NCBI GenBank assembly: GCA_018262975.1
Contig: JADFDG010000011.1
Span: 1 to 46,194, forward strand
Reading direction: 5' to 3'
Length of the DNA stretch: 46,194 nt
Source: Gammaproteobacteria bacterium
GTDB lineage: Bacteria; Pseudomonadota; Gammaproteobacteria; Pseudomonadales; JADFDG01
Under the pieces are notes generated by a model. The model was not told where the DNA came from. It saw only the letters and a list, made by a program, of their open reading frames with translations, and searched no databases. A program made the position numbers and the translations under genes. Positions 1 through 46,194 of the stretch are shown piece by piece (position 1 is the first letter of the stretch; each line of letters begins with the position of its first letter).

Positions 1-1
1 G

Positions 2-415
2 AGTTTCTACGACAACGGCCAGTTGCAGTCGGTGCGCTTCGAGGCGAAGAAGGGCGAGCTCGGCTGGTACCACCCGAACTGGAAATGGGACGGCGAGGCG
101 CGCAGCTGCGTGCCCGTCAACACGAAGATCAAGGGCAAGAAGGGCAATTACGTCATCGAAGCGTTCGTCGACATCGGCGACCGCCAGCGGCCGATGCTGT
201 CCAATGCCACGCTGGGAACCTCGATCTTCTTCATCCAGGAGCACTTCACCTGGGTGACCGGCACCATCAAGCGCGCCGACGGCACCGTGGTGGACAGCTT
301 CCGTGCGCGCGGTGGCGGCGAGTTCTCGCGCACCCGCGACGTGGCCCTGTGGCACTCGAACATCTGGTGCAACGCCTGGGGCGCAGTGAACCACCGCGCA
401 CCCATGCCCAAGTAG
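2..415 (+). CDS. Unknown protein, C-terminal part (5' end outside window)
   Basis: The reading frame is open from base 2, so the gene begins upstream of the window. A TTG at 23 could be read as a start, but nothing supports it. The visible ~137 residues are rich in aromatic residues and beta-strand-like alternation (FYDNGQ, GWYHPNWKWDGEARSC, SFRARGGGEF), which suggests a small beta-rich domain. I do not recognise the family. The stop codon TAG at 413-415 lies inside a copy of the dispersed GC palindrome. The gene is convergent with the patatin gene, which ends about 40 bases further on. Coding status is well supported by the long open frame and codon pattern; function is unknown. Confidence 0.7.
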   Translation, partial: SFYDNGQLQSVRFEAKKGELGWYHPNWKWDGEARSCVPVNTKIKGKKGNYVIEAFVDIGDRQRPMLSNATLGTSIFFIQEHFTWVTGTIKRADGTVVDSFRARGGGEFSRTRDVALWHSNIWCNAWGAVNHRAPMPK

Positions 416-436
416 CGAGGGGGCCATGCCCCCGAC
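412..436 (+). repeat. Dispersed GC palindrome, copy 1
   Basis: GTAGCGA followed by the imperfect palindrome GGGGGCCATGCCCCC and then GAC. The TAG of the repeat is the stop codon of the upstream partial gene. The GGGGGC/GCCCCC arms can pair over a three-base loop. The element lies between two convergent genes, where it could act as a processing or termination hairpin (inference). Confidence 0.8.
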
Positions 437-456
437 CCATCAATATCGCAAGCGGC

Positions 457-1926
457 TCAGCGCACGCTGACCAGGCGGGTGGGGCGCGCGAGGCGCTCCA
501 TCTCCTGCTGGCGAAGCTGTTCCAGGCAGTCGTGGAAGGTGCGGCTGATGCGCGTGGTGTTGCGGATCAGGTCGACCTTCGGCCAGGTGGCGCGCTCGCC
601 GGTCTCGATGAACTCGCGCACGTCGTCCACGCTCGGGTTGCTGAAGATGCGCAGCACATTGGTGGGGCGGCGCGGCGGGATGATGTTGATGTCACCCACG
701 TACTTCTGCGACACCACCGACTGTGCCTTGTCGACGATCAGGCCGAGGTCGTTGGACCACTTGATGCCTTTCTGCACGAACTCCAGCGCGAAGTTGACGT
801 TCAGCCGGACGTTGGCGGCCAGCACGCGGCGGGCGTGCGCCGCGACACTGTGGTTGTCGTCCGAGCGCGACATGAACGGCACCACGTGCGGGTTGGTCTG
901 GCTAACGATGGAGTGGTTCACGCCGTACAGGCGCTGCAGGCGGCGTACCGGCAGGTCGTCCTTGATGGAGCCGTCCACCCATTTGCGGGTGGGGATGTAC
1001 GGCACTTTCTCGCCGTTGATGTTCTTGGCCCACAGGGTGACCGGCGGGAACACCGCCGGCACCGCGCAGGAAGCCAGCACGGCCTTGCGCACCAGCACGT
1101 TCGGCGAGGTGCGCGCGTTGAGCAGGCGCGCGTCCTGGTGGCGGTCGTACGGCGACACCGTGACGTTGATGGCGCGGCCGGTCTTGCGGAAGGCTTCCTC
1201 GAAGGTCACGTCGGGGATGTTTTCCTCGAGGCAGGCTTCCAGGTGCGAACCGTCGAGCACCGGCTTGCCCTTGAACATGCCGCGGAAGCCCACGTACTTG
1301 AAGGCGTTCAGGTAAAGGTTTTCCGGCTTGAGGATTTCCACCAGTTCCTCGTCGCTGTGCGAGCCGACGACCGCCGCCATGATCGAACCGGCACTGGAGC
1401 CGGAGATCACCCACGGCATGAGCTTCTGTTCATGCAGCGTCTTGAGTACGCCCATGTGGAACAGGCCGAGCGCGGCGCCGCCGGACAGCATCAGCGCCGA
1501 GCGGCCGTAGGCGCCGCCGGTGGTCTTGAAGAAGTCGAGCTTCTCGCGGAAGCCGAACTCGATGAAGTCGCCGTTGCACAGGTACTCCAGCGCGCCGGCC
1601 ACTTCGTCCAGGTAGGTTTCGATCAGCTGCTTGGTGCCGACCTTCGAGACGCCGTACAGCGCCGGGTTGGCGATGTTGCCGAGGTTGCCGTGCAGGCCCT
1701 CGTGCAGGTGGAACACCAGGCGGTTCACGTCATGGCGCTCGCGCGCGTTGCGGATCTCGGCCAGGCGCAGGCGAATCAGTTCGTAGTCGTAGCCGTTGGA
1801 GCGGTCGTCCGCCTTCCAGTCCCCGGCGCCGGAGAGCCGGTCGTGCTCCAGGCCGGCCTCGCGCCATTCCGCGTAGCTGAGCGCATGCTGCATGTCGCGT
1901 TCGAGGGCCTTCAGGGACTTCTTCAT
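457..1926 (-). CDS. DUF3336/patatin-like phospholipase (lipid acyl hydrolase)
   Basis: 489 residues from the ATG at 1926, which has GGAGAG five bases upstream; the frame is open further upstream but lacks support there. Residues ~1-140 resemble the helical DUF3336 region found ahead of patatin domains in Tgl3/Tgl4-like triacylglycerol lipases. The patatin domain follows, with an oxyanion-type glycine-rich loop (LSGGAALGLFHMG, ~148-159), the nucleophile elbow GSSAG with Ser178, and the dyad Asp318 in VDGS. Family knowledge predicts hydrolysis of acyl esters of glycerolipids. There is no signal peptide, so it should be cytoplasmic or membrane-associated. It is monocistronic and divergent from the histidine phosphatase gene. 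Substrate cannot be told from sequence. Confidence 0.9.
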   Translation of the reverse strand: MKKSLKALERDMQHALSYAEWREAGLEHDRLSGAGDWKADDRSNGYDYELIRLRLAEIRNARERHDVNRLVFHLHEGLHGNLGNIANPALYGVSKVGTKQLIETYLDEVAGALEYLCNGDFIEFGFREKLDFFKTTGGAYGRSALMLSGGAALGLFHMGVLKTLHEQKLMPWVISGSSAGSIMAAVVGSHSDEELVEILKPENLYLNAFKYVGFRGMFKGKPVLDGSHLEACLEENIPDVTFEEAFRKTGRAINVTVSPYDRHQDARLLNARTSPNVLVRKAVLASCAVPAVFPPVTLWAKNINGEKVPYIPTRKWVDGSIKDDLPVRRLQRLYGVNHSIVSQTNPHVVPFMSRSDDNHSVAAHARRVLAANVRLNVNFALEFVQKGIKWSNDLGLIVDKAQSVVSQKYVGDINIIPPRRPTNVLRIFSNPSVDDVREFIETGERATWPKVDLIRNTTRISRTFHDCLEQLRQQEMERLARPTRLVSVR

Positions 1927-2150
1927 ACGCTCTCCGGTCGCAAGGGACAAAGGGGTGGCGCGGACTTGTTGTTGTGTGCGTGCCGCTGGCACGGCTGTGC
2001 CCAAACATACGGGGGCGCCGGCCGGGCAGGGGCCTGCGTTGTTGGACAATCTCGCGCATCCCGGCTGGCCGGGCTGTAGCGGTATGTACCGATCACGACC
2101 GCTTGCCGGGTGGGTACAAGGCGGCCCGCCGGCTGCGATACTGCGCGCCT

Positions 2151-2810
2151 ATGGACGCCCTGCACCCGACCCTGTTGCCCGCCCTGGACCTGCTGCCGGC
2201 AGACCGCCCGGTGGTGCTGTTTACCCGTCACTCCATCCGCGAGCAGCCGGCCGGGGGCTTCGCCGGCTACGACGTGCCCCTGACGCCCGAAGGGTTGGCG
2301 CTGGCCGAGGCCTGGGGAGGCCGGCTGGGCCGGCCGCTGCACGTGGCGCTGTCCAGCCCGGTGGGACGTTGCGTAGACACCGCGCGGGCGATGCTGGCCG
2401 GCGCCGGGCACGCGCACCTGGTGGTGGAAACCCATCGCCAGCTGGTGGAGCCCGGCTGTTTCGTGCGCGACATCCGCGAGATCGGCGGCACCTTCCTCAA
2501 GCTCGGCCCGGTGGGCTTTGCCAACCTGCATTTCCGCGAACCGCTGCCGGGCATCCGCACCCCGCAGGAGGGCACCGAACGCTTGCTGGCGTTCATGCGC
2601 GACCAGCTGGGCGCGCCGGGCTCGTTGAGCCTGCTGGTGACCCACGACACCATCCTCGCCGCGTTCATCTACACGCTGGCCGGCGTCGAGGCGATCGACG
2701 AGGGCGACTGGCCCTGGATGATGGAGGGCGCCTTCCTGTGGTTCGACGACGACGCCGTGCACTGGGTGTGGCGGGGCCAGCAACGCTCCCGCCCCCTCTC
2801 TACTGGATGA
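2151..2810 (+). CDS. Histidine phosphatase family protein
   Basis: 219 residues from the ATG at 2151; the frame is open upstream but the homologous part begins here. The phosphohistidine motif is TRHSIRE with His27 after Arg26. This differs from the usual RHGxT/S because the glycine is replaced by serine. A second conserved His165 sits in LLVTHD, and Arg73 in SSPVGR fits the phosphate pocket. The family contains phosphoglycerate mutases and phosphatases (SixA, CobC, phytase types); the substrate here cannot be assigned. The gene ends four bases before the ABC transporter ATPase start, so it may be co-transcribed with yadG-yadH. Confidence 0.85.
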   Translation: MDALHPTLLPALDLLPADRPVVLFTRHSIREQPAGGFAGYDVPLTPEGLALAEAWGGRLGRPLHVALSSPVGRCVDTARAMLAGAGHAHLVVETHRQLVEPGCFVRDIREIGGTFLKLGPVGFANLHFREPLPGIRTPQEGTERLLAFMRDQLGAPGSLSLLVTHDTILAAFIYTLAGVEAIDEGDWPWMMEGAFLWFDDDAVHWVWRGQQRSRPLSTG

Positions 2811-2814
2811 CGTG

Positions 2815-3795
2815 ATGACGATTGCGCTGACGATCAACAACCTGGAAAAGCGCTACGCCGGCGCGCAGGCCCTCAAGGGCATCAGCTTCTCGGTGCAGCA
2901 GGGCGAGTTCCTCGCGCTGCTCGGGCCCAACGGCGCCGGCAAGTCCACCACCATCGGCATCATCTGCGGTCTGGTGAACAAGACCGGCGGCACGGTGAGC
3001 GTGTTCGGCCATGACATCGACCGCGACTTCCCGCGCGCCAAGAAGCAGGTTGGCCTGGTACCGCAGGAATTCAACTTCAGCCAGTTCGAGAAGGTGTACG
3101 ACGTGGTCGTCACCCAGGCCGGTTACTACGGCATACCCGCCAGCGTGGCCAGCGCGCGCGCCGAGCACTACCTGAAGCGCCTCGGCCTGTGGGAGAAGCG
3201 CGACGCGCAGACGCGCATGCTGTCCGGCGGCATGAAGCGCCGCCTGATGATCGCCCGCGCGCTGGTGCACGAGCCGAAACTGCTGATCCTCGACGAGCCC
3301 ACCGCCGGCGTGGACATCGAGCTGCGCCGCTCGATGTGGGAGTTCCTGCGCGAGATCAACCGCGCCGGCACCACCATCATCCTCACCACGCATTACCTCG
3401 AGGAGGCCGAAAGCCTCTGCAAGCGCGTGTGCATCATCGACAAGGGGGTGATCGTGGAGGATACCGACACGCGCTCGTTGCTCGCCAAGTTGTCCATGGA
3501 AACCTTCCTGCTGGACATCGCCGAGCCGTTGGCGGCGCCGCCGGCGCTGGCCGGGTTCACCTGCCGGCTGGCCGAGCCGGCGCTGCTGGAGGTAGACGTG
3601 CCGCGTGGTCGCGCCATGAATGAACTGTTCGCCGCGCTGGATGCCGCCGGCATCCGCGTGACCAGCCTGCGCAACCGTGCCAACCGCCTGGAGGAACTGT
3701 TCGTGTCGCTGGTGCAGGGGACTTTACCGGGCGGGGCGCCGGCTGGTGCGCCGATCGCTGCGCCGGCTGCGGCCATCGCGGGGGGCAAGCCATGA
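2815..3795 (+). CDS. yadG: ABC transporter ATP-binding protein, YadG-like
   Basis: ATPase subunit of an ABC-2 type exporter, 326 residues. Walker A GPNGAGKST is at ~37-45, the signature LSGGM at ~136-140, Walker B LLILDE at ~156-161, and the switch His is in TTHYLEE. I chose ATG at 2815; a GTG directly before it at 2812 is an alternative. The C-terminus has a ~100-residue extension typical of DrrA/NodI/YadG members, ending in a low-complexity Ala/Pro/Gly tail. It overlaps the permease gene by four bases (ATGA), so the two are translationally coupled and should form one complex. The exported substrate is unknown in this subfamily. Confidence 0.92.
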   Translation: MTIALTINNLEKRYAGAQALKGISFSVQQGEFLALLGPNGAGKSTTIGIICGLVNKTGGTVSVFGHDIDRDFPRAKKQVGLVPQEFNFSQFEKVYDVVVTQAGYYGIPASVASARAEHYLKRLGLWEKRDAQTRMLSGGMKRRLMIARALVHEPKLLILDEPTAGVDIELRRSMWEFLREINRAGTTIILTTHYLEEAESLCKRVCIIDKGVIVEDTDTRSLLAKLSMETFLLDIAEPLAAPPALAGFTCRLAEPALLEVDVPRGRAMNELFAALDAAGIRVTSLRNRANRLEELFVSLVQGTLPGGAPAGAPIAAPAAAIAGGKP

Positions 3796-4565
3796 ACGCC
3801 TTCGAGACCTGGATTGCCTTCCAGACCATCGTGGTGCGCGAGGTGCGCCGCTTCCTGCGCATCTGGGTGCAGACGCTGCTGCCGCCGGCCATCACCATGG
3901 CGCTGTACTTCGTTATCTTCGGCAGCCTGATCGGTTCGCGCATCGGCGAGATGGGTGGCTACGACTACATGCAGTACATCGTGCCCGGCCTGGTCATGAT
4001 GGCGGTGATCACCAACGCCTACGCCAACGTGGTGTCGTCGTTCTTCTCCATCAAGTTCCAGCACAGCATCGAGGAACTGCTGGTGTCGCCGGTGCCCAAC
4101 CACGTGATCCTGTGCGGCTTCGTGGCCGGCGGGGTGCTGCGCGGCTTGATGGTGGGGGTGATCGTCACGCTGCTGTCGCTGCTGTTCACCACGCTGTCGG
4201 TGCACCACCTGGGGATCATGGCGCTGGTGGTGACGCTCACCGCGATCGTGTTCTCGCTGGGCGGCTTCATCAACGCGATGTACGCCACCAAGTTCGACGA
4301 CATCTCCATCGTGCCGACCTTCGTGCTCACGCCGCTGACCTACTTCGGCGGGGTGTTCTATTCCATCGACCTGCTGCCGCCGTTCTGGCAGGCGCTGTCG
4401 CTGGCCAACCCGATTGTCTACATGGTGAATGCCTACCGCTACGGGATCCTCGGGGTGTCGGATGTGAGCGTGGGGCTGTCGCTGGGCATGCTGCTGGCGC
4501 TGGCGGTGGTGCTGTACCTGTGGGCCATCCGCCTGCTGGACACCGGCACCGGCATCCGCAAGTAA
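3792..4565 (+). CDS. yadH: ABC-2 type transporter permease, YadH-like
   Basis: 257 residues with about six hydrophobic segments. The sequence closely follows E. coli YadH as I recall it, including RIWVQTLLPP, YFVIFGSLIGSRIG, YIVPGLVMM, NAYANV, FDDISIVPTFVLTPLTYFGGVFYS and the ANPIVYMVN region near the C-terminus. It is the inner-membrane partner of the adjacent YadG-like ATPase, with which its start overlaps. The pair is expected to export an unidentified compound. A partial copy of the dispersed GC repeat follows six bases after the stop. Confidence 0.93.
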   Translation: MNAFETWIAFQTIVVREVRRFLRIWVQTLLPPAITMALYFVIFGSLIGSRIGEMGGYDYMQYIVPGLVMMAVITNAYANVVSSFFSIKFQHSIEELLVSPVPNHVILCGFVAGGVLRGLMVGVIVTLLSLLFTTLSVHHLGIMALVVTLTAIVFSLGGFINAMYATKFDDISIVPTFVLTPLTYFGGVFYSIDLLPPFWQALSLANPIVYMVNAYRYGILGVSDVSVGLSLGMLLALAVVLYLWAIRLLDTGTGIRK

Positions 4566-4570
4566 CGCGT

Positions 4571-4587
4571 GTAGCGAGGGGGCGGGC
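4571..4587 (+). repeat. Dispersed GC palindrome, degenerate copy 2
   Basis: GTAGCGAGGGGGC matches the left half of the repeat; the right arm has diverged. It lies just after the yadH stop, the same gene-end position as the other copies. Confidence 0.5.
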
Positions 4588-4624
4588 GGTCGGGTGATCC
4601 GCCGAACGGTCGGGGCGGCTGTGC

Positions 4625-4664
4625 TACAGTTCACATCGTATGTGAAGCAGGTGGCTTAACCTGC
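4625..4664 (+). promoter_or_regulatory. Candidate queF promoter, operator palindrome and leader hairpin
   Basis: An extended -10-like element TGCTACAGT ends at 4630. It abuts a perfect inverted repeat TTCACATCGTATGTGAA (4630-4646; 7-base arms, 3-base spacer), placed where transcription would start. A second inverted repeat follows directly: GCAGGT (4647-4652) and ACCTGC (4659-4664) around a six-base loop. The first looks like a repressor operator and the second like an RNA hairpin in the leader. No good -35 is visible. The layout does not match the preQ1-I riboswitch consensus that I know. The regulator is unknown. Confidence 0.45.
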
Positions 4665-4700
4665 GGATTAGCATGGAAAATCTTCCCTTCGGAGAGCGCG

Positions 4701-5525
4701 ATGGACGTCATGCTGCGGGACAGCCCGCTGGGCAAGAAGTCGGACTACCGGGATACCTATACGCCGTCGTTGCTGTGCCCGATCCCGCGCTGGGACGCCC
4801 GCGAGCAACTCGACTGGGAAAGCCCGGACATGCCGTTCCGTGGCGTGGACCTGTGGAACTGCCATGAACTCACCTGGCTGGATCCCAAGGGCAAGCCGCT
4901 GACTGCGGTGGCGGAAGTCGAGGTGCCGGCCAACACGAAGAACATCGTCGAGTCCAAGTCGCTGAAGTTGTACCTGAACTCTTTCAGCCAGTCGTCGTTC
5001 CGCAGTCGCCAGGAAGTGCAGTCGACCATCGAGAACGACCTGGCCGGCTGCGTGGGCGGGCCGGTAATGGTGACCCTGCACGACGTGAGCGGCGCCGGCG
5101 AACAGTTCACCGACCTGCCCGGCGAACTGATCGACAACCTCGACGCGGAGTGTTCCGTTTACCAGGTGGATGCCGGCCTGCTGGCGGTCGATGACGCGCT
5201 GCCGGTGAAAGGTGCGGTGCACAGCCACCTGCTGCGCAGCAACTGCCCGGTGACCGGCCAGCCGGATTTCGCCAGCGTGTTCGTGCGCTGGACGGGCGCC
5301 GCCATCGATCCGCGCAGCCTGCTGCAGTACATCGTGTCGTACCGGCAGCACAAGGGTTTCCACGAGCAGGTGGTGGAGCAGATGTTCGTGGACATCCTGC
5401 GTACCTGCGAACCGAAGGGGCTGACCGTCTACGCGCGCTTCACCCGTCGCGGTGGCATCGATATCAACCCGTTCCGCTCGAACTTCGAGGAGCCGTTGCC
5501 GAACCTGCGCCTGTGGCGACAGTGA
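4701..5525 (+). CDS. queF: NADPH-dependent 7-cyano-7-deazaguanine reductase (preQ0 reductase)
   Basis: Reduces the nitrile of preQ0 to the amine preQ1, the last base-level step before queuosine is inserted into tRNA. 274 residues is the length of the long, two-T-fold (YqcD/E. coli) form. The motif ESKSLKLYLNSF is at 84-95, the catalytic Cys182 in SNCPVT, Asp189 in TGQPDF, and substrate-binding FHE at 220-222. The start at 4701 has GGAGAG eight bases upstream. The other queuosine genes (queC, D, E) are not in the window. A candidate operator and hairpin lie upstream. The stop is immediately adjacent, with no intervening base, to that of the convergent cyclase gene. Confidence 0.97.
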   Translation: MDVMLRDSPLGKKSDYRDTYTPSLLCPIPRWDAREQLDWESPDMPFRGVDLWNCHELTWLDPKGKPLTAVAEVEVPANTKNIVESKSLKLYLNSFSQSSFRSRQEVQSTIENDLAGCVGGPVMVTLHDVSGAGEQFTDLPGELIDNLDAECSVYQVDAGLLAVDDALPVKGAVHSHLLRSNCPVTGQPDFASVFVRWTGAAIDPRSLLQYIVSYRQHKGFHEQVVEQMFVDILRTCEPKGLTVYARFTRRGGIDINPFRSNFEEPLPNLRLWRQ

Positions 5526-7058
5526 TCAGGTGATCTTTTCCTTCAGTTTCTTCGCGCAACGGTCGACGATCTGGATGAGTTTCTCGCGGTCGTCGGGTTC
5601 CACTTCGCCGTTGCGCAGGCGGATCAGGAAGCCGCTGGCTTCCGCCTCCAGGGTCTGGCCGGTGGTGGTGCGCAGTATCTTCACTGCCTGCACCAGCGCG
5701 TCGATGACCTTGGTCTGCTCGTAGTTGCGGATCTTTTCGACGTCGAACACCAGCGTCATGCCGGGGCGGTCGACAGACTGGTAGTTGGCGCCGCCGCCGA
5801 GGTTGCGGCGGAAATCCAGCACCTCGTGGACGGCCACTTCGCCGGCGATGCCCTTCACCGTGATCATGCCCTTGGAGCGGCACTGGATGGTGTCCTTCAC
5901 CAGCTGGTGCGTGGTCTCGGAGATGAGGATGGTGCCCGGTGCGGTGGACGACTCCAGCCGGCTGGCCAGGTTCACCTCGCGGCCCAGGATAGTGTAATCC
6001 ATGCGCGACTCGGCGCCGAAGTTGCCCACCGTGCACACGCCCGAGTTGATGCCGATGCGGATCTCCAGCGGCGTGTTCACGCCCTGTTCCTTCCAGCGCT
6101 GGCGCAGCACGTGCATCTGCTTCTGCATCTCGATGGCCATGGACACGCAGGCCACCGCGTCCTCGCGCGTGCCCCGGGAGACCGGGTCGCCGAAGAAGAT
6201 CATGATGCCGTCGCCCATGAACTTGTCGATGGTGCCGCCGTGCTTGAGCGCGATGCGGGTCATCTCGTTCAGGTACTGGTTGAGGATGGCGGTGAGTTGC
6301 TCGAGCGGGATCTCGTCGGACAGGTTGGTGAAGCCACGCACGTCGGAGAAGAACACCGTGAGCTTCTTGCGGCGCGTTTCCAGCTTGGCATCGCGGCGGC
6401 CGGAGAACAGGGCGCCGTAGACTTGCGGCGGCAGGTACTTGGACAGGCGGCGGGTGAGTGCCAGGGCCTGCTCGCGCTGGGCGCGGATTTCCTGCTGCGC
6501 CTTGAGCAGGATGTCGCGCTGCTCCTGGCTGAAATAGGCGTTGATGGCCAGGTAGATGAACATGCCCATGATCGGCACGATGGTCAGCAGTGCCGGTGTG
6601 TCCGCGTAGCGCAGCAGCGAGAAGCCCAGCAGGATGGCACCGGCAATGCTGCCGAGCACCGTGACGGCCACGCTCATCAGGAAGGTTTGCACGCCGCCGA
6701 GCGCCATCGCGTTGGCGGCCACGATCATCATCACCATCAGGCTGGGCACGACGGCAAACTGCATGGCGGCGATCGACAGGCCGATCATGGCCGCGTCGAG
6801 CACGAACAGCGTGGCGTTGACGGTGCCCACCGGGCGGGCACGGCGCAGCAGAAACTCGGCCAGCCAGTGCGCAAAGCCCGGGTAGACCAGCATCAGCGGG
6901 ATCAGCACCGCGTGCAATTTGGGGAATGCGCGGCTGGCAATGCCGGCGGCGATGGTGCCGGTCACGACGAGGAACGCCAGGTGGCGGACGTAGCGCGCCT
7001 GCTTGGTGCCGACGTCGGCGCCGGGTACGCGGGGGGGATCGTAATAGGTTTCCGGCAT
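5526..7058 (-). CDS. Membrane class III adenylate cyclase, MASE2-like sensor (CyaB-like)
   Basis: Makes cyclic AMP from ATP. 510 residues from the ATG at 7058. Residues ~20-175 hold about five or six membrane segments whose pattern (RxxRH start, LDAAM, VPSLMVMM, NAMALGG) resembles the MASE2 domain of Pseudomonas CyaB. A short coiled linker (~177-210) leads to the catalytic domain (~230-390), with metal-binding Asp239 (FSDVRG) and Asp283 (MGDG), adenine-selecting Lys279 and Thr356, and transition-state Asn363 and Arg367. Thr instead of Asp at the second adenine position is the class IIIb signature, a class that includes bicarbonate-responsive enzymes. About 115 extra C-terminal residues are unassigned. 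It is convergent with queF. Confidence 0.9.
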   Translation of the reverse strand: MPETYYDPPRVPGADVGTKQARYVRHLAFLVVTGTIAAGIASRAFPKLHAVLIPLMLVYPGFAHWLAEFLLRRARPVGTVNATLFVLDAAMIGLSIAAMQFAVVPSLMVMMIVAANAMALGGVQTFLMSVAVTVLGSIAGAILLGFSLLRYADTPALLTIVPIMGMFIYLAINAYFSQEQRDILLKAQQEIRAQREQALALTRRLSKYLPPQVYGALFSGRRDAKLETRRKKLTVFFSDVRGFTNLSDEIPLEQLTAILNQYLNEMTRIALKHGGTIDKFMGDGIMIFFGDPVSRGTREDAVACVSMAIEMQKQMHVLRQRWKEQGVNTPLEIRIGINSGVCTVGNFGAESRMDYTILGREVNLASRLESSTAPGTILISETTHQLVKDTIQCRSKGMITVKGIAGEVAVHEVLDFRRNLGGGANYQSVDRPGMTLVFDVEKIRNYEQTKVIDALVQAVKILRTTTGQTLEAEASGFLIRLRNGEVEPDDREKLIQIVDRCAKKLKEKIT

Positions 7059-7077
7059 CGGGATTTCCGGTGAATGT

Positions 7078-7094
7078 CCCCGGCAGGACCGGGG
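7078..7094 (-). promoter_or_regulatory. Leader hairpin ahead of the cyclase gene
   Basis: CCCCGG and CCGGGG pair perfectly around a five-base loop, 20-36 bases upstream of the cyclase ATG. It lies in the 5' untranslated region and may modulate translation (inference). Confidence 0.4.
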
Positions 7095-7137
7095 CGCAAA
7101 CCCTTTGTTTTTATTGGCAGGACAGGGAGTGGCGGCT

Positions 7138-7143
7138 ATTGTA
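7138..7143 (-). promoter_or_regulatory. Candidate -10 element for the cyclase gene
   Basis: On the minus strand this reads TACAAT, close to the sigma-70 consensus, and would give a leader of about 70 bases. The -35 region is weak, so activator dependence or a chance match are both possible. Confidence 0.35.
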
Positions 7144-7230
7144 ACCCGCTGAGCGATGCACTGTGCGAGGGCATGCACGGGGCGTGTCGCCGATTTCATC
7201 GCCTGCCGTAACGTCAACCGGAGCCATGCC

Positions 7231-7794
7231 ATGGACGTGATCACGGCCATCCTCGGGCGCGTGTCCTGCCCGAAGCTGGTGGCCCCGGGGCCGTCTGCCG
7301 GGGAGATCGATACCATCCTGCGCTGTGCGCTGCGGGCGCCCGACCACGGGCTGCTGCGCCCCTGGCGCTTCCTGGTGGTCGAGGGCGAGGCCCGCCAGGC
7401 CCTCGGTGAACTGTTTGTCGAGGCCGAGCGCATCCGCAATCCGCAGGCCAGCGCCGAGGCCCTGGACAAGTTGCGCCGCAATCCGCTGCGTGCGCCGGTG
7501 GTGGTGGTGTGCGTGGCGGCGACCGTGCCAGGCCACAAGGTACCGGTGATCGAGCAGGTGGCCAGTACGGCGGCGGCCGTGCAGAACATGCAACTGGCGG
7601 CCGACGCCCTGGGTTATGGCGCCATGTGGCGTACCGGGCCGATGGCATTCGATGCCCACGTGAAGGCCTGCCTGGGCTTCGAGGCCAAGGACGAGATCGT
7701 CGCGTTCCTGTACCTGGGCCGGGTGGACGGCGAGCGCCGGCGTGCGGAGGTGCCGGAACTCGAGGCGTACGCGCACCGCTGGACCGGCCGGTGA
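7231..7794 (+). CDS. ydjA: Nitroreductase family flavoprotein, YdjA-like
   Basis: 187 residues, matching the minimal nitroreductase YdjA of E. coli (183 aa) in length and landmarks: ILRCALRAPDHGLLRPWRF (FMN-binding), the RAPVVVVCVA strand, HKVPVIEQ, GYGAMWRTG and the C-terminal VAFLYLGR. The family binds FMN and uses NAD(P)H to reduce nitro or quinone-like compounds; the physiological substrate is unknown. ATG 7231 is preceded by CCGGAG. The frame stays open upstream but is not conserved there. The stop overlaps the GTG start of the thioesterase gene by four bases, so the two are coupled. Confidence 0.9.
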   Translation: MDVITAILGRVSCPKLVAPGPSAGEIDTILRCALRAPDHGLLRPWRFLVVEGEARQALGELFVEAERIRNPQASAEALDKLRRNPLRAPVVVVCVAATVPGHKVPVIEQVASTAAAVQNMQLAADALGYGAMWRTGPMAFDAHVKACLGFEAKDEIVAFLYLGRVDGERRRAEVPELEAYAHRWTGR

Positions 7795-8270
7795 CGCGGC
7801 CTGATCTCGCCGCGCGTGCGACGGCGCTCGAGGCGCGCATCCACGCGGCCATACCGCTTGCGCGGGCGATGCAGGTGCGCATCGTATCCTTTGATGGCGA
7901 GCGCATCGTGGTGGCGGCGCCGCTGGACGCAAACATCAACGACAAGGGCACCGGATTTGCCGGCAGCCTCTCCACGCTGGTGACCCTGGCCGGCTGGAGC
8001 CTGGCGACGCTGGTCGGCGAGGCCGACGGCGAACGCTGCGAGGCGGCGGTGTTCCGCTCGGAACTGGATTTCCTGCGGCCAGTGCGCGAGGAATTGCGCG
8101 CCGAGGCCTGGGTGGCAGAGGCCGGTGCGGTGGCCGGCCTGCGCGAGCGCCTGGCGGCCGGCAAGCGCGCGAAACTGCCAGTGGCGGCCCGCCTCGGTGG
8201 CGATGTCGACCCGGCGGTGGAATTCCGCGGTCATTACGCGGTGTGGCGGGTGGGTACGCAGCCGTTCTGA
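7791..8270 (+). CDS. YiiD C-terminal-type thioesterase (hotdog fold)
   Basis: 159 residues starting at a GTG that overlaps the nitroreductase stop (GTGA). The body (AIPLARAMQVRIVSFDGERIVVAAPLDANINDKGTGFAGSLSTLVTLAGWSLATL) is the pattern of the putative thioesterase domain found at the C-terminus of YiiD. That fold is a hotdog, with the conserved Asn/Asp-Lys-Gly-Thr loop before the long helix. The predicted role is acyl-CoA or acyl-ACP thioester hydrolysis; the substrate is unknown. Tight coupling to a nitroreductase is unusual enough to note, but no pathway follows from it. Confidence 0.82.
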   Translation: MTRPDLAARATALEARIHAAIPLARAMQVRIVSFDGERIVVAAPLDANINDKGTGFAGSLSTLVTLAGWSLATLVGEADGERCEAAVFRSELDFLRPVREELRAEAWVAEAGAVAGLRERLAAGKRAKLPVAARLGGDVDPAVEFRGHYAVWRVGTQPF

Positions 8271-8311
8271 CCGGGCAGGTTTTTTCCTGCGCGCCGGGGC
8301 TTCGGGTGCGT

Positions 8312-8338
8312 TGCCTCGCCCGGGGGGCTGGTATACCC
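8312..8338 (+). promoter_or_regulatory. Candidate promoter for tRNA-Ser(GGA)
   Basis: TTGCCT (8312-8317) and TATACC (8333-8338) are spaced by 15 bases, short of the 17-base optimum. Transcription would begin near 8345, about 100 bases before the tRNA, and run through the inverted repeat at 8363-8419. Confidence 0.3.
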
Positions 8339-8362
8339 TACGCGCCCGCTCACAAAGCGGTC

Positions 8363-8419
8363 CCGGAGGGCATCCAAAGCGTTGCGGCCTGGCTTACCGG
8401 CCAGCCCGGCGCCCTCCGG
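8363..8419 (+). other. Inverted-repeat (structured) leader upstream of tRNA-Ser(GGA)
   Basis: CCGGAGGGC (8363-8371) is perfectly complementary to GCCCTCCGG (8411-8419), with a smaller inner stem (CTGGC/GCCAG) between them. There is no U-tract, so it is not a simple terminator. It could be a processed tRNA leader or an uncharacterised structured RNA. Confidence 0.4.
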
Positions 8420-8446
8420 ATCTTCCCGCGCGAATTCCCCGTTTCT

Positions 8447-8534
8447 GGTGAGATGTCCGAGTGGCCGAAGGAGCACGCCTGGAAAGTGTGTATACCGCAA
8501 GGTATCGAGGGTTCGACTCCCTCTCTCACCGCCA
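8447..8534 (+). tRNA. tRNA-Ser (anticodon GGA)
   Basis: 88 bases including an encoded CCA. The acceptor stem GGTGAGA/TCTCACC closes; the D-arm has GTCCGAGTGGCC-GAAGG; the anticodon loop in ACGCCTGGAAAGTGTG gives GGA, which reads UCC and UCU. There is a long class II variable arm, and the T-arm is GAGGGTTCGACTCCCTC. A strong terminator follows at 8545. Confidence 0.97.
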
Positions 8535-8544
8535 AACATGAAAG

Positions 8545-8566
8545 AGGCCCCTGACGGGGCCTTTTT
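8545..8566 (+). terminator. Rho-independent terminator after tRNA-Ser(GGA)
   Basis: AGGCCCC, a TGAC loop, then GGGGCCT followed by a run of T. It starts 11 bases after the tRNA CCA end. The stem is nearly symmetrical (AAAG on the other side), so it may also help stop the opposite-strand operon. Confidence 0.92.
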
Positions 8567-8587
8567 CATTTCTGCGCTGCGCACCTT

Positions 8588-8616
8588 GCAGCGAGGGGGC
8601 CATGCCCCCTCGCTAC
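8588..8616. repeat. Dispersed GC palindrome, copy 3 (full dyad)
   Basis: GCAGCGAGGGGGCCATGCCC with the continuing CCTCGCTAC arm makes a nearly complete dyad (GCAGCGAGGGGG against CCCCCTCGCTAC). Read on the minus strand it begins GTAGCGA, and its TAG (8613-8615) is the stop codon of the DUF4403 gene. Confidence 0.82.
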
Positions 8617-9989
8617 GTGCGGTGGTCGATCAGTACCTGCAGGTCACCGTGGGTCTCCACCATCAGTGCCAGCGCGTGTGCGCTCACCGCCAGACCGGTG
8701 AGGCGCACGCCGGTCATGCGCCCGTGCAGTTGCACGCCTTCGCCCAGCGCGATGCCGGTATCGAGGCGCGTGTTGACCTCGCCGAGCAGGCGCGCCGCCT
8801 GCGGTTCCAGCGGCAGGCCCAGCCACGGTTCGAGGATGGTGCCGGCAAACGGCCTGAGCACGGTGGCGGCGATGTTCAGCAGGCGACTGTCGGTATCCAC
8901 GTCGTAGCGGAAATCCTCCAGCGACAGGTGCTGGCGCTCGATGTCCAGGCGTGGCCGGCCGCTGGCCGACAGCGTGCCGTCCACCTCGAAGCCCCCGTGA
9001 CTGCTGGTGACGGCGACGCTGACGCGCACCTGCAGCGAGCCGTCGCCCTCGCCGGTGATGTTCACGTCGCGCAGCAGCAGGTGGCGGCCGTCGAATTGCC
9101 ACGGGTGGTTGGCGATGTTGTCGCGCAGCGCGGCTTCAAGCGAGGCAAACGACGCTTCCAGTGGCAGCGACAGGGCGATGCCGTCGGGCGCCTCGCCGGG
9201 CGATACTGCCGGCAGCGGTGCCGGGTCCTCCGGTTCGGCGGTGGACGCCTGCGCGCGGATGCGCGCGAGCACCGCCAGTTCCAGCACGCCGAATTCACCG
9301 CGCGTGCGAAACGGGCGCGCGTGCACGCCCTCGGGGTGGATGGACAACTGGAAATGGTGGCCGGGCGCCAGTTCGAACGGGCGTTGCACGGCCTGCCAGC
9401 CGCGCTCGGCTTCCTCGCGGAAATTGAGGTAATGGAAGTCGTCGCTGTTGAGCCAGTCGCCCAGCGCTTCCAGCGCTTCCTCGGCGGCGCGGCGGGTGGC
9501 TCCGCTCAGGGTCACGCCCACGCCGATGGCCTCGACGCCCACCGGGCGATCCACTTCGTAGCTGAACGTGGCGTTCAGCCGCAGGTTGTAGTCGCCGTCG
9601 ATGTGCGGGCGCGCCTGCAGGCGCACCGTGTACTCGGCGGTGACGTCCAGCGGCAGGCTGATGTCCAGCGGCAGCGACAACGGACCCAGTTGCGGCGTCC
9701 AGCTGGGCAGCAGGACGATCCGCACCGGCAGCGCCGCATTGACGGTGTCGCCGGCCATGGCCACGTGCGTGCTGCCGCGTCGCCAGACCTGCACCGTGCC
9801 GGTGACGCCATGCCCCAGGTCGAGTTCCTCGCGCTGGTAGAGCAGGCCGTGCTCCGGGCGGATGCCGTCGAGCACGTCGTCGAGGGTGCGCTCCAGGTAG
9901 GCGGCGCTGACGGTGATGGGGACGACCAGCGTCGAACGCGGCAGGGCTGCGTCGGCGCGGGTCATGTCCGGGGAAGGCAGGTATGACAT
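8613..9989 (-). CDS. DUF4403 family protein
   Basis: 458 residues. The opening STLVVPITVSAAYLERTLDDVL, the ly-xxx-REEL segment and repeated Val-Xaa-Val beta strands match the DUF4403 pattern as I know it; function is unknown. A second copy of the N-terminal motif appears mid-protein (IALSLPLEASFASLEAALRDNI), so the protein looks like a tandem duplication of one beta-rich module. An in-frame TAG 12 bases upstream of the ATG fixes the N-terminus, and no signal peptide is present, unlike its two exported operon neighbours. It is the last gene of the propeller-CHAT-DUF4403 set, 49 bases after the CHAT stop. Its own stop lies in repeat copy 3. Confidence 0.8.
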   Translation of the reverse strand: MSYLPSPDMTRADAALPRSTLVVPITVSAAYLERTLDDVLDGIRPEHGLLYQREELDLGHGVTGTVQVWRRGSTHVAMAGDTVNAALPVRIVLLPSWTPQLGPLSLPLDISLPLDVTAEYTVRLQARPHIDGDYNLRLNATFSYEVDRPVGVEAIGVGVTLSGATRRAAEEALEALGDWLNSDDFHYLNFREEAERGWQAVQRPFELAPGHHFQLSIHPEGVHARPFRTRGEFGVLELAVLARIRAQASTAEPEDPAPLPAVSPGEAPDGIALSLPLEASFASLEAALRDNIANHPWQFDGRHLLLRDVNITGEGDGSLQVRVSVAVTSSHGGFEVDGTLSASGRPRLDIERQHLSLEDFRYDVDTDSRLLNIAATVLRPFAGTILEPWLGLPLEPQAARLLGEVNTRLDTGIALGEGVQLHGRMTGVRLTGLAVSAHALALMVETHGDLQVLIDHRT

Positions 9990-10038
9990 GTCGAGAGGCT
10001 ACACGGGCCGGCGCCGATGCTCCAGCGGGTCACGCAGC

Positions 10039-12897
10039 TCAGATGCCGTAGTACGCAAACGGCGCCCAGAAGTTCGGGTGTCGGTTCTCCTCGCCGAATT
10101 CGCCGGCGATGAAACGGCGCTTCATGTCCGCCATGGCGTCGGCGTAGTTCATGCCGTCGTGTGCGGCGAGGTTGTACAGACCGGCCATGAACATCATGGT
10201 GGCGGCGTCGGAAATCGCCCACAACGATACCGACATGCCATTGGCACCGGCCTGCAGGAAGGCGCGGGTGAGCCCGCCCACGCCTTCGCCGGCGTAGACC
10301 TTGCCGAGGCCTGTCTCGCAGGCGGAGAGCGCGACGAAGTCCGCCTGCAGTTTCAGGTCCTTGATCTCGCCGGCCGCGAGGTAGCCGTCCTCGCCGCCCT
10401 GTTCCGTCATCGGCAACGAGGTAATGACGGTGGACAGCTCGGGCAGGGTGGGCACCACCATGCCGTGGGTGGCGAGGTGCAGCACCTTGTACTGCGCGAG
10501 CTCCCCGCTGCGCGACATGGCCTTGATGCGGGCCTCGGAAAAATCCTGCGCGTACAAGGCGGTGACGCCGGGCACGGTCTGCTGGATCACGGCGACTTCC
10601 TTGAGCGTGCCGGGCAGGTAGCTCCAGGACTGGCCCGTCACGCCGATGGCCGCGTAGTTGGCACGCTGTGAGCGTCCGGTGCGGAAATTCTCCAGCACGC
10701 TGCGCTGCACGGCGCGGAAGGATGGCTCGTCGGTGGCCAGTGGTGTGCTGGCCGTGTATGGCTCGTAGATCGCGCCGCCGAATGCGAGGATGGGCTTGCG
10801 CGACGGCGGGTACTTGCGCGCGGCGATGGCGCGCCACACCGTCATCGACGGCGTGTAGCGCACCGCGTAGCGCTGGATGAGGTATTGGCCGCGGTTGTCG
10901 CGCAGCGCCTCGAACGGCACGAAGCTCAGGTACTCGTCCGCGCTGATCACCAGCCGCGTCTTGCCGGCGAGCAGTGGCTCTACCGGTGCGACCAGCAGCT
11001 GGTGGAACAGGGCGAGGACCTGGTCGCGCGTGGCGGCCAGCGCGGTGTGGCCTTCTTCAGCCTGCATGATCTCGCGCAGCAGCGAGATGCTGAGGCCCAC
11101 GTCGTCCATGCCGCGCGCCTGGAAGGGGTTGAACGAGCGTTCGTTGGCTGGCAGCGATGCGAAGGCTTTCTGGTAGACGGATGCCAGCGTTCTGAGTTGG
11201 CTCATGAACTGGCGGTTCTCGCTGTACACCGAGCGCACGCCCTCGCGCGTGACCACGCTGATGGCCACCGCGCCGGGCTCGGTGACGCCGAACAGCACGG
11301 CGGCCTCGTCGGCGCGCAGGTTTTGCTGCACCCAGGCCACGTCCGCGCGGGCCAGGTTTCGGCCGAGGCCCATGGTCTCGGCGAGCACGCGGCCACGCGA
11401 GTTCTCCAGCGTGTCGTACAGCGGCTGCGCCTGGTTGAGCTTGCCGTAGGCCATGGCGAGAAACTGGTAGGCGCTCACCTGCTGACCGATGAAGTCGATG
11501 CGTGCGTCGACGGGAACGTTGGCGCGGTGATTCTCGACGAACTGCACGGCTTCCTGCAGCGGTGCAACGGCATCCGCCGGCTGGCCGCCGAACAGCAGCA
11601 TCGCGCCGAGATTGTTCAGCGCGGTGACCGCGCCGATGTAGTTGCCGGCCTGGCGCTGCTGTTCCGCCGAGCGACGCGCCATGTCGAGACCGCGCGCGCG
11701 GTCGCCGCCGCGGAAATGGATGATGGCCATGTTCGACCAGATTTGCGGCAGGATGTCCGCGAAGTTGCCGGCGGTGGCGAGTGCCAGCGCCTGCTCGCCC
11801 GCCTGGCGGGTGGCGTCGCGGTCTGCTTGCGTGTTGCCCATCAGCGCGGCGACGGTCAGCGCGTTGTAGCCCAGTGCGCGGAAGTAATCGGCACTGCCGC
11901 CGGCATTGGCGGCGACCTTGAGCAACAGGTTGGCGTCGGCGGTGATGGCGGCGCGGTTGGGCTCAGGCATCGCCAGGCGGGCGTTGATTCGGCGGTTGAC
12001 GAGCCCGGCGATCGCGGAAGGGAAGGGGTGTTCGGGGTAGGCGGCGAGGAAACGGTCGACGGCCTCGATCGCCCGTTGCGGCTGCGCGTACGCGACGGCG
12101 AGGTTGGCCTGGTGGTCGACGAGGCGCGCGTGCCACAGCGGGTTGTCCGGGCGTTGCTGCGCCTGGTAGTCGAGACCGACTTGCAGGAAGCGCTGCGCGC
12201 GCGCTGCATCGTTGGCGCCAAGAAACAGGGTCACGGCGAAGGCATAGCTGCTGACGACATAGGGCGCCGGGGCGGACGGCAGCGACTTCAGGCGGTTCAT
12301 CGCCTGGGTGATCTGCGTTTCCGCGTGCGACGGGTTACCGCCGTTGAGGGCCTGCACGCCGGCACCGTACTGCGCCTTGATCGCCGCCATGTCGCGCCCG
12401 CGATTGAGGCGGTTGAACTCGCCCTGGCTGAAGGCCTTGAGGTCGTTGAACGCGCCGGCCTGGCCGTACTGGTTCACCATGTCGTCGCAGTCCGCGAGGT
12501 GGATCGCGAACTGGTCCTCCGTGGCCATCAGGCGCAGCGAACGGGATACCCATTCGCGCGCGGCGGCACCGTTGCCGCCGATCAGCTCAAGGTAGCCGAT
12601 CAGCCGCGCCGTGTCGTGGTTGCTGTTGTCTGCGTACCAGGCCTTGGTGAGCGTGGCCTTCGCGCCGACGATATCCCGCAGCCCGATCTGCGCATTGCCA
12701 AGCAGCAGCAGCGCGAAGCCGTTTTCCGGTTGCAGCGCCACGGCGCGCGCGGCGGCGTCGCGCGCGACGGACCAGTTCTTCTGACCGGTGGCCGCGAGCG
12801 ACTGTTCGATGAAAGGTTGGCCCGGGTCGGTGTACGCGGCGCACGGTTGCGCGAGCAACGCCAGCAGCAGCGTGATCCCTTTCAACATGTTGTTCAT
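10039..12897 (-). CDS. Exported TPR-CHAT caspase-like protease
   Basis: 952 residues. A signal peptide (MNNMLKGITLLLALLAQPCAAY, cut near residue 21) sends it to the periplasm or beyond. Residues ~25-560 are tetratricopeptide-type helical repeats, for example QPENGFALLLLGNAQIGLRD and AVTALNNLGAMLLFGGQPADAV. The C-terminal CHAT domain (~660-952) carries the caspase-like dyad: His811 in HLATHG and Cys860 in LSACETG, followed by GEGVGGLTRAF and AGANGMSVSLW. Both catalytic residues are intact, so it should be an active cysteine peptidase. CHAT proteases (separase/caspase clan) usually cut partner proteins on a trigger, as in Craspase; the trigger and target here are unknown. It lies between the propeller gene and DUF4403, with 49-base gaps on both sides. 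Confidence 0.93.
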   Translation of the reverse strand: MNNMLKGITLLLALLAQPCAAYTDPGQPFIEQSLAATGQKNWSVARDAAARAVALQPENGFALLLLGNAQIGLRDIVGAKATLTKAWYADNSNHDTARLIGYLELIGGNGAAAREWVSRSLRLMATEDQFAIHLADCDDMVNQYGQAGAFNDLKAFSQGEFNRLNRGRDMAAIKAQYGAGVQALNGGNPSHAETQITQAMNRLKSLPSAPAPYVVSSYAFAVTLFLGANDAARAQRFLQVGLDYQAQQRPDNPLWHARLVDHQANLAVAYAQPQRAIEAVDRFLAAYPEHPFPSAIAGLVNRRINARLAMPEPNRAAITADANLLLKVAANAGGSADYFRALGYNALTVAALMGNTQADRDATRQAGEQALALATAGNFADILPQIWSNMAIIHFRGGDRARGLDMARRSAEQQRQAGNYIGAVTALNNLGAMLLFGGQPADAVAPLQEAVQFVENHRANVPVDARIDFIGQQVSAYQFLAMAYGKLNQAQPLYDTLENSRGRVLAETMGLGRNLARADVAWVQQNLRADEAAVLFGVTEPGAVAISVVTREGVRSVYSENRQFMSQLRTLASVYQKAFASLPANERSFNPFQARGMDDVGLSISLLREIMQAEEGHTALAATRDQVLALFHQLLVAPVEPLLAGKTRLVISADEYLSFVPFEALRDNRGQYLIQRYAVRYTPSMTVWRAIAARKYPPSRKPILAFGGAIYEPYTASTPLATDEPSFRAVQRSVLENFRTGRSQRANYAAIGVTGQSWSYLPGTLKEVAVIQQTVPGVTALYAQDFSEARIKAMSRSGELAQYKVLHLATHGMVVPTLPELSTVITSLPMTEQGGEDGYLAAGEIKDLKLQADFVALSACETGLGKVYAGEGVGGLTRAFLQAGANGMSVSLWAISDAATMMFMAGLYNLAAHDGMNYADAMADMKRRFIAGEFGEENRHPNFWAPFAYYGI

Positions 12898-12946
12898 GGG
12901 GGTGTTCCGTTGTTCTCGTCTGTCGGCGACCGGCCTTGCTGCGTGC

Positions 12947-14506
12947 TCAACGCAGGTTGCAGGTCTGCTTGTCGACCGTGAGGGTCGTGGCGCGTTCGCC
13001 GTCCCAGGCGGATTGCCGGACGTCGAAGTGCACTTGCGCGGCGTCCGACCGCATGGCGAAGGACACCACCAGTGGGCGGCCGCTGCTGTCTTTCTGCGTG
13101 CGACCGATGTCCTGCGTCGCCATCGGCTTGCCGTCGACGTCGAGCGTGAGCAACTGGAACAGGGCGACGTCGGCCCCGCCGCGCTGGCTGCGGGTCAGCG
13201 TGAGCAGGGCGACGCTGCCGTTGCCGCAGTCGGCGACCTTGCCGATGGCGTTGAACGTCTGGCCGCCGAGGAAGGGGCCGTAGTGGCGGCTGGCCCAGGC
13301 GTAGCCGGTGACGTCACGGCCCTGCAGACTGTTGTAGTCGAGCACCCAGGCGGCCGGCAGCGCGGTGAAGTTGGCCAGGAACTGCTGGTAATCGGCCGTG
13401 CGGTTGGCGATGCGGCCCGCCAGCGCGGCGGCTTCTGCGGCCTGGCTGGCGGCGAGTTGCGCCTCGGCCTGCTGCCGAAGGCTGGCGACCTGCTGGCGGA
13501 AGGTGTCGGCGTCCTCGATGAGGCGGTATTCGTTGACGACGGCACCGGTGGCGATGTTGACGACACGGACGCGGGCCTTGGACGACCCGGTGTCGACCAG
13601 CATGGCGACCAATCCGCTGTCACCGACGAGCACGGGTTGCTCGATGCTGTCCCGGGTGCGCCAGGTCGCCACCGGGGTGCCGTCGGCGCGCTCGACCGCC
13701 AGCAGGTACTGCCAGTTGCCGGCCTCATCGCGCTGCGACGGCGGCTGCCGCAGGCGCAGCGTGCGGTCGGAGTTCATGTGGACGATGCTGCCGGCCCCGG
13801 TTTCCTCGACGTATTCGCCGATGACCAGGTTGAAGCTGCGCTTCTTGTTGCTCTTGTTCTTCTCGGGTTTGTCCCAGGGCCAGCGGTAGAGCCGGTCATT
13901 GCTGGCCAGCCAGGTGCCGTCGCCGCGCACGAATGCCGTGCCGTCCTTGCCCTTCCGCAGTACGCGGTCCAGGTTGCCGCTCAACGGGTCGCGGATCTCC
14001 ACGTCGCCGTTGTGGGCCACCACTGCCATGCGACTGTTGTCCGGCGCGAAACCGGCGATTGCCCGGTAGCTGCCCACGTGGCGCATGGTGCGCGCATTGG
14101 CGTCCCAGAGCATGGCCGTCGTCTTCAGGTTCGGATCCCGCTCGAGGACGGACAGCAGCCGGCCGTCCCGGCTGGCGGCGGCGATGTGCCAGACACCGTT
14201 GCGGCCCATGCTGCCGTTGAACTGGTAGTTCACGCTGTCAAAGGTGCGCGCGTAGGCGGTGCCCTCGTCGTGGACCAGACGGCCGGTGGCGACATCCCAG
14301 GCCTTGAGCTGCACCCGGTTGGACGCCCACAGCAGGGTGCCATCGCCGCTGAAGCGTGCGGAGACCACCAGTTCGTACGGCATGAACCTGTCCATGGCCG
14401 GCAGCGGCATGACCGGGGACCCGCCCGCGAGGGCGGTGCCCGGGGCGGCGCAGACGGCGATGAGGACGAGGGCGACGTGCAGCAGGTGTTTCATGTCGGC
14501 TTCCAT
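12947..14506 (-). CDS. Exported beta-propeller-like (WD40-type) protein
   Basis: 519 residues from the ATG at 14506, which has GGAGAG eight bases upstream; a second ATG at 14494 is possible. The N-terminus is a signal peptide (hydrophobic HVALVLIAVCAAPGTALA). Blade-like repeats follow: SARFSGDGTLLWAS..LKAWDVATGRLV, AAASRDGRLLS..AMLWDANARTM and AGFAPDNSRMAVVAHNGDVEIRDPLSGNL. This is the WD40/quinoprotein-like pattern (xxWDxxTGxxV). An Ala/Gln-rich helical insertion (~335-385) interrupts the propeller, and two cysteines lie in the C-terminal part. There is no catalytic motif; it is probably a binding or scaffold protein. As the first gene of the operon it probably partners the exported CHAT protease (inference from context). 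Confidence 0.75.
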   Translation of the reverse strand: MEADMKHLLHVALVLIAVCAAPGTALAGGSPVMPLPAMDRFMPYELVVSARFSGDGTLLWASNRVQLKAWDVATGRLVHDEGTAYARTFDSVNYQFNGSMGRNGVWHIAAASRDGRLLSVLERDPNLKTTAMLWDANARTMRHVGSYRAIAGFAPDNSRMAVVAHNGDVEIRDPLSGNLDRVLRKGKDGTAFVRGDGTWLASNDRLYRWPWDKPEKNKSNKKRSFNLVIGEYVEETGAGSIVHMNSDRTLRLRQPPSQRDEAGNWQYLLAVERADGTPVATWRTRDSIEQPVLVGDSGLVAMLVDTGSSKARVRVVNIATGAVVNEYRLIEDADTFRQQVASLRQQAEAQLAASQAAEAAALAGRIANRTADYQQFLANFTALPAAWVLDYNSLQGRDVTGYAWASRHYGPFLGGQTFNAIGKVADCGNGSVALLTLTRSQRGGADVALFQLLTLDVDGKPMATQDIGRTQKDSSGRPLVVSFAMRSDAAQVHFDVRQSAWDGERATTLTVDKQTCNLR

Positions 14507-14643
14507 GCGGCGGGCTCTCCGGCGTTGGTAGCACAACTGGCGGGCGACTGACCATTACCGGAATCCGGGACTGTCAGGGCTGGCCTTGCGCCGCCGTTCG
14601 GGTATCATGGCGCCCCGCCGCCGGTACCCCGGTGGCGGCCCCC

Positions 14644-14733
14644 GGAGAGGTGCCAGAGTGGCCGATCGGGCCGGTCTCGAAAACCGGAGTTGGCGCAAGC
14701 CAACCGAGGGTTCAAATCCCTCCCTCTCCGCCA
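14644..14733 (+). tRNA. tRNA-Ser (anticodon CGA)
   Basis: 90 bases with encoded CCA. The acceptor is GGAGAGG/CCTCTCC, the D-arm is TGCCAGAGTGGCCGATCGG, and the anticodon stem-loop CCGGTCTCGAAAACCGG gives CGA, which reads UCG. The class II variable arm is GTTGGCGCAAGCCAAC, and the T-arm is GAGGGTTCAAATCCCTC. The last 28 bases match tRNA-Ser(GGA) at 8447 at 24 positions. Confidence 0.97.
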
Positions 14734-14744
14734 TATGACGAAGA

Positions 14745-14777
14745 ACGCCGGACGGTGACAGCCGCCCGGCGTTTTTT
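14745..14777 (+). terminator. Rho-independent terminator after tRNA-Ser(CGA)
   Basis: ACGCCGG pairs with CCGGCG(T) across a GC-rich loop and is followed by six T residues, 11 bases after the tRNA end. Confidence 0.9.
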
Positions 14778-14848
14778 ATTGCCCGCTGCCGGCCCCGGGG
14801 CGGCTTGCTCACAGTCCGTGCCCGGCCGGACATGCGTGGAAACCTCGC

Positions 14849-14877
14849 TTTACAGCAGGGGTATGACCGACTAAAAA
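14849..14877 (+). promoter_or_regulatory. Candidate sigma-70 promoter of the RND efflux operon
   Basis: TTTACA (14849-14854), an exact 17-base spacer, then TAAAAA (14872-14877). Transcription would begin near 14884, giving a leader of about 60 bases. The -10 overlaps the left arm of the inverted repeat at 14873-14917. Confidence 0.5.
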
Positions 14878-14917
14878 GGTCGGGCTTCGCTTCCGGATGC
14901 ATTTTTCCGGCCTTTTT
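14873..14917 (+). other. Terminator-like inverted repeat overlapping the RND promoter
   Basis: AAAAAGGTCGG (14873-14883) pairs with CCGGCCTTTTT (14907-14917), with one G-U pair in the stem, over a 23-base loop. It looks like an intrinsic terminator on either strand. Because the -10 of the candidate promoter lies in the left arm, it would stop read-through from upstream rather than attenuate the RND transcript. Confidence 0.5.
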
Positions 14918-14946
14918 CCTTTCTTTTGCACTGCAAGGATCCCCCC

Positions 14947-16125
14947 ATGGCCATCCTGCGCGCCGTCTTCCTCTCTGTTGTTGCCGTTTCCCTGGCCGCC
15001 TGTGGCGGCGGTGCTGGCGGGCCGCCGCCGATGCCGCCGCCGGAAGCCACGGTACTTGCGGTGCAGCCGGCCGACGTGCCCATGTCGTTTGCCTACGCCG
15101 GGCGTGCTTCCGATGCGCGCAAGGTGGAGGTCCGCGCGCGCGTGTCCGGCACGCTGGTGCAGCGGGCCTACGTGGAAGGTTCGCGCGTGCGCCAGGGCGA
15201 CCTGCTGTTCGTGATCGATCCGGCGCCGTTGCGCGCGCAGTCGAACTCGGCGCTGGCGCGCCTGGCCGAGGCGCGCGCCGCCGCCCAGCAGGCGGAGAAC
15301 GACGCCAAGCGCGCCGAAGAGGTGTTCGCCAAGCAACTCATCAGCGTGCGTGACCGCGACCTGGCGCTCACCAACCGCGACCAGGCACGCGCCGCGCTGG
15401 CGCGCGCGCAGGCCGACGCCGATGCCGCCGCCATCGACCTGGGTTACACGCGCGTGACCGCGCCGGCCTCGGGCATCACCAGCATCGAGGCCAAGGCCGA
15501 GGGCAGTTACGTGTCGCCGCAGGCCGAGGAAAGCCTGCTCACCACCATCACCCGCATCGATCCGATGACGGTGGATTTCTCGGTGTCGGAAGCGGATTAC
15601 GCGCGGCTGCGCGCGCTGATCGACGCCGGCCGCCTGGTCGGCCCGGCGCGCGGGCAGGGCACGGCGCGCCTGCTGGTCAACGACGCGCCGTATGCGCACG
15701 AGGGCCGCGTGGAATACCTCGACGTGGTGCTCGACCCGCAAACGGGCACGCTGCTCGGTCGCGCCGAGTTCGCCAATCCGGATGCCGCGCTGCTGCCCGG
15801 GCAGTTCGTGGTGGTGATGCTGGGCGGCTACACGCTCAAGGGCGTGATTCGCGTGCCGGAGAAGGCCATCCAGCAGGGGCCCGCAGGCCCGTACCTGTAC
15901 GTGCTCGATGCGCAGAACAAGGCGCAGATCCGCCCGGTCACGCTCGGCATGCCGGTCAAGGGCGAGCGCGTGATCGATGCCGGCCTCGCCGCCGGTGAAC
16001 GCGTGGTGGTGGACAACCTGATGAAGGTGCACCCGGGTGGTGAAGTGAAGCCGGCGGCGCCGGCCGCTGCGGCGCCCGCCGCCGCCACCGCGCAACCGGC
16101 CGCAGGCAAGGGCCAGGCGCAATGA
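14947..16125 (+). CDS. RND efflux periplasmic adaptor lipoprotein (AcrA/MexA type)
   Basis: 392 residues, the usual length of membrane fusion proteins. The signal peptide ends in lipobox SLAAC with lipidated Cys19. It has the standard order: barrel-sandwich half (VEVRARVSGTLVQRAYVEGSRVRQGDLLFVID), an alpha-helical hairpin rich in Ala/Arg/Glu (~105-160), the second lipoyl half (LGYTRVTAPASGIT), a beta-barrel and a membrane-proximal domain. It links the inner-membrane pump to an outer-membrane channel. ATG 14947 has AAGGAT upstream; a GTG-like extension is not needed. It overlaps the pump gene by four bases. No TolC-type channel gene is adjacent. Confidence 0.95.
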   Translation: MAILRAVFLSVVAVSLAACGGGAGGPPPMPPPEATVLAVQPADVPMSFAYAGRASDARKVEVRARVSGTLVQRAYVEGSRVRQGDLLFVIDPAPLRAQSNSALARLAEARAAAQQAENDAKRAEEVFAKQLISVRDRDLALTNRDQARAALARAQADADAAAIDLGYTRVTAPASGITSIEAKAEGSYVSPQAEESLLTTITRIDPMTVDFSVSEADYARLRALIDAGRLVGPARGQGTARLLVNDAPYAHEGRVEYLDVVLDPQTGTLLGRAEFANPDAALLPGQFVVVMLGGYTLKGVIRVPEKAIQQGPAGPYLYVLDAQNKAQIRPVTLGMPVKGERVIDAGLAAGERVVVDNLMKVHPGGEVKPAAPAAAAPAAATAQPAAGKGQAQ

Positions 16126-19100
16126 TCAGTACCCGCACCTTCATCGAGCGGCCGGTGCTGGCGACGGTGCTGGCGATCCTGATCGTGGTCGCCGGCATCG
16201 CTTCGATGGTGACCCTGCCGGTCGAGCAATATCCCGAGATCGTGCCGCCGGACGTGCAGGTCACGGCGTTCCTGCCGGGTGCCAGCGCCGACACCATCGC
16301 CAATACGGTGGCGGCGCCGCTCGAACAGGCGATCAACGGCGTGGAGAACATGCTCTACGTGAAGAGCGCCAACGCCAACGGCCAGATGGCGATGACGGTG
16401 ACCTTCGACGTGGGCACTGATCCCGACCAGGCCACCATCCTGGTGAACAACCGCGTGCAGGCCGCGCTGGCCAAGCTGCCGGAGGAAACCCGCCGGCTGG
16501 GCGTCACGGTGAACAAGCGCAGCAGTTCCATCCTGCTGGCGACCTTCCTGTTCTCGCCGGACGGCAGCCGCGACCCGGTGTTCGTCTCCAACTACGCGCT
16601 GTTCAACGTGCTCGACGAGATCAAGCGCATCCCCGGGGTGGGCGAGGCCACCATGTTCGGTGCCCGCGACTACTCGATGCGCATCTGGTTGAAGCCCGAG
16701 CAACTGGCACGCTTCCGCCTGTCTCCTTCTGACATCGCGCGCGCCATCCGCGAGCAGAACGCGCAGTACGCCGCCGGTGCCATCGGCTCCGAGCCGATGG
16801 TCGCGGAAGCACCATTCACCTACAACATCACCACCCGCGGCCGTTACTCCACGCCGGAGGAATTCGGCAACATCATCCTGCGTTCCAACAAGCAGGGCGG
16901 CGCGCTGCGCCTGAAGGACGTGGCGCGCATCGAGCTCGGCGCGCAGGACTACGCGCTCAACGCCACCTACGACGGCAAGCCCGGCGTGGGTATCGGCGTG
17001 TTCCTGGCGCCCGGTGCCAACGCGATGGCCACCTCCGATGCCATCCGCGCCACCATGCAGCGGCTGGAAAAGCGCTTCCCGGCCGGCGTGGCCTGGGACA
17101 TCCCGTTCGACACCTCCGAGTTCGTGCGGGTCTCCATCGACGAGGTGGTGAAGACCTTCATCGAGGCGCTGCTGCTGGTGGTGCTGGTGGTGTACCTGTT
17201 CCTGCAGAGCTGGCGCGCCACCCTGATCCCGGTGCTGGCCATCCCGGTGTCGATCATCGGCACCTTCGCCGGCCTGCTGATGATGGGCTTCTCCATCAAC
17301 CTGCTGACGCTGTTTGCCATGGTGCTGGCCATCGGCATCGTGGTGGACGACGCCATCGTGGTGCTGGAGAACGTCGAACGCATCATGCGCGAGGAGGGCA
17401 AGAAGGCGAAGGAGGCCGCCATCCAGTCCATGCAGGAGGTGGCCAGCCCGATCGTCGCCATCGTGCTGGTGCTGTGCGCGGTGTTCGTGCCGGTGGGTTT
17501 CATGTCGGGGCTGACCGGGGTGATGTACGCGCAGTTCGCCATCACCATCGCCGTGTCGGTGGTGATCTCCGGTATCGTGGCGCTGACGCTCACCCCGGCG
17601 CTGTGCGCGCTGATGCTCGACGTGGACGAGCAGGCGCACCACAAGCCCAATGCCTTCTTCAACTGGTTCAACCGCTGGTTCGACCGCGTACGCGACCGCT
17701 TCGTGGGCTGGTCGGCGGTGCTGGTCCGGCGCGTTGCGCTGGGCGTGACGATGTTCGCCGGCTTGTCACTGCTGGCCGGCGGCCTGCTGTGGAAACTGCC
17801 GGGTGCGCTGGTGCCGGACGAGGATCGCGGCTACGTGATGGCGGTGCCGTTCCTGCCGCCGGCCGCGTCGCTGGACCGTACCCGCGAGGTGGCGCAGGCC
17901 ACCAGCGAGCGACTGCTGCAGAACCCGGCGGTGGAGCACGTGGTGGCGTTCTCCGGCTACGACTTCCTGACCGGTTCCATGAAGACGAACAGCGGCATCA
18001 TGTTCGTGCCGCTCAAGCACTGGGACGAGCGCACCGACCCGTCGCAGGACGCGCGCCTGCTGGTGGGTCCGTTGATGGGCTCGATGATGGACAACCGCGA
18101 CGCGTTCGTGTTCTTCATCAACCCGCCGCCGATCATGGGCATCTCCACCGCCGGCGGCTTCGAGATGTTCGTGCAGCAGCGCGGCAATGCCGACCCGGCG
18201 GCGCTGGCCGAGCTGGTCAACCGCATCGTCGCGGAAGCCGGCACGCGTCCTGAACTCACCGGCGTGCGCGCCATGTTCGACGCCAACGTGCCGCAGTACC
18301 GCATGGACGTCGATGTCGACAAGGCCAAGGCGCTGGGCATCAACATCGACGAGCTGTACGCCACGCTGCAGGCCACGTTCGGTTCGCTGTACGTGAACGA
18401 CTTCACCATCAGCGGGCGGCCGTTCCGCGTGACCCTGCAATCGGACGAGCGCTACCGTGGCAAGCCCGAGGACATCCGCTTCGTCTACGTGAAGGCCAGC
18501 TCCGGCCGCTCCGTGCCGATCGAGTCGGTGGTTCGCATCACGCGCGTCTCCGGCCCCGAGGTGATCGAGCGCCTGAACATGTTCGGTGCCGCCAAGGTGA
18601 TGGGCAGCGCCGCGCCGGGCGTCAGTTCGGGCGACGCCATCCGCGCCATGGAGGAGTCGGCCGCGAAGGTGATGGACGAAACCTACACGACCAGCTGGGT
18701 GGGTGCGGCGTTCCACGAGATCCGTGCCGGTGACACCGCGGTGTTCATGTACCTGCTGGGCCTGCTGATGGTGTTCCTCATCCTGGCCGCGCAGTACGAG
18801 CGCTGGACCATGCCGCTGGCGGTGATCACCGCGGTGCCGTTCGCCCTGCTGGGTGCGGCGCTGGCGGTGTACTGGCGCAATTTCTGGGACTTCGCCTCGT
18901 GGATGGCCGGCATGATGCTCGGCGCGCCGCCGGGACCGCCGCCGCCGCCGCTGGCCAACGACGTGTATTTCCAGGTGGGCATGCTGACCCTGATCGGCCT
19001 GTCGGCGAAGAACGCCATCCTGATCGTGGAATTCGCCGCGATGCGCTATCGCGAGGGCATGGACGCCACCGCCGCCGCGCTGGAAGCCGCCAAGCTGCGC

Positions 19101-19346
19101 TTCCGCCCGATCGTGATGACGTCCATTGCCTTCATCATGGGCTGCGTGCCGCTGGCGATCGCCAGTGGCGCCGGTTCGGCCAGCCGCCACTCGATCGGTA
19201 CCGCGGTGATCGGCGGCATGCTGGCAGCGACGTTCATCGCCACGCTGTTCGTGCCGCTGTTCTACGTGCTCATCGAGCGCCTGGGTGCACGCATGGGCGA
19301 CGCGCCGCGCGAAAGTCGCGGGCCGCGTCCGCACAACGCCGACTGA
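16122..19346 (+). CDS. RND multidrug efflux permease (HAE1, AcrB type)
   Basis: 1074-residue inner-membrane proton/drug antiporter. It begins MISTRTFIERPVLATVLAI, as AcrB-like pumps do. The essential TM4 pair Asp-Asp is present in GIVVDDAIVVLENV, and the TM10 lysine in GLSAKNAILIVEF. The porter domains have the expected periplasmic loops. Between TM9 and TM10, where AcrB has a short connector, this protein has about 25 extra residues ending in APPGPPPPPLAND. Drug spectrum cannot be predicted. It is coupled to the adaptor by an ATGA overlap, and the operon ends at a long inverted repeat. Confidence 0.96.
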   Translation: MISTRTFIERPVLATVLAILIVVAGIASMVTLPVEQYPEIVPPDVQVTAFLPGASADTIANTVAAPLEQAINGVENMLYVKSANANGQMAMTVTFDVGTDPDQATILVNNRVQAALAKLPEETRRLGVTVNKRSSSILLATFLFSPDGSRDPVFVSNYALFNVLDEIKRIPGVGEATMFGARDYSMRIWLKPEQLARFRLSPSDIARAIREQNAQYAAGAIGSEPMVAEAPFTYNITTRGRYSTPEEFGNIILRSNKQGGALRLKDVARIELGAQDYALNATYDGKPGVGIGVFLAPGANAMATSDAIRATMQRLEKRFPAGVAWDIPFDTSEFVRVSIDEVVKTFIEALLLVVLVVYLFLQSWRATLIPVLAIPVSIIGTFAGLLMMGFSINLLTLFAMVLAIGIVVDDAIVVLENVERIMREEGKKAKEAAIQSMQEVASPIVAIVLVLCAVFVPVGFMSGLTGVMYAQFAITIAVSVVISGIVALTLTPALCALMLDVDEQAHHKPNAFFNWFNRWFDRVRDRFVGWSAVLVRRVALGVTMFAGLSLLAGGLLWKLPGALVPDEDRGYVMAVPFLPPAASLDRTREVAQATSERLLQNPAVEHVVAFSGYDFLTGSMKTNSGIMFVPLKHWDERTDPSQDARLLVGPLMGSMMDNRDAFVFFINPPPIMGISTAGGFEMFVQQRGNADPAALAELVNRIVAEAGTRPELTGVRAMFDANVPQYRMDVDVDKAKALGINIDELYATLQATFGSLYVNDFTISGRPFRVTLQSDERYRGKPEDIRFVYVKASSGRSVPIESVVRITRVSGPEVIERLNMFGAAKVMGSAAPGVSSGDAIRAMEESAAKVMDETYTTSWVGAAFHEIRAGDTAVFMYLLGLLMVFLILAAQYERWTMPLAVITAVPFALLGAALAVYWRNFWDFASWMAGMMLGAPPGPPPPPLANDVYFQVGMLTLIGLSAKNAILIVEFAAMRYREGMDATAAALEAAKLRFRPIVMTSIAFIMGCVPLAIASGAGSASRHSIGTAVIGGMLAATFIATLFVPLFYVLIERLGARMGDAPRESRGPRPHNAD

Positions 19347-19355
19347 TGGCTTTTC

Positions 19356-19425
19356 TGTAGAGAGGGGGCCATGCCCCCGACGCTTTTACCATTCAAAATA
19401 TCGGGGGCATGGCCCCCTCTCTACA
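19356..19425. repeat. Inverted pair of the dispersed GC repeat (copies 4a and 4b)
   Basis: A 25-base arm (19356-19380, starting TGTAGAGAGGGGGCC) is repeated perfectly in inverse orientation at 19401-19425. The two enclose a 20-base AT-rich spacer. It lies between the convergent RND pump and cytochrome c peroxidase genes and would fold into a very strong hairpin in either transcript. It is probably a bidirectional terminator or transcript stabiliser. Confidence 0.92.
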
Positions 19426-19434
19426 GCAGGGCGG

Positions 19435-20481
19435 TCAGTCGGGCAGAACCGGGGGCTCGATCGGCAAGGGATCGGTCAGTGCCTTCATGAACTCGACGAG
19501 ATCGGCGATGTCCCGTTTCGACAGGTCGAGTTCGCGTACCAGCGGGTCGCGCCGGCGGTGGTCGTCACCGCCACGGTTGTAGAACTTCATCACATCTTCC
19601 AGCGTCGCCACCGAGCCGTCGTGCATGTACGGCGCGGTGAGCGCGACGTTGCGCAGGCCGGGGGTCTTGAAGGCCCCCTGCATGCGATGCCCTGGAGCGA
19701 TGGCCTGCCGTCCCGGATCGTTGCCGCGCACGCCGATGTTGTGGAAGGCGCTGTCCGTGAGGTTGGGCCCGTCGTGGCACACCGAGCACCAGGCGGCGCC
19801 CCTGAACAGTTTCAGCCCGCGTTGCGCGGCCTCACTCATGGCGTTCGTGTCACCGGCGAGGAAACGGTCGAACGGCGAATTGCGGCTGACCAGCGTGCGT
19901 TCGAAGGCGGCCAGTGCGCGGCCGATGCGTGCGGCATCCACGGTGTCGTCGCCGAAGGCATCGCGGAACAGCGGTCGGTAGCCTTCGATGCCCGACAGGC
20001 GTTCCACCAGCATCGGCAGCGGGATGTTCATCTCCGCGTTTGACTCGATGGGATTCAGCGCCTGCGCTTCCAGTGAAGGCGCGCGACCGTCCCAGAAGAA
20101 GGCGGTGTTCCAGGCGAGGTTGTACAGCGGCGGTGTGTTGCGCCCGAGGCGGTTGCCTTCGGCGCCGGTACCCAGCGCAACGCCGTCGCCCAGGCCCAGT
20201 GCCGGGTTGTGGCAACTGGCGCAGCTCTGCGTGCGGTTGCGCGACAGGCGCGGGTCGAAGAACAGTGTCTTGCCGAGCAGGATTTCGGCATCGCTGGCGG
20301 GTACGCCACCGGGCCAGGGAATGGTGGCCGGGTCGGGTGTGGCGAGCGGGCGGGGGTCGGCGGCGTGCAGCGCCGTGACCGGCAGCAGTGCGGTGAGTGC
20401 GAGCAGCAGCGCCCGGCAGCAGGCAGCGCGCGGCGTGAGCCGGCGCGCGGCAGCAGGATCGCTCAGCGCGCGCTGTACCAC
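19435..20481 (-). CDS. Dihaem cytochrome c peroxidase family protein
   Basis: 348 residues if started at GTG 20481. Two haem-binding motifs, CASCH and CSVCH, together with HRMQGAFKTPGLRNV and APYMHDGS, place it in the CcpA/MauG family. Family members reduce hydrogen peroxide with electrons from cytochrome c in the periplasm, or act as protein-modifying oxidases. The N-terminus after GTG (MVQRALSDP..RALLLALTALLPVTALHA) is a plausible signal peptide ending before AADPRP. No ATG, GTG or TTG lies between it and the mature domain, so the start must fall inside the end of the upstream membrane-protein gene, a 19-base overlap. No clear ribosome site is seen. Confidence 0.87.
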   Translation of the reverse strand: MVQRALSDPAAARRLTPRAACCRALLLALTALLPVTALHAADPRPLATPDPATIPWPGGVPASDAEILLGKTLFFDPRLSRNRTQSCASCHNPALGLGDGVALGTGAEGNRLGRNTPPLYNLAWNTAFFWDGRAPSLEAQALNPIESNAEMNIPLPMLVERLSGIEGYRPLFRDAFGDDTVDAARIGRALAAFERTLVSRNSPFDRFLAGDTNAMSEAAQRGLKLFRGAAWCSVCHDGPNLTDSAFHNIGVRGNDPGRQAIAPGHRMQGAFKTPGLRNVALTAPYMHDGSVATLEDVMKFYNRGGDDHRRRDPLVRELDLSKRDIADLVEFMKALTDPLPIEPPVLPD

Positions 20482-21044
20482 AGCGCGAAAACCACCACCG
20501 CGGCGACCGTGGCCCAGCCCAGCCGGTCCACGTAGCGGTGCAGTGCTGCTTCCATGCGCGCGCCGCCCCATCGCATCAGGGCGGCAACCAGGAAGAAGCG
20601 CAGGCCGCGCCCCACCAGCGAGGCCAGCGCGAACGGCAGCAGCGCCATCGACAGTGCACCGGCGGCAATGGTGAACGCCTTGTAGGGAATCGGCGAGAAG
20701 CCGGCGATGAAGATCGCCAGGATGCCCCACTCGCCGAACCATTCGACGGCGCGCTGGTAGGCGCCCCAGTAGTGGCTCTGCTGCAGCCACGGCAGTATGG
20801 CATCGATGGCGAAGTAGCCGATCAGGTAACCGAGCAGGCCGCCGGCCACCGAGGTGAGCGTGGTCAGCAGCGCGAGGCGCCAGGCGCGTTCCGGCCTGGC
20901 GAGGCACATCGGCGCCAGCATCACGTCCGGCGGCACCGGGAAGAACGACGACTCGGCGAAGCTCAGTCCGCCGAGGTACCAGGGGGCGTGCGGGTGGCGC
21001 GCCCAGGTCATGGCCCGGGCATACAACGGCGAGAAGATTTTCAT
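20463..21044 (-). CDS. DedA/YqaA (SNARE-associated/VTT) family membrane protein
   Basis: 193 residues with four to five hydrophobic segments. The landmarks of the VTT domain are present: SFAESSFFPVPPDVMLAPM, GGLLGYLIGYFAID and FIAGFSPIPYKAFTIAAGAL, followed by GRGLRFFLVAALMRW. Family members are inner-membrane proteins linked to lipid scrambling and membrane homeostasis. This one is of the YqaA-like class that has the F-E-S-S-F-F-P-V-P-P signature. Its 3' end overlaps the start of the cytochrome c peroxidase gene, so the two may be co-translated. Confidence 0.88.
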   Translation of the reverse strand: MKIFSPLYARAMTWARHPHAPWYLGGLSFAESSFFPVPPDVMLAPMCLARPERAWRLALLTTLTSVAGGLLGYLIGYFAIDAILPWLQQSHYWGAYQRAVEWFGEWGILAIFIAGFSPIPYKAFTIAAGALSMALLPFALASLVGRGLRFFLVAALMRWGGARMEAALHRYVDRLGWATVAAVVVFALWYSAR

Positions 21045-21084
21045 GGGCGGGAAGTATAGCGGCAGTCGCCGGCGCCCCGTACGG

Positions 21085-21633
21085 TCAGAACGCCTCGCTG
21101 GTGTAGCGCTCCACGCGGATCGCCAGGCTCCAGTGGCTGCCGGGCAGCCCGGCCTTGCGCTTGAGCTGCATGACGAAGTCCCGCGGATCCGGCAGTTGCT
21201 CCCAGACGCTGGGCAGGAAGGTGGCCCGGCGTGCGCCTTCGGACAGCACCAGTCCGTCGACGCCGGGGCGCAGCTGGCGCAACAGGTCCGCCTCGTCGCG
21301 CACCAGCATGGGTTGCGGGCGACTCAGCACGGAGATGTGCAGCGAGAGGCGGTCCTCCTCGTCGCGCGACAGCGGCGGGAAGCGGCTGTCCTGGAAGGCG
21401 GCCGCGCAGGCATTGTGCGATACGTCGAGGGCCAGCGGTCGATGTGCCTCGAGGGTGCCGATGCAGCCGCGCAGGGCGCCGTCGATTTCCAGCGTCACGA
21501 AGCTGGCGCCATGCGCCTGCAGTGCCGCGGACAATTCCTGCGGGTTGATGCCGAGCGGGCGGCCGTAGGCCAGCCCATGCCGGATCGAGGCGCGGGCGAT
21601 GGCGCGCAGGTCGTCGCGGTCCTTGTCGTTCAC
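21085..21633 (-). CDS. amrA: AmmeMemoRadiSam system protein A (AMMECR1 domain)
   Basis: 182 residues from a GTG at 21633 that overlaps the MEMO stop (GTGA). The AMMECR1 signature is clear: FVTLEIDGALRGCIGTLEAHRPLALDVSHNACAAAFQDSRFPPLS, then ISVLSRPQPM and GLVLSEGARRATFLPSVWEQLPDPRDFVMQLKRKAGL. The biochemical role of this conserved domain is not established. It is the A component of a three-protein set with MEMO (next upstream) and a radical SAM enzyme (divergent). Coupled translation with MEMO supports a joint function. Confidence 0.95.
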   Translation of the reverse strand: MNDKDRDDLRAIARASIRHGLAYGRPLGINPQELSAALQAHGASFVTLEIDGALRGCIGTLEAHRPLALDVSHNACAAAFQDSRFPPLSRDEEDRLSLHISVLSRPQPMLVRDEADLLRQLRPGVDGLVLSEGARRATFLPSVWEQLPDPRDFVMQLKRKAGLPGSHWSLAIRVERYTSEAF

Positions 21634-22454
21634 GCGGTGCTCCCCGGGTAGAAGGCCCATGCACCGTAGCCGACCACGCGGCGTTTGTCGCCGGCGGTGT
21701 CGCCGGAATTGCACAGGCGCACGGTGACGGCCTTCAGGTGATGGTGTCGGGCGGCCAGCAGCAGGCCCTTCAGCGGGACGCGCCCGCAGGCCTGTTCGTC
21801 GCCGATCATTTCACTGGCCAGTGCTTCAATGGCCTGGCAGGTCACGCGATCCACGCGCTGGGCGGTGTCGTAGTCCAGGTAGTGGGTGAGGTCCGAGCTC
21901 ACCACGATGATGGTCTGCTCGTCGGCCCAGAAACGTTCCAGTACCGCGGCGACTTCCGCCGGGCTGGCGTCGCCGACCACCAGCGGCAACTGCACGAAAT
22001 CGTCCAGCACGGCCTGCAGGAAGGGCAGTTGCACCTCCAGGCTGTGCTCGCCGGCGTGCGCCTGGTCGAGCGCGTGCACCTGCGGCAGCGCCGCGAGCGC
22101 GCGGGCGGCATCGACATCGAGCCGCACGTCACCCAGCGGCGTGCGCCACGCGCGCGCCGTGCTGGTGGCGAGGCCATGGAAACCAACGCGGTGCGACGGA
22201 CCGAGCAGCACCACGCGACGTATGCGCGCACGGTGGGGGCACAACTGCGCGTATGCGCCGGCGGCCACGGCGCCGGAATAGACGTAGCCGGCGTGCGGTA
22301 CCACCAGTGCCTTCGGGCAGATGGCCGATTCGTCCTCCAGGCAACTTTCGCCCAGCAGGTTGTCAACGAGCGCCGCCAGCTCTTCGGTGCCGCCCGGGTA
22401 GAACACGCCGGCGACGGCCGGCGAACGTACGCCGGAAAGTTGTTGTTGCGCCAT
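21630..22454 (-). CDS. amrB: AmmeMemoRadiSam system protein B (MEMO-like)
   Basis: 274 residues starting at ATG 22454 with GGAGG seven bases upstream. Family motifs are RSPAVAGVFYPG near the N-terminus, VVPHAGYVYSGAVAAGAY, LLGPSHRV, the EHSLEVQLPFLQ segment and SSDLTHYLDYD. These His/Asp/Cys positions form the metal-binding pocket related to class III extradiol dioxygenases. Human MEMO1 is a homologue; the bacterial function is unresolved. It is the first gene of the minus-strand pair with AMMECR1 and shares a divergent promoter region with the radical SAM gene. Confidence 0.96.
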   Translation of the reverse strand: MAQQQLSGVRSPAVAGVFYPGGTEELAALVDNLLGESCLEDESAICPKALVVPHAGYVYSGAVAAGAYAQLCPHRARIRRVVLLGPSHRVGFHGLATSTARAWRTPLGDVRLDVDAARALAALPQVHALDQAHAGEHSLEVQLPFLQAVLDDFVQLPLVVGDASPAEVAAVLERFWADEQTIIVVSSDLTHYLDYDTAQRVDRVTCQAIEALASEMIGDEQACGRVPLKGLLLAARHHHLKAVTVRLCNSGDTAGDKRRVVGYGAWAFYPGSTA

Positions 22455-22488
22455 GCCACACCTCCGTGCGACGTTGCGTTGCCGTTCA

Positions 22489-22518
22489 ACGATATGGGGC
22501 CGCCGCCGGACAGTTCAA
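22489..22518 (-). promoter_or_regulatory. Candidate promoter for amrB-amrA
   Basis: On the minus strand: TTGAAC (-35, 22518-22513), an 18-base spacer, then TATCGT (-10, 22494-22489). It gives a leader of about 28 bases. It closely resembles the promoter proposed for the divergent radical SAM gene. Confidence 0.42.
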
Positions 22519-22630
22519 CCGCTGTGCCCGCGCACCCGCCGGCAAGCCGACATGCGGATGATTCGCACGCGCGAACGCGATATCCCCGGGAAGTTCCCGG
22601 TGTCCCCCTGACCCGGGACAAGGCGGGCGC

Positions 22631-22660
22631 TTGAAATGGCAGGCAGCATCCCGATATCGG
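22631..22660 (+). promoter_or_regulatory. Candidate promoter for amrS
   Basis: TTGAAA (22631-22636), an 18-base spacer and TATCGG (22655-22660), about 30 bases before the start codon. Confidence 0.45.
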
Positions 22661-22697
22661 CGTAATCACCCGGAGCGGCCTCGCGGGCCGAAGGAAG

Positions 22698-23807
22698 ATG
22701 AACACCAGCAACGTGCACGCCCCCATCAATCTGCAGGACCCCAGCGTCGTGGCCACCCGCTACTGGCACCGGCTCGACGACGGGCGCGTGCAGTGCGACC
22801 TGTGCCCGCGCGCCTGCCGCCTGCAGGAAGGCCAGCGTGGCCTGTGCTTCGTGCGCGGCCGTGCCAACGATGCGGTGGTGATGACCACGTGGGGGCGTTC
22901 CAGCGGCTTTGCGCTCGACCCGATCGAGAAGAAGCCGCTCAACCATTTCCTGCCCGGTACGTCGGTGCTGTCGTTCGGCACCGCCGGCTGCAACCTGGCG
23001 TGCAAGTTCTGCCAGAACTGGGACATCTCGAAGTCGCGTGACAACGACACATTGATGGAGCAGGCCAGCCCGGCCGGCATCGCCAACGCGGCGGTGCGCA
23101 TGGGCGCGCAGAGCGTGGCCTACACCTACAACGACCCGGTCATCTTCCACGAGTACGCCATCGACGTGGCGCAGGCCTGCCACGCGCGCGGCATCCGCAA
23201 CGTGGCGGTGACCGCCGGCTACATCTGCGACGAACCGCGCGAGGAATTCTTCCGCCACATGGACGCGGCCAACGTCGACCTGAAGGGCTTCACGGAGGAC
23301 TTCTACTTCAAGGTCACCGGTGCGCACCTGCAGCCGGTGCTGGACACCTTGGTCTACCTGAAGAAGCAGACCGGCGTCTGGCTGGAGCTCACCACGCTGC
23401 TGATCCCGGGCCTGAACGATTCCGAGGCGGAGTTGCAGGCGATGACGCAGTGGGTGGTGGAGAACCTCGGCGCGGACGTGCCGATGCACTTCACCGCGTT
23501 CCACCCCGATTACCGCATGCGCGACATCGGCGCTACGCCGCTCTCCACGCTGCAGGATGCACGTCGCATTGCGCGGGCCAACGGCGTGCGCCATGCCTAC
23601 ATCGGCAACGTGCACGACGCCGAGGGCAGCAGCACGTATTGCCACGGATGCGGTGAACGCGTCATCGAGCGTGCCGGCTACCGCCTGGGCGACTGGAAAC
23701 TCGGTGAGACGGCAGCCTGCGAGCACTGCGGCACCAGCGCCGACGGCGTGTTCGCCGGCGCGGCGGGGCAGTGGGGCCCGCGGCGCATCCGCGTGCAGGT
23801 GAACTGA
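22698..23807 (+). CDS. amrS: AmmeMemoRadiSam system radical SAM enzyme
   Basis: 369 residues from ATG 22698 (AAGGAAG upstream). The [4Fe-4S]/S-adenosylmethionine motif CNLACKFC is at 98-105 (Cys98, 102, 105), preceded by FGTAG. The N-terminus has the family's Cys motif (CDLCPRACRLQEGQRGLC). The core continues with AYTYNDPVIFHEYA, DLKGFTEDFY and LIPGLNDS, and the protein ends in two CxxC pairs (YCHGCG, CEHCG), a zinc-ribbon-like tail common in the family. It performs a 5'-deoxyadenosyl radical reaction on an unknown substrate. It is divergent from amrB-amrA, so all three components are present here. Confidence 0.96.
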   Translation: MNTSNVHAPINLQDPSVVATRYWHRLDDGRVQCDLCPRACRLQEGQRGLCFVRGRANDAVVMTTWGRSSGFALDPIEKKPLNHFLPGTSVLSFGTAGCNLACKFCQNWDISKSRDNDTLMEQASPAGIANAAVRMGAQSVAYTYNDPVIFHEYAIDVAQACHARGIRNVAVTAGYICDEPREEFFRHMDAANVDLKGFTEDFYFKVTGAHLQPVLDTLVYLKKQTGVWLELTTLLIPGLNDSEAELQAMTQWVVENLGADVPMHFTAFHPDYRMRDIGATPLSTLQDARRIARANGVRHAYIGNVHDAEGSSTYCHGCGERVIERAGYRLGDWKLGETAACEHCGTSADGVFAGAAGQWGPRRIRVQVN

Positions 23808-23811
23808 GACC

Positions 23812-26223
23812 TCAGGTCGGCCCTTTCGGGTTCGCGCGCCAGAAGTTTTCCAGCGCAGCAGCCAGCGCGTCGGCGTCGCGCGTGGCCTGCTCTTGCCAGG
23901 CCGCCGGCAGCAGTGCGCGGATGACCGCATGACCGTAACGCCGGTCGACCAGCACCAGCACGCCGCGGTCGTCTTCCGAGCGGATCAGCCGGCCCGCCGT
24001 CTGCAGCACCCGGGTCAGGCCCGGCAACTGGTACGCGTGCATCCAGCCGTCGTCGCCGTCGGCATCGAAGCGCCGCCGCATGATCTCGCGTTCGGCGGAA
24101 ATCGCCGGCAGCGCCGTACCCACCACCATCACGCCGACCAGTTGCTCGCCAGGAAAATCGACGCCTTCGGCGAACAGTCCGCCGGCGATGCCGAAGCCTG
24201 CCACCCACGGTGTCCGCGTGTCGCGAAAGGGTGCGAGGAACGCATCGCGCGCGGTGGTATCCATGCCGGGTTCCTGTACCACCACGTGGCATTCCGCCGG
24301 CAGCGCGTCGCGTATGGCCGCCAGTGCATCCTGCAGGTAGCGATAGGACGGGAAGGCCAGCAGGTAGCGCCCCGGGCGCGCCGTCACCAGTGCGATGGCC
24401 AGGCGCGCGACCTCGGGCAGCGAAGCGGCGCGCGCGGCAAGACGGGTGTCCACGTGCGTGCAGGTGAACACGCCGAGGTGTCCGGGCGGGAAGGGCGAGG
24501 GCAGTGCCAGCAGCGTGCTGTCCGGTGGCAGCCCGGCGCGGGCCCGCGTTTCCGCCAGCGGCGACAGCGTGCCGGAAAACAGCGCGACCCCGCGCACTGC
24601 CTGCCAGGCCGGGGCGAGCAGCGGCGCGGCATCCAGGCAGGCCAGGCGCAGGTAGCCCGGCGTGGCGCGTGCGGGAACCAGGAGCGTGAAACGTTCGTTC
24701 CAGCGATCGATCAATGCGCGCGCGTGGCTGGCGCGGAAGAACAGGTCGGCCAGCGCGGGATCGGCCGCGCGCGTGTCGTCGTCCTGCAGCAGGTCCGGTG
24801 CCGCCAGCGCGCCGGCTGCCTCCATGAAGCCATCGAGTGCCGTGGCCAATGCTTCATCTGCGTCCAGCGCGTGATGGTCTTCCACCAGCGTGCCGGCGTT
24901 GCCGCGCTGTTGCAGACGGGTGCCCTGGCGGGCGAGTGCACGCGCGGCTTTTGCCAGCGGCGTGCCGCGGCGCGTGGCCGCCAGCGCGCGCAGGGCATCG
25001 AGGTCGAGGGTTTCGCTGTACATGGCGCGCACCCGTGGCGCGAGGTGGTGTGCCTCGTCGATGAGCAGGCTGGTGCGCGCAGGCGCGTCGTCCAGCAGGA
25101 AGCCCAGCCGTGCACCGGGATCGAAGGCGTGGTTGAGGTCCAGCACCAGCAGGTCCGCCCACGGTGCCAGCGCGCGCGCCAGTGCCCACGGACAGACGCG
25201 GAAGCGCTCGCCGATTTCGCGCAGCGCCGCACGGTCCAGTACGCCCTGCGCCAGGGCGGCCAGGCGCGCGCCGGCGAGGCGGTCATGGAAACCGGTGGCC
25301 AACGGGCAGGGGGCGCCGTCGCTGCACAGGCAGTGGCGCTCGCGCGCGGCCAGTGACACCGCGAACAGCGGTGCAACATCGGGCGGCAGGTCGCACGATT
25401 CGCGGCAGCGCTGTGCGATGTCGGCCAGCACCTGCTCGGGCATGCGCCGCCCCTCGTTGGTGGCGGTGAGCCAGGCGATGCGTTCGTGCAGGCCCTCGGG
25501 AAAGCCTTTCAGCGCGGGATACAGCGTGGACACCGTCTTGCCGATACCGGTCGGTGCCTCGGCCAGCAACGGGCGACGGTCGCGCAGCGCGCGAAAGGTC
25601 GCTGCGACCAGGGCGCGCTGGCCCGGCCGGTACCCGGCATGTGGAAACGGCAGTGCAGCGAGCGCCCGGTCGCGCGCGTCACGGTGTACGCACAGCGCGT
25701 CCAGCCACGGCGTGATGCGCGCCAGCGTGGCGGACAGGAACGCCTCCAGCGCCGCGGCGTCCATGAGCGTGCGTTCGCGGTGTTCACGCTCGCTGTCCAG
25801 GTCCAGCCAGGTCACTTCCACGGCCACCCCGGGCAACGATTCGCGCTGAGCCAGCAAGGCCGCGTAAAGGCGGGCCTGCACGCGATGCAGTTCGCGGGTG
25901 GCCACGGGCAGTCGCGCGGGATCCCCGTGCAGCGTCTTGATTTCCTCCACCACCCACAGCCCGTCGTCCTGGTAGAGGCCGTCGATGCGGCCGCTGGCCT
26001 GCAACTGCCAGCCGTTGCCGGCATGCGCCAGGCGTACGGCCACTTCCTGGCGGTAGCCGGCCGGCCGGCGTGCGCGCACGCGCTGGTGGCCGGCCATGCC
26101 CTCGCGGGCGTCGGCGCCGCTGCCGTCGCCCCGCGCCAGGTCGCCCTGCTGCCAGCAGAACGCGCCGAGGTCGCGCAGCGCGAGGCGGAATTCGCGGGGG
26201 GAGGCGGGTGCTGGTGTGTCCAC
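23812..26223 (-). CDS. PD-(D/E)XK nuclease - XPD/DinG-type DNA helicase fusion
   Basis: 803 residues from GTG 26223; a TTG 39 bases further upstream or the ATG at 26346 are alternatives. Residues ~1-180 resemble a RecB/Cas4-type nuclease: Asp81 in GRIDG, Glu94-Ile-Lys96 in VVEEIKT, and the QARLYAALL motif. The helicase follows: HAGYRPGQ (Q-motif-like), Walker A EAPTGIGKT at 222-230, an iron-sulphur-type cysteine set (HCLC, APCPL, FRVCPW), DEAH in LLIDEAHH, SGTLS, and QTAGRLIRSEDDRG at the end. It is predicted to unwind and nick or trim structured DNA in repair. It is convergent with amrS (four-base gap). Confidence 0.9.
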   Translation of the reverse strand: MDTPAPASPREFRLALRDLGAFCWQQGDLARGDGSGADAREGMAGHQRVRARRPAGYRQEVAVRLAHAGNGWQLQASGRIDGLYQDDGLWVVEEIKTLHGDPARLPVATRELHRVQARLYAALLAQRESLPGVAVEVTWLDLDSEREHRERTLMDAAALEAFLSATLARITPWLDALCVHRDARDRALAALPFPHAGYRPGQRALVAATFRALRDRRPLLAEAPTGIGKTVSTLYPALKGFPEGLHERIAWLTATNEGRRMPEQVLADIAQRCRESCDLPPDVAPLFAVSLAARERHCLCSDGAPCPLATGFHDRLAGARLAALAQGVLDRAALREIGERFRVCPWALARALAPWADLLVLDLNHAFDPGARLGFLLDDAPARTSLLIDEAHHLAPRVRAMYSETLDLDALRALAATRRGTPLAKAARALARQGTRLQQRGNAGTLVEDHHALDADEALATALDGFMEAAGALAAPDLLQDDDTRAADPALADLFFRASHARALIDRWNERFTLLVPARATPGYLRLACLDAAPLLAPAWQAVRGVALFSGTLSPLAETRARAGLPPDSTLLALPSPFPPGHLGVFTCTHVDTRLAARAASLPEVARLAIALVTARPGRYLLAFPSYRYLQDALAAIRDALPAECHVVVQEPGMDTTARDAFLAPFRDTRTPWVAGFGIAGGLFAEGVDFPGEQLVGVMVVGTALPAISAEREIMRRRFDADGDDGWMHAYQLPGLTRVLQTAGRLIRSEDDRGVLVLVDRRYGHAVIRALLPAAWQEQATRDADALAAALENFWRANPKGPT

Positions 26224-26240
26224 GCCGGCATCTTGCCGGC
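26224..26240 (-). promoter_or_regulatory. Inverted repeat abutting the helicase start codon
   Basis: GCCGGCA, TCT, TGCCGGC: a perfect 7-base-arm repeat ending at the base next to the GTG. In RNA it would cover the ribosome site, so it either controls translation or shows that the true start lies further upstream. Confidence 0.4.
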
Positions 26241-26306
26241 TCGACGCGGCGGCCGCCAAGCGTGGCTTGTCCGTGCCGTCTGCCGCACGCGGGCCGCCGG
26301 TACGGC

Positions 26307-26312
26307 TAGAAT
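26307..26312 (+). promoter_or_regulatory. Candidate -10 element for the DUF748 gene
   Basis: TAGAAT, 33 bases before the ATG at 26345; the corresponding -35 position (CGCACG) is poor. Confidence 0.3.
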
Positions 26313-26344
26313 TGCCACCCCGACCGGATACCTGCAGGGACGCC

Positions 26345-29300
26345 ATGGAACGCGCCAGGCTCGAGAAGCTGCGCCAACGCCTCACCGCGACCCCGCGTCG
26401 CCGCCGCCTGCTCAAGGTGCTGGCGGTGCTTTTCGGGTTGTGGCTGCTGACCAGCTTGTTTGCCTGGCTGGCCGGGCCGCGCCTGCTGACGCACTGGGCC
26501 ACCGGTTACGTGCAGGAGGAATTCGGCCATGCCCTGCGTATCGACGAGGTGTCGATCAATCCGCTGAAGCTGGCGCTGACGGTACGCGGCCTGTCGCTCG
26601 AGGATGACCAGGCGCGTCCGCTGGTGGGCTTCCGCGTGCTGGTGGTCGACGTCGATGTCACCAGCGCGTTCCGCGCGATGGCGATCCTCGACGAATTCCG
26701 CCTCGACGGCTTGAAGCTCAACATCGAGCGCCTCGATGCCGACCGCTTCAACTTCAGCAACCTCGCCGACCGCCTGGCCGCGCGTTTCGCGGCGCAAGCC
26801 CCGGCTGCCACGGCCGCGCCGGTGCCGGAGGAAAAGGGCAGTTCACTGTACTTCCTGGTGCGCCATACCGAGATCAACGACGCGGCGCTGCGCTTTGCCG
26901 ACCACACCCGCCAACCGCTGTACGAGAGCACCGTCAGCCCGCTCAACCTGCGCATGGACGACCTCACCTCGCGCCCCGACCGCGAAGCGCCGTACAGCTT
27001 CACGGCCACGCTGGGTGCCGGCGGCACGCTGTCCTGGCAGGGTGACCTGACGCTGGAACCGCTGCGTTCGAAAGGCACGGTGACGCTGGCCGGCTTCGGC
27101 CTGTCGGCGGCCTACGACTACGTGAAGGATTCGTTCGGCTTCGCGCTGCCGTCCGGCACCATGGACGTGCGCGTCGACTACTTCGCCGATTTCTCCGGCA
27201 AGCAGAGCGTGCTGCGCGTCGACGACGGCCGCGTGGCGATCAATGGCTTGTCCACGGCGACGCTCGACGACGTGCCGCTGTTCGCCTTCGATGCCACCGA
27301 GGCCAGCGGTATCCGCGCCGACATCATGAACAGCACGGCCACGGTCGGGCGGCTGGAAACGCGTGGCGGGCGCGTGACGGTCATGCTCGACGAAGGCGGG
27401 CGCAGCAACATCGAGCGGGCACTGGTGCCGCGCGTGGCGCCGGCCGCGGCGAGTCCGGCGCCGGCCACCGTACCTGCCGCACCTGTCGCTGCCGCACCGG
27501 CGGGCGGCGGGCAGGCCGGCACGGTATGGAAAGTCGAACTCGGCACCCTGGCGGTGCTCGACTACGCCGTCGACTTCACCGATCGCTCCACCGAGCCGGA
27601 CGCACGCGTGCAGTTGTCGGGCGTGGACTTCGAGGCCACCGGCATCCGCCTGCCGGAACTGCCGGCGGTGTCGTTCTCGCTGGCGGGCAACCTGGGTGAT
27701 GGCGGCGACGCCGGCGGTGCGTTTGCGGCGCGTGGCCAGTACACCCTCGAGGGTGGCGTCATCGACAGCGACCTGCAACTGACGCGCTTGCCGCTGACGG
27801 TGGGCAGTCCGTACCTCGCCGGGGTGGGGCGCTTGACTTTGCTTGCCGGCACCGCTGACTGGAATGGCCATGTCCGCGCGACGCGCAACGGCGCCGGTGC
27901 GCTGGAACTGACCGGCAGCGGTCGCCTGGCGGGCGTCGGCCTGCGCGACGACGTCAACAAGGCGCGCCTCGCATCGTTGGCCGAACTGTCCATCGAGGGC
28001 ATGGTGTTCCGTCAACCCGACAGCGCGGCCGGCGCGCGTCCGTCATCGCTGGCACTGCGTCGACTGGGCATCGCCGGACTCGACGTCGAGGTGGCGCTCG
28101 ACCGCCGCGGGGTCAGCAACCTGCAACAGGTGTTCAGCGCGCCGGCCACCGCGACGGCAACGGCGCCTGCCGCCACGCCGCGCAAGGCGCCGCCGCAGGC
28201 CACGGCGGCCGTCGCGCCGCCGATGACCATCCGCCTGGACAGCCTGGTGCTGCGCAACAACACGGTGAATTTCCGCGACGCCTCGCCGGACCTGTCCTTC
28301 AGTGCGCGCGTGGAAGGCTTCGGCGGCCGCGTGGACGGCCTGTCCTCCGATCCCGCCAAGCGCGCGAAGGTGTCGCTGGACGGCACCATCAACCGCTATG
28401 CGCCGTTGTCGATCACCGGTGAAATCAATCCGCTGGCCGCGCAGACCTACACTGACCTGCGCGTGAAACTGGCCAGCCTCGACCTCAGCGCGCTCACCCC
28501 GTACACGGTCACCTACATCGCCTACCCGCTGGAGCGCGGCAAACTCGGCGTGGAACTGGACTGGAAGGTCGCCGAACGCCGCTTCGATTCGCAGAACCGC
28601 GTGCTCATCGACGGTCTGTCGCTGGGCGAACGGCGCGAAGCGCCGCGGGCGACGAAACTGCCGGTCAAGCTGGGCATCGCGCTGCTCACCAACCGCGACG
28701 GCGACGCCGACCTCAGCGTGCCGGCGTACGGCGAACTCGATGACCCGCAATTCCGCTACGGGAAGGTGATCCTCAAGGCGCTGGGCAACCTCATCACGCG
28801 CGCCGCCACCTCGCCGTTCGCCGCGCTGGGCAACCTCGGTGGCGGCGAGAAGCCCGACGCGGTGCCGTTTGCCGCCGGCAGCGCCGACCTGGCCGCCGGC
28901 GAAGGCGAGCGGCTGGGGCGCATGGCGCAGGCGCTGGCCGACCGGCCGCTGCTGTCGGTGTCGATCACCGGCACCGCGGACACGGTCAGCGACCGCGTTG
29001 CCTTGCAGCAGCGGGAGCTGGAGCTGCGCCTGAAGCGTGCCTGGCTGGACAGTCCGTTCCGCCGCGGCCAGACCGTTGACGAGGTGTCGCTCGACGAGGA
29101 ACGCCGCGATGCGCTGCTGGGGCGCCTGTACCGCGAAGGCGGCGGCGACCCGGCTGCCCTGCGCGATGCCACCGGCAAGGTCTTGCCGGCGTCGGAGCAG
29201 CGCGCGGTCATGGAGCGCCACCTGCTTGCCGGTATCCCGGTTGACGACGGCGCGCTGCGCGAACTGGCCCGCCTGCGTTCGCAGCAGGTCAAGGACAGGC

Positions 29301-29401
29301 TGCTGGCCGCGGGGGTCGGCGAAGCGAGGGTGGTCATCGTCGATGGCGCCATCGTGGCCGGCGAGAGTGGCGGCGCCCGCCTGGCCCTCGATGCCCGCTG
29401 A
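26345..29401 (+). CDS. DUF748/AsmA-like envelope protein
   Basis: 1018 residues. A basic N-terminus and one membrane segment (~24-46, LLKVLAVLFGLWLLTSLFAWLAG) anchor a large periplasmic part. The segment after it (VQEEFGHALRIDEVSINPLKLALTVRGLSLEDDQARPLVGFRVLVVDV) is the DUF748/AsmA start. Long beta-rich stretches and Ala/Pro-rich linkers follow, then TINRYAPLSITGEINPLAAQTYTDLRVKLASLDLSALTPYT and VPAYGELDDPQFRYGKVILKALGNLITRAATSPFAALG, hallmark DUF748 segments. The last ~150 residues, starting FAAGSADLA, look like a degenerate OmpA-like helical domain. AsmA-like proteins are implicated in lipid transport between membranes. AGGGA precedes the start. It is divergent from the helicase gene. Confidence 0.88.
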   Translation: MERARLEKLRQRLTATPRRRRLLKVLAVLFGLWLLTSLFAWLAGPRLLTHWATGYVQEEFGHALRIDEVSINPLKLALTVRGLSLEDDQARPLVGFRVLVVDVDVTSAFRAMAILDEFRLDGLKLNIERLDADRFNFSNLADRLAARFAAQAPAATAAPVPEEKGSSLYFLVRHTEINDAALRFADHTRQPLYESTVSPLNLRMDDLTSRPDREAPYSFTATLGAGGTLSWQGDLTLEPLRSKGTVTLAGFGLSAAYDYVKDSFGFALPSGTMDVRVDYFADFSGKQSVLRVDDGRVAINGLSTATLDDVPLFAFDATEASGIRADIMNSTATVGRLETRGGRVTVMLDEGGRSNIERALVPRVAPAAASPAPATVPAAPVAAAPAGGGQAGTVWKVELGTLAVLDYAVDFTDRSTEPDARVQLSGVDFEATGIRLPELPAVSFSLAGNLGDGGDAGGAFAARGQYTLEGGVIDSDLQLTRLPLTVGSPYLAGVGRLTLLAGTADWNGHVRATRNGAGALELTGSGRLAGVGLRDDVNKARLASLAELSIEGMVFRQPDSAAGARPSSLALRRLGIAGLDVEVALDRRGVSNLQQVFSAPATATATAPAATPRKAPPQATAAVAPPMTIRLDSLVLRNNTVNFRDASPDLSFSARVEGFGGRVDGLSSDPAKRAKVSLDGTINRYAPLSITGEINPLAAQTYTDLRVKLASLDLSALTPYTVTYIAYPLERGKLGVELDWKVAERRFDSQNRVLIDGLSLGERREAPRATKLPVKLGIALLTNRDGDADLSVPAYGELDDPQFRYGKVILKALGNLITRAATSPFAALGNLGGGEKPDAVPFAAGSADLAAGEGERLGRMAQALADRPLLSVSITGTADTVSDRVALQQRELELRLKRAWLDSPFRRGQTVDEVSLDEERRDALLGRLYREGGGDPAALRDATGKVLPASEQRAVMERHLLAGIPVDDGALRELARLRSQQVKDRLLAAGVGEARVVIVDGAIVAGESGGARLALDAR

Positions 29402-29489
29402 CCTCGCGGTCAGCGAAATCCGGACTATCGCCGCATACCCCGAATAGGGGAAAATACTTATTCGAGGGTCTGGCCAAGGATGACGCCGG

Positions 29490-31700
29490 GTGCGACTGCG
29501 ATCACGGGTGTTCCTGCTTGTTGCCACCGCGGCGCTGGCCAGTGGTGTGCTCGCCTATTTCGCGGTAAGCCGGCTGCTGCTGGACAGTTACCTGGCGCTG
29601 GAGCAGGACGCGGTGCGTACCGAGGCCTCGCGGGCCCGCGACGCGCTGTTCGTCACCGCGTCCAGCCTCGCTACCGCCAACGCTGACTGGGCGTACTGGG
29701 ACGAGGCCCACGAGGCGCTCGCTGGCCCGGCCGACGTCTTCGGCACCCGCAACCTCACGCCGAACACCCTCGACACCCTTGGCCTGACCCGCATCGTGCT
29801 GGTCGACCTGCAGGGCAACCTGCGTGCCAGCATCAGCCGCCGCACCGGCGGGCCGGTGCATCCGGACTACGCGGTGGTGGTGCGCCATGCACAGCAATCG
29901 CTGCGCGCCGCGGGGCTGGCGCAGCTGTCGGGAATGGTGCGCACCCCCGAGGGCCGCCTGGAAATGATCGCGATCGCCGGCGTCAACGCCACCAGCGGCA
30001 ACGACGAATCGCGCGGCGACGTATTCTTCGCCCGCGAGATCGACCAGGAACTCGTGCAGCAACTGGCGGAGACCCTGCACCGCCGCGTGGCGCTGTTCGA
30101 CCCCAAGGACGTGCCACCGCCAGGCAATGAGGCGCTGTGGGTGCAAACCAACGGTGACAACGAGGCTTTCGGCTGGTTCGTGGCCTACGACCTGGCTGGC
30201 CAGCCGGTGGTGGTGGGCCGGGTGTCGGTGCCGCGCGAAGTCTATGCGCAGGCGCGCGAAACCATGAACCTGGTCGGCGTGGTGCTTTTCCTGATCTGCG
30301 TGCTGGTGCCGCTGCTCTCGGAAGTCGCGATCGATCGCCTGGTGGTGGCGCGCATCCGCGGCCTGCGCGATTGGGCGCAGCGGGTGGCTGCCGGCGGCAG
30401 CCTCGATGCGCCGGTGGCCGCCAACGGGCGCGACGAAGTCGCCGACCTGTCGGCATCGATCGCCGGCATGGCCACCCACCTGCAGGGCGTGCAGAAGGAC
30501 CTGGAGGCCGCGCGCGAGCAGGCCGACCGCGCCAACCGTGCCAAGAGCGACTTCCTGGCCGGCGCCAGCCACGAGATCCGCACGCCGCTCACTGCCATCC
30601 TCGGCTATGCCGAATTGCTGCAGGAACGCCGCCTCGACCCGGCCGACTACGAGCACTACGTGAACACCATCCGCAGCAACGGCGAGGAGTTGCTGGAAAT
30701 CCTCAACGACATCCTCGACATCTCCAAGGTGGAGGCCGGGCGTCTCGACCTGTCGTGGGAGAAATGCGACATCGGCGCGATCGTCGCCGGCGTGGTGTCG
30801 TTGCTGCACGTGAAGGCGGCCGCGCGGGGCCTGTCGCTGGCCATGGTCTGCGAGGGTGCCTTGCCGGCACAGGCCTTCCTCGACCCGGTGCGCTTCCGCC
30901 AGATCCTCGTGAACCTGGTGGGCAATGCCATCCGCTACACGGACAAGGGCGGCATTACCGTGAGTTGCCGCGTCGATGCCGCCGATACCGTCAATGCCCG
31001 CCTGCGCGTGGACGTGCGCGACACCGGTATCGGCATGAGCGACGACCAGGTCGCGCGGCTGTTCCGCCCGTTCACCCAGCTGGGTACCGGCAGTCGCCGC
31101 AGCGGTGGCACCGGGCTGGGCTTGTCGCTGTCACAGGAATTCGCGCGCGCGATGGGAGGCACCATCAGCGTCGCCAGTCATCCGGGCGATGGCAGCACCT
31201 TCACGCTGGAGCTGCCGCTGGGCGACCTCGCGGGCGTGGCCTTCGTCGACTACGACGCGGAGGCTGCATCGGCGCCGCCGCCGGCCGTCGATGACGACCC
31301 GCGCAAGTTCCCCGGACGTCGCGTGCTGGTGGTGGAGGACAACCCGGTCAATCGCCTGCTCGTCGACAAGTTGCTCGAGCGCATCGCGGTTACTGTCGAA
31401 GACGCCGGCGACGGACGCCAGGCGCTGGAGCGCCTGCTGGAGCGCGGCGAAACCTACGATCTGGTGCTGCTCGACATGCACCTGCCGGAGGTGGATGGCT
31501 ACAGCGTGGTGCGGCGCCTGCGCGCCAGCGGCTATCGCGGCACGGTGGTGGCGATCACTGCCAGCGCGACTGCCGGCGAGCGCGAGCGCGCGCTGTCTGC
31601 CGGTTGCGACGATTTCATCGCCAAGCCCCTGCAGGCGCGGTTCTTCCTGCGCACCTGCCGCCACTGGCTGGCGCTGGCGGGCGGCGATAGCGCGGGCTAG
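29490..31700 (+). CDS. CHASE4 hybrid sensor histidine kinase
   Basis: 736 residues from GTG 29490, which has AAGGA nine bases upstream. TM1 is ~7-29, the periplasmic CHASE4 sensor ~40-255 (diagnostic ANADWAYWDEAHEAL), TM2 ~259-281, HAMP ~282-335, and HisKA has His361 in SHEIRTP. The HATPase has N-box NLVGNAIRYTDKGG, DTGIGMSD and GGTGLGLSLSQ. A C-terminal receiver (~612-730) carries phosphoacceptor Asp662 in LLDMHLPEVDG. It autophosphorylates and passes phosphate to its own receiver; an Hpt partner and final regulator are not encoded nearby. The stop overlaps that of the convergent nitrilase gene in a CTAG palindrome. Confidence 0.95.
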   Translation: MRLRSRVFLLVATAALASGVLAYFAVSRLLLDSYLALEQDAVRTEASRARDALFVTASSLATANADWAYWDEAHEALAGPADVFGTRNLTPNTLDTLGLTRIVLVDLQGNLRASISRRTGGPVHPDYAVVVRHAQQSLRAAGLAQLSGMVRTPEGRLEMIAIAGVNATSGNDESRGDVFFAREIDQELVQQLAETLHRRVALFDPKDVPPPGNEALWVQTNGDNEAFGWFVAYDLAGQPVVVGRVSVPREVYAQARETMNLVGVVLFLICVLVPLLSEVAIDRLVVARIRGLRDWAQRVAAGGSLDAPVAANGRDEVADLSASIAGMATHLQGVQKDLEAAREQADRANRAKSDFLAGASHEIRTPLTAILGYAELLQERRLDPADYEHYVNTIRSNGEELLEILNDILDISKVEAGRLDLSWEKCDIGAIVAGVVSLLHVKAAARGLSLAMVCEGALPAQAFLDPVRFRQILVNLVGNAIRYTDKGGITVSCRVDAADTVNARLRVDVRDTGIGMSDDQVARLFRPFTQLGTGSRRSGGTGLGLSLSQEFARAMGGTISVASHPGDGSTFTLELPLGDLAGVAFVDYDAEAASAPPPAVDDDPRKFPGRRVLVVEDNPVNRLLVDKLLERIAVTVEDAGDGRQALERLLERGETYDLVLLDMHLPEVDGYSVVRRLRASGYRGTVVAITASATAGERERALSAGCDDFIAKPLQARFFLRTCRHWLALAGGDSAG

Positions 31701-32602
31701 CGCCCGCGCCAGCTCACCGCGAGCAGGTCGCGGCGGCGGTCCTTGCCGTTGCGCACCGCGCCGCGCTCGCGCAACGCGTCGAGCAAACCCAGGTCGAGGT
31801 CGGCGAGCAGGTATTGCTCGCTGTTGGCGTCGGCCTGTGCCAGCACCGCGTCCGGGGGGAAGGGGATGTCGGCCGGCGTGAACACCGCCGACTGCGTGTA
31901 CTGGCTGTCGATGCCGTCGCGGCCGGCGAGGTAACCGGTGGATCCCGACAGCAGCACGTAGCACTCGTTCTCGATGGCGCGCGCCGCGGCGCAGCGCTGC
32001 ACGCGCAGGAAGCCGGCGCGGATGTCGGTCCAGCTCGGCACGCACAGGATGTCCACGCCCTGGTCGGCGAGCACGCGCGCGGCTTCCGGGAATTCGATGT
32101 CGTAGCACACCAGCACGCCCAGCCGGCCGATCGGCGTGTCGATCACCCGCAGGCCGTCGCCGCCGGTGATGCCCCACTGCGCGTGTTCGCCGGGCGTGAC
32201 GTGCAACTTGTGCTGCACCTCGCGCTGCCCCTGGGGCCCGAGTACGAAGGCGCTGTTGAGCAGTTGGCTGCCGGCGCGCAGCGGCAGGCTGCCGGCGACG
32301 ATCCACAGGCCGCGCGCGACGGCGCGTGCGCCCAGTGCATCGACGAGTGCCGGCGTTTCGTCCGCCAGCGCTTCCATGGCCGCCCGCGGCGTGATGCTGC
32401 CGGCCGGTGCCAGCAGCGGCACGCTGAAGAACTCCGGCAACAGCACCAGTTGCGCACCGGCGTCGGCGAGCGTGTCGATGAAGTGCAGCGCATGGCGCAA
32501 CAGCGCATCGCGCGAACCGTAGTCGCGCATCTGCCACTGGACGATACCTGCGCGGACGCGCGGGCGGGGCGACGGGCTCACCGTCGCTGCGTTGCCGGAC
32601 AT
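31697..32602 (-). CDS. Carbon-nitrogen hydrolase (nitrilase superfamily)
   Basis: 301 residues from ATG 32602, with GAGGAGAG upstream. The catalytic Glu-Lys-Cys triad is intact: Glu57 in LLPEFFS, Lys132 in VQHKLHVTP, and Cys166 in LVCYDIEFPE. The overall pattern (QWQMRDY N-terminus, AQWGITGGDG, ENECYVLLSGSTG) suggests an amidase/N-carbamoyl amidase-type member rather than a true nitrilase, but the substrate is not determinable. It is divergent from the DUF3422 gene across 192 bases in which I see no clear promoter. Confidence 0.92.
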   Translation of the reverse strand: MSGNAATVSPSPRPRVRAGIVQWQMRDYGSRDALLRHALHFIDTLADAGAQLVLLPEFFSVPLLAPAGSITPRAAMEALADETPALVDALGARAVARGLWIVAGSLPLRAGSQLLNSAFVLGPQGQREVQHKLHVTPGEHAQWGITGGDGLRVIDTPIGRLGVLVCYDIEFPEAARVLADQGVDILCVPSWTDIRAGFLRVQRCAAARAIENECYVLLSGSTGYLAGRDGIDSQYTQSAVFTPADIPFPPDAVLAQADANSEQYLLADLDLGLLDALRERGAVRNGKDRRRDLLAVSWRGR

Positions 32603-32794
32603 GGCGCTCTCCTCGGGGGCGGGTGGCCAAGCATACGGCGGCGCGACTGCCCGGTCGACGCCGCGACCCGCGCCGGGCGTGACCGGCGCGTCGCAAAAAA
32701 AGCCGTCCGCCACCCGCCGTGGCCATTGCCGGCAACGGGCTGCTTGGGCACGCTGCGCGCGCTTTTTCGCGACCGGATGCCACGGAGGACGGAC

Positions 32795-34123
32795 ATGGGC
32801 GTGCGCCACCTCGGACACCTGCAGGACGACTCGGCCATCGGCGCAGGCCTTGCGGTGCCGCCCTGGCGCCGCGCGCTCTACGACGAGTTGCACGCGCGAC
32901 CGTTCCCGGTGCTGGCCACGCCGGTGCGCGTGTCCCACCTGGCGGTGTTGCCGGTGGACGGCGAGTTGCCGGGGCAGCGCGAGTTGCCGCACCTGGCGCA
33001 ATTGTGCGCGGCGCGCGGCGTGCCGGTGCCGGCATCCGGCGAGTCCTGCTACTACCACGACTTCGGTGATTTCGAGCTGCGCTGGGAGCGGCACACCGAG
33101 TTCTGCACCTGGACAGTACTGCAAAAAGGCAGTGATCCCGCGCCCATGCGCAACACGCCGCTGGCGGCCTTGCCGCCGGCGTGGCTGGCCGCGTTGCCGG
33201 GGCGCATCGTCGCGGCGGTGCACCTGGCCGTGGAAGCGCGTCGCCAGCCGATGCCGTCGCGCGACGAGTTGCGTACGCACTTCGATGGCGCGCGCATGAT
33301 CGGCAGCCTGGTCCACGACGGCCGTGCCGAGGTGTGGACCGCCTTCCGCCTGCACGCCGATGGCTTCGGTCGCTTCCTGGTGTTCCACGACGATCTCAAC
33401 CCGTGCGAAACCGGGCGGCTGGTGCAGCAACTGCTGGAACTGGAAACCTACCGGCTGATGGCGCTGCTTACCTTGCCGCTGGTGCGCGACAGCCAGCCGG
33501 CGTTGTCGGCGATGGACATCGACCTGGCCGGCGTGGTCACTCGCCTTACCGGCAGCGAAACGGAGCGCGACATGCTCGATCGCCTGGCCGGGCACGCGGC
33601 GCAACTGGAACAACTGCGCGCGCGCCTGAACTACCGGCTGGCAGCCACGCGCGCCTACTACGCACTGGCCATGAAACGCCTGGAGCAGTTGCGCGTGGGC
33701 GAGATGCGCGGCCTGCAGACCATGGCGTATTTCCTCGATCGCCGCCTGACGCCGGCGGTGCGCACCTGCGAGGCGGTGGCGGCACGGCTGGAAGACCTGT
33801 CGCAACGCATCGACCGCGCCGCCGAGCTGATCCGCACCCGCGTCGACCTGTCCATCGAGGAGCAGAACCAGTCGCTGCTGGCGTCCATGGACCGTCGCAG
33901 CCGCCTGCAATTGCGCCTGCAGCAGGCGGTGGAAGGATTGTCGGTGGCGGCGATCAGTTACTACGTGGTGCAACTGGTGCACGCCGTGGCAGAAGGCCTG
34001 CCGCACCTCGGCATCGCCGTGGATGCCGCGCTGGTCACCGCGCTGTCGGTACCGCTGGTGCTGGCCGTGGTGGTGACGCTGGTGGTGCTGCTGCGCCGGC
34101 GCGTCGAACGCGCCGACGGCTGA
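32795..34123 (+). CDS. DUF3422 family membrane-associated protein
   Basis: 442 residues from ATG 32795, preceded by GGAGG; an upstream ATG at 32777 is possible. Family landmarks are RRALYDELHARPFPVLATPVRVSHLAVL, FELRWERHTEFCTWTV, HADGFGRFLVFHDDLNPCETGRLVQQLLELETYRLMALLTLPL and MKRLEQLRVGEMRGLQTMAYFLDRRLTPAVRTC. The C-terminus carries two hydrophobic segments (~385-405, ~415-435) after a helical stretch. Function is unknown; the architecture suggests a cytoplasmic domain anchored by a C-terminal hairpin. It ends three bases before the convergent metallo-hydrolase stop. Confidence 0.88.
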   Translation: MGVRHLGHLQDDSAIGAGLAVPPWRRALYDELHARPFPVLATPVRVSHLAVLPVDGELPGQRELPHLAQLCAARGVPVPASGESCYYHDFGDFELRWERHTEFCTWTVLQKGSDPAPMRNTPLAALPPAWLAALPGRIVAAVHLAVEARRQPMPSRDELRTHFDGARMIGSLVHDGRAEVWTAFRLHADGFGRFLVFHDDLNPCETGRLVQQLLELETYRLMALLTLPLVRDSQPALSAMDIDLAGVVTRLTGSETERDMLDRLAGHAAQLEQLRARLNYRLAATRAYYALAMKRLEQLRVGEMRGLQTMAYFLDRRLTPAVRTCEAVAARLEDLSQRIDRAAELIRTRVDLSIEEQNQSLLASMDRRSRLQLRLQQAVEGLSVAAISYYVVQLVHAVAEGLPHLGIAVDAALVTALSVPLVLAVVVTLVVLLRRRVERADG

Positions 34124-34126
34124 GCG

Positions 34127-35203
34127 TCAGGCCAGTACCGGCGTACCGAAGCTCAATTCGCCGAAGCTGAAGGTGGGTGCGAGGCCGGGGAAGAACATGT
34201 TCGGGTGCAATTCCGAACTGGGCACCACGTTGCAGAACGCCGGGTTGTCCTTCGCCGGGCCGGCGATGGTCTTCTCCAGCACCATGGAGATGTACTGGTC
34301 GTTGGAACTCTCCAGCGTGTTGGCATTCATGATCACTTCCAGCCCGTAGGTGCGCGCGTAGTCCTTCACGCCGGGGATCTTCGAGGCCTGCGGCGCATAG
34401 GCGTCCGCGCACACGCCGTTCTCGCTGGTCACCAGCAAACCGTCCGGTGTCTTCGCCACCAGCGAGTGGTTGCCCTCGGTGTGTCCCGGGGTATGCACCA
34501 GCGCCACGCCGGCGCCGAGTTTCACCGCGCCGCCGTCGAGCAGGATCACTTTCTGCGGGTCGACGTCGGCGATGCCATCCGGGCAGTACCACATGGCCTG
34601 CGGCGGCAGCAGCGCCTTCGCCGCTTCCCATTCCTGGCGCATCACCAGCAGGCGCGCGTTGGGAAAGTAGCCCTTGCGGCCCTTGGTGCCCAGCCACTTG
34701 CGCACGTCCTGGGTGTGCAGGTGGTCGTAGGAAATGTAATCCACCTGCGCCGGGCTGATGCCGGTCATGGCCAGCGCTTCCTCCACCGTGCGGCGGAACG
34801 GCACCAGCACTTTCTCCAGCAACGGGCGGAAGCGCGTGTTCGCCAGTTCGCGGAAGAACGGCGTCTGTGCATTGGCGTCGATGTCCGAGGGGCTGAACAG
34901 CAGCGTCTTCACGCCCACCGGCGTCTGGTACTGCACGACGAACAACCGGTTGAGGATGTTCATGTACGGCGATGCCACGCTGGCGGCGTCGCGCAGTCCG
35001 TAACGTACCGGGTAGGGCGCGGTGATCAGGTCGATGCTGCGGTAGTACAGCACGTTGCTGTCGCGCAGCAGGCGCTCGCGGAAGGCCTCGCCGCGGCGGC
35101 GCACCTCCGCAAGGCGCGCGGCCGGCGCGGCGGCATCGCGCGCGCCGTCGAAGTCGTCGAGGGCGATGAACTCGGAGCCGGGACGGTAGTTGAGCGTGCT
35201 CAT
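34127..35203 (-). CDS. Metallo-beta-lactamase-fold hydrolase with variant metal motif
   Basis: 358 residues. The metal site motif is HLHTQD (His161, His163, Asp166) rather than canonical HxHxDH, so the usual fifth Asp and sixth His are replaced by Gln and Asp. Downstream motifs are intact: HTPGHTEGNHSL (His241) and a later ELHP that could supply the final ligand. The first ~100 residues are an N-terminal extension with a long helix. It is a stand-alone cytoplasmic enzyme; substrate unknown. It is the second gene of a pair, 15 bases after the other MBL-fold gene. Confidence 0.78.
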   Translation of the reverse strand: MSTLNYRPGSEFIALDDFDGARDAAAPAARLAEVRRRGEAFRERLLRDSNVLYYRSIDLITAPYPVRYGLRDAASVASPYMNILNRLFVVQYQTPVGVKTLLFSPSDIDANAQTPFFRELANTRFRPLLEKVLVPFRRTVEEALAMTGISPAQVDYISYDHLHTQDVRKWLGTKGRKGYFPNARLLVMRQEWEAAKALLPPQAMWYCPDGIADVDPQKVILLDGGAVKLGAGVALVHTPGHTEGNHSLVAKTPDGLLVTSENGVCADAYAPQASKIPGVKDYARTYGLEVIMNANTLESSNDQYISMVLEKTIAGPAKDNPAFCNVVPSSELHPNMFFPGLAPTFSFGELSFGTPVLA

Positions 35204-35218
35204 CGAATCACTCCGGTA

Positions 35219-36022
35219 TTACAGCGCGAATGCCGCCGGCGACGGCGCCGGCAGCGGCAGGGATACACCGCGGCGCGCCACGGCCAGGCCGGCGGCGGCC
35301 AGCGCGTGTGCGTCGGTGTCGGATGCATAGTGGTAGGCAACGATACGGGCGCGCACCCCGGCCGGGTAGTCGCGCAGGATGTCGTCCAGCCCGGTGTGCG
35401 ACGGGTTGCCGCGCACGCCGCAGTCGTGGAACAGCCGCTCGCCCTGCGCGGCGACGGTGCCGAGCAGTTCCGGCAGCGGGCGGGTGTCGCCGCTGAAGAA
35501 GAAACTGCCGGGCAGGTGCAGGCCGAAGGCGCTGTTGGGCGCGTGGTGGCGCACCGGGTAGACGCGGAACACCAGGTCGTCCAGCCAGAAGTGCGACTGC
35601 ACCGGCACCAGCCGCAGCACGTCCCAGAAATTCACGCCGCCCTCGGCGACGTTGTTCGGGTAGTCGGCGATGCGCTGGTGCAGGTGGGCCACCAGCGGCG
35701 CCGGCACGAACAGGCGGATGTCGGTGCGCCGCGCCGGTTGCGCGAAGCAGGCGCGGTAGAAGAGGTTTTCCAGCCCGCCCACGTGGTCCAGGTGGGTGTG
35801 GGTGATGAACAGCGCCGACGGCAGTTCGCCGTACGCATCGAGGAAGGCATCGAGGGTGTCCGGGCCGCAGTCCACCAGCAGGCGCGGCCGGCCGGCGCGC
35901 TCCAGCGCCAGCGCGGCGCTGCCCAGCGCGCGGTTGCCGGCATTTCCCACGCCCAGGAAGCGGGCGGTCAGTGGATCCCCTGCGGCAGGCATGGACATGG
36001 CGGACGGGTTTTGGCTCATCAT
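35219..36022 (-). CDS. Metallo-beta-lactamase-fold hydrolase, RNase Z-like
   Basis: 267 residues from ATG 36022 (36019 and 35998 are alternatives; no strong ribosome site). The canonical metal motif HTHLDH is at 75-80. The start RFLGVGNAGNRALGSAALALE followed by LLVDCGPDT resembles the RNase Z/phosphodiesterase branch. Later motifs are SFFFSGDTRPLPEL (metal Asp) and AYHYASD with a C-terminal His. The predicted activity is phosphodiester, lactone or thioester hydrolysis; substrate unassigned. The upstream frame is open but has no family homology. It is divergent from msrA (104 bases) and co-oriented with the next MBL gene. Confidence 0.83.
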   Translation of the reverse strand: MMSQNPSAMSMPAAGDPLTARFLGVGNAGNRALGSAALALERAGRPRLLVDCGPDTLDAFLDAYGELPSALFITHTHLDHVGGLENLFYRACFAQPARRTDIRLFVPAPLVAHLHQRIADYPNNVAEGGVNFWDVLRLVPVQSHFWLDDLVFRVYPVRHHAPNSAFGLHLPGSFFFSGDTRPLPELLGTVAAQGERLFHDCGVRGNPSHTGLDDILRDYPAGVRARIVAYHYASDTDAHALAAAGLAVARRGVSLPLPAPSPAAFAL

Positions 36023-36126
36023 CGGGATTGCGAGGATAGCCGCGGCAGCCGCCACGGCAACAGCGCTGGCGGAGGAACTGTCGCCGGCACCGTCTGGACG
36101 GAGCGCCCGGGAGGAACTGGCAACCC

Positions 36127-36771
<645 letters not shown>

Positions 36772-36839
36772 TGTATTGGCGTCGCGCGGCGGCGGGCCGC
36801 TATGATCGGCCTGTCACCAGCCTGCAATGGAGTGTCCCC

Positions 36840-37682
36840 ATGAACCGGCCTGCCCCGATGGCGCCGCTGGCCTCGCGCACCGCACCGGTGGCGCGTGGCG
36901 TGCACTGGCTGGTCGACGGTTTCCGCCATTTCAGCACCGACTGGCTGGCGTGGTCGCTGGCGGCCGCCATGCTGGTAGCCATCAGCCTGTTCCTGCAGGT
37001 CATCCCGCTGCTGGGCAGCATCGCGCTGTACCTGCTCAGCCCGGTGTTCATGGCCGGCCTGATGCTCGGTCTTGCCGACCGCGAAGGCGGGCGGCCCTTG
37101 CGCGCCGGCGACCTGTTCCGTGCCTTTGGCGGGCCGCACGTCGGCCAGCTGGTGGTGATCGGCCTGCTCTGGTTGTTGCTCAATGCCGTGGCACTGGCTG
37201 CCGCCGTGGTGGTGTTCCTGATGTTCGCCGACGTGTCGTTCCTGACGTCGCTGGCCAGCAGCGAAGGCATGTTGTCGGCCGCCGAGCGGCTGACCGAGGC
37301 GCTCGGGCTGTTGCTGGCGCTGCTGGTCTACGTATCGCTGCTGTTGCCGATTGCCATGATGGCGTGGTTCGCCCCGGCGCTGGTGGCGCTGGAGCACGAG
37401 ACTGCCGTGGCGGCCATGCGCCACAGTTTCGTCGCGTGCCTGCGCAATTTCCTGCCGTTCACCGTGTACGGCCTGGTCGGGCTGCTGCTGTTCCCGGTGC
37501 TGCTGTCGGCGCTGTTCTGGGCCAGCTGGCTGGTGGTCGGCATGGTGTCGTCGTCGGGATCTTTCTGGTGGTCGCTGGGTCTTACGTGTGTGATTGCCGC
37601 GCTGGTGTTCGTGCCGGTGGGCATGGCGTCCATCTACTGCGCCTACCGCGACATCTTCCACCGTGACATCAACGCCGGCTGA
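36840..37682 (+). CDS. BPSS1780-like integral membrane protein
   Basis: 280 residues from ATG 36840 (GGAG eight bases upstream). About six hydrophobic segments alternate with short loops. The sequence has the features of the BPSS1780 family: ARGVHWLVDGFRHFSTDWLAW at the N-terminus, LLSPVFMAGLMLGLADREGGRPLRAGDLFRAF after TM2, and the terminal GMASIYCAYRDIF. Function is unknown. It is followed 21 bases later by a gene for an unknown exported protein in the same orientation. Confidence 0.85.
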   Translation: MNRPAPMAPLASRTAPVARGVHWLVDGFRHFSTDWLAWSLAAAMLVAISLFLQVIPLLGSIALYLLSPVFMAGLMLGLADREGGRPLRAGDLFRAFGGPHVGQLVVIGLLWLLLNAVALAAAVVVFLMFADVSFLTSLASSEGMLSAAERLTEALGLLLALLVYVSLLLPIAMMAWFAPALVALEHETAVAAMRHSFVACLRNFLPFTVYGLVGLLLFPVLLSALFWASWLVVGMVSSSGSFWWSLGLTCVIAALVFVPVGMASIYCAYRDIFHRDINAG

Positions 37683-37703
37683 ACCGGCCAACGGGTGAAA
37701 TAC

Positions 37704-38468
37704 ATGAACGTACTGCGCGCGGCTGCCGCGACCTTGCTGGTAGCCGTCACCGTCCTTGCAGGAGGGCGCACCGCACAGGCTGCCGACGCGGCCGTCGAAG
37801 CGCGCCAGGTCGCTGTGCAGACCTACCAGGTGCGCATCGAGACGGCGATGCGGGTCTACGACGAGGGCACCAGCGAGTACCGGCAGCGTGCCGGCACCGC
37901 GCTGGACTCGCTGGCGGGCCCGATGGACGCCCTGCTCAAGGATCTTGCCGCTCGCGATGCCACCGCCGGTGCCGCGGCCATGGCGCACTGGCGCGAGATG
38001 TCAGGGGCGCTGCGCGGCAGCCGCGACCACGGCCCGGGTATCCTCGCCAGCGGTTACGATGCGCGCGTCTACGCCGATTTCGATGACAACAGCCAGCAGT
38101 TGATGGTGATCCTCGACAAGGCCTACAAGCTCGGCGAGGGCGCCCCCGAGCAACGCGCCTGGCTGCTGGCCGCTCGGGTGGTGGCCAACTACATCCTGAT
38201 GTCGGCCAGCCCGTTCGGTTCCTACACCGCCAGCTTCAACACCGAGGACTCCGACCTCGATGCCATGGTCCTGCGTCTCGACAAGGCGCTGGCTGAACTC
38301 GCGCGCAAGCACGCGGCCAATCCCGAACAGGCGCAGCGCATCAAGAAACTCACCACCAAGTGGTCGTTCATCCGCACGACCATCCTCAAGGCTGCCAGCC
38401 AGTCGACGCCGTACATCGTCTACAAGCACGGCGGCGACATCATCCGCGAACTGCAGGCCTTCAACTGA
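37704..38468 (+). CDS. Unknown exported protein
   Basis: 254 residues from ATG 37704 with GGTGA upstream; a GTG at 37695 is an alternative. The N-terminal signal peptide (LLVAVTVLAGGRTAQA) is followed by a mostly helical, cysteine-free mature protein. Two regions catch the eye: KLTTKWSFIRTTILKAAS and the C-terminal STPYIVYKHGGDIIRELQAF. Their heptad-like spacing faintly resembles the PilJ/type IV pilus transducer N-terminal helical fold, but I cannot assign it. It is probably periplasmic and may be co-transcribed with the preceding membrane protein. It is convergent with the DUF302 gene. Confidence 0.8.
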   Translation: MNVLRAAAATLLVAVTVLAGGRTAQAADAAVEARQVAVQTYQVRIETAMRVYDEGTSEYRQRAGTALDSLAGPMDALLKDLAARDATAGAAAMAHWREMSGALRGSRDHGPGILASGYDARVYADFDDNSQQLMVILDKAYKLGEGAPEQRAWLLAARVVANYILMSASPFGSYTASFNTEDSDLDAMVLRLDKALAELARKHAANPEQAQRIKKLTTKWSFIRTTILKAASQSTPYIVYKHGGDIIRELQAFN

Positions 38469-38489
38469 GCGCGCCGCGGCGCGTGCGGC

Positions 38490-38873
38490 TCACAGGCTGT
38501 CGATCACCCGCTTCAGGCGCACGCTGACCGTCGAGGCAAACTCGTCGAGGTCGGCGTTGCCGACCGCGCGCATGCCCGCCAGCGGATCGATGGCGGCCAC
38601 CTGTGCGCGCCCGTCGATCTCCTGCACCACCACGTTGCAGGGCATCATCACGCCGATGTTGGCTTCCGCCTCGATGGCGCGATGGGCGAACTGCGGGTTG
38701 CAGGCACCGAGGATCTTGTACGGGCGGAAGTCGATCCCGAGCTTCTTGCGCAGGGTGTCCGCCACGTTCACCTCGCTGACGATGCCGAAGCCTTCCTTCT
38801 GCAGGGCGGCGGTGACGGCGACGATGGCATCGTCGTAGCCCATGTCGAGCTGGCGGCTGAAACAGTAGGTCAT
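38490..38873 (-). CDS. DUF302 domain protein
   Basis: 127 residues, the length of a single DUF302 domain. The pattern MTYCFSRQLDMGYDDAIVAVTAALQKEGFGIVSEVNVADTLRKKLG, then YKILGACNPQFAHRAIEAEANIGVMMPCNVVVQEID is diagnostic. The GACNP and MMPCN cysteines are conserved in many members. Function is unknown; the fold is a small alpha/beta domain often seen near redox or heavy-metal genes. ATG 38873 is preceded by GGAGG. It is the third gene after rimO and the GAF protein on the same strand. Confidence 0.95.
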   Translation of the reverse strand: MTYCFSRQLDMGYDDAIVAVTAALQKEGFGIVSEVNVADTLRKKLGIDFRPYKILGACNPQFAHRAIEAEANIGVMMPCNVVVQEIDGRAQVAAIDPLAGMRAVGNADLDEFASTVSVRLKRVIDSL

Positions 38874-38899
38874 GGTGGCCTCCGGGGCGGGTCAGCGGT

Positions 38900-40105
38900 T
38901 CAGATAGCGAAGTCGGCCATGCCGGCGCGCGCCAGCGCATCGCGTGCGTGCGCGGCGACCAGCGCGGTGGCCATGGCGCGGCCGATATGGCCGACCAGTA
39001 CGAGGTCGGCCTCCTGCAGCGGCGCCAGGGCACCCAGTTCAATCACGGCCAGCGTGGTGTCCTGGTGGCGTACCGGTTCCACCAGCAGCTCTGCCGGGGG
39101 GGCGCTGCCGGTGGCGGTGCGGATGGCGTGGTAGTCCGCCGGCAGGTGCGTCAGGCGCAGGCGCCGGCCGTCCTCGGCGGCCTGGCCAACCAGCGTCTCG
39201 CCGCGCCCCAGTTCGTCGGCGGTGCGGGTTTCGCCTTCCAGGCCGCAGCTGGCGGCGCGTCGCAGCCGGTTGCCCTCGACGAGGTAGATCGTGCCTACCT
39301 GCACCGCGGTGCGCTCGACCAGGAAGCGCAACGAGCGTCCGGCGATCTCCGTCGCCGTGAGGTTGCCGGCCACCTGTTCCAGGTATTCGCCGGTCAGGCG
39401 CTGCAGGCGGCTCTCCGCCTCGGATTGCAGGCGCAATGCCTCGAGGTCGCGCATGCCGATGTCCAGTTGGCGGGTCTGCAGCCAGGCCAGGCGGTCACGG
39501 TGTTCCAGCACGTAGCCGATGACGATGCCCAGCATCACCGTGTTGCCGTAGAACTGTGCGAAGGACAGCCAGTCCACGGTGTAGCCCTCGATCACCGCGG
39601 AGACCAGCGCCAGCACGGCCGGCAGGACCGCGCAGGCTGCGGCCGGCAACAGGCGCATGCGCGGCAGGGTGAACAGGATGAGCAGCAGGTAGATGGCCTG
39701 CAGGATGACGAACAGCGAAAACGGGTGCTCGCCGAGCAGGAACACCGTGCGCAGGTTGGCGAACTGCGCCACCAGCAGCGCCAGCCCGACGTGGAGGTGC
39801 ACGGCCTTTTCCAGCTGGCGGCTGGCGATCATCGCCCACAGCCAGCCAATGGCGACGCCGACCGGCAGAAGGGAGTTGGTTACCCAGGGCGTCGCGGTAT
39901 CGCCGAAGCTCAGCAGCAGCGCACCGGCTGCCGCCACCCACAGCGGCGTCACCCACGGCATGATGCGGCGGATCACTTCCGCGCCGCGCCGGGCGTTGTC
40001 GGTGCGGTAGGCGGCTTCCAGCGCGTCGGGGAACTTCAGCAGGCGGAAGCCGCTGGCGATCGTACCGGCAACCAGATCCTTCTCGTCGTCAAGGCGCAGG
40101 CTCAT
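38900..40105 (-). CDS. Membrane protein with C-terminal GAF domain
   Basis: 401 residues. About six membrane segments occupy ~50-190 (for example [53 protein letters not shown]). A short helical linker rich in Leu/Arg/Glu (~200-240) joins them to a GAF domain (~245-395). The layout is that of the sensory half of a membrane kinase or cyclase, but no output domain follows. Its ATG overlaps the rimO stop (ATGA), so it is translationally coupled to rimO. The signal sensed and the partner are unknown. Confidence 0.8.
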
Positions 40106-41436
40106 GCCACCGGCTCGCCCCACAGGTCGTGGTCGTCGCTGTCGACGATCTTCACGTCCACGAAATCGCCGGGCTTCAGGCCCGCGGCATCGTCCACGTA
40201 CACGTTGCCGTCGATTTCCGGCGCATCGGCGGCCGAGCGGCAGATCGCACCTTCCTCGTCCACCTCGTCGACCAGCACGGTGAGGGTGTGGCCGATCTTG
40301 CGCTCGAGCTTGCGGGCGCTGACGCGCGCCTGCACGTCCATGAACGCTTCGAGCCGCTCCTGGGCGACGTCCGGGTCGACGGGGTCGGGCAGGGCGTTGG
40401 CGGCCGCGCCTTCCACCGGCGAGTAGATGAACGCGCCGGCGCGGTCGATCTCGGCCTCCTCGAGGAAGTCGAGCAGTTCGGCGAACTCGCTCTCGGTCTC
40501 GCCGGGGAAGCCGACGATGAACGTGCTGCGCAGCGTCAGCCCCGGCACTTCGCGGCGCCAGGCCTTGATGCGCTCGATGGTCTTCTCGGCGCTGCCCGGG
40601 CGCTTCATCAGTTGCAGGATGCGCGGGCTGGCGTGCTGGAAGGGGATGTCCAGGTACGGGAGGATCCTGCCCTGCTGCATCAGCGGCATGATGTCGTCCA
40701 CGTGCGGGTAGGGGTACACGTAGTGCAGGCGCACCCACACGCCCATGTCGCCCAGCGCGTCGCACAGGTCGTACATCTTCGACTTCACCGGGCGGCCGTT
40801 CCAGAAATCCGTCTTGTACTTCAGGTCCACGCCATAGGCGGAGGTATCCTGCGAGATCACCAGCAGTTCCTTCACGCCGGCCTTCACCAGCCGCTCGGCT
40901 TCCTCCAGCACGCTGCCGGCCGGCCGCGACACCAGGTCGCCACGCATCGACGGGATGATGCAGAAGGTGCAGCGGTGGTTGCAGCCCTCGGAAATCTTCA
41001 GGTAGGCGTAGTGGCGCGGGGTGAGCTTGATGCCCTGCGGCGGCACCAGGTCGATGAACGGGTCGTGGTCCTTCTTCGGGGGCACCACGCGGTGCACGGC
41101 GCCGACCACTTCCTCGTACTGCTGCGGGCCGGTCACCGCCAGCACCTTCGGGTGCACCCTGGTGATCTCGCCGGCGTCCTTGCCCATGCAGCCGGTGACG
41201 ATGACCTTGCCGTTCTCCTTGAGCGCCTCGCCGATGGCGTCCAGCGATTCCTGCTTGGCGGAGTCGATGAAGCCGCAGGTGTTCACCACCACCACGTCGG
41301 CATCCTCGTAGGTGGCGGAGACCTGGTAGCCCTCGAGACGCAACTGCGTGAGGATGCGCTCGGAATCGACGAGGGCCTTGGGGCAGCCGAGGCTGACGAA
41401 GCCGACCTTGGGGGCGGACGAGTTGTTTGCGGGCAT
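40102..41436 (-). CDS. rimO: Ribosomal protein S12 methylthiotransferase RimO
   Basis: Adds a methylthio group to the beta-carbon of Asp89 in ribosomal protein S12 by radical SAM chemistry. 444 residues. The N-terminal UPF0004 domain has Cys18 (SLGCPK), Cys54 (NTCGFID) and Cys83 (TGCMG), binding the auxiliary cluster. The radical SAM motif is Cys152, 156 and 159 in [22 protein letters not shown]-like, [10 protein letters not shown] and a C-terminal TRAM domain follow ([20 protein letters not shown]). CPKALVDSE at the N-terminus distinguishes RimO from MiaB. It is the first gene of the rimO-GAF-DUF302 unit. Confidence 0.98.
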
Positions 41437-41579
41437 GGAGGGTATCGGGCCGTTGGGGACGTGGCAGTTTACCGTGTCGGCGCGCCCGGCGCGCGGGCCG
41501 GCGTGCATACCCCGAACGGGAGTTTCCCGGCGGCACCGCCCCGTAGTTAACTGTGCACCTGTCATCTTCCGGGGATCCC

Positions 41580-43778
41580 ATGCCTGCTGCCGGTGTTTTC
41601 CTGGCCGCTGTCCGCGCCATCGGCCTGCTGCTGGCCGGCTGGCTGTTGCTGGCCGGCACCGCCGCGGCGGCACCGGTGCTGGTGACCGGTGGCGATTTCA
41701 GCCGGCCGCTGGGCACCCACCTGGACGTGTTCATCGACAAGAGCCACGCGCTGACCATCGACGAGGTGGCGCGGTTGCCGGACGACGAGTTCATCCCCAA
41801 TACCCGGCCGACGCCCAATTTCAGTTTCTCGCCGCACGTCTACTGGTTGCGCCTGCGCGTCCAGTGGGGTGCGGACAGTGCCGGCCGCTACCTGCTGAGC
41901 CAGGAATACCCGCTCACCGATCACCTCACGCTGTACCGGCCGCAGGCCGACGGCAGCTGGCAGGCCAGCCGTACCGGGGACCAGTATCCCTTTGCGCAGC
42001 GTGAATTGCCGGTGCGCGCCTTTGCCTTCGCGCTGGATGCGAAGCCGGGGCAGACGGAAACTTATTACCTGTCGCTCAGTGGCGCGGGCACCATCTACGT
42101 GGACCTCAAGCTCGCCAGCTCCGCGGCCTCGCAGTCCGGCAGTGAAACCCGCCACCTGCTGCTGGGCCTGTATTACGGCGCGCTGGTGGCCTTGCTGCTG
42201 TACAACCTGGTCCTGTTCGCGTCCATGCGCGAGCGGGTCTACCTGTATTACTCGATCTGCATCGCCGCGCTGGGCATCACCTTCTTCGACCTCAACGGCC
42301 TGGCGTTCCGCTACTGGTGGCCCCAGTGGCCGGCGATGAATACCTGGTTCCTGGTGTTCTCCTTCATCAGCATGCAGGCGCAGTTGCTGTTCAGCCGGGA
42401 TTTCCTGCAACTGCGGCAGAACTGGCCGTTGATGGACCGGGTGGTGCTGGCCTGGCTGGTGTTGGGGACGCTGGGACTGGCCGGTGTGTGGCTGGCGCCG
42501 CCGCGCCTGATGTACCCGGCGTCGCAGTATTTCGCGCTGGGGGTGACCCTGTTGTGTGCCGTGGCCGGCATGGTGCTGTGGCAACGCGGCATCCAGGTGG
42601 CGCGCTGGTTCACCCTGGCCTGCAGCGCCTACATCGCCGGCATCCTGGTGTACGTGCTCCAGAACCTCGACTGGCTGCCCGCGTCCGGCCTTGCCAACCA
42701 CGCCGTGCAGATCGGGTCGGCGGTGGAGATGGCGACGCTGTCGCTGGCGCTGGCCGCGCGCATCCGCCAGGTGAAGGCCGAGAAGGCCGCCATCGCCGCT
42801 GCCGCGCATCGCCAGCTGGTGGAACACAACCAGACGCTGGAGCGGCGCGTTGACGAGCGCACCAACGAACTGATCGTCAGCCTCGAGGAGTTGCACGAGA
42901 AGCACCAGCGGCTGATCCGCGCGCAGCAGCAACTGGTGGAGGCCGAGAAGATGTCCAGCCTGGGCATCCTCGTTGCCGGGGTGGCGCACGAGATCAACAA
43001 CCCGGCGAACTTCACGCGCATCGCCGCCGACAACATCGCCCGCGACATCGATGCCCTGCGCAGCTTCCTGCTCGGCCTGGCCGACGAGCACAGTGACGCG
43101 GCCCTGCTGGCCGAACTCGAGCAGCGCTTTGCCCGCCTGCACGCGCAGCTGGCACTGGTGCACGACGGCACCGAGCGGCTGGCGCGCATCGTGGCCGGCC
43201 TGCGGGTATTTGCCCGCCAGGAAGAGGCGCAGATGACCGTGGCCTGCCCGGACGAAGGGCTGGCGGCGACCCTGAACCTCGTGCGCGCCCAGTACGGCAA
43301 CCAGGTGCGCATCGAGCTGCACCAGCATGACCCGGCCGCCAGTGGCGCCTGCTACCCGGTGGCGCTCAACCAGGTGTTCATGAACCTGGCGGTCAATGCC
43401 TGCCAGTCCATCCTTGCCGACCCGGTCCGGCGCGGCCTGCCCGCGCCGGTTGGTCGCCTGCGGGTGGAGAGCCGGCTGGTGGAATCGGCCGGCAGCAGGG
43501 TGTGGACGGTCGATTTCCGCGACGACGGGCCGGGCATCCCGACGGAAGTCCGGCAACACTTGTTCGAGCCATTCTTTACCACCAAGCCGGTCGGCGAGGG
43601 CACGGGCCTGGGCCTGTCGGTTTCCTATGGCATCGTGCGGTCGCACGGCGGGGAGATCCTGGTGGATCCCGCGCCCGGCCGGGGTGCCTGTTTCACGGTG
43701 CGGCTGCCGCTGGTTGTCCCGCACACTGCAGAATCGGCGCCGCTGGCGCCAGGAGGAGAAGCACATGGCGTTGTTTGA
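41580..43778 (+). CDS. 7TMR-DISM sensor histidine kinase
   Basis: 732 residues from ATG 41580 (a GTG at 41553 is possible). A signal peptide/TM is at ~10-31, followed by a periplasmic 7TMR-DISMED2 domain (~40-195, beta-rich, with HVYWLRLRV). Seven membrane segments follow (~200-390; [34 protein letters not shown] is diagnostic). A coiled coil (~395-450) leads to the kinase, with His470 in [12 protein letters not shown]-box [18 protein letters not shown] and [12 protein letters not shown]. This is the HPK4-like class. No receiver is attached; the next gene, whose start it overlaps by 14 bases, supplies one. Confidence 0.94.
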
Positions 43779-44991
43779 TCGCCGCCCCGGGCAGCAGGCT
43801 TCCGGCGTGCAACCGCCACGTTACGGCGTGTTGCTGGTAGACGACGAGGCACTGAACCTGTCGGCGCTGGCCGGCCTGCTGGAAGCGGATTACCGCGTGC
43901 ATACCGCCGGCAATGCCAGTGCCGCGCTGGCGATGCTGGCCGATCCGCAGATCGCCCCGGGCATCCAGGTGGTGGTCAGCGACCAGCGCATGCCGGGCAT
44001 GACCGGGGTCGAGCTGCTCACCCGCGTGCGCACCTTGCGGCCGGACATCAAGTCGTTGCTGTTCACCGGTTACAACGACATGGCAGCCATCATCACGGCG
44101 ATCAACCGCGCCGCCGTCTATGGTTACCTGCAGAAGCCGATCGATATCCAGGATTTCAAGCTGGCGCTGGTGCGCGCCACCGAGGCCTGGCAACTCGAGC
44201 AGGACAACCGCGAGCTGGTGGCGGCGCTCAGCCGCTCCTACGAGCAGCTGGCCATGCTCGACGCCGCCAAGACCTCCTTCCTGCGCTACCTGTCGCACGA
44301 GGTGAACACGCCGTTGAACTGGCTGGCCGCCACCACGGTCATCGACCGGGCGGCAGTGGGCGACGAAACCGCGCGCCTGTTGCAGTACGTCGATCTCGGC
44401 CGCGAGCGCCTGTACGGGCTGGTGGCGGCGGTGCTGCGCTACTTCGAGGTGGCCGGCGCCGAGGTGCGGCTGCGCGAGCAGCCGGTGGATGTCGGCGCAC
44501 AGTTGCTGGAACTCGTCGACGCGCAGCGCCGCCTGCACCCGGACGCGGTATCCATCCGTATCGAGCAGCCGGCCGCGGTGGCGCTGCAGTCCGACGACAA
44601 GTTGCTGTCCGAACTGCTGGGGCACCTGCTGGAGAATGCCGTGACGCACGCGGTGCGTGACGGCGGCTCGTCGCACGTGGTGGTGCGCGTGCAGGCCGAG
44701 GGAGACGGCGTGCTGGTCGAGGTGCACAACAGTGGCCGCGTGCCCGAGCCCGGCATGCTGTCGCAACTGTTCCAGCCGTTCTTCTTCTGCGGGTCGCTGC
44801 ATGGCAGCGAGGGTTACGGCTTGAGCCTGGCCACCGCGCGCGCCCTGGCGCATGCGCTGGGCGGGTCGCTGGAGGCGGATACCCGCACGCTGACCGGCAG
44901 TGGCCTGTGCCTGCGCCTGCGCCTGCCCAGGCACCTGCCGGCGGCGCGGGTCGAGCCGGCGGCGCTGGCTCGCGGCGCGGCCGGGCATTGA
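43765..44991 (+). CDS. Receiver-histidine kinase hybrid (REC-HisKA-HATPase)
   Basis: 408 residues with a strong AGGAGGAG ribosome site inside the end of the preceding kinase gene. The N-terminal receiver (~20-135) has Asp26/27, phosphoacceptor Asp73 in VVSDQRMPGMTG, and Lys124. A linker helix leads to HisKA, with His178 in SHEVNTPLNWL. The ATPase domain has N-box LLENAVTHAV, but its G1 box reads HNSGRVPEP: the usual Asp is Asn322. The G2 region SEGYGLSLATA is recognisable. It is soluble and probably receives phosphate from the neighbouring 7TMR-DISM kinase. Its own kinase activity may be altered, although Asn at this position does occur in working kinases. Confidence 0.92.
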   Translation: MALFDRRPGQQASGVQPPRYGVLLVDDEALNLSALAGLLEADYRVHTAGNASAALAMLADPQIAPGIQVVVSDQRMPGMTGVELLTRVRTLRPDIKSLLFTGYNDMAAIITAINRAAVYGYLQKPIDIQDFKLALVRATEAWQLEQDNRELVAALSRSYEQLAMLDAAKTSFLRYLSHEVNTPLNWLAATTVIDRAAVGDETARLLQYVDLGRERLYGLVAAVLRYFEVAGAEVRLREQPVDVGAQLLELVDAQRRLHPDAVSIRIEQPAAVALQSDDKLLSELLGHLLENAVTHAVRDGGSSHVVVRVQAEGDGVLVEVHNSGRVPEPGMLSQLFQPFFFCGSLHGSEGYGLSLATARALAHALGGSLEADTRTLTGSGLCLRLRLPRHLPAARVEPAALARGAAGH

Positions 44992-45075
44992 TGCGTTGCG
45001 GGCCGCGCCCGTTTCGCGGAGAATGCCGCCTCCCGCGCGGGCCGGTTCCGTGGCCTGCGCGGCGCTCCTCGTTAT

Positions 45076-45185
45076 GGAGGCCCTGTCGGTCCCCCCGCAA
45101 CGATTAGCCGTGAACTCCGCCAGGGCCGGAAGGCAGCAACGGTAGCGGTGATGCGTGTGCCGGGGTGTGGCTGGCAGGGTTCTCC
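45076..45185 (+). ncRNA. ffs: Bacterial small SRP RNA (4.5S RNA)
   Basis: Signal recognition particle RNA, which binds Ffh for co-translational membrane targeting. The conserved apical domain is visible (CAGGGCCGGAAGGCAGCAAC, 45121-45140), as are the flanking GGTAGCGG and GTGTGCCGGGGTGTGGCTGG segments. The closing stem is GGAGGCCCTG against CAGGGTTCTCC. Length ~110 bases fits the 4.5S class. The exact ends are estimated from pairing. It sits upstream of dnaX, a common arrangement. Confidence 0.96.
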
Positions 45186-45208
45186 ACCCGGACATCCCCC
45201 CTTTTCCT

Positions 45209-45234
45209 TGTAGCGACCGGGCCATGCCCGCGAC
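45209..45234 (+). repeat. Dispersed GC palindrome, variant copy 5
   Basis: TGTAGCGA followed by CCGGGCCATGCCCGCGAC: same outer sequence and CATG centre as the other copies, but with shorter CGGGC/GCCCG arms. The compensatory change keeps the hairpin, which argues that structure is what matters. It lies between ffs and dnaX. Confidence 0.65.
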
Positions 45235-45305
45235 GTGCGCCGGGCGCATCGGGCCCCCGTGACGTTGTACGATTGGCAACCCGATTTCCCCGGTTGTCGT
45301 ACCCC

Positions 45306-46194
45306 ATGAGCTACCAGGTCCTCGCCCGCAAGTACCGCCCGCGCCGCTTCGAGGAGCTGGTGGGGCAGGAGCACGTGCAGAAGGCGCTGAAGAACGCCCT
45401 GGACAACGACCGCCTGCACCACGCCTACCTGTTCACCGGCACCCGCGGCGTTGGCAAGACCACCATCGCCCGCATCCTCTCGCGCTGCCTGAACTGCGAG
45501 ACCGGCATCAGCTCGAATCCCTGTGGCACCTGCGCCACCTGCCGCGAGATCGACGAGGGCCGTTTCGTCGACCTGATCGAGGTGGACGCAGCCTCGCGCA
45601 CCAAGGTCGAGGACACCCGCGAGCTGCTGGAGAACGTGCAGTACGCGCCGACGCGCGGCCGCTACAAGGTGTACCTCATCGACGAGGTGCACATGCTCTC
45701 CACGCACTCCTTCAACGCCTTGCTGAAGACGCTGGAGGAGCCGCCGCCGCACGTGAAGTTCCTGCTCGCCACCACCGATCCGCAGAAGCTGCCGGTGACG
45801 GTGCTGTCGCGTTGCCTGCAGTTCAACCTCAAGGCCATGACCGCCGAGCGCATCGTCGGTCACCTGAAGGACATCCTCGCCCGCGAAGCCATCCCCTTCG
45901 ATGACGGCGCGCTGTGGGAGCTGGCGCGCGCGGCGCAGGGTTCCATGCGCGATGCGCTGTCGCTCACCGACCAGGCCATCGCCCACGGCAACGGCGGGCT
46001 GGTGGAGGCCGAGGTGCGCGCCATGCTCGGCACCGTCGATCGCCAGTACGTCTGGCAACTCGGCGAGGCGCTGGCGCAGGCCGACGCGAAGGCGGTGCTG
46101 GCCGCGGTGGACGCCATTGCCGAAAACGCCCCCGACTGGGGCGACCTGCTGGCCGGGCTCATCTCCCTGCTGCACCGCGTCGGCGTGGCGCAGG
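45306..46194 (+). CDS. dnaX: DNA polymerase III tau/gamma subunit, N-terminal part (3' end outside window)
   Basis: Clamp-loader ATPase of the replisome. The first 296 residues are visible: MSYQVLARKYRPRRFEELVGQEHV, Walker A GTRGVGKTT, the zinc-binding cysteines (CLNCETG..NPCGTCATC), Walker B with the DExx box YLIDEVHMLS, sensor-1 LATTDPQKLPVTVLSRC, and the sensor-2 region GSMRDALSLTDQ. The frame is open to the window end, so the C-terminal tau part and any frameshift site for gamma are not visible. No clear ribosome site precedes the ATG. Confidence 0.98.
   Translation, partial: MSYQVLARKYRPRRFEELVGQEHVQKALKNALDNDRLHHAYLFTGTRGVGKTTIARILSRCLNCETGISSNPCGTCATCREIDEGRFVDLIEVDAASRTKVEDTRELLENVQYAPTRGRYKVYLIDEVHMLSTHSFNALLKTLEEPPPHVKFLLATTDPQKLPVTVLSRCLQFNLKAMTAERIVGHLKDILAREAIPFDDGALWELARAAQGSMRDALSLTDQAIAHGNGGLVEAEVRAMLGTVDRQYVWQLGEALAQADAKAVLAAVDAIAENAPDWGDLLAGLISLLHRVGVAQ

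Follow-up and report, generated by a model that had tools for sequence, protein, structure and literature searches.

We identified a cluster of three minus-strand genes that, judging from its sequence, would encode a TPR-CHAT peptidase of a commonly exported kind (P0002), an adjoining orphan exported protein that is likely a propeller (P0001) and a DUF4403 protein whose location is probably intracellular (P0003). The cluster lies in a 46,194-nucleotide stretch of a gammaproteobacterial genome, referred to throughout as the window. The reading we favour, tentatively, is a lineage-specific transcription unit whose core would be the exported peptidase together with the exported propeller as its partner or substrate, the DUF4403 gene being a neighbour.

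Organisation and coding potential of the cluster

The cluster occupies 14506 to 8613 and is flanked by tRNA-Ser(cga) upstream and tRNA-Ser(gga) downstream (Table 1). The window DNA has a GC content of 68%, and the antisense ORFs opposite the three genes are likewise long (587, 698 and 534 aa), so that ORF length alone is no proof of coding. We therefore relied on composition. Third-position GC of the three named ORFs is 0.89-0.92, and their codon usage scores +0.33 to +0.40 per codon, whereas the antisense ORFs score -0.18 to -0.23. By codon-position GC and codon usage the three minus-strand ORFs are genuine genes, and the initial annotation was correct in describing three same-strand genes with equal 49-base gaps. 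These gaps (12898-12946 and 9990-10038) are unrelated in sequence; a random pair drawn from the 125 same-strand ORF gaps of 0-200 bases agrees with a probability of 0.007, and we see no meaning in the equality.

Table 1. Features of the three-gene cluster and its boundaries in the window
Feature	Position	Strand	Basis
Convergent tRNA-Ser(gga), bounding the cluster downstream	8447..8534	+	
Terminator-like stem-loop 3' of the DUF4403 gene, T-rich stretch on both strands	8545..8562	-	Terminator scan
P0003, DUF4403 protein (predicted BPI-like TULIP lipid-binding), 458 aa, without clear export signal	8613..9989	-	ORF, Pfam
P0002, TPR-CHAT caspase-like peptidase, predicted exported, 952 aa	10039..12897	-	ORF, Pfam, own signal rules
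P0001, WD40-like, probably beta-propeller, predicted exported, 519 aa	12947..14506	-	ORF, own signal rules, model
Intergenic region separating the divergent propeller gene and tRNA-Ser(cga)	14507..14643	.	Likely promoter region
Divergent tRNA-Ser(cga), bounding the cluster upstream	14644..14733	+	

A sigma-70 consensus scan of the cluster region returned zero matches, with 0.4 expected by chance. The sole minus-strand terminator-like site between 8200 and 15000 falls just past the third gene, and none lies within 8613-14506. This is weak evidence, because the terminator scan gave 8 sites over both strands as against 4.2 (sd 2.3) in shuffled sequence. The stem-loop is T-rich on both strands and could also be used by the convergent tRNA-Ser gene. 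A single transcript over all three genes is plausible.

P0002 is a predicted exported TPR-CHAT peptidase

P0002 matches the CHAT family (PF12770) with a Pfam E value of 6.7e-54 (183.7 bits against a cut-off of 24), and a TPR region (TPR_12, E 9.6e-8) precedes the C-terminal CHAT domain at residues 630-951. His811 and Cys860 form an intact dyad, and both the His and the Cys are retained in 37 of 38 related CHAT ORFs. The Pfam matches, the residues themselves and their retention among relatives confirm the initial assignment of a TPR-CHAT protein with its dyad in place, and P0002 is accordingly best described as a predicted CHAT cysteine peptidase. It is conceivable that the protein is instead catalytically inactive in the envelope, with the propeller as its bound partner. 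TPR repeats and propellers alike serve in binding, and the peptidase activity of P0002 is a prediction, which would suit such a silent scaffold; the intact and widely retained dyad argues against it, and we consider this arrangement improbable.

The N-terminus of P0002 is signal-like over about residues 1-21. This call, like all signal peptide calls in this work, was made by eye and with our own hydrophobicity rules, one looser and one stricter, rather than with SignalP.

When P0002 alone was used as the query, no solved chain was matched, whereas a profile built from 12 relatives matched the Craspase TPR-CHAT structures 8d9g and 7x8a with an E value of about 3e-6. CHAT peptidases are best known as triggered cytoplasmic enzymes, and the TPR-CHAT protein of Craspase, Csx29, acts through a Cys/His dyad and is cytoplasmic, RNA-triggered and gRAMP-bound. 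Craspase is the type III-E CRISPR complex in which a CHAT peptidase works (PMC9729208). P0002 resembles Csx29 in having TPR followed by CHAT and in the match of the 12-relative profile to the Craspase chains, and differs from this cytoplasmic protein in its N-terminus, which is signal-like by our rules. A second point of comparison is HetF of Anabaena, for which one predicted transmembrane segment, a CHAT domain at residues 1-555 and an interaction with FtsI are reported (PMC8406250). Both proteins combine CHAT with TPR, and HetF is membrane-associated; unlike HetF, P0002 has a predicted signal peptide and a C-terminal CHAT domain, and no divisome link was seen for it.

The place of a CHAT peptidase in Craspase (PMC9729208) also lends some appeal to a circuit for defence or cell death whose triggered peptidase would kill the cell. 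However, P0002 carries a predicted signal peptide, no PADLOC family was matched by P0001, P0002 or P0003 at E<=1, and the five flanking genes scanned encode a cyclase, a nitroreductase, a thioesterase and an RND pump pair. The link to defence or cell death raised in the initial annotation thus found no PADLOC match, and we give such a circuit very little credence.

Predicted secretion is common among relatives of P0002

A search with P0002 picked up relatives in 16 of the 292 other genomes in an order-level sample and in 33 of 302 in a class-level sample, some of them by the TPR stretch only. No row in either sample spanned the whole query, and the N-terminal TPR matches at loci L017 and L018 were to TPR proteins without CHAT. 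We examined 35 stretches, comprising wide neighbourhoods from 12 of the order-level genomes with a match and from 18 of the class-level ones, together with that of a paralogue in the window genome; among them are several short contigs (3.6-9.4 kb), and some stop at contig edges. A CHAT ORF at E<=1e-5 is carried by 34 of the 35, with 38 CHAT ORFs in total. Identity to P0002 is 17-24% in an alignment of 12 relatives, and the best BLASTP alignments listed between P0002 and its relatives start at residue 425 or later.

By a hydrophobicity rule, 29 of the 38 related CHAT ORFs (the window genome's paralogue included) have a signal-like or lipoprotein-like N-terminus, as against 43 of 161 control ORFs, which were non-CHAT ORFs of at least 300 aa from the same loci called by the same rule (Fisher p 2.6e-8, for sequences that are related and not independent). 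Under the looser rule a signal was called in 18 of the 19 CHAT ORFs of the first 15 stretches. At least one signal-less CHAT ORF, at L098, adjoins masked bases and a separate TPR ORF and is probably a cut gene. P0002 resembles the 38 CHAT ORFs of the class in its signal-like N-terminus, C-terminal CHAT domain and dyad, and differs from them in its low identity (measured on the alignment of 12) and in its neighbours. Secretion of P0002 would be ordinary among its kin, because the related CHAT ORFs are mostly signal-bearing, and it can no longer be counted as the special feature that the initial annotation took it to be.

Mobile elements were searched as well. Plasmids gave 169 records for P0002, none covering 80% of the query, and the neighbourhood of one such match on a Variovorax plasmid held no annotated propeller or DUF4403 gene. 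In viral contigs, searched by a method that reaches close relatives only, we found zero relatives of P0001, P0002 and P0003.

P0001 is likely a propeller

P0001 has a possible start at Met5 (position 14494), and from Met5 its N-terminus is signal-like at about residues 5-27, by eye and by rule. Signal peptides had been proposed for both propeller and protease, and by our hydrophobicity rules both N-termini are indeed signal-like.

Against Pfam, P0001 reached no family cut-off (best match DUF1150, E 0.052) and matched no WD40 family at E<=1. Over residues 43-80 the sequence is similar to a single WD40 repeat of PkwA (5yzv), with an E value of 4.6e-5 when residues 28-330 served as the query and 0.0021 when the whole protein did. 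A single-sequence AlphaFold2 model, of low confidence (pLDDT 42.5), is strand-rich over residues 46-328, helical over about 333-410 and strand-rich again over 418-512. Foldseek on this full model gave a TM of about 0.15, for a low-confidence input whose matches the tool warns are meaningless; the chains dominating the list are WD40-type propellers. A model of the C-terminal fragment (pLDDT 62.0) has seven long strands, which would fit two propeller blades. The first Foldseek match of this fragment was human PURA, a non-propeller (E 0.016), and VIA-align returned mostly viral neuraminidases with Z about 7, the best (7.3) lying below the tool's bar of 8, a likeness that according to the tool may reflect only a common arrangement.

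P0001 therefore shares with the PkwA WD40 domain one repeat-sized stretch, and departs from it in having little sequence relation elsewhere and, in the model, a helical stretch. From the one repeat-sized match and the low-confidence model, a propeller fold is likely. The earlier description of P0001 as beta-propeller-like gains one WD40-like repeat; it has no Pfam family behind it and the model is of low confidence. The cysteines of P0001 are Cys427 and Cys516, plus Cys19 inside the predicted signal peptide, and a disulfide bond could link Cys427 to Cys516 if the compartment is oxidising.

No convincing relative of P0001 was found among 55 related genomes, 368 genomes of the class and 298 of the phylum, these samples overlapping. 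The sole match in the phylum sample (79 residues, E 3.6e-4) was to an ORF that is an inositol monophosphatase by Pfam, and a matching stretch of Vibrio sinensis belongs to an ORF that is an AraC-type regulator by Pfam; both were set aside as chance. Plasmids yielded one serine/threonine-kinase gene (E 2e-3, residues 44-220), and phages none.

P0003 is a DUF4403 protein that is probably cytoplasmic

The third gene had been annotated as DUF4403, and its product does match that family (PF14356) with an E value of 3.6e-55 (187.8 bits against a cut-off of 28.3). Residues 18-453 correspond to profile positions 2-424 of 425, so that P0003 is full-length and, with this near-complete match, resembles the DUF4403 TULIP proteins. 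Levine 2019 (PMC6791001) describes DUF4403 as a predicted BPI-like TULIP lipid-binding family whose members are usually exported or lipoproteins; there, 66% of DUF4403 proteins are predicted to be cleaved and acylated, making a leader usual, not universal.

P0003 departs from this pattern. Four codons ahead of its ATG stands an in-frame TAG, which rules out an upstream signal extension, and its own N-terminus was negative by the stricter rule and weakly positive by the looser one. Residue 19 of P0003 pairs with residue 47 of its best-aligned relative, whose leader is absent in P0003. In contrast, each of five DUF4403 relatives has a hydrophobic leader or lipobox by eye. Given the upstream in-frame stop and the lack of a clear signal, P0003 is probably cytoplasmic and would fit badly as the third component of an envelope system.

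This bears on the proposal of a three-part envelope system, in which propeller and protease would sense or process envelope proteins while the DUF4403 protein handles lipid. The predicted TULIP family to which P0003 belongs, usually exported or lipoprotein (PMC6791001), and the plausible single transcript both speak for it. Against it stand the N-terminus of P0003, negative by the stricter rule with the in-frame TAG blocking any upstream gain, and the absence of linkage in the 35 CHAT and 5 DUF4403 stretches read. We regard the three-part system as unlikely to a marked degree, and the role of the DUF4403 protein as an envelope part was not upheld.

DUF4403 is rare in the sampled genomes. A protein search found it in 5 of 339 other genomes of the class sample; in the order sample 6 of 292 other genomes had it at E<=1e-3, 2 of them above the family cut-off, and one of those two full-length. 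Plasmids gave none for P0003.

Linkage of the three genes in other genomes

Among the ORFs of the 35 CHAT stretches, BLASTP detected no relatives of P0001 or P0003. No CHAT or propeller relatives occurred in the five DUF4403 stretches, one of which is just 5,250 bases long. Two of the five DUF4403 genomes (G207 and G353) have a CHAT gene on a different contig; in G207 the CHAT and DUF4403 genes are on two short contigs and may be adjacent across the break. The sampled genomes include no other member of the window genome's family. The homologue search for a conserved grouping that had been suggested with the initial annotation thus found no co-occurrence in the sampled genomes, among which close relatives are lacking. 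What stands of the proposed joint system are the real genes, the signal-like N-termini, the dyad and the plausible transcript; what does not are a conserved grouping and DUF4403 as an envelope part. The three-gene grouping is absent from the genomes checked, and a joint envelope system, a possible reading of the cluster, is unsupported beyond this one genome.

The window genome itself carries a further CHAT gene, on a different contig (G000:C22), which is followed by a 5'-nucleotidase gene, and 16 kb of its surroundings held no propeller or DUF4403 relative. Together with the absence of linkage in the 35 CHAT and 5 DUF4403 stretches, the varied neighbours of CHAT genes and the DUF4403 genes that, in the stretches read elsewhere, stand without CHAT or propeller, this paralogue favours three independent collinear genes that are neighbours by chance, with a CHAT peptidase acting alone or with unlinked partners. 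The 49 bases before the DUF4403 gene could also fit a promoter, although the consensus scan found none. The shared strand, the short gaps and the single minus-strand terminator-like site, after the third gene and not within the cluster, argue the other way. We consider chance adjacency a serious possibility, and the propeller-CHAT adjacency in particular may be fortuitous, because the neighbours of related CHAT genes vary by locus.

A model for the peptidase and its neighbours

In the transcription unit that we tentatively favour, P0002 would be a periplasmic TPR-CHAT cysteine peptidase of the common exported type, and P0001, encoded immediately upstream, a WD40-like propeller likewise located in the periplasm, assuming both the propeller fold of P0001 and a diderm, periplasm-bearing host. 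The TPR superhelix may hold a partner or substrate and, once this is bound, the CHAT active site would be brought into line; that partner could be the propeller, as an anchor, adaptor or substrate. The DUF4403 gene would come last in transcription, driven by the shared promoter or by one nearby, and its product probably has a separate role as a lipid-binding protein that is cytoplasmic or peripheral.

If many CHAT peptidases are exported, as their N-termini suggest, their triggers and substrates would have to be sought in the envelope or beyond the cell. The linked exported propeller described here would then be a first candidate, from a locus that is one unreplicated example. A broader reading is that exported TPR-CHAT peptidases form a wide, unrecognised envelope protease family in this class, for which a lineage-exchangeable partner supplies the target or trigger: an exported propeller here, and two-partner-secretion, OmpA-domain, leucine-rich-repeat and DUF4915 proteins elsewhere. 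We think this unlikely, if worth stating. In the collection of papers searched, none mentions the CHAT domain together with two-partner secretion or filamentous hemagglutinin, a single one mentions DUF4403, and by title we noticed none on exported CHAT proteins.

The families beside CHAT ORFs are varied. All 43 same-strand near neighbours were scanned against Pfam and none is WD40; they include sigma-70 region 2 (4, two of them below cut-off), OmpA (2), TPS (2), ShlB (2), leucine-rich repeats, DUF4915, caspase C14, a TonB receptor and others. At L106 the opposite-strand neighbour is a GSDH-family protein, a family of propeller fold. Given L106, a propeller beside a CHAT gene would not be unique to the window, and the L106 protein differs from P0001 in both family and orientation.

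CHAT genes clustered with two-partner-secretion genes

Among the stretches fetched around relatives of the window's CHAT (caspase-like peptidase) protein, a two-partner-secretion transporter gene (ShlB/POTRA_2) clusters with the CHAT gene at four of the 34 CHAT loci (L040, L041, L043 and L044), where the CHAT gene encodes 724-777 aa. A TPS exoprotein is also present in three of the four clusters, and an OmpA-domain protein likewise in three. Of four cyanobacterial plasmid CHAT loci examined, one has a neighbour annotated as a filamentous hemagglutinin N-terminal domain and the other three lack such a neighbour. Within the literature library searched, no publication mentions the CHAT domain together with two-partner secretion or with filamentous hemagglutinin.

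Positions of clusters and of a gene in the window (positions in the L stretches count within each fetched stretch)
Feature	Stretch	Position	Context
CHAT + two-partner-secretion cluster	L040	3170-11773	
CHAT + two-partner-secretion cluster	L041	3434-13566	
CHAT + two-partner-secretion cluster	L043	5570-10629	
CHAT + two-partner-secretion cluster	L044	1681-11472	
MASE2-type adenylate/guanylate cyclase gene	window	5526-7589	near propeller/TPR-CHAT/DUF4403 cluster

Other arrangements of CHAT genes

Lipoprotein-like CHAT genes occur in tandem in two members of one genus, as a run of three (L032 4687-11959) and a run of two (L031 7707-12617). Elsewhere, an exported CHAT gene is followed after 186 bases by a caspase-domain (Peptidase_C14) gene (L096 3572-7570), so that adjoining genes encode two caspase-like proteins. 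Downstream neighbours also include a DUF4915 gene, 6 bases after an exported 1298-aa CHAT gene (L039 6709-11712), and a 2195-aa leucine-rich-repeat open frame, 219 bases after a 1104-aa CHAT gene (L038 5881-15999). The window's own genome (G000) carries a second CHAT gene on another contig (G000:C22:55442-56023; L030 4815-9038), with an open frame of 1080 aa and a 5'-nucleotidase gene 15 bases after it.
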